Shown in pieces: positions 1-29,830 of a stretch of 29,830 bases of DNA (position 1 is the stretch's first letter; each line of letters starts with the position of its first letter). The stretch covers positions 1-29,830 of IMG/VR virus record IMGVR_UViG_3300035183_000238; one strand, 5' to 3'. Position numbers and translations under genes: made by a program. The DNA is from a virus. The notes under the pieces were generated by a model. The model did not search any database, had not been told where the DNA came from, and saw only the letters and a list, made by a program, of their open reading frames with translations.

Positions 1-746
1 TATGGCTTTGTGTTCGCTAGGTCGATCATCGGATCGGATTTAAGCGAGATGATACGCTTGCCGTTGATGTTCTTGTACCGGATGTAGTTGGGGAAGTACT
101 GCGGGATCTTCGGCGACAGCTTTTGCCCCACGCCTTGTGGGAAGATTTTGGTTGTCTTGTCTGGGAGCTCGATGTACGTGCCGTGACAGATAACGATAAC
201 GTTCGTGTGAAAGTTGGGGCTGGTAAGAAGCGCAAGGGTGTTTTCCACCGCATCCTGCGCCATGCCATACGCCGCGCGGAGGTCTTTCTCGCCAGACTTG
301 CCTGCTGGGATCAGCGGCTCAGCCCAGTCATAGGCCGCATCGCAGAAGCGGGATAGCGAGTCGAGCACGAGGATTGTGTCTGGCCCCCAATCTTTGGGCT
401 TCCCAAGATCGACCGCGGTGCCATCGTCGTCGGTGTACTTCCAGTGATCGAGCATCTTCATGCCCTCGACGAAGGCTTTCGCTTGGCCGTCAACGACCGA
501 GCCCAGCGGTGTTGCCTTGCGCTTGTCGCGGAGTGATCGGAACTCAACCTGCTCAAGCAAGGCTGGATCACCTTCCTTTTCAAGGAAGAATTTGAGGATG
601 TCGAGGAGGTTGTCGAAGTCGAGAATGCGAAGCTTGTATCCGGCTTTGACGAGGGAAACAAGCGAGCCGGTCTTTCCCGACTTGGCGTCCCCAAGCAGCA
701 GGAGTTTGACAAAGTCGTTTGATTGATGTGCGGACAGCGAGGGCAT
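1..746 (-). CDS. RecA-fold (Sak4-like) phage ATPase, 3' end cut by window edge
   Basis: About 248 residues are visible before the left edge. A Walker A loop GDAKSGKT sits at residues 19-26, directly after a short hydrophobic strand (VKLLLL), and a Walker B strand TILVLDSLS lies near residue 125. This spacing and the early P-loop fit the AAA_24/Sak4 group of phage single-strand annealing or recombination ATPases, which work on DNA with a single-strand binding protein. The start is the ATG at 746, overlapping the TAA of the upstream gene by one base (TAATG), which suggests translational coupling. The nuclease two genes upstream and the helicase further up support a role in recombination or replication. 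Other RecA-fold ATPases cannot be excluded because the C-terminus is missing. Confidence 0.8.
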   Translation of the reverse strand, partial: MPSLSAHQSNDFVKLLLLGDAKSGKTGSLVSLVKAGYKLRILDFDNLLDILKFFLEKEGDPALLEQVEFRSLRDKRKATPLGSVVDGQAKAFVEGMKMLDHWKYTDDDGTAVDLGKPKDWGPDTILVLDSLSRFCDAAYDWAEPLIPAGKSGEKDLRAAYGMAQDAVENTLALLTSPNFHTNVIVICHGTYIELPDKTTKIFPQGVGQKLSPKIPQYFPNYIRYKNINGKRIISLKSDPMIDLANTKP

Positions 747-985
747 TAGCGGGTTCTCCGGATTGTGATCTTAATCTTGTCGCCTTCGGAAAGGTTTGGT
801 TTGTCAGGTCCGAGGCAGATGGCTTCGCCAAAGCCTTCGGCCAACAAGAACCAGCCGAGGCTGACTGTGCGGAACACTGCGTCCTTGCCGTAGCCTGAGA
901 CGTATTCTTGGGTTTTCTTCTCGCTAATCTTGAGGACGCGAGTGCGAATCACGTATGTTTCTACCTGGACCGGAGCGGGTTCCAT
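746..985 (-). CDS. Small hypothetical protein between nuclease and ATPase genes
   Basis: This is a 79-residue protein I do not recognise. It reads as mostly beta strands (VETYVIRTRVLKI, then FRTVSLGWFLLA, then KIKITIRRTR), so it is probably a compact beta-barrel or beta-sheet protein. The start at 985 has GGAG about eight bases upstream and overlaps the end of the nuclease gene by 25 bases. The end overlaps the ATPase start by one base. The tight packing between a nuclease and a RecA-fold ATPase suggests an accessory role in the same DNA module, which is inference from position only. Confidence 0.7.
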   Translation of the reverse strand: MEPAPVQVETYVIRTRVLKISEKKTQEYVSGYGKDAVFRTVSLGWFLLAEGFGEAICLGPDKPNLSEGDKIKITIRRTR

Positions 986-1920
986 CTTTCATTCTCCGGA
1001 AGTTGAGTGAAGTTTGAGCGGAGGAAGTTATCTCGAACTGCCGGGCTCTTTGAGCAAATCGAACGAAACCGGCAACCGCCGAATTTATCACAGGCCGTGT
1101 CGTTCATCGGCCAGTAATTGGCGTTGGCGTAGGCTTGCGCGAGGCGGAACCAGTAGTGAAGATCCTCAATCCATTCCTCAAGCTGGTCCGGCGTGCGGTA
1201 GGTGAACCCGCGCTGAAACGCAGTTGTGCCGTATCCTTCAGGCTTTAGCAAAAGCTGAACCGCGTTGATGATGACGCCTTTAACCGGCGAGCCGAGGATG
1301 ATTTGGCTCGCAAGGGTGTAGAGGGTCATTTGATTACTCGGCTGGAAGCCTTCGAAGAAATGTTGGCCCGGGGTTGTCGTCGTGGTTTTGAAGTCCATCA
1401 CGAACATGTCGTTGTTGTATTCGACGACTTTGTCAAGATGACCACAGAGGACGTAGGGCTGATCCCCGGTCGGACCCCAATCAAGCTCGAAGCGGAAGCT
1501 TAGCTCAACCGCGGGCTTGTTGCCGTTCAGCATCACGACCTTTGCCGGGTCGTTTTTGAAGTGTTCGAAGTACCAGATCACGCTTCGGACCAGCGAGTGC
1601 GGGTTCTTGTACCGGCCCGCATTGGAGATTTGATCCGGTTCCCAATCAGCGATGCGCAGAAGAAGCGCGCGAACGGTTTCTTCCACAGCGAAGTCATGAT
1701 CGGCACCCGCTGCGCGGAGGACTTCGTAGTTCTGCATCGCTTGGTGGTATTCGATACCGAAGCGGAGATGGATGTTATCGTTGCGCGTGGACCAGCCTTC
1801 AAGCTGCTCGTAGTAGTACAGCCGCGGGCAGGTTTTGAGCCGCCCGAGAGAAGTGCTGTCCCATGCGAATTGGATTTTAGTCCCTGGTAGATATGGACTT
1901 TGTTCTGGCGTTTGGTTCAT
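961..1920 (-). CDS. PD-(D/E)XK nuclease, RecB/Cas4 type with Fe-S cysteines
   Basis: The 319-residue product has the motifs of RecB-family nucleases in order: E139, GHLD with D163, the catalytic pair D176-x-K178 in VMDFKT, and the downstream Q197-x3-Y201. One cysteine near the N-terminus (C31 in TCPRLYYYEQ) and three near the C-terminus (C277, C283, C289) match the four-cysteine iron-sulphur arrangement of AddB and Cas4 nucleases, which braces the nuclease domain. The family cuts DNA ends, commonly as a 5'-3' single-strand exonuclease. The start at 1920 has AAAGG seven bases upstream. With the RecA-fold ATPase downstream and the helicase upstream it probably forms a phage recombination set. 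The biochemical direction of cutting cannot be read from sequence. Confidence 0.88.
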   Translation of the reverse strand: MNQTPEQSPYLPGTKIQFAWDSTSLGRLKTCPRLYYYEQLEGWSTRNDNIHLRFGIEYHQAMQNYEVLRAAGADHDFAVEETVRALLLRIADWEPDQISNAGRYKNPHSLVRSVIWYFEHFKNDPAKVVMLNGNKPAVELSFRFELDWGPTGDQPYVLCGHLDKVVEYNNDMFVMDFKTTTTTPGQHFFEGFQPSNQMTLYTLASQIILGSPVKGVIINAVQLLLKPEGYGTTAFQRGFTYRTPDQLEEWIEDLHYWFRLAQAYANANYWPMNDTACDKFGGCRFRSICSKSPAVRDNFLRSNFTQLPENERWNPLRSR

Positions 1921-1930
1921 GGTGTGCCTT

Positions 1931-2134
1931 TCAGGCGCGGCGGTTGATGCTGGGTTGCTTTGGGATTAGACCAAGGGTTTCAAGGTCGATCGTTGGTTTG
2001 GTTTCGGCTGCGGCTTTGCCGCCTTTGGCGATGATCATGCGTTGTCGGCGGTGGTAGTTAACGATGGCTTGCAGGTCCTCTTGGGTCAGGTCGAGCGGGT
2101 CTTTGTTCATTAATTCGTCTAACTCATTTGCCAT
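1931..2134 (-). CDS. Small hypothetical protein (67 aa)
   Basis: The protein is charged and helical, beginning MANELDELMNKDPLDLT and ending in a KPTIDLETLGLIPKQ segment. I do not recognise a family. The open frame extends upstream to 2182, but the ATG at 2134 is preferred because AAGGAG lies about seven bases before it and because the gene upstream ends within its first four codons. It ends ten bases before the nuclease start, so it is likely cotranscribed and coupled with it. Two basic stretches (HRRQRMI and INRRA) might allow nucleic-acid contact, but that is speculative. Confidence 0.7.
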   Translation of the reverse strand: MANELDELMNKDPLDLTQEDLQAIVNYHRRQRMIIAKGGKAAAETKPTIDLETLGLIPKQPSINRRA

Positions 2135-2291
2135 TGGAAGCTCCTTGGTCTTTGTAGCTTTGCCGAACTCGCCGCACGGCAAAACGAACTTGCTCTGTCC
2201 AGCCGAAGCCGAATTTTTTCTCTAGCCATTCAACATCGGCGCGGTAGAGGTTGAGGGTGACCTTTCGTAGGGGTTCGTCAGCTTCATTCAT
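2124..2291 (-). CDS. 55-residue ribbon-helix-helix-like small protein
   Basis: A short gene begins at the ATG at 2291 and ends with TGA at 2126-2124, overlapping the next gene by 11 bases. GGAG lies about seven bases before the start, and the ATG overlaps the previous stop. The product begins MNEADEPLRKVTLNLYRADV, continues with a strongly helical stretch that includes EWLEKKFGFGWTEQVR, and then a basic RRVRQSYK. A short strand (KVTLNL) followed by two helices separated by a glycine turn is the layout of ribbon-helix-helix DNA-binding domains. The identification rests on this pattern only. If right, it would be a small dimeric DNA-binding regulator. Confidence 0.6.
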   Translation of the reverse strand: MNEADEPLRKVTLNLYRADVEWLEKKFGFGWTEQVRFAVRRVRQSYKDQGASNGK

Positions 2292-2526
2292 TGGTTAGCT
2301 CCACAGTTTTACGGACAAGGAAGATTTCTTGCTCGTTTGCCGGAAGGCAAAGCATGATTTCTTGCAGGCTTTCGTCCGCCGCTGCCTTTCGAGCGTTGTA
2401 AAGGAGGTTCGACATTCGGCGGATGTCGTGGCGGTTGCTTTCGGCAAGGCGAATGCAAATCCCGAGCTCAGATTGCTTCGCTCTGTACCAAAGGTTGATC
2501 AAGGTTTCTTGTGGAACGGCTGGCAT
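2284..2526 (-). CDS. Small helical hypothetical protein (80 aa)
   Basis: The product is predicted to be almost wholly helical, with the stretches QETLINLWYRAKQSELGI and DIRRMSNLLYNARKAAADE followed by a shorter helix. No family is recognised. The start at 2526 overlaps the upstream stop by one base (TAATG) and the end overlaps the following small gene by eight bases, so it is translated as part of a chain of coupled genes. Nothing in the sequence indicates a catalytic role. Confidence 0.65.
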   Translation of the reverse strand: MPAVPQETLINLWYRAKQSELGICIRLAESNRHDIRRMSNLLYNARKAAADESLQEIMLCLPANEQEIFLVRKTVELTNE

Positions 2527-2849
2527 TATTCAACCTCCGTTAGGGGTTCAATGAAGTTGGACAGGTCCGGCATATGCTCGGCGTAGACCCACCATTCGTC
2601 GTTTTGATCCTGTCGGATGGTGAGATAGACACGATCGTATTCGCTTCGGCCGTGCATCGGGTGGTCTTTCTCGTAGGTCCGGGCATTGTCGAGGCGGTTG
2701 ATTTTCCTCGCGTAGTTGCAGCGGAAACGGAAATGCGCAGCGGCTTTGTGTGTGCCTTTCCAAACCCGCGCGCCTTTCTCGTCGGCTACCGCAGCGTCGA
2801 GGAATTGGTAGCAGTCGGCGTAGGAGAGGGCTGATTGTGATACTGGCAT
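2526..2849 (-). CDS. Hypothetical phage protein (107 aa)
   Basis: This 107-residue protein has a helical N-terminus followed by a mixed region containing ARVWKGTHKAAAHFRFRCNY and then HPMHGRSEYDRVYLTIRQ and EWWVYAEHMPDL. The many histidines and tryptophans and the final acidic tail are the only distinctive points, and I recognise no family. It starts 15 bases after the helicase stop with a weak GAG ribosome site and is coupled to the next gene through a TAATG overlap. Confidence 0.68.
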   Translation of the reverse strand: MPVSQSALSYADCYQFLDAAVADEKGARVWKGTHKAAAHFRFRCNYARKINRLDNARTYEKDHPMHGRSEYDRVYLTIRQDQNDEWWVYAEHMPDLSNFIEPLTEVE

Positions 2850-2864
2850 GTTGAGCTCTCGATG

Positions 2865-4316
2865 TTAGGAATCTCTGATGGTCTTTGATACTTCCTTCTT
2901 CCAATCGATCCGATCGGATCGGATTTCGTAGTATCGGTTATAGCTCCGCGTTTGGATGACGTAGCGGAGGTTCAGGTCCTGTTCGTTGTCTTTGCAGAGG
3001 TATGGGTTGAGATGGTAGACCGTTTCAAATTCAAGACCCTTTGCCTTGTGCCCGGTGAGGAATTGGATGCGGCCGGTTTGCTTCAGCAAGTGCTCAAGGT
3101 AAGAGCACGCTGTGCCGAGGCTTGTGCTAATGCGAAGGAATACACGGATGCAGTCGGCCATGTCCTCGGCGATTTTTGAATTCCTAGCTTGCCTCTCGGC
3201 GAGCCAGTTATCGAGAGCAATTTCCGCCTGTGCGCAGGTCATGTCATCGTCGCCAAGCTTGCGCATCGTGTTCAGGATCCGTGCACCGATATCAATGCCT
3301 GAAACATTAACACCATGGCCAGAAGCAAGCATGCCAATAGCCACGGAGAATAACGGTGCGTTGTTGCGGCAGATGATAGCAGTACCATCGCAAACGCTAC
3401 TAGGGTTAAGTCGGTCCAGAACCGCAACTTCGCCTCCCGATTTGACCCATTTGAAATTCGGCACTCGCCACCGTGCGTTCTCAACTATTGCCTGCGGGCA
3501 CCGGAAGCTGACGCTCAGGTCCAATGCTCGCATTGAATACTTGCTTTCGAGGGCAGCCATTCCTCCTGAAACAGCGCCACGAAAAAGGTAAATGCTTTGC
3601 GCCGGGTCACCGACGACGATGATACGACGATCTCCGACAAGCCGCTCGACCATCGCATGATTGATCGGTGACAGATCCTGTGCCTCGTCAACAAGGATGA
3701 GAGGGAATTTAGGATACGCTCCGCCGAACAAGGCGGACATGTATACCTGATCGTCAAAATCAATGTGCCCTTCGAGGCTTGCTGCGATTGATCGGCAGAG
3801 GACTTTGTCGATTGCTTTTGCGGTTGGTTCGTTTGGGATTTCTTCAAGGGACTGGAGAAATTGTTGGGTGTTGATGAGACGCTTCGCATGGGTGTAGGAA
3901 CCTTCCGGGATGTAGCCAAGGGATTTTGCCCAACGAACCGAGTCAAGAATGAGACTGAAGTTTTTCCAAAGCTCGGATTGCTGCGCTTTCGGCGCTTCGT
4001 CGATGTAGGCTTTGAGGATATCGCCGGTTTTGTTCTTGTTCAGGCGTGGGTTTTTGCCGATGTATCTGGCCCAAATACGGTGCCCAAGGCTGTTGAAGGT
4101 GCGGATTGTGGTCGTTGAGGCCATGCGCGCTTCGGCTTCGACAGCGTTGCGCTTGTTGAAGACGAGGTAAAGGATCGGCTTCTCTGAAACTTGCGTTTCA
4201 AGCATTTCAAGCGTTGTGGTCTTGCCGCAGCCCGCGTAGGATTTGATGATTATGTTATCCCGCGATTGCTTTGCGGCTTCGAAAATCGAAATTTGTTCTG
4301 GCGTTGGGTTGTGCAT
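2865..4316 (-). CDS. Superfamily 1 helicase, UvrD/Rep-like
   Basis: The 483-residue protein has the SF1A helicase motifs in order: a Q-motif-like PTPEQ at residues 4-8, Walker A AGCGKTT at 28-34, motif Ia around YLVFNKRNAVEA, motif II DEAQD at 210-214, motif III GDPAQSIYLFRG at 236-247, motif IV near SVSFRCPQ, motif V in GHKAKGLEFETV and a motif VI-like NLRYVIQTRS. It should unwind DNA with ATP. At 483 residues it is shorter than host UvrD (about 700), as is usual for phage versions. The frame is open to 4451, but the ATG at 4316 is chosen because AGGAA lies seven bases upstream and homology-like sequence begins there. It overlaps the end of the GcrA-like gene by 62 bases. Confidence 0.92.
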   Translation of the reverse strand: MHNPTPEQISIFEAAKQSRDNIIIKSYAGCGKTTTLEMLETQVSEKPILYLVFNKRNAVEAEARMASTTTIRTFNSLGHRIWARYIGKNPRLNKNKTGDILKAYIDEAPKAQQSELWKNFSLILDSVRWAKSLGYIPEGSYTHAKRLINTQQFLQSLEEIPNEPTAKAIDKVLCRSIAASLEGHIDFDDQVYMSALFGGAYPKFPLILVDEAQDLSPINHAMVERLVGDRRIIVVGDPAQSIYLFRGAVSGGMAALESKYSMRALDLSVSFRCPQAIVENARWRVPNFKWVKSGGEVAVLDRLNPSSVCDGTAIICRNNAPLFSVAIGMLASGHGVNVSGIDIGARILNTMRKLGDDDMTCAQAEIALDNWLAERQARNSKIAEDMADCIRVFLRISTSLGTACSYLEHLLKQTGRIQFLTGHKAKGLEFETVYHLNPYLCKDNEQDLNLRYVIQTRSYNRYYEIRSDRIDWKKEVSKTIRDS

Positions 4317-4737
4317 GGGAAGGTTCCTTTTGGCGGTAGACGGCCTCGCAGTGCTGCGCGCAGTAGGGTTTGTTAGCAAAGACAGGCTGCGCGCAGAAAT
4401 GGTAAACGCCGTCAACTTCATGCGTTGGGTATCTGCATTCGCGCGGCGCAATAGCTAGGAGTGGTTTGGTTTCATACGCAGGCGGCTGCGTCTGTGATAG
4501 CGGGTGGGGTTTGAATTTGAACATCCGCTTTCTGAGACGGGCCTGTCCACGAGGTGCTTTGGGCTTTTTAACCCTGGTCCCAACTGGCTTGGGACCAAGG
4601 CCGAGACGCCGGGCTTTGCCGATAACTGCGTTTTCTGTCAGCCCGAGCTTTTCTGCAATCATCTTGCAGGAAAAGCTCAAGAGCGGCCAAAGCTCGCGGA
4701 GGGTTTTTTCTTTCTTGGCGGTCCAAGTTTTATTCAT
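4255..4737 (-). CDS. GcrA-like cell-cycle transcription regulator
   Basis: The 160-residue product has both halves of the GcrA family. Residues 4-50 give the DNA-binding helix-turn-helix (TWTAKKEKTLRELW, then IAEKLGLTENAVIGKARRLG), and the C-terminal part has the cysteine/histidine-rich sigma-binding domain (CRYPTHEVDG, FCAQPV, PYCAQHCEAVY) after a basic proline-rich linker. In Caulobacter GcrA binds sigma70 and activates promoters carrying methylated GANTC sites. A phage copy could steer host or phage transcription. The start at 4737 lies six bases after the MazG-like stop and has only a weak ribosome site, so coupling is likely. The last 62 bases overlap the helicase gene. Confidence 0.87.
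   Translation of the reverse strand: MNKTWTAKKEKTLRELWPLLSFSCKMIAEKLGLTENAVIGKARRLGLGPKPVGTRVKKPKAPRGQARLRKRMFKFKPHPLSQTQPPAYETKPLLAIAPRECRYPTHEVDGVYHFCAQPVFANKPYCAQHCEAVYRQKEPSHAQPNARTNFDFRSRKAIAG
4718..4737. repeat. 20-bp direct repeat, copy 1 (start of gcrA-like gene)
   Basis: This copy covers the ATG and first codons of the GcrA-like gene on the minus strand. It matches 6007-6026 at 19 of 20 positions in the same orientation. The two copies bound a segment holding the MazG-like gene, the SerRS-tail mini-gene and one of the two paralogs. Confidence 0.75.
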
Positions 4738-4743
4738 AGGCTG

Positions 4744-5091
4744 TTACCAGCGTTTTCCACCTGGAGCAAGGCGGGCTTCAAAGGTATGGTCTGCGCGAGA
4801 GGCGTTGTAGTCCATCTTCTCTTGGAAGGCCCCGTCGAGGTCCAAGCCGTAGGCTCCGGCATAGTCGAAGATACGAATAAGAGCGTCAACGAGCTCAACC
4901 TCGACCATCTTGCGATGGGGAAGTTTGTCGTCCATCAGGTCCTTTCGCTCGCCTTTCATTGCCTCGGAGATTTCAGAGACGATAAGCATTAGCAATTCGC
5001 CTTTGTTCCGCTCGATCCGCTCGCCGGTTTTAGGGTTTCGCCACCATTTGTCGTTTGCTTTATGGCAAATTGCTGCGTAGGTGTTGAGCAT
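4744..5091 (-). CDS. MazG-like nucleotide pyrophosphohydrolase
   Basis: The 115-residue all-helical protein carries the metal-binding pattern of the MazG/all-alpha NTP pyrophosphohydrolase superfamily: E40-x2-E43 in VSEISEAMKGE and E66-x2-D69 in VELVDALIRIFDYAG, followed by a conserved-looking GLDLDGAFQEKMDYNASR. Such enzymes hydrolyse (d)NTPs to monophosphates. In phages they are thought to adjust nucleotide pools or alarmone levels. The start at 5091 has GAGG about six bases upstream. It lies within the segment bounded by the 20-bp direct repeats, which hints at separate acquisition. Substrate cannot be told from sequence. Confidence 0.85.
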   Translation of the reverse strand: MLNTYAAICHKANDKWWRNPKTGERIERNKGELLMLIVSEISEAMKGERKDLMDDKLPHRKMVEVELVDALIRIFDYAGAYGLDLDGAFQEKMDYNASRADHTFEARLAPGGKRW

Positions 5092-5107
5092 TGGCCCTCA
5101 CCAAAAG

Positions 5108-5206
5108 TTATTGAAAATCCCGTGTTATTGTGGCTATGCCGCCCATATAAGGGCGCAAAGCGTCTGGTACTACAATCGAGCCGTTGGCCTGCTGATAGGT
5201 TTCCAT
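5108..5206 (-). CDS. 32-residue mini-gene resembling the seryl-tRNA synthetase C-terminal tail
   Basis: A short open frame runs from an ATG at 5206 to TAA at 5110-5108. Its product contains METYQQANGSIVVP, then ALRPYMGGI, then a short ATITRDFQ end. From memory, bacterial SerRS ends with MENYQQADGRIEVP, VLRPYMNG and a few residues, so nearly the whole mini-protein aligns to that tail, beginning at the same methionine. No other part of SerRS is present: the gene upstream is an unrelated Ala-rich protein. The ribosome site is weak (AGAGAA), and the gene starts 13 bases after the upstream stop. It could be a real small protein mimicking the SerRS tail or a remnant of a captured serS gene. The similarity is strong to the eye, but expression is unproven. 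Confidence 0.6.
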   Translation of the reverse strand: METYQQANGSIVVPDALRPYMGGIATITRDFQ

Positions 5207-5219
5207 ACTTTTCTCTGCT

Positions 5220-5990
5220 TTATTGCGCTTCGCGCGCTTGCGACATGCGATGCACGACAAGTACCGTGTCTAATGGCTCCGGTTGATTGCCAAGGGCAAT
5301 GGCTTCATCGAGGATCGCAACAGCCTCCCGCCAAACAGCAGTTTTGTTGGCAGTGGCTTTCGCAATAACAGCAACTGCGGCAGCAGCAAATTCGGCCGCT
5401 ACGGAAGCGGCTTTTGTGGTTTTGGCAATGTCTGCATTTGTGGCTGCTTCATTGATGTATGAAGCAGCTTTATCAATAAATAAAAGAACCTTAGTATCAT
5501 TATCTTCATGGGTGTCCTTAATGATATAATTGAAAACAATTCTTTGAGTAACTCTGGCGATCCAGTGCGCAGCATACAACGTTTTTGCTCGTTGACACTG
5601 CCTAACTAACCGGTGTTTAACAAATTCTTGTCGTTGTGTCATAACAAGCGGCAAAACACGTCGTACTGTTTCAACAACCATATGTTTGGCGCGTTTAATT
5701 TCAACCACGTCATTATCTGCCGTGCCAGCCAGCCGCGTTACAAACGGCATGAGCAGTGATTGTCGCAGGTCGTCCGGCATATTATCATTTAAGTCGATCG
5801 CGTATTGCGCGATAGGACGTGAAAAACACGGCGGGCAATCATTTAATTCTTCAACTTTGCGATATTTATAACCAGCGGCAATTATTGCCGCTTCATTAAT
5901 GCAAGTCCCGCCATCTGGTCCGGGGGAATCATGAGAGCCGGGGAGTAGTTTCCAATTCAACAGGTCTGAAAGTGGCGTGTTGTCGGTCAT
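5220..5990 (-). CDS. Ala-rich hypothetical protein, paralog A (256 aa)
   Basis: The N-terminal 110 residues are clearly homologous to the neighbouring gene at 6019-6759. Shared blocks include NWKLLPG / HWKLLPG, EAAIIAAG followed by a Y-R pair, CPP-x-FSR, and PDDLRQS before a TRLA-x-TA segment. The C-terminal 130 residues are Ala-rich and helical (for example AAEFAAAAVAVIAKATA). An ending block WREAVAILDEAIALGNQP is shared with the paralog. The N-terminal pattern (C...EA..AG, a later CPP, ND...DD.RQ) recalls a hypothetical family I know from actinobacterial genomes, a weak match from memory. A GGGAGGG site lies before the start at 5990. This gene is AT-richer than its paralog and lies inside the direct-repeat-bounded segment. 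The function is unknown. Confidence 0.75.
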   Translation of the reverse strand: MTDNTPLSDLLNWKLLPGSHDSPGPDGGTCINEAAIIAAGYKYRKVEELNDCPPCFSRPIAQYAIDLNDNMPDDLRQSLLMPFVTRLAGTADNDVVEIKRAKHMVVETVRRVLPLVMTQRQEFVKHRLVRQCQRAKTLYAAHWIARVTQRIVFNYIIKDTHEDNDTKVLLFIDKAASYINEAATNADIAKTTKAASVAAEFAAAAVAVIAKATANKTAVWREAVAILDEAIALGNQPEPLDTVLVVHRMSQAREAQ

Positions 5991-6026
5991 TTAACCCTCC
6001 CAAGTAGCGGTCCAGGTTTTATTCAT
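5991..6026 (-). pseudogene. Vestigial GcrA start (MNKTWTA...) between the paralogs
   Basis: A 12-codon frame begins with the same seven residues as the GcrA-like protein (MNKTWTA) and then ends TWEG and stop. The DNA of the shared part is nearly identical to the true gcrA start. The simplest reading is a leftover 5' end produced by duplication or by insertion of a cassette at the gcrA start. Its GGGAGGG now serves as the ribosome site of the 256-residue gene. Confidence 0.6.
6007..6026. repeat. 20-bp direct repeat, copy 2
   Basis: It matches 4718-4737 at 19 of 20 positions in direct orientation and includes the ATG of the vestigial GcrA frame. The two copies are about 1.29 kb apart. Confidence 0.75.
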
Positions 6027-6759
6027 GGGCGAAAGCTTTTGCATAGGCCATCCGGCTCGCGACCAGTGCGATTTCGATCGGCCCTGGCTGATTGCCTAGG
6101 GCAATGGCCTCGTCAAGGATCGCAGCGGCCTTCTGCCAGACGGCGCGGATGACAGTGTCGGAGACAAAAGCAGCTGCATCCGATACTACAGTGGTGGCTT
6201 CAATGGCGAAGTAAGCAGCTTCTCTGAAGGGGTTGGAGGTGGCGGTAATATCGTTATTGTAAGCTGCTCTGGCAGCTTCAACAGCTGCATAGCTATTTAC
6301 GGCAGCGACGCGAGCAGCATAGGAATTGGTGGTTTTAATTACTTTGATCACAGCTTCGCGTGCGGCCTCTAGCGTTTGTGCTTGTTGGCATTGCTCGGCT
6401 AACGCCGACCGTTGCGATAGGATCAACGGTAGAATGCGGCGCATGGTTTCGATGGCCATAAACTGAGCTCGCTCGATTTCAACTGACGTTGGGCTGGCTG
6501 TGTCAGCCAGCCGCGTTATAAATGGCATTAGCATCGATTGCCGCAGGTCATCTGGAATGCGGTCATTGAGGCTCATCGCGTACTGTGTGATCAGCCGTGA
6601 GAAGCTTGGCGGGCAATCATACGGTGTATCGACACGGCGGTACTCAAAACCAGCCGCGATGATTGCTGCCTCGGCGAGACAAGTCTCGCCGTCCGGTCCG
6701 GTGGAAGAGTGCGGGCCAGGAAGCAGTTTCCAGTGGGTGCTGGTGTTGGTGGTGGGCAT
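6019..6759 (-). CDS. Ala-rich hypothetical protein, paralog B (246 aa)
   Basis: This is the sister of the gene at 5220-5990. It begins with THWKLLPGPHSS and keeps the shared blocks EAAIIAAGFEYRRV, CPPSFSRLITQYA and IPDDLRQSMLMPFITRLA. A long Ala-rich helical tail follows (for instance SYAARVAAVNSYAAVEAARA) and then AAAILDEAIALGNQPGP. It is more GC-rich than paralog A, so the two copies are either old duplicates or came in separately. The start at 6759 has no strong ribosome site. A frame open at 6803 in another register looks like a shadow. No catalytic motif is visible and I do not propose a function. Confidence 0.75.
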   Translation of the reverse strand: MPTTNTSTHWKLLPGPHSSTGPDGETCLAEAAIIAAGFEYRRVDTPYDCPPSFSRLITQYAMSLNDRIPDDLRQSMLMPFITRLADTASPTSVEIERAQFMAIETMRRILPLILSQRSALAEQCQQAQTLEAAREAVIKVIKTTNSYAARVAAVNSYAAVEAARAAYNNDITATSNPFREAAYFAIEATTVVSDAAAFVSDTVIRAVWQKAAAILDEAIALGNQPGPIEIALVASRMAYAKAFAHE

Positions 6760-6802
6760 TTTGCTGCTGGACTAGGTTGAAATTTGTCTTTGCTGTTGTT
6801 CA

Positions 6803-7024
6803 CTAAGCTTCACGAGCGTCAGCTTCTTCCCGTGCCGACATTACCGTGGCGGAGAAGCTTTCCAATGAAGCTTTCAAAGAAACCCCCGGTTCCGTGCCGT
6901 GGTCGTAGATGTAGAGGTACGCCGCGGCTAGCAGCGCGGTGCAGGTCATTGGATCCCGGCCAAGGGACAGCATGATGTTGATGAATTGGTCGATCATTGT
7001 GTTAGGGACAAGAACAGGCTTCAT
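6803..7024 (-). CDS. Small hypothetical protein (73 aa)
   Basis: The product begins MKPVLVPNTMIDQFINIM and has a helical hydrophobic middle (CTALLAAAYLYIYDHG), then an acidic-basic tail (SAREEADAREA). The frame is open to 7096, but the ATG at 7024 is chosen because GGAGG lies about six bases before it and it overlaps the upstream stop by four bases (ATGA). No family is recognised. The middle segment is too short and too polar at its edges to call a membrane span with confidence. Confidence 0.7.
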   Translation of the reverse strand: MKPVLVPNTMIDQFINIMLSLGRDPMTCTALLAAAYLYIYDHGTEPGVSLKASLESFSATVMSAREEADAREA

Positions 7025-7230
7025 GACATCCTCCCGGTTGCGATTTGGGTGACAACGTGCTGCATCTTCCGCAGCCCTTCGGAGACTTGGAACCAACCTT
7101 GGGCCAGCACCTTGCCCGGAGCGTCGCCTTCGGCGGCTGAGAGATGCTTCAGCATCGCGGCGTCCTCCTGCGCGAGGCGCAGGTGTTCCATCAGGCGTGC
7201 GTAGACTTCGGACTTAGTTGGGATAGACAT
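7021..7230 (-). CDS. Small helical hypothetical protein (69 aa)
   Basis: A helical protein beginning MSIPTKSEVYARLMEHLRL and containing AEGDAPGKVLAQGWFQVSEG. I do not recognise a family. It lies three bases after the next gene upstream and overlaps the downstream gene by four bases (ATGA), so it belongs to the four-gene group read from the promoter at 7853-7881. Confidence 0.7.
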   Translation of the reverse strand: MSIPTKSEVYARLMEHLRLAQEDAAMLKHLSAAEGDAPGKVLAQGWFQVSEGLRKMQHVVTQIATGRMS

Positions 7231-7233
7231 TGG

Positions 7234-7524
7234 TTAGGCCCGGCGTTTGATGGGCTGGATAAGCCCGAGGGAGATTAGCAGGTCATGTGGCGAGACGCTG
7301 TCGGCAGCCTTCTGCCGGCGGGCGTACAGCTGCACGTCCTTCGCGTGCGGGATTAGAGGCTCTAGCTCCGCTAAGGTGCCGATGCCCATGACTGGCCAGT
7401 CATCCTCGTCAGTGAACGGGTTGTACAGGGCGAAGCGGCCAGAGGATAGTCGGACAATTGTGGATGTCCAGTACCTCGTGTTGGCCGCTTCGATTTGATC
7501 GTCGGTTGGGTCTGCCTCAGTCAT
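7234..7524 (-). CDS. Small hypothetical protein (96 aa)
   Basis: A 96-residue protein with an acidic start (MTEADPTDDQIEAANTRYW), a beta-rich middle (TSTIVRLSSGRFALYNPF) and a C-terminal LLISLGLIQPIKRRA. The ending LGLIQPIKRRA resembles the LGLIPKQPSINRRA end of the 67-residue protein at 1931-2134, suggesting a shared C-terminal tag or short motif. It overlaps the upstream gene by four bases. Function unknown. Confidence 0.7.
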   Translation of the reverse strand: MTEADPTDDQIEAANTRYWTSTIVRLSSGRFALYNPFTDEDDWPVMGIGTLAELEPLIPHAKDVQLYARRQKAADSVSPHDLLISLGLIQPIKRRA

Positions 7525-7820
7525 GCCAGCTTCCTCAGCAGCGCTTGGACTTCGGCACGGACTTCTGCCGGCACTTCGCGCTTAGCGTGCTTGAGCTTCG
7601 CCGGTGTCGGCTGCGGCTGGCGATGCCCATGGCGGATGGCTTCGCGGTTCTGCTTCCGCAGGATGTTCAGGGCCTTCGAGAGGCCAGCCTCGCTGAGCGG
7701 GTACCGTTGGATCAGCGGTGGGCCACTGCGGGCTGGCACGGCGCAGTAGACGGCGACGTCATCGACCCAACAAACAACGGCCTGTGGCGGAGCGAAGGTC
7801 CGGCTGAATGTGTCGAACAT
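7521..7820 (-). CDS. Small basic hypothetical protein (99 aa)
   Basis: The product starts MFDTFSRTFAPPQAVVCWVD and ends with a basic region rich in Arg, His, Lys and Pro (HGHRQPQPTPAKLKHAKRE). No family is recognised; the tail could bind nucleic acid. A frame is open to an ATG at 7862, but that codon lies inside the promoter at 7853-7881, so the transcript would begin downstream of it. The ATG at 7820, with AAGGGA about nine bases before it, is the better start. It is the first gene after that promoter. Confidence 0.72.
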   Translation of the reverse strand: MFDTFSRTFAPPQAVVCWVDDVAVYCAVPARSGPPLIQRYPLSEAGLSKALNILRKQNREAIRHGHRQPQPTPAKLKHAKREVPAEVRAEVQALLRKLA

Positions 7821-7852
7821 GGCGTTGGTCCCTTTTGTCAGATTGTACAGGA

Positions 7853-7881
7853 AGTATAACATAAGATAGGATTAAAGTCAA
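7853..7881 (-). promoter_or_regulatory. Sigma70-like promoter (TTGACT-N17-TATACT)
   Basis: A -35 element TTGACT at 7881-7876 and a -10 element TATACT at 7858-7853 are separated by exactly 17 bases on the minus strand. The predicted transcript would begin near 7846 and read the four small genes ending at 6803. A stable hairpin lies immediately upstream. Confidence 0.75.
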
Positions 7882-7896
7882 CCCCTGATTGTGCAG

Positions 7897-7928
7897 ATAG
7901 GCTTGGGAGCAACTGCCCCCAAGCCTAT
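7897..7928. terminator. Strong hairpin, possible terminator without a U tract
   Basis: The 11-nt arms at 7897-7907 and 7918-7928 are perfectly complementary. After one mismatch two more pairs form, leaving a four-base loop. It lies just after the coiled-coil gene and just before the promoter at 7881, where a terminator is expected, but neither strand has a T run after it. Confidence 0.45.
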
Positions 7929-7948
7929 AGAAGGCTTAGACGAGGTGG

Positions 7949-8548
7949 CTAGGCCGTGGTGTAGTACCAGAAGCCCCGCACAGGGTCGTACTTGTCAGCG
8001 TGGTCGACGTTCGGGTCGGTGTTTGGTACATACACACGCCGTATCAGGTCTGTGCGGATTTGGTTGACTAAATCTTCGAGCGCTTTGAAATGACTGTGAG
8101 CAGCGCTCAACGACTCCGCGTCGTGTGAAGCTTGAGCTTCGGCTAAGGCTTTTTGTGTTTGAAGCTTAGCTGCCCTATCGCGTTCATCCCTCAGCTCGGC
8201 TCGAACATCCTCAAGAGCGCGCTCTGCTTCGGCTGCTCGCCGCTCAGCGTTATCGCGTTCCTCAGTCAGCTTGGCAAGGTTGGCGTTGACGGTATCGTGA
8301 TCCCGCTGTAGAGCCGCGTGGTTCTCCTGCACGGCAGCCAGCGCCCGCTTCGCCTCAGCAGCCTCTGCCGCGAGGCCCTCGTTCCGTGCCCGGATGGCTT
8401 CGAACTCCGCGCGAAGGCTGGCCATCTCCTCCCGCAGGGCGGAGACTTCGCCGGCGACGCGGGCGGCAGCGGTGAGCCGCTCGAAGATGTCTCGGAACAT
8501 GTTAATCTCACTCTCGTTAATGGTGCTAACCTGGATAGCTTCACTCAT
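7949..8548 (-). CDS. Long coiled-coil protein (199 aa)
   Basis: Residues 15-165 form an almost unbroken coiled coil rich in Ala, Glu and Arg (for example SALREEMASLRAEFEAIRAR and LTEERDNAERRAAEAERAL). A short globular-looking tail follows (IRRVYVPNTDPNVDH, then DPVRGFWYYTTA). The start at 8548 has GGAGG about eight bases upstream. Coiled coils of this type occur in phage scaffolding, structural and host-interaction proteins. Its place on the early strand argues against a virion role, but no function can be assigned. It is followed by a hairpin and the promoter at 7853-7881, so it appears to end a transcription unit. Confidence 0.72.
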   Translation of the reverse strand: MSEAIQVSTINESEINMFRDIFERLTAAARVAGEVSALREEMASLRAEFEAIRARNEGLAAEAAEAKRALAAVQENHAALQRDHDTVNANLAKLTEERDNAERRAAEAERALEDVRAELRDERDRAAKLQTQKALAEAQASHDAESLSAAHSHFKALEDLVNQIRTDLIRRVYVPNTDPNVDHADKYDPVRGFWYYTTA

Positions 8549-8574
8549 GGTAGTGTCCTCCGTTTGGGGTTGAT

Positions 8575-8599
8575 GCGGTCGGCGTCAGCCGCCGACCGC
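8575..8599. repeat. Perfect 10-bp hairpin between two leftward genes
   Basis: GCGGTCGGCG at 8575-8584 pairs with CGCCGACCGC at 8590-8599 around a five-base loop. It lies between the 215-residue gene and the coiled-coil gene, just before the latter's ribosome site, and may control mRNA stability or read-through. Confidence 0.6.
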
Positions 8600-8607
8600 G
8601 CTTTTGG

Positions 8608-8625
8608 CTCAGGCGTGCGCCTGAG
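8608..8625. repeat. Palindromic hairpin over a stop codon
   Basis: CTCAGGCG and CGCCTGAG form an 8-bp stem with a two-base centre that covers the TGA of the 215-residue gene on the minus strand. It lies nine bases from the next hairpin at 8575-8599. Confidence 0.5.
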
Positions 8626-9256
8626 GCTTGGTCCGCGGCGCGACCTTCGCGGCCTGCTTCGCAGACAGTTGGCCGGCTGCCGCGGGGCTGGCCCTGCGAG
8701 CCTCGGCTTTGGCCTTCTTGGTCGGGTTGATCGCGATGCCGGACAGGATGTCCGAGAGCGAGGTCTCCCCGCCAGTCTCAACCGCGGCCTTGACCTCTTC
8801 GCGGCGCTTGAGCTCCGCTTCGGCCTCCTTCATGAAGTACTGGCCCTGATCCGAAGCCAGCAGCACATTCGCGAGGCGGGTGATTTCGGAGCTATCGACG
8901 TGGGCGAGCTTGATGCCCTTCCGCTTCATCTCGTCCTTGATGACCTGCTTCGCGAGGCGGCGGGCTTCAGTCATGACGGCGCCCGATGCCTTCTTCGCGG
9001 CTCCGCCACCGCCACCGGCGAAGCGGATGCGGCCGGAGTTGATCGCCTCGACGTTCTTCGCGGCCTGTTCCATGGCCGCGGCCCGGAACTCCTCCTCGTT
9101 CGGATAGGCTGACTTGGTGATCTTGGTCATTCCCCGGTTAACGAGCTCCTTCAGGCCAAGCTTCAGAGCCTCGGCGTAGACCGCCTCGGGGATGGTCTCA
9201 CTGTCGATCGCGACAGTGGCCCTTCCTTTTGTCACTGGAATTTGATACACAGCCAT
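8609..9256 (-). CDS. Conserved phage protein with basic Ala/Lys-rich tail (215 aa)
   Basis: The product begins MAVYQIPVTKGRATVAIDSE and has helical segments EAVYAEALKLGLKELVNRGM and MTEARRLAKQVIKDEMKRKG, a Gly run (FAGGGGGAAKK) at about residue 78, and a Lys/Arg/Ala-rich end (NPTKKAKAEARR, APRTKPQAHA). I recall similar proteins in other tailed phages, always of unknown function. The basic tail suggests nucleic-acid contact. The frame is open to 9598, but the ATG at 9256 has AGGAGA eight bases upstream and starts the recognisable sequence; the upstream part only overlaps the neighbouring gene. The stop lies inside a palindrome. Confidence 0.8.
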   Translation of the reverse strand: MAVYQIPVTKGRATVAIDSETIPEAVYAEALKLGLKELVNRGMTKITKSAYPNEEEFRAAAMEQAAKNVEAINSGRIRFAGGGGGAAKKASGAVMTEARRLAKQVIKDEMKRKGIKLAHVDSSEITRLANVLLASDQGQYFMKEAEAELKRREEVKAAVETGGETSLSDILSGIAINPTKKAKAEARRASPAAAGQLSAKQAAKVAPRTKPQAHA

Positions 9257-9351
9257 CTTCACTTCTCCTAGGTTGATGCTTCGCCCTTCGGCGGGGGTCG
9301 CTGCGCGGATGGCCGGTCGCCCGGCGAGAGCCACGCTGCCACGCCTCAGGC

Positions 9352-9567
9352 TCAGCGATTCGGGCGGGATTGCCCATCTTGGGCGCTGAGCGCCCAAACT
9401 CGATGCAGCGGCCAGACGTGCCGCCAGGTGTACCCACGCGTCGCGTGGTCTTCGAAGTACGTCACTGCCAGCCCTGAGCGGGACGTGAACGACACGTACC
9501 CCTCGCCGTGCGTCGCATGCCGCACGCGCTGGCCTACGCGCAGCGCCTTCGCTTGATCTGGGCTCAT
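9352..9567 (-). CDS. Small SH3-like/Tudor-like protein (71 aa)
   Basis: After a short helix (MSPDQAKALR) the protein has a run of likely strands: VGQRVRHATHGEGYVSF, then SGLAVTYFEDH, then YTWRHVWPLHRV. The pattern of a hydrophobic-basic turn with HGEG and a following V-x-YFE strand resembles the small Tudor/SH3-like barrels found at the C-terminus of UvrD-type helicases and in DUF3553. Such domains bind partner proteins or nucleic acid. A very good ribosome site (AAGGAGGAG) precedes the start at 9567, and the gene is first after the promoter at 9589-9617. The fold assignment is tentative. Confidence 0.7.
   Translation of the reverse strand: MSPDQAKALRVGQRVRHATHGEGYVSFTSRSGLAVTYFEDHATRGYTWRHVWPLHRVWALSAQDGQSRPNR
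9379..9397. repeat. Perfect 8-bp hairpin inside the end of the SH3-like gene
   Basis: TTGGGCGC and GCGCCCAA form a stem with a three-base loop. It lies 25 bases before the stop of the 71-residue gene and resembles the hairpin at 9992-10010. Confidence 0.5.
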
Positions 9568-9588
9568 GGACTCCTCCTTGAATACTAA

Positions 9589-9617
9589 ATCCTACCACGA
9601 CCCTGTGCCAGGGTCAA
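9589..9617 (-). promoter_or_regulatory. Sigma70-like promoter (TTGACC-N17-TAGGAT)
   Basis: A -35 element TTGACC at 9617-9612 and a -10 element TAGGAT at 9594-9589 are 17 bases apart on the minus strand. The transcript would start near 9583 and reach the ATG at 9567 after a short leader carrying AAGGAGGAG. A GACCCT/AGGGTC inverted repeat lies in the spacer. Confidence 0.62.
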
Positions 9618-9643
9618 TTCACGACTTCGTGAACACCGTTCAC
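9618..9643. promoter_or_regulatory. Operator-like array of three TTCAC/GTGAA half-sites
   Basis: The palindrome TTCACGACTTCGTGAA at 9618-9633 abuts the -35 element of the promoter at 9589-9617. It shares its right half with a second inverted repeat, GTGAAC-ACC-GTTCAC, at 9629-9643. The alternating half-sites look like a binding site for a dimeric regulator. Confidence 0.5.
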
Positions 9644-9650
9644 AGAGCCG

Positions 9651-9862
9651 TGACCAGATAGCGACCAGATCCGGCCTAGATGAGGCCCGGATAGCCCGAT
9701 TGTAGCCTACCCCGGCCCCGGGTCCCTCCCCTCCCCTGTCTGTCCTCAGAGAGAGAGATCTACAGGGAGAGGACCCTAGGGGGAGGGGGACCCACGGGCG
9801 GCCCAGCTTACAATCCGGCTATCCGGGCCTCATCTAGGCGCCAGCTGGTCACCATCTGGTCA
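9651..9862. repeat. Large imperfect inverted repeat, 54-nt arms
   Basis: The left arm is 9651-9704 and the right arm 9809-9862. By eye 47 of 54 positions are complementary, including a perfect run of 23. The 104-base centre is unusually pyrimidine-rich on one side (GGTCCCTCCCCTCCCC) and purine-rich on the other (AGGGGGAGGGGGACCC), and these halves can also pair in part. Together they could form a very long hairpin or cruciform. The segment is otherwise non-coding except that the right arm overlaps the end of the 27-residue mini-gene. It is a candidate replication origin, regulatory RNA structure or recombination remnant. Confidence 0.7.
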
Positions 9863-9932
9863 GCAGGACCAGGACCACGGCCGCGTGCAGTAGCACGCCA
9901 CAGGCGAGCGCCGCGGCGACGATATGGACCAT
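9849..9932 (-). CDS. 27-residue single-span membrane mini-protein
   Basis: A short frame from the ATG at 9932 to TGA at 9851-9849 is preceded by AGGGAGG with a five-base spacer, one of the best ribosome sites in the window. The product MVHIVAAALACGVLLHAAVV continues LVLLTRW and is a single hydrophobic helix with a basic end, fitting a one-span membrane protein. Its last codons lie in the right arm of the large inverted repeat. Tiny single-span phage proteins can act in lysis timing, host inhibition or superinfection exclusion, but no specific role is indicated. Confidence 0.5.
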   Translation of the reverse strand: MVHIVAAALACGVLLHAAVVLVLLTRW

Positions 9933-9991
9933 CTCAACCTCCCTGCCGCCAAGCCATCGTCAGGCACGGGATATGCGGCGGTTACCGTGCG

Positions 9992-10010
9992 ACGGGCGCT
10001 TAGCGCCCGT
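9992..10010. repeat. Perfect 8-bp hairpin with a stop codon as its loop
   Basis: ACGGGCGC and GCGCCCGT form a perfect stem whose three-base loop is exactly the TAA stop codon (minus strand) of the 85-residue gene. It may block read-through or protect the mRNA end. Confidence 0.55.
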
Positions 10011-10257
10011 TTCGGCGAACGTGGTTCTCAAGCAACGCTTGGGTGCTGCTCCGGTAGTAGCAGTCGTTGGCCGTCTTGGCCACCTCTGCGGCGAAGGCCT
10101 CAGGGACGCCATGCGCTTTGAGGCTCTGGAGCAGGGCCACCACTCGGACACGCCGTTCGAAGCTCTCCAAGTCATCTTCGGCCGGTCGCGTGTCCTCGCG
10201 GTACTTCGCATTCGCCTCGACGTACCGACTGAGCGTCTCAAGCAGTTCATTGGTCAT
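10000..10257 (-). CDS. Small protein of a three-member tandem family, member 3 (85 aa)
   Basis: The C-terminal half reads VALLQSLKAHGVPEAFAAEV, then a short helix ending QALLENHV. The same layout (an L-rich helix, GVP or KVP, a V/A-rich helix, about ten residues, then LL or FL) recurs in the two genes upstream at 10289-10543 and 10610-10885. The N-terminal half is charged and helical. AAAGGAG precedes the start at 10257. No known family is recognised. These are the first genes leftward of the control region, so they are probably immediate-early proteins. Confidence 0.72.
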   Translation of the reverse strand: MTNELLETLSRYVEANAKYREDTRPAEDDLESFERRVRVVALLQSLKAHGVPEAFAAEVAKTANDCYYRSSTQALLENHVRRNGR

Positions 10258-10288
10258 GTCAGTCTCCTTTTGTCCTGGTTGGCTACTG

Positions 10289-10543
10289 CTACATCCACTC
10301 GGGATAGGCGTCCATGTCGATCAGGAACGATTCCGTGTCCTGGTCCTCGAAGTTGTTGTGGACTGCCCGGACAACGAACCCAACTACCGGTGCTGGGACG
10401 CCCTGCCGTTCCAGGATGCAGCGAAGGTTCCACAAAGTGTTCTCACGGATGCACCGCTTCGCCATCTGGACGTCTGGCTCGTTCCATCGCGAGAGCTTTG
10501 TGGGGCGGTTCGCCTTCCACTTCAGATACCACTCTTTGGTCAT
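10289..10543 (-). CDS. Small protein of a three-member tandem family, member 2 (84 aa)
   Basis: The protein begins MTKEWYLKWKANRPTKL and ends with LRCILERQGVPAPVVGFVVR, then a NNFEDQDTESFLIDMDAYP acidic tail. The GVP-centred double helix matches the neighbouring small genes. The frame is open to 10567, but the ATG at 10543 has GGAGA and AGAG just upstream. Four tryptophans in the first half are unusual for so small a protein. Function unknown; probably an early protein. Confidence 0.7.
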   Translation of the reverse strand: MTKEWYLKWKANRPTKLSRWNEPDVQMAKRCIRENTLWNLRCILERQGVPAPVVGFVVRAVHNNFEDQDTESFLIDMDAYPEWM

Positions 10544-10573
10544 CTTCTCTTCTCCGTTCGACCTCATCGGCGA

Positions 10574-10597
10574 GGCTTGGGGCCGCTTCGCCCCAAG
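10574..10597. repeat. 9-bp hairpin between two early genes
   Basis: GCTTGGGGC and GCCCCAAGC, the outer nine bases on each side, form a perfect stem with a six-base loop between members 1 and 2 of the small-gene family. There is no T run on either strand. Confidence 0.5.
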
Positions 10598-10609
10598 CTC
10601 GCAACGTTG

Positions 10610-10885
10610 TTAAAGACAATCGGCATCAACGCCGATTTTATCTAACAACTCCTTCATGTCTGCGCAGTTCCGCCGTTCGATCATCAGATCGATGAACTTC
10701 TCAACAAGCAGGTCGGGTACCTTATGCGTTTTAAAGATGCGGCGAAGCTGAACCCGTACAAGGAGCGAATTAAACTCCTCGATCGAGAACAGTGGTTCAT
10801 CGTCCACCCACGACAATGACGGCGAGCACTGTTCGATGTAGTCCTTAATCATACGGGTGAGAGTCGCTCGAGATCTGTTGGTCAT
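10610..10885 (-). CDS. Small protein of a three-member tandem family, member 1 (91 aa)
   Basis: The product begins MTNRSRATLTRMIKDYIEQC and carries the family pattern LRRIFKTHKVPDLLVEKFID followed by MKELLDKIGVDADCL. The start at 10885 has AAGGAGC six bases upstream and is the first start codon after the leftward promoter at 10939-10967, so this should be the first protein made from the left arm. Small first-made phage proteins often target host enzymes, but nothing in the sequence names a target. The fold looks wholly helical. Confidence 0.75.
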   Translation of the reverse strand: MTNRSRATLTRMIKDYIEQCSPSLSWVDDEPLFSIEEFNSLLVRVQLRRIFKTHKVPDLLVEKFIDLMIERRNCADMKELLDKIGVDADCL

Positions 10886-10938
10886 GTTTAGCTCCTTGGC
10901 TAGATGGTTTTGGTCGAACCCAAAAGTATATGGGGCTG

Positions 10939-10967
10939 ATTGTGCATCAAATCCGTACGCTTGTCAA
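10939..10967 (-). promoter_or_regulatory. Leftward early promoter (TTGACA-N17-CACAAT)
   Basis: A consensus -35 TTGACA at 10967-10962 is followed after 17 bases by CACAAT at 10944-10939 (four of six consensus bases). Transcription would start near 10932 with a leader of about 47 bases. That leader contains a small TTTTGG/CCAAAA hairpin at 10908-10925. Confidence 0.65.
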
Positions 10968-11005
10968 TCGGCGATGTCATTTTTTGTCCGGGTCGCCCAT
11001 GGCCG

Positions 11006-11033
11006 TTTGGGGTGGCCGGGGGGCCACCCCAAA
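11006..11033. repeat. Perfect 12-bp hairpin between divergent promoters
   Basis: TTTGGGGTGGCC at 11006-11017 pairs with GGCCACCCCAAA at 11022-11033 around a GGGG loop. More GC-rich palindromes (GGCCGGCC, GCGCGGCC) follow. Its place between the two promoters suggests an insulator or regulator site. No T run follows on either strand. Confidence 0.6.
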
Positions 11034-11124
11034 ATTTGGCCGGCCCCGCGCGGCCCAGAACCACCTCGCCCGAAATGTGAAATTTTGAAACATACGTACC
11101 TTCCCCAACCCAAAATTTTAGGGC

Positions 11125-11153
11125 TTGACTTTTCCAAAAGCCCGTGATCTCAT
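11125..11153 (+). promoter_or_regulatory. Rightward promoter (TTGACT-N17-TCTCAT)
   Basis: A -35 TTGACT at 11125-11130 and a -10 TCTCAT at 11148-11153 (four of six) are 17 bases apart. Transcription would begin near 11160, giving a short leader with AAAGGAG before the GTG start at 11180. This would be the promoter for the packaging and virion genes. Confidence 0.55.
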
Positions 11154-11179
11154 GTGGCAAGCTGAAAGGAGTGTAAGCC

Positions 11180-11566
11180 GTGTTTGACGGTTTCTTGGAC
11201 GTTTCGCCTTTGCTGCGCTGCGGGGTTTATATCCTGACCCTGCGCGGGAAGGTGGTTTACGTCGGGAAGGCGAAGCAGATGTTGGCTCGGATTTACCAGC
11301 ATCGGGAGCTTTGGGTGCAGGCGCGGCGCGGGACGAAGATGCCGAGTTTCTTGGCGCAGAAGGGTGTGCAGTTCGACGCGGTGTATGTCAAGCCTTGCCA
11401 CCCGGACCGGGTGGACTCGCTTGAGCGGGAGCTGATCGCGCGGTACCGCCCGAAGTACAACACCTTGCTTCAGCCCCCGCCGGGCGGCTGTGTCACGATC
11501 GAGATCGGCGGGATGCCGTTCACGGTTAACACCAAGCCGAAGGCTGGCTTTGTTCGGAGAGCCTGA
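11180..11566 (+). CDS. GIY-YIG nuclease domain protein
   Basis: The 128-residue protein has the GIY-YIG pattern: GVY at 15-17 and YVG at 27-29 (in GVYILTLRGKVVYVGKAK), the basic residue R37, and the acidic LEREL at 81-85 that should hold the metal-binding glutamate, followed by RPKYN. These nucleases cut one DNA strand or resolve structures. The start is GTG with AAGGAG nine bases upstream. It ends in a TGATG overlap with the small terminase gene. Many phages have an HNH nuclease beside the terminase that assists packaging; this GIY-YIG gene sits in that place and may do the same, or may be a homing enzyme. Confidence 0.88.
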   Translation: MFDGFLDVSPLLRCGVYILTLRGKVVYVGKAKQMLARIYQHRELWVQARRGTKMPSFLAQKGVQFDAVYVKPCHPDRVDSLERELIARYRPKYNTLLQPPPGGCVTIEIGGMPFTVNTKPKAGFVRRA

Positions 11567-12297
11567 TGCAGCGGCAGCGCATCGCAACGAAGATTGACTT
11601 CGAGGTCCGGGACCTTGTCCCCGCGGACCTTGCTGCGCTGCGCCCTGAGGCGGGCCGGGCCGACCTCTCGACCCCGCAGCAATTCCGTGATACCCACCAC
11701 CGAATCGCGCGGCTGGTCGCGTCGGGGCTTCGGCTAACTGAAGTCGCAGAGCGCACGGGCTTCTCCTATGGCCGGGTGACGATGCTATCAAAGAGCCCGG
11801 CGTTCCAAAGCCTGGTCGATTTCTACCGCGAGAAAGTCGAGGAAGCGTTTGTGCAGGCCGAGCTCGACTTCCACATCGATGCAACGCGCGTGCGAACGAA
11901 AGCGCTGCGGCATGTCGAGGAGCACTTCGACCGGGCCGATGAGGCAGATGAAATCGTCCCGCTGCGCCTTGCGCTGGCTACTGTCGAAGCCACCGCTGAT
12001 CGCACTGGCTACGGCAAGCAAAGCACCAAATTCAACGTAAACACCGACTTCGCGAAGGCTCTCGAACAAGCTTACGTCGCGCAAGCGCGTGTGATAGAAT
12101 CCCGTGCGCATCCTCCCCGCACGGTGGCGGAGCATCCCCCGATGATTGCTCCGCGCTCAGCGGCGTTGTCGGACCCAAGCGCCGCTGAGCATCCTACTTC
12201 GGCCCGCCCGGTTGCCGAAGTGCCGCCCCGCGCTCCCGTTGCTGGCGTTGCGGTTGAGCGCGGGGCGGATCAATTCGCGATACGGAGGCGAGCATGA
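11566..12297 (+). CDS. Terminase small subunit-like protein
   Basis: The 243-residue protein has a helix-turn-helix in residues 45-75 (IARLVASGLRLTEVAERTGF, SYGRVTML), a helical middle, and a low-complexity Ala/Pro-rich end (RAHPPRTVAEHPP, SARPVAEVPPRAPVAG). Small terminase subunits recognise the packaging site with an N-terminal HTH, oligomerise through a central helical part and contact the large subunit with the C-terminus. It lies between a nuclease gene and the large terminase gene, overlapping the first by one base and the second by four. The DNA for the C-terminal tail holds five inverted repeats in a row. Low sequence conservation in this family means the assignment leans on position. 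Confidence 0.8.
   Translation: MQRQRIATKIDFEVRDLVPADLAALRPEAGRADLSTPQQFRDTHHRIARLVASGLRLTEVAERTGFSYGRVTMLSKSPAFQSLVDFYREKVEEAFVQAELDFHIDATRVRTKALRHVEEHFDRADEADEIVPLRLALATVEATADRTGYGKQSTKFNVNTDFAKALEQAYVAQARVIESRAHPPRTVAEHPPMIAPRSAALSDPSAAEHPTSARPVAEVPPRAPVAGVAVERGADQFAIRRRA
12102..12268. repeat. Five consecutive inverted repeats inside the small terminase gene
   Basis: Perfect stems: 12102-12108 with 12118-12124 (7 bp), 12127-12134 with 12147-12154 (8 bp), 12155-12165 with 12180-12190 (11 bp), 12196-12203 with 12214-12221 (8 bp), and 12223-12235 with 12256-12268 (13 bp). The loops are 9 to 20 bases. The set fills the last sixth of the gene with hardly any gaps, which chance does not readily explain. 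Confidence 0.7.
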
Positions 12298-13796
12298 GTA
12301 ACGGCGTTGTTGAATGGCTTGCCTCGGTCCGGAACGACCCGCTTGCCTTTGTCATGGGCGCGTTTCCATGGAAGACCCCGGGCACAATCCTTGAAAACTC
12401 CGAAGGCCCGGACACGTGGCAACGGGATATCCTCGAGCTGGTCCGGCTCGGCCTGCTCGACCTGAACACCGCGATCAAAATCGCTGTTGCCTCAGGCCAC
12501 GGCATCGGCAAATCCTGCCTTGTCGCGTGGCTCGTAATGTGGGCTTTCATGACCTTCCCTGACACCCGCGGCCGCGTTACCGCCGGCACCGAAGCGCAGC
12601 TTAAAACCACAACCTGGGCCGAGCTCGGCAAATGGTTCAACCTCTGCTGGTTCGCCGCGGAGCATTTCAACCTGACCGCCACCGCGCTGATGTCGAAAGA
12701 CCCAACCCGCGAGCGCACGTGGCGCATTGACATGGTGCCTTGGTCCGAGAACAACCCAGAAGCCTTCGCGGGTATGCACAACCAAGGCAAGCGGATCATC
12801 TACATCTTCGACGAAGGCTCAGCGATCCCGGACATCATCTACGAAACCGCCGAAGGCGCGTTGACGGACAGGGACACTCAAATCATCTGGTGCGTGTTCG
12901 GCAACCCAACCAAAAACTCCGGGCGGTTCTACGAAATCTTCTCCGCCGGGCCGTTCTCAAACGGCTGGAAGACCCGGCAGATCGACAGCCGAACCGTGGC
13001 CATCACGAACAAAGCCGACATCGCGGCGAAGATTGCTATCTACGGCGAGGATTCGGACTATATCCGCATCCGCGTGCTGGGTCAATTCCCGCGGCGCGGC
13101 ATGCTGGAATTCTTCAACGCGGATGATATTGACGCGGCAATGACCCGCGAGGTTGCGGTTTCCAAATCCGATCCGCTCGCGATCGGTGTTGACGTTGCTC
13201 GCTTCGGCGCTAACAATTCCGTTATCTGGCCACGCAAAGGCCGCGACGCGCGGACCTTCGAACGCGAGGTCTACAACGGAATCTCCACCGTCGCGTTGGC
13301 CCGGAAGGTATTCGACGCATACGAACGCTACCGCCCGGACGGAATCTTCATCGACGGCGGCGGCGTTGGTGGCGGCGTCGTCGACAACTGCCGCGCAATG
13401 CAGCTGCATGTCTTTGACATTCAATTCGGTTCGAAGAACGACATCTCTACCACCGCAATGGCCACCGCAGGCGAGCGCTACGCCAACAAACGTGCAGGCA
13501 TGTACGGTGCGCTCCGCGCATGGCTTGCAACTGGCGCGCTGCCGCTGGACCCACGGCTGAAGCGGACAATGCTCGCGATCACGTACACCTTTAACAACCG
13601 CGACGAGATCGTTCTAACCCCGAAAGAAGATATCGCTGAGCAGAACCAAGACCTCATTCTCGACGACCTCGACGCGCTTGCCTTGACCTTCGCTATGCCT
13701 TTGGCGCCGAACTTCAACGCTGGAGGCATCCACGAAAAGTCACCGGCGGTCGAGTTTGAATATGATCCTTTCAATGACAAAGAGCTAGCAGCATGA
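12294..13796 (+). CDS. terL: Terminase large subunit
   Basis: The 500-residue protein has the packaging ATPase motifs: Walker A SGHGIGKS at residues 67-74, Walker B RIIYIFDEGSAI near 165-176 with the catalytic glutamate, and a coupling motif near CVFGNPTKNSGRF. The C-terminal RNase H-like nuclease domain has AIGVDVARFG near residue 300 and a second acidic strand GIFIDGGGVGGG. It drives DNA into the prohead with ATP and cuts the genome. The start at 12294 overlaps the small subunit gene (ATGA). Length and motif order are complete, with no sign of damage. Confidence 0.95.
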   Translation: MSNGVVEWLASVRNDPLAFVMGAFPWKTPGTILENSEGPDTWQRDILELVRLGLLDLNTAIKIAVASGHGIGKSCLVAWLVMWAFMTFPDTRGRVTAGTEAQLKTTTWAELGKWFNLCWFAAEHFNLTATALMSKDPTRERTWRIDMVPWSENNPEAFAGMHNQGKRIIYIFDEGSAIPDIIYETAEGALTDRDTQIIWCVFGNPTKNSGRFYEIFSAGPFSNGWKTRQIDSRTVAITNKADIAAKIAIYGEDSDYIRIRVLGQFPRRGMLEFFNADDIDAAMTREVAVSKSDPLAIGVDVARFGANNSVIWPRKGRDARTFEREVYNGISTVALARKVFDAYERYRPDGIFIDGGGVGGGVVDNCRAMQLHVFDIQFGSKNDISTTAMATAGERYANKRAGMYGALRAWLATGALPLDPRLKRTMLAITYTFNNRDEIVLTPKEDIAEQNQDLILDDLDALALTFAMPLAPNFNAGGIHEKSPAVEFEYDPFNDKELAA

Positions 13797-13990
13797 GCTT
13801 TATGAAACCATCTACACCAGCAATGCCTGCGGCGGCTCCACAGACGTTGTCTGTTCAGGAACCTCCAGCAGCGCAGTCGCCTGTAGGCACCAGACGGCAA
13901 CGAAGAACGATAATGCCATCTTTCCTCGGCTCTGGCACCCCGCCACAGCCTGGCATGGCCGCTCCGCAGAAATCATTGCTGGGTCAGTAA
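13793..13990 (+). CDS. Small Pro/Ala-rich linker protein (65 aa)
   Basis: A 65-residue disordered-looking protein (MSFMKPSTPAMPAAAPQTL, then RRQRRTIMPSFLGSGTPP, ending in QKSLLGQ). Short proteins like this with a basic patch before a hydrophobic LG motif often sit between terminase and portal genes in podoviruses, in my recollection. The role is unknown; a peripheral connector or packaging part is possible. It overlaps the terL stop by four bases. Confidence 0.72.
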   Translation: MSFMKPSTPAMPAAAPQTLSVQEPPAAQSPVGTRRQRRTIMPSFLGSGTPPQPGMAAPQKSLLGQ

Positions 13991-13992
13991 CC

Positions 13993-14160
13993 ATGCCTCG
14001 TGTGCCGGTCACTCAACCACAAAGACCTCCGCTGGAGCTGCCCGACAGCAATTTCATTGCGATGGCAGCGGCGGAGATCTACACAAAGGTTGCGGAAGAA
14101 GAAGAAGAAGAAGAACCGAAGGACCAGACGGATGTCCCTGGAAACAGACCGCGCCGCTAG
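13993..14160 (+). CDS. Small acidic protein with Glu7 run (55 aa)
   Basis: A frame from the ATG at 13993, two bases after the previous stop, runs to TAG at 14158-14160. It encodes MPRVPVTQPQRPPLELPDSN, a helix containing AMAAAEIYTKVAEEE, and a tail. Seven GAA codons in a row make a Glu7 tract. The last 29 bases overlap the start of the portal gene in another frame. There is no ribosome site, so translation would depend on coupling to the previous gene. It is probably real because the alternative is an unexplained 140-base gap in a tightly packed operon. Confidence 0.6.
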   Translation: MPRVPVTQPQRPPLELPDSNFIAMAAAEIYTKVAEEEEEEEPKDQTDVPGNRPRR

Positions 14161-15853
14161 AACATTCGTTGACTCCCGCCTGCTGGGAATGCGTAACAAC
14201 CGCCATTCTTGGTGGACGCATTGGCGCGAGCTTGCGGATTACTTCCTGCCTCGGCGCTACCGTTGGTTGGTCACGCCGAACCTCCAAAACCGCGGTAGCC
14301 CGATCAACCAGCGAATCCTCGACTCAACCGGCGTTATCGCTGCGCGCAACCTTGCCTCAGGCCTTATGTCCGGAAAGACCCCGCCGACATGGCCTTGGGT
14401 ATCGCTAAAAATCGGTCGGCAGGATTCCTCTCAAACATCTCGCGTGTCTCTTTGGCTCGCTGAATGCGAGCGGCTTATGCGGCTTGTGCTTCACACAAGC
14501 AACTTCTACAATTCCATCGCGCAGTTTTTCTTTGACCTAGTAATTTACGGAACCGCCGTAATACTGATTTACGAAGATTACGAAGACGTCATTACCTGCT
14601 ACAACCCTTGCGCGGGCGAGTACTACGTCGATCTCGACGGCAAGTACCGCCCGCGCATTCTTTACCGCGAGTTTACAATGACCATCGGCGCGGTGGTTGA
14701 TGAATTTGGTATCGAAAACGTCTCCCGCTCTGTGCGCGAAGCGTACAAACAACCCGGCGGCGCTTCGCGAACACGCGAAATCATCATCGCCCATGCGATT
14801 GAGCCGAACGACGATGACAAAGACTTCGGCATCCCGAAAAGCTACAGCTTCCGCGAATTTTACTGGGAATACGGCGGAAGCATTTCGCCGCAGAGCGGTA
14901 GCTCGGAAAACCCAATCTTCCTTCGGCGCCGCGGGTTCAACGAACAACCGCACGCAACGGTTCGTTGGGACCTTGTCTCAAACGATCCCTACGGCCGCTC
15001 AGTTGCGATGGACGCGTTGGGCGATCAGAAGCAGCTTCAGCTTGAGACCCGCCGCAAGGCGCAGGCCATCGACAAACAAGTCAACCCGCCGCTGGTTGCG
15101 GATATGCAGCTTAAAAACTCCCCAGCGTCTCTGCTGCCCGGCGGCATCACTTATATCTCAGGCTTCGCCCAAACTGGCAAAGCCGGTCTTGCGCCGGTCT
15201 ACGACCCCGGCATGTTTCGTGTCAACGACATAGCGCAAGACCTCGCTGAGGTCCGGGAGCGTCTACGGTACATCTTCTTCAACCACCTGTTTCAGCCGAT
15301 CAGCCAGTTCGAGACCCGCTCGAACGTAACGGCAGTTGAAATCGACCAGCGGAAGGCTGAGGCTCTGATCATGCTCGGCCCGGTCTTTGAGCGGATCGAC
15401 AACGAAGGCCTGCGCCCGATTGTTGAGCGGGTCTTCGCGATCATGGCTCGTGCAGGCATCTTCCCGCCAGCCCCGCCGGAGGTGCAGGGGCTGGAAATGA
15501 CAATCGAGTTCAACTCAATGCTCTCGCGTGTGCAGGAGGCGGTCAAAGCCGGCTCGATCGAACGGGCGTTGAGCCTTGCAGGCAACCTTGTCGCGGTTGA
15601 GCCCGAGATCATGGATAACATCAACACAGACTTCGCGTTGCAATCTTACTCCTTGATGCTCGGCAACGACCCACGGATGATCAGGACCCCGGAGGAAATC
15701 GCCGCACGCCGTCAGCAACGCGCACAGGCAAATGCTGCCGCACAGCAAGCAGCGATTGCAGAGCAGCTATCGGCCGGGGCGAAGAACCTAGCTGCCGCGG
15801 ATATGTCATCGCCGAACGCGTTGACAGCTTTAACCGGAGGAATGCCAGCATGA
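14132..15853 (+). CDS. Portal protein (T7-like head-tail connector)
   Basis: The 573-residue protein matches the podovirus portal family: near the N-terminus FVDSRLLGMRNNRHSWWTHW and ELADYFLPRRYRW, then DSTGVIAARNLASGLMSG, a central stretch with YGRSVAMDALGDQKQLQ and QVNPPLVAD, and MLGPVFERIDNEGL before a Gln/Ala-rich end. Twelve copies form the ring through which DNA enters and leaves the head and where the tail attaches. The frame is open back to 14000, but that part is a shadow of the poly-Glu gene. The ATG at 14132 has AAGGA nine bases upstream and begins the conserved sequence. Confidence 0.93.
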   Translation: MSLETDRAARTFVDSRLLGMRNNRHSWWTHWRELADYFLPRRYRWLVTPNLQNRGSPINQRILDSTGVIAARNLASGLMSGKTPPTWPWVSLKIGRQDSSQTSRVSLWLAECERLMRLVLHTSNFYNSIAQFFFDLVIYGTAVILIYEDYEDVITCYNPCAGEYYVDLDGKYRPRILYREFTMTIGAVVDEFGIENVSRSVREAYKQPGGASRTREIIIAHAIEPNDDDKDFGIPKSYSFREFYWEYGGSISPQSGSSENPIFLRRRGFNEQPHATVRWDLVSNDPYGRSVAMDALGDQKQLQLETRRKAQAIDKQVNPPLVADMQLKNSPASLLPGGITYISGFAQTGKAGLAPVYDPGMFRVNDIAQDLAEVRERLRYIFFNHLFQPISQFETRSNVTAVEIDQRKAEALIMLGPVFERIDNEGLRPIVERVFAIMARAGIFPPAPPEVQGLEMTIEFNSMLSRVQEAVKAGSIERALSLAGNLVAVEPEIMDNINTDFALQSYSLMLGNDPRMIRTPEEIAARRQQRAQANAAAQQAAIAEQLSAGAKNLAAADMSSPNALTALTGGMPA

Positions 15854-16056
15854 ATATTTCGGCAGAGAAAATCCTAGCCACCTTCTCCTATTCGCCGGAC
15901 ATTCAGATCGAGCCGTTTGTTGTGGTTCAAATGTTATCTGACGGCAAAACGTTGACAGACAACCCGGACGAGGCCCTCGCGGTCGTTTGTCTGAACCACT
16001 TCGGCTTCGCTTTCGTTGCTGATCCTGAAGCTGGCTACCTACGGAGGTTGCATTGA
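15850..16056 (+). CDS. Small hypothetical virion-operon protein (68 aa)
   Basis: The product (MNISAEKILATFSYSPDIQI, then EPFVVVQMLSDGKTL, then VCLNHFGFAFVADPEAG) looks like a small alpha/beta protein. No family is recognised. It overlaps the portal stop by four bases (ATGA) and the next gene by four bases, which places it firmly in the head operon. Confidence 0.7.
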   Translation: MNISAEKILATFSYSPDIQIEPFVVVQMLSDGKTLTDNPDEALAVVCLNHFGFAFVADPEAGYLRRLH

Positions 16057-16499
16057 GCCAAACATCGGCAGCCGAGCGCAAAGCCGTCCGCGCAGCTGAG
16101 AAGCGAGCGCGGGAGATTGAGGTTGAGCGGGGCAAGGTTATCCAAAACCTCTGCTCGACTTACTTCGGGCGTGAGTGGATTTGGCACAAACTCGAATCCT
16201 GCCACTGCTTCGTATCCGTCTACAACGATCTTCCATCTCGGATGGGGTTGAATGAAGGCCGCAGGCAAGTCGGCCTTGAGCTACTCGCAGACATCATGCG
16301 CTGGTGTCCTGATCAATTTCTTCTAGCTATGAGAGAGGCAAATGACCGAAGAATTGTCGCAGAACAATCAACCGACGAGCGATCCGTCGTTGATGAACAG
16401 TCCGGAAGTGAGGACGCAGGATGGGACGTTGAAGGATCAGGGGACTCCACAGGACTCGACTACGAAGGAAACGAAAACTTCTACAGAGAGTTCAAGTGA
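16053..16499 (+). CDS. Bbp19-like phage protein with an acidic extension
   Basis: Residues 1-100 fit the Bbp19 family of BPP-1-like phages: a basic helix (AAERKAVRAAEKRAREIE), then CSTYFGREWIWHKLESC, GLNEGRRQVGLELLADIM and QFLLAMREA. The family lies between portal and scaffold genes and its job is not well known. The start must be TTG at 16053, with CGGAGG just before it. After residue 100 the frame stays open for 48 more residues, acidic and Gly/Ser-rich, read in a different register over the start of the scaffold gene (16342-16499). Typical family members are about 100 residues, so the extension is unusual. Confidence 0.78.
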   Translation: MSQTSAAERKAVRAAEKRAREIEVERGKVIQNLCSTYFGREWIWHKLESCHCFVSVYNDLPSRMGLNEGRRQVGLELLADIMRWCPDQFLLAMREANDRRIVAEQSTDERSVVDEQSGSEDAGWDVEGSGDSTGLDYEGNENFYREFK

Positions 16500-17022
16500 G
16501 CCTGCGAAGACCGAAGGTGCACCGGAGAAGTATGAAGATTTCAAGCTGCCTGAAGGGCTTGAGATCAACGAGAAACAGATGAAGGAGTTTCAGGACAAAG
16601 CGAAAGAGCTTAACCTTTCGCAGTCTGCTGCGCAGAGCTTGATCGAATTCTACGCCAACATCGCGAAGGAAACGATGGAAGCGCCGTTCAAAGCGTATCA
16701 AGAAATCCGCGCCAATTGGGTCAAAGAGGTTATCTCCGACCCAACACTCGGCAACGGCAAAGACGGTTTGTCCAATGAAACCCGCGCTGCGATCGGCCGT
16801 GTTAAGGACGTGCTGTCAGCCGACCTGCGAAGCAAGTTTGAGGAAGCGATGGACCTGACCGGCGCTGGGGACAACCCCGCCTTTGTCCGCGCAATGCTTG
16901 AGTTTTCAAAACGTCTTACCGAGGGTACGCCTGTCAAAGCAGGCAACCCGTCAACGCCAGAGAAAAAAGTGCCGACCACTGCGCAAGTCATCTGGCCGAC
17001 ACTTCAATCTTCCGCGTCCTAG
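16342..17022 (+). CDS. Capsid scaffolding-like protein
   Basis: The 226-residue protein has a disordered Ser/Thr/Glu-rich start (QGTPQDSTTKETKTSTESSS), then YEDFKLPEGLEINEKQMKEF and AKELNLSQSAAQSLIEFY, a long helical region, and a C-terminal helix-like end. The FKLPEG motif followed by an amphipathic helix with LSQSAAQ is typical of scaffolding proteins of tailed phages, and it lies right before the major capsid gene. It would guide prohead assembly and leave before DNA entry. AGAGG lies six bases before the ATG. The first 158 bases overlap the Bbp19-like gene. Confidence 0.85.
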   Translation: MTEELSQNNQPTSDPSLMNSPEVRTQDGTLKDQGTPQDSTTKETKTSTESSSEPAKTEGAPEKYEDFKLPEGLEINEKQMKEFQDKAKELNLSQSAAQSLIEFYANIAKETMEAPFKAYQEIRANWVKEVISDPTLGNGKDGLSNETRAAIGRVKDVLSADLRSKFEEAMDLTGAGDNPAFVRAMLEFSKRLTEGTPVKAGNPSTPEKKVPTTAQVIWPTLQSSAS

Positions 17023-17067
17023 CCCCAGAGGGGATGAAAAGCATTGCTCAGATAGGAAGTGGAGAAC

Positions 17068-17100
17068 ATGGTCAAACCCCAACCCTTTGGAGTTAGCTAA
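17068..17100 (+). CDS. Possible 10-residue leader peptide of the capsid gene
   Basis: An ATG at 17068, four bases after GGAG, starts MVKPQPFGVS and stop. The stop overlaps the capsid start codon (TAATG). The capsid gene also has its own GGAG in the same stretch. A translated leader could raise capsid synthesis by coupling, but a chance frame this short is quite possible. Confidence 0.3.
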   Translation: MVKPQPFGVS

Positions 17101-18143
17101 TGGCGACTATTGGCTCTACCGCGTTGACCTACGCGGATTGGGCGAAGCGTGTCGATGACGGGTATCGGATTGCCCGGATCATCGAGCTTCTGTCCCAAAC
17201 GAACGAGATCCTCGACGACATGCTTGTTGTCGAAGGCAATCTTCCTACCGGACATAAAACAACCGTCCGGACCGGCTTGCCACAAGGAACGTGGCGTATG
17301 TTGAATACTGGCGTTCCCAACGCTAAGTCTACGACTGCGCAGATCACTGACACTTGCGGCAATCTTGAAACGTACTCGGTCATCGACAAAGACATCGCGG
17401 ACCTCAACGGCAACACCGCTGAGTTTCGGTTGTCCGAAGTCAAAGCCTTTCTTGAAGGTATGTCGCAGCAGGTTGCCTCGACCCTCATCTACGGCAACCA
17501 GTTTGTGAACCCTGAAAGGTTCACTGGCTTTGCACCGCGTTATTCGACGCTCTCGACCTCTGCGTCGCAGACTGCGAATAACATTCTCGATGCTGGTGGC
17601 ACGTCCTCGACCAACACGTCGATCTGGATTGTGACGTGGGGCGCGGACACTTGGCACGCGACGTTCCCGAAAGGCAAGATCACTGGCTTGCAACATCGGG
17701 ATATGGGCGAGTGGCCTGTGACCGATTCGGCAGGCAACACCTACCAAGCCTACCGTGACCACTTTAAGTGGGAGATTGGCCTTGTTGGTCGGGATTGGCG
17801 TTACTGCGTACGCATCGCCAATATCGACGTCAACCAGCTATCCGGTGTGTCCGCTGCGAATTTGATCAACCTTCTTGTTCGCGGCCTCTACCGCATGCCG
17901 ACTGCGTCTGCGCAAACGACTGCGGTTCAAACCTCCGATACTCCGGCGGTCCGTGGTGATATGGGCCGGACGGTGATCTACTGCAACCGCGTTATCCGCA
18001 CGTACCTCGACCTGCAAGCCATGAACAAGACAAACGTCCTGCTTCAGCTTCGTGAATTCGATGGTAAGGTCGTCACGACGTTCCGTGGTGTACCCGTTAG
18101 GACGGTTGACGCTATCCTCAATAACGAAGCTCAGGTTGTCTAA
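17100..18143 (+). CDS. Major capsid protein (Bbp17-like)
   Basis: The 347-residue protein sits right after the scaffold gene. It has a helical N-terminus (LTYADWAKRVDDGYRIARII), a central loop with LPQGTWRMLNTGVPNAKSTT and a long helix LSEVKAFLEGMSQQVASTLI. The spine-like region DWRYCVRIANIDVNQL and the C-terminal VVTTFRGVPVRTVDAIL fit the capsid proteins of BPP-1 and epsilon15-like podoviruses, which have the HK97 fold. It forms the icosahedral shell together with the cement protein encoded next. The start codon is preceded by GGAG and overlaps the stop of a tiny leader frame. Confidence 0.9.
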   Translation: MATIGSTALTYADWAKRVDDGYRIARIIELLSQTNEILDDMLVVEGNLPTGHKTTVRTGLPQGTWRMLNTGVPNAKSTTAQITDTCGNLETYSVIDKDIADLNGNTAEFRLSEVKAFLEGMSQQVASTLIYGNQFVNPERFTGFAPRYSTLSTSASQTANNILDAGGTSSTNTSIWIVTWGADTWHATFPKGKITGLQHRDMGEWPVTDSAGNTYQAYRDHFKWEIGLVGRDWRYCVRIANIDVNQLSGVSAANLINLLVRGLYRMPTASAQTTAVQTSDTPAVRGDMGRTVIYCNRVIRTYLDLQAMNKTNVLLQLREFDGKVVTTFRGVPVRTVDAILNNEAQVV

Positions 18144-18155
18144 GGAGCAGCTAAC

Positions 18156-18713
18156 ATGATCATTGACGGCTCCCTTCTGTTTACTGGCACCTCGAATGGT
18201 GCCACTGGCGGTATTACCGCCTCGGCAACGACCGACGCGCCGACTACCGGCACGCAGGTTGCTAGCAATATCATTGACCTTGGTGTTGTCAATGGTATTC
18301 CGTATTCCTCTGGTGGCGGCGGTGCAAGGGATATTGGTGTTGGTGATAACCCAGCACTGAAATTCCTTGCAACGGTTGCAGTCGCGTTCGCGGGCGGCAC
18401 AAGCTTGCAGCTTGAGCTTTCTGGAGCGCCTGATAACGGCTCTGGTTCGCCGGGCACGTATACGGCGATGTGGCTTAGTCCTGCTGTTGCTCTGGCTGAC
18501 CTCGACCTTGGTCAGCAAATCGGCAACATCGATGTCCCGCGTGTGATCCCCGGACAGCCGCTTCCAAGGTTCCTGCGTCTGCGTTTCATTTCCTCAGGCA
18601 CGTTTACTGCTGGACAGGTTTCCGCGGCGATTGTGCTTAATCGTATGGATCAGCCGCAGGGCTCGAACGGTAACCTGTCTGGCTATCGTGCTGGTGTTGT
18701 GGTGGCTAACTAG
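18156..18713 (+). CDS. Capsid cement protein (Bbp16-like)
   Basis: The 185-residue protein starts MIIDGSLLFTG and carries NIIDLGV, ARDIGVGDNPALKFLATVAV, the strand pair TSLQLELSGAPD, and PRFLRLRFISSGTFTAGQVS near the end. This is the pattern of Bbp16-type proteins, jelly-roll trimers that fasten the capsid shell from outside. AAGGAG lies before the start. The gene follows the capsid gene directly, as in BPP-1-like phages. Confidence 0.87.
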   Translation: MIIDGSLLFTGTSNGATGGITASATTDAPTTGTQVASNIIDLGVVNGIPYSSGGGGARDIGVGDNPALKFLATVAVAFAGGTSLQLELSGAPDNGSGSPGTYTAMWLSPAVALADLDLGQQIGNIDVPRVIPGQPLPRFLRLRFISSGTFTAGQVSAAIVLNRMDQPQGSNGNLSGYRAGVVVAN

Positions 18714-18722
18714 GATAGTCTA

Positions 18723-19127
18723 ATGCGTCAGCTTGCGCTTTTCGTAACGCTTGCTCTTCTTGCGTCAGCGGGAGCGCAAGCACAACAATCGGTGGTCGTT
18801 CCGGCGACCACCGACACAATTTCAATTACCGGGACAGTCGCGGCTAGAACAAAAATTGTTACGGGCTCGGCTGGAAAGTCGATCTATGTCACGGCTCTTA
18901 TGCTGGTTCCAGCTGCCACTTCTGCGGTGACTTTTTCATACGGCACCGGCACTGATTGTGGTACTGGCACAACAAATCTTACTGGCACGATGACCTTTAA
19001 CACCGGTCAGACTGTTACCCTCGGTTCTGGCTACGGCACTGTCCTTCGTGTCCCGGCGGGGAATGATCTTTGCATCACTGTCAGCACGGCGGCAGCGCCA
19101 GGCACTCTGAGCTATGCTATCTTTTGA
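18723..19127 (+). CDS. Beta-rich protein with a signal peptide (134 aa)
   Basis: The first 20 residues are a textbook signal peptide: a short n-region MRQ, a hydrophobic LALFVTLALLASAG and an AQA cleavage motif before QQSVVVP. The mature part is beta-rich and full of Thr/Gly/Ser (TISITGTVAARTKIVTGSAG), with two cysteines (C79, C117) that could form a disulphide after export. Signal peptides are rare in virion genes. It could be a host-surface or periplasmic protein, or a decoration protein whose signal is a leftover of capture. The gene follows the cement gene closely and is cotranscribed with it. Confidence 0.75.
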   Translation: MRQLALFVTLALLASAGAQAQQSVVVPATTDTISITGTVAARTKIVTGSAGKSIYVTALMLVPAATSAVTFSYGTGTDCGTGTTNLTGTMTFNTGQTVTLGSGYGTVLRVPAGNDLCITVSTAAAPGTLSYAIF

Positions 19128-19139
19128 AAGGAACGTCAG

Positions 19140-19712
19140 ATGGCTCGTTGGATGTTAATCGAACCTCACTACCTCAACGTTGAGGGAACGAAATGGGAGT
19201 ACGTCGAAGTCGATCGTGCAACCGGAAAGCAGCTGCGGAAGCAGTTTTCAGTTCCTCGGTTCTTGGACCCAAATGATCCAGCGGATTGGACCGAGAAAGA
19301 AATGACCCCGGCTGGGCATGTTGTTAACGGCCGTGTGATTGTTTCAAACGGCAACGGTGCACAGCCCGGCGACATCGTTTTTGTTGGCGATCCGACGCCG
19401 AACATGCTTCCGCTCGACGATGAGGCCAAGAAAATCTCTGCGTCGTACTCGGTTAAATGGAGTGCGCCGAACCCGGATTCGAATAGAACGCATAGCCAGT
19501 CGTTGCTTGATGATTTGGAACAGCAGATGCTTATCGTTGAGCGGCGCAATGCTGAAGCTAAATCGGCCCCGGTCGAGGGCATTGAAAAGCTCCTCACCGC
19601 GATGGCGGCTATGATGGAACAGAACCAGCAATTGCTTTCTGTGCTTGGCAGCGCGGCGGTTAGTCAGGCAAGCGATTCGCCAACTAAGTCCGCTGGCGCT
19701 CGTAGGGTTTAG
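19140..19712 (+). CDS. Hypothetical virion-operon protein (190 aa)
   Basis: The protein starts with a beta-rich domain (MARWMLIEPHYLNVEGTKWE, then EVDRATGKQLRKQF and GRVIVSNGNGAQPGDIVFVG) and ends in a helical segment (SLLDDLEQQMLIVERRNAEA, then AMAAMMEQNQQLLSVLG) that could oligomerise. Proteins of this type are common beside capsid genes of podoviruses in my recollection, but none has a role that I can name. GAAAGG precedes the start. Confidence 0.72.
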   Translation: MARWMLIEPHYLNVEGTKWEYVEVDRATGKQLRKQFSVPRFLDPNDPADWTEKEMTPAGHVVNGRVIVSNGNGAQPGDIVFVGDPTPNMLPLDDEAKKISASYSVKWSAPNPDSNRTHSQSLLDDLEQQMLIVERRNAEAKSAPVEGIEKLLTAMAAMMEQNQQLLSVLGSAAVSQASDSPTKSAGARRV

Positions 19713-19715
19713 CAA

Positions 19716-20189
19716 ATGTCGAATATCGACCTAGATAAAGGCGGACGGGTTCCACAGAACGTTTTAACGTACCTTGGTCCGTCCGTTGGATGGAAATCAA
19801 CTGACTCGCCGGTTGATATTGAGTGGTCAGTTGAAGGCGGCGGTTCGCTTTTGCCATCTGGGGTCAAGCCGCCGGTTCTGATACCGGATTGGCTTATCAT
19901 CTTGGGCTGGTCGATCTTTGCAAAGGAGACTGGAAACATTGTTTTCGATCTTTACAAAGTATCGGAGCAAACTTACCTTGCGGGAACGTTGCCGGGGCCG
20001 TCGAATACGATCTGCCCGGTGAACAAACCGTCTATGACGAATGCAGTTGCAGTGACCTCGTCCAACTTGTCTGGGTGGAATGTCATGATAGACCAAAACG
20101 ACGTGCTTGTTTTGGATGTGACATCTGTCACTGTTCTGACTTCTGTAACCTTTGTCCTGAAATGTGTCAGGAACATCGGTCCGTCTTAG
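19716..20189 (+). CDS. Beta-rich hypothetical virion protein (157 aa)
   Basis: A protein made mostly of predicted strands (IPDWLIILGWSIFA, GNIVFDLYKVSE, NVMIDQNDVLVLDVTSVT, VTFVLKCVRNIG), suggesting a beta-sandwich. The plan recalls head or tail decoration proteins and carbohydrate-binding folds, but no specific family is recognised. It starts three bases after the previous stop with no clear ribosome site, so it probably depends on coupling. A hairpin follows it. Confidence 0.7.
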   Translation: MSNIDLDKGGRVPQNVLTYLGPSVGWKSTDSPVDIEWSVEGGGSLLPSGVKPPVLIPDWLIILGWSIFAKETGNIVFDLYKVSEQTYLAGTLPGPSNTICPVNKPSMTNAVAVTSSNLSGWNVMIDQNDVLVLDVTSVTVLTSVTFVLKCVRNIGPS

Positions 20190-20193
20190 CCCG

Positions 20194-20221
20194 CACAGCT
20201 AGACGGATTTCTAACTGTGCG
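20194..20221. repeat. Imperfect hairpin between two virion genes
   Basis: GCACAGCTAG at 20194-20203 pairs with CTAACTGTGC at 20212-20221 except for one mismatch, with an eight-base loop. It occupies the only sizeable gap in this stretch and might be an attenuator or mRNA stability element. No T run follows. Confidence 0.45.
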
Positions 20222-20238
20222 CATAGAAAGGAAGTGCA

Positions 20239-20724
20239 ATGGCTCAATATGCTGTAAGCAATCTGCTTGGTGGTACTCAACAGAACCTGTCATCTGCGTT
20301 TAAGACAATCAATGTCGTAACTGCTGCGACTGGCGCTGCAACGCTACGTCGTGGTTGGATTTACGAATTTGAGATTGGCGCGGATAACGTGCCGAATGCT
20401 ACGGACTGTCCAATTATTTGGGATATTTCCCAACAGACCGCGGCAGGCACAGCAACGGCGGTTACGCCGGTTCCGGTCGATCAGGGCGCGGATGCTGCGG
20501 CGCAGTTGACGTATGCAGCGAACGCTACTGTTGAAGGCACGATCACTGCAAATTCATCGGTGTTCTATCTCGGTCTTAATCAGCGCGCTAGCCAGCGTTG
20601 GATTGCGCGAGATAAAGCATCTTGCATTATCGTGCAGGCAGTGAACCTCAAAGGCTGGGCTATGCGGGCGAAGTCGCCTAACTACGCTTCGACTGTTGGC
20701 TGGCAGTATTTCATCGAAGAATGA
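20239..20724 (+). CDS. Beta-rich hypothetical virion protein (161 aa)
   Basis: The product (MAQYAVSNLLGGTQQNLSSA, then TLRRGWIYEFEIGADNVPNA and ASQRWIARDKASCIIVQAV) looks like a beta-sandwich of the type that decorates heads or tails. The strands IYEFEIGAD and WIARDKA are recognisable in other phage virion proteins, I believe, but the family has no firm role. GAAAGGAAG precedes the start. The gene has AT content between the head and fibre genes. Confidence 0.72.
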   Translation: MAQYAVSNLLGGTQQNLSSAFKTINVVTAATGAATLRRGWIYEFEIGADNVPNATDCPIIWDISQQTAAGTATAVTPVPVDQGADAAAQLTYAANATVEGTITANSSVFYLGLNQRASQRWIARDKASCIIVQAVNLKGWAMRAKSPNYASTVGWQYFIEE

Positions 20725-20727
20725 ACC

Positions 20728-21036
20728 ATGCGCTCGGCTGGTGGTTATAGCGTAATCACGGAACCCGGCAAAAGGGACGTTGAGCATGATACGTTTTCTT
20801 GTGCTCATTGTAATGCTATAACATTTACACAGCCGGGTTGGGGAAAGCCGCTACAGGTGGCGGTAGTACGGATGGATGGTAGTGTCATGATGAAGGACGC
20901 TGGCTTTTGCCGTAAGTGCTACCGCCATATCTGCCCGCGCTGCGAGAATAAATTCGAATGCACGCCGGTGGAAAAACGGCTTGATGATGAAGAGCGCGAG
21001 TGGAGACGTTCGCGTGGCGGGGTGATTTTACCTTAG
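20728..21036 (+). CDS. Zinc-ribbon-like protein (102 aa)
   Basis: Three CxxC pairs are present: C25/C28 (CAHC), C61/C64 (CRKC) and C69/C72 (CPRC), plus C78. Two zinc sites are plausible. The rest is strand-like (LQVAVVRMDGSVMM) with a charged end (KRLDDEEREWRRSRGG). Zinc-ribbon proteins of this size are found among late phage genes, where they may help assembly or bind nucleic acid. The start is three bases after the previous stop. Confidence 0.78.
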   Translation: MRSAGGYSVITEPGKRDVEHDTFSCAHCNAITFTQPGWGKPLQVAVVRMDGSVMMKDAGFCRKCYRHICPRCENKFECTPVEKRLDDEEREWRRSRGGVILP

Positions 21037-21046
21037 GATTTTTGTC

Positions 21047-21697
21047 ATGGCTAAGATCAAAAACCGCGCGTGGGTTTCGACAAGTACGGTTGGTACTGGC
21101 ACACTTACACTTAATTCTCCTGTTTCAGGGTATCAATCTTTTGCTTCTGCCGGAATAGTTGATGGTGATATTGTTCAATATGTTATTGTTGATGGGGTTG
21201 GGTGGGAGATTGGTACTGGAACATATTCAAGTGCTGGTCCAACACTTACAAGAACAGTGTTGGAAAGCACAAATTCGAATAACCCCGTTAGCCTTTCTGG
21301 CTCTGCAACAGTTTTTATATCACCCAGCGCGGCCGATATTCCAGTGTTAAGCGAGCCGAATGTTTTTCAACGAACAGTTGCAGGGGAAGTTTTTGCGTTG
21401 ACAAACAACACGGCTTGGGATGGTAAAAGACAGGTTTTGTCTGTTACAGTTAATGGTGGAAATTTTACAATTGCCAATCCAACAAGCGCAACGCTTGTTG
21501 TTGGAGCGTATTATACGTTTTATATTAGTTATATTACAGCACACACATTGGCTTTTGGTAGTAACCTTACTGGTATCGCCGCAAAAAATATTTCATGGTC
21601 AGCTACTGTTGGGATGAAAGATCATCTTGTGATGCGTGCGTCCTCATCTTCGGTTCTGGAATATATTTCACATACATTAAATTGTTCCGGAGTCTGA
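21047..21697 (+). CDS. Tail-associated beta protein (216 aa)
   Basis: The first 100 residues carry a motif set common in phage tail and fibre-linked proteins: KNRAWVSTSTVGTGTLTL, GYQSFASAGI, VQYVIVDGVGWEIGTGTY and TLTRTVLESTNSNNPVSL before a short VFISPSA. The C-terminal half is strand-rich and Thr/Ser/Asn-rich. It probably belongs to the tail-spike or fibre apparatus. From here to about 24580 the DNA is clearly richer in A and T than the head genes, suggesting recent exchange. The start is 8 bases after a TAG-ended neighbour. Confidence 0.78.
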   Translation: MAKIKNRAWVSTSTVGTGTLTLNSPVSGYQSFASAGIVDGDIVQYVIVDGVGWEIGTGTYSSAGPTLTRTVLESTNSNNPVSLSGSATVFISPSAADIPVLSEPNVFQRTVAGEVFALTNNTAWDGKRQVLSVTVNGGNFTIANPTSATLVVGAYYTFYISYITAHTLAFGSNLTGIAAKNISWSATVGMKDHLVMRASSSSVLEYISHTLNCSGV

Positions 21698-21699
21698 CT

Positions 21700-24048
21700 A
21701 TGTTTCCTTTTGTTTGTTCGGGTGGTGGTGAAACCCTAAAACATCAAATTCAAAGATCTCTTCGGTTTAATCGTTCAGACAGCGCTTATCTAGATCATAC
21801 ACCAAGCAGCGTTGGCAATCGTAAACTTTTATCGTTTCGGGTTCGTATTAAGAGAACTACACTTGGGGCTATTCAGGTTATAGCTTCGGCTGGAACAGCA
21901 AGCATTGATAAATTTTATTTCGATGCTAGTGATCGTCTTTGTCTTGATGTGCTCGGTACTTCGATTCTTGTAACTACACGGGTATTTCGTGACCCACACA
22001 ATTGGATCGATGTTGGTTTTGAGCTGGACGTCGGCAATGGCACAGCGACGCAGCGCGCAAAGATATTTATTAATGAAGCTGAGGCAACCGCTTATACAAC
22101 AGATACACGAAGTGCTATCGCCAATACTGATACGAACTGGAACAACACGGTCGTTCATTATCTTGGGCGGGATAACGGCGGCAACTATTTCGGTGGCTAT
22201 ATGTGCGAGCCGTGTTTAGTTGATGGCAGCAAGACAATCATATATTCGCAACTCGATAGCACGATCAATGTACGTGTGCCGGTAAAGCCAAACGCGTCGT
22301 GGGGCACGAACGGGTTCTATCTCGATTTTTTCGACAATTCAAATACAACGGCGGCGACGCTCGGAGCAGACCGCAGTGGCAACGGTAACAACTTTACACC
22401 GAATAATTTTAGCGTATCGGCCGGTATCGGAAATGATAGTCTTGTGGATGTGCCCACTATGTGGGGAACAGATACCGGCGTTGGTGGAGAGCTGCGTGGT
22501 AATTATTCAACACTCTCTCCGCATTGGAGGGGAAGTGGCACCAATGGCGCACCGAACATACCTACGAATGGCGGGCTAACAACTGGAACAGGACAAACTC
22601 GTTGTATGGGAAGTGTCCCACTTTTGTCGGGAAAGTGGTACTTCGAATTCACGGTCGGATCGGTTGGAGATGTTAGCACCCCCAATGTTGGAATTGGTCG
22701 CGGCTCCGCTATCTATATTGGCTCCACAAATTTTGCTGGTAGCGCGGCGAATTCGGGTGTGAGTTATAGGAACGGTGGTTCTCGATGGCTTGATGGTGTC
22801 GAAACAACATCTTGGGGAAGTACGTACACGACAAATGATGTGATCGGTGTGGCTATCGACGCGGACACAGGCAAAGTTTGGTTCAGAAATAACGGTACGT
22901 GGCAGGCATCTGGTGATCCTGTGGCGGGAACGAACCCGGCAGCAACACTGTCGGCCGACGTTAACTATCCATATATCCCGTTTGTTGGAACGTTGACCAA
23001 CGAGCAAAATATCAATTTTGGGCAGCGTCCGTTCCATTCAGCAGCGCCGTCGGGCTTTAAATGCATCTGCTCAACAAATATGCCCGAGCCTTCGATTAAG
23101 CTATCACGTGAAGGCTTTGATATAAACCTGCGTGTTGGTACAGGCTTTGCTGGAAGTGTAACTGGAAAAGCGTTTGGAACAAATTCAATTATATGGACAA
23201 AGTCAAGATCAATACGTAATCATGCGATTAGTAGCAGCACGCGAGGCGCGGGGAAGTTTTGGTTGTCAAATCTTGTGACGGATGAAGTTGTTAGCCCAGA
23301 AGCTATTACCAGCTTTAATTCGAATGGTTTTTCGTTTGGTACGGATGCGACGCTAAATACGAATGCGGAGAATTTTGTTGATTGGATGTTCCGCATAGGA
23401 CCTAGTTATGGTATTGACATTGTAACTTATACTGGCACAGGTTCGAACAGAACGGTAAGTCATGGTCTTGGTGCGGTTCCAGAATTTTTGATTGTCAAGC
23501 CAATGATAACGGCTGGCACTGACTATGCAGCCTCCGTTTGGCATAAAGGGCTCGCCGGAACCGCGTATCAGGTGCTTAATTCAACAGCTGCACAGACAAC
23601 TGGCGCAACATGGTGGAATAGCACAACACCGACGGCTTCGGTGTTTAGCCTCGGCACAGCTGCGCAGATTAATGCTAATGGCGATCTTTTTATTGCAATA
23701 TTGTTCAGAAGCGTGAAAGGGTTTTCGCGTATTGGTCTTTATACTGGCAATGGTAACGCTGATGGGGCATTTGTTTATTGTGGTTTTTGTCCGCGATGGA
23801 TTTTGGTCAAGCGATATGGCTCAACGGGCAGTTGGTGTATTTGGGATACTGAACGAAACCCTTACAATCCGGTGACGGCGAAGCTTTTTGCTGATACTAC
23901 AGCGGCTGAGGCCGGTACTACAGACCTCGACGTTTTGTCGAACGGCTTCAAATTTCGGGCGATCGATTCCTGGTATAACGCCGCTGGCGGCACTTACGTT
24001 TACATGGCGTTTGCAAATGTTCCTGAGAAATACGCAAAAGCGGCGTAG
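21700..24048 (+). CDS. Tail fibre with LamG-like and SPRY-like domains
   Basis: The 782-residue protein begins MFPFVCSGGGETL. Residues 15-200 resemble a LamG/concanavalin-like sandwich (LLSFRVRIKRTTLGAIQVIA, NWIDVGFELDVGNGTA). A SPRY-like domain lies near 310-445 (GKWYFEFTVGSVGD, NDVIGVAIDADTGKVWFRNN). Two similar repeat-like units follow: NSIIWTKSRSIRN and GNADGAFVYCGFCPRWILVK. This fits receptor-binding fibres with carbohydrate-recognising domains. The frame is open to 21595, but the ATG at 21700, three bases after the previous stop and behind CGGAG, begins the real domain. Composition is AT-rich. Confidence 0.82.
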   Translation: MFPFVCSGGGETLKHQIQRSLRFNRSDSAYLDHTPSSVGNRKLLSFRVRIKRTTLGAIQVIASAGTASIDKFYFDASDRLCLDVLGTSILVTTRVFRDPHNWIDVGFELDVGNGTATQRAKIFINEAEATAYTTDTRSAIANTDTNWNNTVVHYLGRDNGGNYFGGYMCEPCLVDGSKTIIYSQLDSTINVRVPVKPNASWGTNGFYLDFFDNSNTTAATLGADRSGNGNNFTPNNFSVSAGIGNDSLVDVPTMWGTDTGVGGELRGNYSTLSPHWRGSGTNGAPNIPTNGGLTTGTGQTRCMGSVPLLSGKWYFEFTVGSVGDVSTPNVGIGRGSAIYIGSTNFAGSAANSGVSYRNGGSRWLDGVETTSWGSTYTTNDVIGVAIDADTGKVWFRNNGTWQASGDPVAGTNPAATLSADVNYPYIPFVGTLTNEQNINFGQRPFHSAAPSGFKCICSTNMPEPSIKLSREGFDINLRVGTGFAGSVTGKAFGTNSIIWTKSRSIRNHAISSSTRGAGKFWLSNLVTDEVVSPEAITSFNSNGFSFGTDATLNTNAENFVDWMFRIGPSYGIDIVTYTGTGSNRTVSHGLGAVPEFLIVKPMITAGTDYAASVWHKGLAGTAYQVLNSTAAQTTGATWWNSTTPTASVFSLGTAAQINANGDLFIAILFRSVKGFSRIGLYTGNGNADGAFVYCGFCPRWILVKRYGSTGSWCIWDTERNPYNPVTAKLFADTTAAEAGTTDLDVLSNGFKFRAIDSWYNAAGGTYVYMAFANVPEKYAKAA

Positions 24049-24059
24049 GAGGGTGTGAC

Positions 24060-24575
24060 GTGGCTAAATTTCAGCTACCGGATAATAGAACTGTCTCCGC
24101 CGAAAGCGGGTTTTATTTGGGTGGTGTTTTATATTCGCCTGGGTGGTTGCTTACAGCAAGTGAAAAAGAACTTGCCGATCTTTCTATTGTGCGTGTTGTA
24201 GAAACAGCCCAAGAGCCGGTTAATTATCGGTTTTATATGACGGTTGGTGACAGTAAACCAATACCAAGGCCATTAGAACATATCCGTGGTATGCTTAAGG
24301 ATGAAGTTAAACAAGAGGCGCGGTATATAATTCTTCAAGTTTTTCCTGACTGGAAACAAACAAACATGGTCGCCCGAGGCGTTGAGCTTCAAAATTTATG
24401 GCGTGTTAATGGTGCGTGGACAGATTCGGAAAAGAAAGAGGCAGATCTATTAGCAGATGCTTGGTCTTGGATCAAGGCTGTTCGAGATCATAGTAACATA
24501 TTAGAGGCAGAGATTGACTCTTCTGATTTTGAAACTTTGACAAAATGGCAATCACACGACTGGCCGAATAGGTAG
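24060..24575 (+). CDS. Tail-fibre chaperone-like protein
   Basis: The 171-residue protein begins with a beta part (QLPDNRTVSAESGFYLGGVL) and carries the fibre-assembly pattern RYIILQVFPDWKQTNMVARG followed by an amphipathic helix (WTDSEKKEADLLADAWSWIK) and VRDHSNILEAEI. Proteins with RY-x-PDWKQ-N and a SNILEA end commonly follow fibre genes and help fibre folding or attach to its tip. The start is GTG at 24060 with AGGAGGG eight bases upstream. Its place right after the fibre fits the role. Confidence 0.78.
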   Translation: MAKFQLPDNRTVSAESGFYLGGVLYSPGWLLTASEKELADLSIVRVVETAQEPVNYRFYMTVGDSKPIPRPLEHIRGMLKDEVKQEARYIILQVFPDWKQTNMVARGVELQNLWRVNGAWTDSEKKEADLLADAWSWIKAVRDHSNILEAEIDSSDFETLTKWQSHDWPNR

Positions 24576-24580
24576 TAGAA

Positions 24581-25270
24581 ATGTCTGTTTCGGCTTTTCC
24601 AGTAGCATCCTTACCTGTAGCTGGAACACCAACGCCAGCAATCCCCATCGATACTAACGCGGGGATCCCATGGATGCGTGTATGGGAGCCGCCGTTCTTT
24701 GCCGGAAACAGACTTCATGTAGTTTATCATCCTACAAGTTTTTACGTAATAAACACACAAGAGTTTAATACTGGACTCGAAGGAACGCCGTACAACTACC
24801 CTTGGGAGCCGCCGCAATTCCGGGGGAACAGACTTCCTGTTGGTCAGATGCCAACGGAGTTTGTGGTTCTTATTCCAGACACCCTGCCGGTTGGTATTGA
24901 AGGTATTGCCTTTTACAAAGCCTTCGACCAACCGCCGCAACGACGAACACGTGTTGAGATTCAACAAACTGAATTTCGTGTTCTGATCCCAGAAACGCTG
25001 CCGGTTGGCATCTCTGGCATTGCTTGGATGAAGGAGTGGGAGCCGCCGCACTTCGCTCGGCGAACCAAGCCGACAATTCATCCACAACCGGCCTATGGCA
25101 CTTCGTTGTTCTTGCCTGCATCTGTTTCAGGCATGGCTTGGTATGTAGCGTTTGACCAACCGAAGCAAAAGCGTGTTCCGGTTTGGTCAATGTCAACGTC
25201 CTTCTATATCCCCGCCAACCCGCAATGGAAGGGCTATTACAGTATCCGAATATTTGGCGGTATTCGGTAA
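24581..25270 (+). CDS. Five-repeat protein with WEPP/FDQP motifs (229 aa)
   Basis: Five degenerate units of roughly 40 residues are seen, built around VWEPPFFAGNRL, PWEPPQFRGNRL, AFDQPPQRRTRV, EWEPPHFARRTK and AFDQPKQKRVPV. Most are preceded by a glycine (GIPW, GTPY, GIAF, GIAW, GMAW) and followed by a strand such as TEFVVLIP. No family is recognised. It may be an elongated virion part, a fibre accessory or an internal protein. It lies between the fibre chaperone and the tail adaptor genes. The end overlaps a possible ATG but the next gene starts 15 bases on. Confidence 0.75.
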   Translation: MSVSAFPVASLPVAGTPTPAIPIDTNAGIPWMRVWEPPFFAGNRLHVVYHPTSFYVINTQEFNTGLEGTPYNYPWEPPQFRGNRLPVGQMPTEFVVLIPDTLPVGIEGIAFYKAFDQPPQRRTRVEIQQTEFRVLIPETLPVGISGIAWMKEWEPPHFARRTKPTIHPQPAYGTSLFLPASVSGMAWYVAFDQPKQKRVPVWSMSTSFYIPANPQWKGYYSIRIFGGIR

Positions 25271-25284
25271 TGAAAGGAGAGACT

Positions 25285-25446
25285 ATGGACTTCGATAAAA
25301 TTCTGACCTTGCTTCAGGTAATTGAAACAGCTGACAAGCATGGTTTGCTTTTCAAGCACATCTCTGCCGCCGCGCGGAAGGAGCTTGAAAAGTTTAACGA
25401 TTCGGTTGAGGAGCCTGAGCTTCCCCTCACTGGAGAAGGAAAATGA
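25285..25446 (+). CDS. Small helical protein (53 aa)
   Basis: The product (MDFDKILTLLQVIETADKHG, then HISAAARKELEKFNDSVEEP) is a short amphipathic helical protein. The frame is open to 25183, but the ATG at 25285 has GGAG seven bases upstream and follows the end of the previous gene. No family is recognised. It overlaps the following 39-residue gene by four bases (ATGA). Confidence 0.68.
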   Translation: MDFDKILTLLQVIETADKHGLLFKHISAAARKELEKFNDSVEEPELPLTGEGK

Positions 25447-25562
25447 CCAATACTCGCGACGGCGGAAAACCTGTGGTGAAGGATCTTCCTTACTCACCAC
25501 CACAAGGACCGAAGAATAACAGCACAAACTACGGCAATTGCGGCTCTCAACGTAAAGGCTAA
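25443..25562 (+). CDS. Tiny Gly/Asn-rich protein (39 aa)
   Basis: A 39-residue frame (MTNTRDGGKPVVKDLPYSPP, then QGPKNNSTNYGNCGSQRKG) sits between the 53-residue gene and the adaptor gene. The ending with GNCG and a basic tail resembles small Gly/Asn/Cys-rich late proteins I recall from other podoviruses (NHGNCGTQ-type ends). The start overlaps the previous stop (ATGA). Function unknown. Confidence 0.65.
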   Translation: MTNTRDGGKPVVKDLPYSPPQGPKNNSTNYGNCGSQRKG

Positions 25563-25565
25563 GAC

Positions 25566-26696
25566 ATGGTAGACAAGACCGACATCGTGAATATGGCTCT
25601 GCAAACGATCGGAACCCGTACCACGGTGACGGCTGCGGAGCTTGCGAATGAAACTTCCAATGAAGCTATTCAAGCGAACCTTGTCTACGAGCGGTATCGG
25701 GATGAGCTTTTGCGGATGGCTCCTTGGGATTGTGCGCTCAAGACCGCTGATCTTGTCTACGTCACTTCGTTGCCGGGGACAGCTGAGAATACGTCCCCGG
25801 CAACAAGCCAGTGGCAGTACGGTCAACCATCGCCGCCATGGAGTTATGAGTATCAGTATCCGGCGGATTGTCTTAAAGCTTGTTGGATCCTTCCGGGATT
25901 GAACAACGGTTGGTCCGGCGGAGTGCCGATCACAACAGCTATGACTGGTCGGCCTTCATTTTGGTACAAAGGCCCCCCGGTCAGGTTTAAGGTTCACACA
26001 GATAACTTTTATTACGTCACAGGAGTGTCAATTGTTTCGGGCGGTTCGGGTTATGCTGTCGGTGATGTGCTTCAAGTCGGTGGGCTTTCGCCGAGTCAGA
26101 TACCAGATGGCAACCCGCCAATTGGGGCGCCGGTACTTGTTAGGGTGACTGGTGTTGGTGTCTCCGGCGCTGTTCAAACTGTGGAAATTCTAAACCAAGT
26201 CCACGGAGCTAATCCAGTTGTCGGCGGTAGTTATTTTGCGCCTCAAACCGGCAACCAACCGGCGGTGGTTCAATGGCGGTATGGGCTTCCATCGACCACA
26301 GGTTCCTCTGCGAGCTTCTCGCTGACATGGGCTCCGGCCCCAGCGCCGCAGCGCGTGATTTTAACAAACCAGTCAAAGGCGGTCTTGGCATATATCCAAC
26401 GAGTCGAGAACCCGAATGTGATGGACGATCTGTTCCTGCGAGCGTGGATAAATCTTCTCGGCGCGGGTTTGTGCATGGCGTTGACGGGGGACAAGTCACT
26501 TGCCAATGGAAGGATTCAGTTGGCCAACGAAGCGATTCTTGAGGCGAGGAAAGCCGACGGAAATGAAGGTCTGACCGTCAATGATGTGACGCCTGACTGG
26601 CTTCAGGCTAGAGGGCTTACCTACTTGGATGGGAATATCGGTTTAACCGGCCCTGATACAGCGTATGACTGGGGCGGGCTTTGGGCTAGTTGGTGA
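25566..26696 (+). CDS. Tail adaptor protein (T7 gp11-like) with inserted domain
   Basis: The ends match T7-like adaptor (tail tubular A) proteins: MVDKTDIVNMALQTIGTRTT, NLVYERYRDELLRMAPWDCA at the N-terminus, and LAYIQRVENPNVMDDLFLRA plus MALTGDKSLANGRIQLANEA near the C-terminus. Between them, roughly residues 150-240, is a Gly/Val-rich beta insert (TGVSIVSGGSGYAVGDVLQV) not seen in T7 gp11. At 376 residues it is nearly twice the T7 length. The adaptor ring sits under the portal and holds the nozzle. AAGAC lies near the start, four bases after the preceding stop. Confidence 0.88.
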   Translation: MVDKTDIVNMALQTIGTRTTVTAAELANETSNEAIQANLVYERYRDELLRMAPWDCALKTADLVYVTSLPGTAENTSPATSQWQYGQPSPPWSYEYQYPADCLKACWILPGLNNGWSGGVPITTAMTGRPSFWYKGPPVRFKVHTDNFYYVTGVSIVSGGSGYAVGDVLQVGGLSPSQIPDGNPPIGAPVLVRVTGVGVSGAVQTVEILNQVHGANPVVGGSYFAPQTGNQPAVVQWRYGLPSTTGSSASFSLTWAPAPAPQRVILTNQSKAVLAYIQRVENPNVMDDLFLRAWINLLGAGLCMALTGDKSLANGRIQLANEAILEARKADGNEGLTVNDVTPDWLQARGLTYLDGNIGLTGPDTAYDWGGLWASW

Positions 26697-26701
26697 TACA
26701 G

Positions 26702-29503
26702 ATGAGCAACCCAGTAATTCAAGCGACCTTTAACGGCGGTGAGTTTAGCCCGTTCCTCTATGCGCGCGTGGACTTGCAGAAGTATCGGCAAGGCGCGGCG
26801 TTGCTTGAGAATTTCTTCGTCGATTACCGTGGCGGAGCTAGCACAAGACAAGGCACGCGGTATGTCTTGCAGGCGTGGAAGTCAGACAAGCCGGTTCGTA
26901 TAATTCCGTTCCAACCTAGCTTTATACTTGGTTACATCCTTGAGTTTGGCGATTATTACGTGCGGCCCTTTTACAACGGCGCACCTATACTTGAAACGGC
27001 TGTTGCTGTTACCGGAGCGACACAAACAAACCCGTGCGTTATCACGGTCACGAACAACTGGTCGGTTGGGGATTGGATTTACATCTCCGGCGTCGGTGGG
27101 ATGACGCAGCTTAATAAACAGTATTTCCGGGTTAATGCTAGGACGGCAACAACTGTCACGCTTGGTGATTTGCAAGGGAATCCAGTTGACTCGACGGCAT
27201 TTCCAGCTTTCTCTGGGGCAGGAACAGCGGCGCGGGTTTACACAATAACGTCGCCTTATGCGGCAGCTGATCTGGCTTTGATTAAGTTTGCACAGAATTT
27301 AAACTCGTTGATAATCTGCCATCCAAATTACGTACCGTATGAGCTTGTTTTTGTTTCGAACACAAATTGGAGTTTTAGCCCAATTAATTTTGTTGCTAGT
27401 ATCTCGGCACCAACTGGTGTATCAGTGACAACATCGTTATCTTCAGGCAGCGTAAACTATGCGTATATTGTGACGGCTGTTAATTCATCTGGCGAAGAAA
27501 GCCCACCGTCAATTCCTGGAACGCTCAATAGCCGCCAGGATTTACGTTCGACGTCTGGTACAAACACTGTTACTTGGAATGTTGTTTCAGGCGCTGTCTC
27601 TTACAATGTTTATAAAGCAATACCAACTTATGGTGGTGTTGTTGCTTCCGGTGTTCAGTATGGTTATATTGGTACGGTTACTGGAACAACTTTACAAGAC
27701 AGTAATATCACACCGGATTTTTCTATTTCATATCCAGTGACAAGAAATCCGTTTAGTGGCTCTGGTGTATCTTCTGTTACAGTAACAAATCCGGGGGCGT
27801 ACAATTCCCCATCCACAGCACCTACCGTTTCTTTTTCAGCTCCACCATCAGGTACAACTGCGACAGGTATTTGTGCTTTTACTGGTATTGGGCTTTATAA
27901 TATAGTTGGTGGTAATGGTCATTTTTCTGCCGGTCAGATTATTACACTCAGTTACGGAATTCGACTTCGCGTCGATTCCGTTGATTCTGGTGGGTTTATT
28001 ACAGGTATTTCAATTGTAGATGGTGGATATTCTCTTGGAACAATTCCAAGCAATCCATTTAACATTGGTAACGGTGCTCAGATTAGTATAACTTGGGGAG
28101 TTATAGCAATTAACATAATAAACCCTGGTTCAGGATATTCTTCACCTCCAACAGTTACATTTTCAAGCGGCACTGCGGCGGCCACAGCAACTATAGGATC
28201 GAGCTCCCTTGGCAACCCATCTGTACCAGGTTTTGCGCAGCAACGTTTGTGGCTTGCGAATCAACAACTGGCCCCACAAACATTTAATGCTTCACAACCA
28301 GGGAATTTTTACAATTTTAACATTTCATCCCCGATACAAGCTTCTGACGCAATTGAGTCAACGCTGTCTTCTGGTATATTGAATGAAATAAAGGCGATGG
28401 TCGCACAGCAAGCTGGGATGATAATTCTTACGAATAACTCAGCATGGCTCATTACTGGCGGTCAGCCGGGGTCAGCTATTACGCCTATCAGTGTGATTGG
28501 CAATCCACAAAGTTGGATTGGTTCGAATGATGTGCCGCCAATTGTTGTGAACCATGATATTCTTTTTGTGCAGTCGAAGGGATCAGCTGTTCGGAATATG
28601 TCCTATAACTTCTATACTAACGTTTATACCGGCACTGACATTTCTGTTATGTCTAGCCATCTATTTTATGGATATCAAATCTTGGAATGGGCGCTTGCGT
28701 TGGAGCCTTTCAAGTTGATTTGGGCTGTGCGAGATGATGGTGCTTTGCTTACGTTGACCTTTATCAAAGAGCAGGAGTTCACTGCTTGGTCACATCATAT
28801 AACGCAAGGTTTATTCAAATCGATCGCAACAATTGTTGAGTCTGTTGGTGGTGTGTACAACGATGTTGTTTATGTTGTGGTGCAGCGGACGTTGAACGGA
28901 TCGCCGGTGCAATATATCGAACGCTTTGTTGATCGTACTTTCCCGTCAGGGCGGATCAGTGCTTGGTCTGTTGATAGTGGGCTTCAGTACAACTCAACAC
29001 CAACTACAACATTCTCTGGAGCCCAGCATCTTGCTGGGATGACGGTTACCGGCGTAGCCGACGGGGAAGTGATTGAACCGTTTGTAATGCCAGCAAGTGG
29101 TTCGTTCACGCTGCCAACAGCAGCCAGCGTTGTCACAATCGGGTTGCCTTTTACAGCGAAGCTTAAAACACTTGCCATTGACACTGGCGATCCAACGATA
29201 CAAGGTAAGCTTAAGAAGATACCAGACGTTACTGTTCGCTGTGTTGACACGCTCGGGATTAAGATTGGATCAAACTTTGATCGGCTTGTGCCAATGAAAG
29301 ACTTTCAGCTTGGACAAGTATCCGGCGCGTTGTCTGGGCAGGACTCACAGGTGGTTACAGACTTGGTCACTGGTGACGGTATCACAGTGCTTGATCCAAC
29401 CTACACGTTGCCAGGGCAGTATTGTATTCAGCAAGATAAACCGTACCCAGCAACGATTCTTGGTGTTATTCCAAATCTTGTTTTGGGAGATACCGCGCGA
29501 TGA
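26702..29503 (+). CDS. Tail nozzle protein (T7 gp12-like) with FN3 and beta repeats
   Basis: The 933-residue protein starts with the nozzle signature (IQATFNGGEFSPFLYARVDL, KYRQGAALLENFFVDYRGGA, RQGTRYVLQA). A fibronectin-like region lies near residues 235-350 (YAYIVTAVNSSGEESPPS, then a VVSGAVSYNVYKAI strand), followed by Gly-rich repeats VTVTNPGAYNSP, ISIVDGGYSLG and INIINPGSGYSSPPTVTF. The nozzle core resumes with LWLANQQLAPQTFNASQPG and ends with typical tail strands (YIERFVDRTF). The ATG at 26702 is preferred over an in-frame TTG at 26690 because it matches family starts. T7 gp12 is about 790 residues. The inserted part is AT-rich. Confidence 0.9.
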   Translation: MSNPVIQATFNGGEFSPFLYARVDLQKYRQGAALLENFFVDYRGGASTRQGTRYVLQAWKSDKPVRIIPFQPSFILGYILEFGDYYVRPFYNGAPILETAVAVTGATQTNPCVITVTNNWSVGDWIYISGVGGMTQLNKQYFRVNARTATTVTLGDLQGNPVDSTAFPAFSGAGTAARVYTITSPYAAADLALIKFAQNLNSLIICHPNYVPYELVFVSNTNWSFSPINFVASISAPTGVSVTTSLSSGSVNYAYIVTAVNSSGEESPPSIPGTLNSRQDLRSTSGTNTVTWNVVSGAVSYNVYKAIPTYGGVVASGVQYGYIGTVTGTTLQDSNITPDFSISYPVTRNPFSGSGVSSVTVTNPGAYNSPSTAPTVSFSAPPSGTTATGICAFTGIGLYNIVGGNGHFSAGQIITLSYGIRLRVDSVDSGGFITGISIVDGGYSLGTIPSNPFNIGNGAQISITWGVIAINIINPGSGYSSPPTVTFSSGTAAATATIGSSSLGNPSVPGFAQQRLWLANQQLAPQTFNASQPGNFYNFNISSPIQASDAIESTLSSGILNEIKAMVAQQAGMIILTNNSAWLITGGQPGSAITPISVIGNPQSWIGSNDVPPIVVNHDILFVQSKGSAVRNMSYNFYTNVYTGTDISVMSSHLFYGYQILEWALALEPFKLIWAVRDDGALLTLTFIKEQEFTAWSHHITQGLFKSIATIVESVGGVYNDVVYVVVQRTLNGSPVQYIERFVDRTFPSGRISAWSVDSGLQYNSTPTTTFSGAQHLAGMTVTGVADGEVIEPFVMPASGSFTLPTAASVVTIGLPFTAKLKTLAIDTGDPTIQGKLKKIPDVTVRCVDTLGIKIGSNFDRLVPMKDFQLGQVSGALSGQDSQVVTDLVTGDGITVLDPTYTLPGQYCIQQDKPYPATILGVIPNLVLGDTAR

Positions 29504-29830
29504 AGGTTTTATTAACCTCAGCGAGATTGGATGACGTCATCAGCTCGGTGCCGGAGGAACACCGGAAGCAGTTCTACGATTGCGCCAACACGTCTCGGCA
29601 ACTTTGGGTTGGGCTTATTGAAGGCAACGTTGTTTGTGTTTGGGGTTTGATCCCGCCGACGCTTTTGAGCTCGCGTGCGTATCTTTGGCTTTACACAACG
29701 GACAACCTTGACGGGAATGAGTTTCTTTTTGTCCGACATAGCCAGCGCGCGATTGAAGAAATGTTAAAGGAGTATTCAGTTATCTACGGACATACTGAGC
29801 CGGGCTTGCCGCGCACACATAGATGGTTGC
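29500..29830 (+). CDS. GNAT-fold internal virion protein (T7 gp13-like), 3' end cut by window edge
   Basis: About 110 residues are visible, beginning MKVLLTSARLDDVISSVPEE. The blocks VVCVWGLIPPTLLSSRAYLW, LDGNEFLFVRHSQRAIEEML and a GH near YSVIYGH match small podovirus proteins of the gp13 type that have an acetyltransferase-like fold and are needed for virion assembly. The start overlaps the nozzle stop by four bases. The rest lies beyond the window. Confidence 0.78.
   Translation, partial: MKVLLTSARLDDVISSVPEEHRKQFYDCANTSRQLWVGLIEGNVVCVWGLIPPTLLSSRAYLWLYTTDNLDGNEFLFVRHSQRAIEEMLKEYSVIYGHTEPGLPRTHRWL

Follow-up and report, generated by a model that had tools for sequence, protein, structure and literature searches.

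The window, by which we mean the whole 29.8-kb stretch of viral DNA analysed here, is a partial soil-phage genome with an epsilon15-like virion module that includes the large terminase (TerL), a head-tail connector and a GP7 capsid protein. Early genes are read leftward and the GIY-YIG, TerS, TerL and virion genes rightward, and a large hairpin adjoins the start of the early arm (Table 1). It lies between two leftward ORFs, and in the window a few small genes on its right side are also read leftward. A homologue of the cell-cycle regulator GcrA is encoded at 4255-4737 on the minus strand (PF07750, 62 bits), and this phage-borne gene suggests, by homology, an alphaproteobacterial host.

Table 1. 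Features around the hairpin, with positions in the window unless a contig is named
Feature	Position	Strand	Remarks
First leftward ORF past the promoter	9352..9567	-	71 aa, function unknown; strong ribosome site
Sigma70-like promoter	9589..9617	-	TTGACC-17-TAGGAT, extended -10; 33 nt outside the left arm
Whole inverted repeat	9651..9862	.	212 nt; best hairpin in the window
Left arm	9651..9734	+	outer half made of tandem degenerate 11-nt repeats
Centre	9735..9778	.	(AG)n simple-sequence tract
Right arm	9779..9862	-	11-nt repeats of the left arm, inverted
Small leftward ORF right of the hairpin	10000..10257	-	85 aa, function unknown
GIY-YIG endonuclease	11180..11566	+	Pfam PF01541; first conserved late-arm gene
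Putative small terminase, TerS	11566..12297	+	overlaps the TerL start
Large terminase, TerL	12294..13796	+	epsilon15-like; phrog_2, phrog_5902
KVSEKGGLSVYGLGRFPVTLY family member	L020:8331-8636		
KVSEKGGLSVYGLGRFPVTLY family member	L059:5554-5907	-	
KVSEKGGLSVYGLGRFPVTLY family member	L003:8334-8606	-	
KVSEKGGLSVYGLGRFPVTLY family member	L080:1975-2280	-	

Two genes between the hairpin and TerL bear on its possible function. The GIY-YIG gene matched PF01541 at 27.2 bits (cut-off 22.6), its catalytic Y, Y, R, H, E and N residues were kept in 10 of 10 cases, and homologues lay just upstream of TerS in 44 loci; we regard the enzyme as a candidate accessory nuclease. The putative TerS, with homologues in 60 loci, has a helix-turn-helix followed by long helices and a weak HTH_23 match. 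In its structure model (mean pLDDT 69) a long helix was likewise seen together with a helix-turn-helix, and comparison of this model with PDB folds gave no significant match. We consider it a candidate binder of the repeats described below. A small conserved protein family (KVSEKGGLSVYGLGRFPVTLY) is also encoded near the hairpin, on a strand that varies between relatives; its L020 and L059 members had no Pfam or PHROG match. Among the several giant late proteins of the clade is one of 2094 aa with an LPD22 domain (L098:360-6644, genome G007).

The initial annotation had described an inverted repeat with 54-nt arms, and this repeat proved real. The segments 9651-9704 and 9809-9862 are complementary at 47 of 54 positions, with a longest perfect run of 23 bp, as against a maximum of 16 in 200 first-order shuffles of the window. 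Pairing continues inward to give 84-nt arms with 66 Watson-Crick pairs (79%). The 104-base centre proposed at first was therefore partly paired: its facing pyrimidine and purine tracts do pair, in a second pairing of 20 nt, but the true centre outside the 84-nt arms has 44 bases. When the folding of positions 9640-9872 was computed, as had been suggested, it was far more stable than that of shuffled sequences, none of which matched the real energy: -144.9 kcal/mol (z -9.7) for plus-strand RNA, -160.1 kcal/mol (z -9.5) for minus-strand RNA and -74.8 kcal/mol (z -8.3) for DNA. A gapped-stem scan scored the hairpin at 47 and the next-best hairpin in the window at 14.5, with maxima of 13.5-21.5 in shuffled 30-kb sequences. 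The region has stops in all six frames and stands beside a leftward promoter-like site (9617 to 9589), in keeping with its first description as a non-coding site next to a promoter.

In order to follow the hairpin into other genomes, we used TerL as an anchor and compared relatives with 58-67% TerL identity. Large hairpins recurred at the same place, so that conservation of pairing, whose absence was to have counted against the first interpretation of the site, was found. We collected 35 non-redundant hairpins of 171-323 nt, placed where the leftward early genes give way to terminase and virion genes that run rightward; these counts come from related sequences in metagenomic contigs and are not independent events. 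The hairpin was usually the strongest of its genome in the gapped-stem scan and nearly always lay 1.3-2.5 kb upstream of TerL (median distance from its right edge, 1868 nt). In most near-complete relatives the top hairpin was 1.8-2.4 kb upstream of TerL; in G003 and G010 the distance was 4.0 and 4.7 kb. G001 was ambiguous: it has a folded structure at -2.1 kb, but the stem score there is low. The contig of G002 is cut near TerL and carries its hairpin 2 kb from the far end, as expected for a circularly permuted map. In some relatives with enough upstream sequence the hairpin score was not above noise. The sequences of the hairpins differ between relatives, and their plan is constant. These observations support the view that the hairpin is a special cis-acting site whose plan is conserved across relatives.

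The site also appears beyond the close relatives. L151/L152, a more distant epsilon15-like phage (TerL 55%), has a hairpin of 242 nt roughly 1.5 kb upstream of TerL. Two phages of other terminase families, ctMlz233 (L137:38403-38615, score 40) and a Desulfofustis phage (L144:5051-5439, score 30), carry strong hairpins with an A-tract centre upstream of TerL. In contrast, temperate epsilon15-like isolates with a related TerL had no comparable hairpin, and neither did Tiera, Pam5 and MW202444. The hairpin thus follows the lytic layout with a PolA-type polymerase and not TerL, a point against the packaging reading given below; a family A DNA polymerase was found in 13 of 15 records (the partial window and its relatives). 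A search of bacterial genomes for relatives by means of a 215-aa flanking protein found none. One candidate, L062:712-992, was set aside: its left arm resembles that of L066 and its right arm that of L071, the two being joined over a conserved T-tract centre, and it is probably an assembly chimera and possibly a recombinant.

A large near-perfect palindrome may bring to mind a protelomerase telomere or a mobile palindromic element (MITE), and we find both very improbable. No integrase or protelomerase match was found in the window and 14 relatives, the ResT-TelK family being matched in 0 of these 15 records, which may be incomplete. A genome usually has a single strong site, whose position is fixed and whose sequence has diverged. 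The 20-nt hairpin core had no exact copy elsewhere in the viral contigs searched, and blastn of the hairpin region against phages and plasmids returned no copy, so that a spreading element was rejected.

The arms are built of short repeats. In the window, the units of the left arm read GACCAGATAGC GACCAGATCCG GCCTAGATGAG GCCCGGATAGC; motif sites lie at 9653, 9664, 9675, 9686 and 9694, and on the minus strand of the right arm at 9817, 9828 and 9850. Autocorrelation at lag 11 gave a z of 3.6 for this left arm and, over the hairpin set, 12.1 for left and 10.3 for right arms (about 6 at lag 22), while random control segments showed no such periodicity. The shared core is CCCTGATnnnn, in which A-T is nearly fixed. 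An arm had 2.93 sites on average, compared with 0.81 for controls, and the dominant spacing was 11; because this core was fitted on the same arms, the independent evidence is the periodicity together with a pattern scan. That scan, of 2.9 million viral contigs for three in-phase repeats, returned 13 stretches, which include known members and L151/L152, the others being mostly unrelated. A repeat pattern run against genome contigs also gave cellular contigs. In a viral contig of another kind, divergent genes are separated by an intergenic gap that holds an 11-nt array, AGGGTACGATC (L153:2595-2690). Most hairpins combine a pyrimidine-rich left arm with a purine-rich right arm, and in most genomes the centre is a simple-sequence tract of T, A, (TA)n, (TG)n or (GA)n.

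We then asked whether the arms behave as DNA or as RNA. The initial annotation had considered a long structured RNA, which as a leader, processing site or decoy dsRNA would derive from a leftward transcript. The RNA folds are indeed very stable on both strands, and small leftward ORFs flank the hairpin in the window. Mismatches within the arms, read on the plus strand, were 163 G.T, 227 A.C and 360 others. The slight A.C excess would correspond to G-U on the minus strand, but this is a weak wobble bias and no strong G-U preference. Compensation was in modest excess but loose, at 0.20 against 0.06-0.13 in slid controls, with many uncompensated changes, and no Rfam family was matched at the gathering threshold, permissive matches being generic hairpins. 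Since the main promoter starts just beyond the hairpin in 30 of 35 genomes, the early transcript would exclude it. For these reasons the RNA claim was not borne out, and we think it improbable. The two arms within one genome are 65-88% identical, whereas orthologous arms of diverged relatives are often less alike (0.53-0.80; close relatives more so), which indicates that arm similarity is maintained while the sequence drifts. Judged from these alignments, arms that co-evolve as DNA repeat arrays fit better than a structured RNA, and the arrays are possibly homogenised by fold-back.

The promoter next to the left arm is a further constant feature. A strong leftward sigma70 promoter lay within 200 nt to the left of the hairpin at the frequency given above (control 6.6%), and matched 11 or 12 of 12 bases in 16 of 35 genomes (control 0.1%); an extended -10 was frequent, and promoters were rare on the right side. 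This one-sided proximity makes a regulatory role possible and counts against a genome end. The hairpin could be an operator or upstream control element, in which a regulator filament on the 11-bp repeats silences or boosts the leftward promoter. The repeats resemble regulator arrays such as R1 parC, whose iterons are bound by ParR. Yet they lie outside the -35 and -10 boxes, the far arm is about 150-300 nt from the promoter, an operator has no need of self-complementarity over its full length, and no regulator gene was recognised beside the hairpin. Taken together, these points make an operator quite unlikely in our view.

In order to place the hairpin with respect to replication, we carried out the whole-genome GC-skew analysis that had been proposed. 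In 10 of 11 relatives the cumulative maximum was no more than 2.5 kb from the hairpin, and in the 11th it was 5.8 kb away. The minimum, at 0.37-0.53 of the genome length, was about half a genome from the hairpin and inside the rightward block, where no switch in gene orientation explains it; the extremum at the hairpin is also near such a switch. The window itself deviated, its minimum being only about 6 kb from the hairpin. By the usual sign of the skew, a maximum at the hairpin places the terminus there and the origin at mid-genome. The sign can be inverted in phages. A replication origin, as first suggested, is the main rival of a genome end: an initiator would bind the inverted repeats, the centre would melt or the cruciform be nicked, and replication would start between the early and late arms. 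Consistent with it are the repeats flanking a simple-sequence tract, usually in one strong copy per genome, the skew extrema at the hairpin and half a genome away, an AT-skew minimum that in four genomes lies no more than 25 nt from the centre of the hairpin, and the way in which the hairpin tracks the PolA-type replication module across differing terminases (ctMlz233 and the Desulfofustis phage). The skew at the hairpin is a maximum and not a minimum, many centres consist of (GA)n or (TG)n and only in some genomes is the centre A/T-rich, no initiator gene was recognised among those ORFs that were scanned, in genomes with many small genes of unknown function, and the known genome end of Caulobacter phage Kuura lies in an equivalent site. 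An origin is therefore the second-best reading, possible but unlikely.

We favour, with about even confidence, a site for concatemer processing and packaging, that is, a genome terminus, a reading based on sequence and on analogy with known phage ends. It is supported by the end of Kuura in an equivalent repeat, the end of LUZ24 at the same junction and the GC-skew pattern. The hairpin occupies the position, upstream of TerS and TerL and where the early and late arms diverge, at which genome ends are found in phages with direct terminal repeats. Its short tandem repeats recur about once per helical turn, like those that flank the T7 end; such repeats are not universal among these phages.

The ends of Kuura (OQ067476) were determined by PhageTerm (PMC9959647). 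The left edge of its exact 606-bp terminal repeat, at 43208, falls within an inverted repeat that spans 43046-43248, contains GGGCAGT repeats spaced 9-11 nt apart and has A12 at its centre. Like the clade, Kuura begins its terminal repeat in an inverted repeat between early and late arms; its gene layout is the same, its PolA is related (35%), and the skew around its known end is similar, with a minimum at 0.44. Unlike the clade, it has another TerL family, another repeat sequence and a weak hairpin (local p 0.010, score 16, DNA fold z -0.7), and because of the weak repeat and the different TerL its relevance is by analogy. Termini of the LUZ24/tf type also have converging arms and direct terminal repeats at the divergent junction upstream of TerS, in LUZ24 1.75 kb from the TerL start, but their terminal repeats are 184-186 bp and there is no strong hairpin; a long but weak inverted repeat spans the end edge in LUZ24 (p 0.033). 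Other phages with known terminal repeats had no significant inverted repeat over the end (tf, p 0.75; phiKMV, 0.63; T7, 0.21).

T7 has short repeats with an 11-12/24-nt period on both sides of its terminal-repeat edge, and hairpin DNA containing the terminal repeat was reported during infection (PMC4281155; PMC9503643, ref 24); for a hairpin end at the concatemer junction, PMC9503643 cites Chung, Nardone and Hinkle (1990). The clade shares with T7 the periodic arrays and a hairpin, and differs in that its arrays are inverted and form the 171-323 nt hairpin, as against no significant inverted repeat at the T7 edge. P1 pac and R1 parC each have a central region flanked by short repeats, which form two clusters and recur about once per helical turn. 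These sites work with different proteins and lack long self-complementarity. Four short contigs that are near-identical to longer ones (L026, L052, L068 and L073) begin inside the hairpin. Such starts were only mildly enriched and may be assembly breaks, so they were not accepted as physical ends.

On the favoured reading, the hairpin would act in cis as a DNA element where the early and late transcription units meet, and would mark the genome terminus. A DNA-binding protein of the phage, most likely TerS, may assemble on the two inverted arrays; a unit of 11 bp is about one helical turn, so that the array would suit wrapping by a small terminase, and small terminases have been proposed to wrap or thread DNA (PMC11331095). 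The concatemer would be nicked or cut in or near the hairpin by the GIY-YIG enzyme or TerL, and the stimulation of cos cleavage by the HNH protein gp74 in HK97 (PMC11331095) is a precedent for an accessory nuclease. Packaging would begin at this site and yield a genome with direct terminal repeats. A nicked or displaced strand, or a cruciform extruded by transcription from the early promoter, may then fold back and help to duplicate the terminal repeat, as proposed for T7. The complete scheme, in which a giant cruciform serves as the genome end of a lytic clade, with repeats that load the packaging protein, transcription that extrudes the hairpin, a GIY-YIG nickase or TerL that cuts it and a fold-back that primes duplication of the terminal repeat, is put forward tentatively, and we hold it to be rather doubtful as a whole.

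It has long been asked how a phage with direct terminal repeats copies the repeat in the course of cutting its concatemers, and a conserved, strongly self-complementary site built of repeats offers a clean test system for it. If the giant-cruciform scheme is true, the hairpin step long discussed for T7 would be a built-in feature of the sequence in this clade. The termini of uncultivated phage genomes get lost in assembly, and the signature of an early promoter, inverted 11-nt repeats and a hairpin upstream of TerS could help to place their ends.
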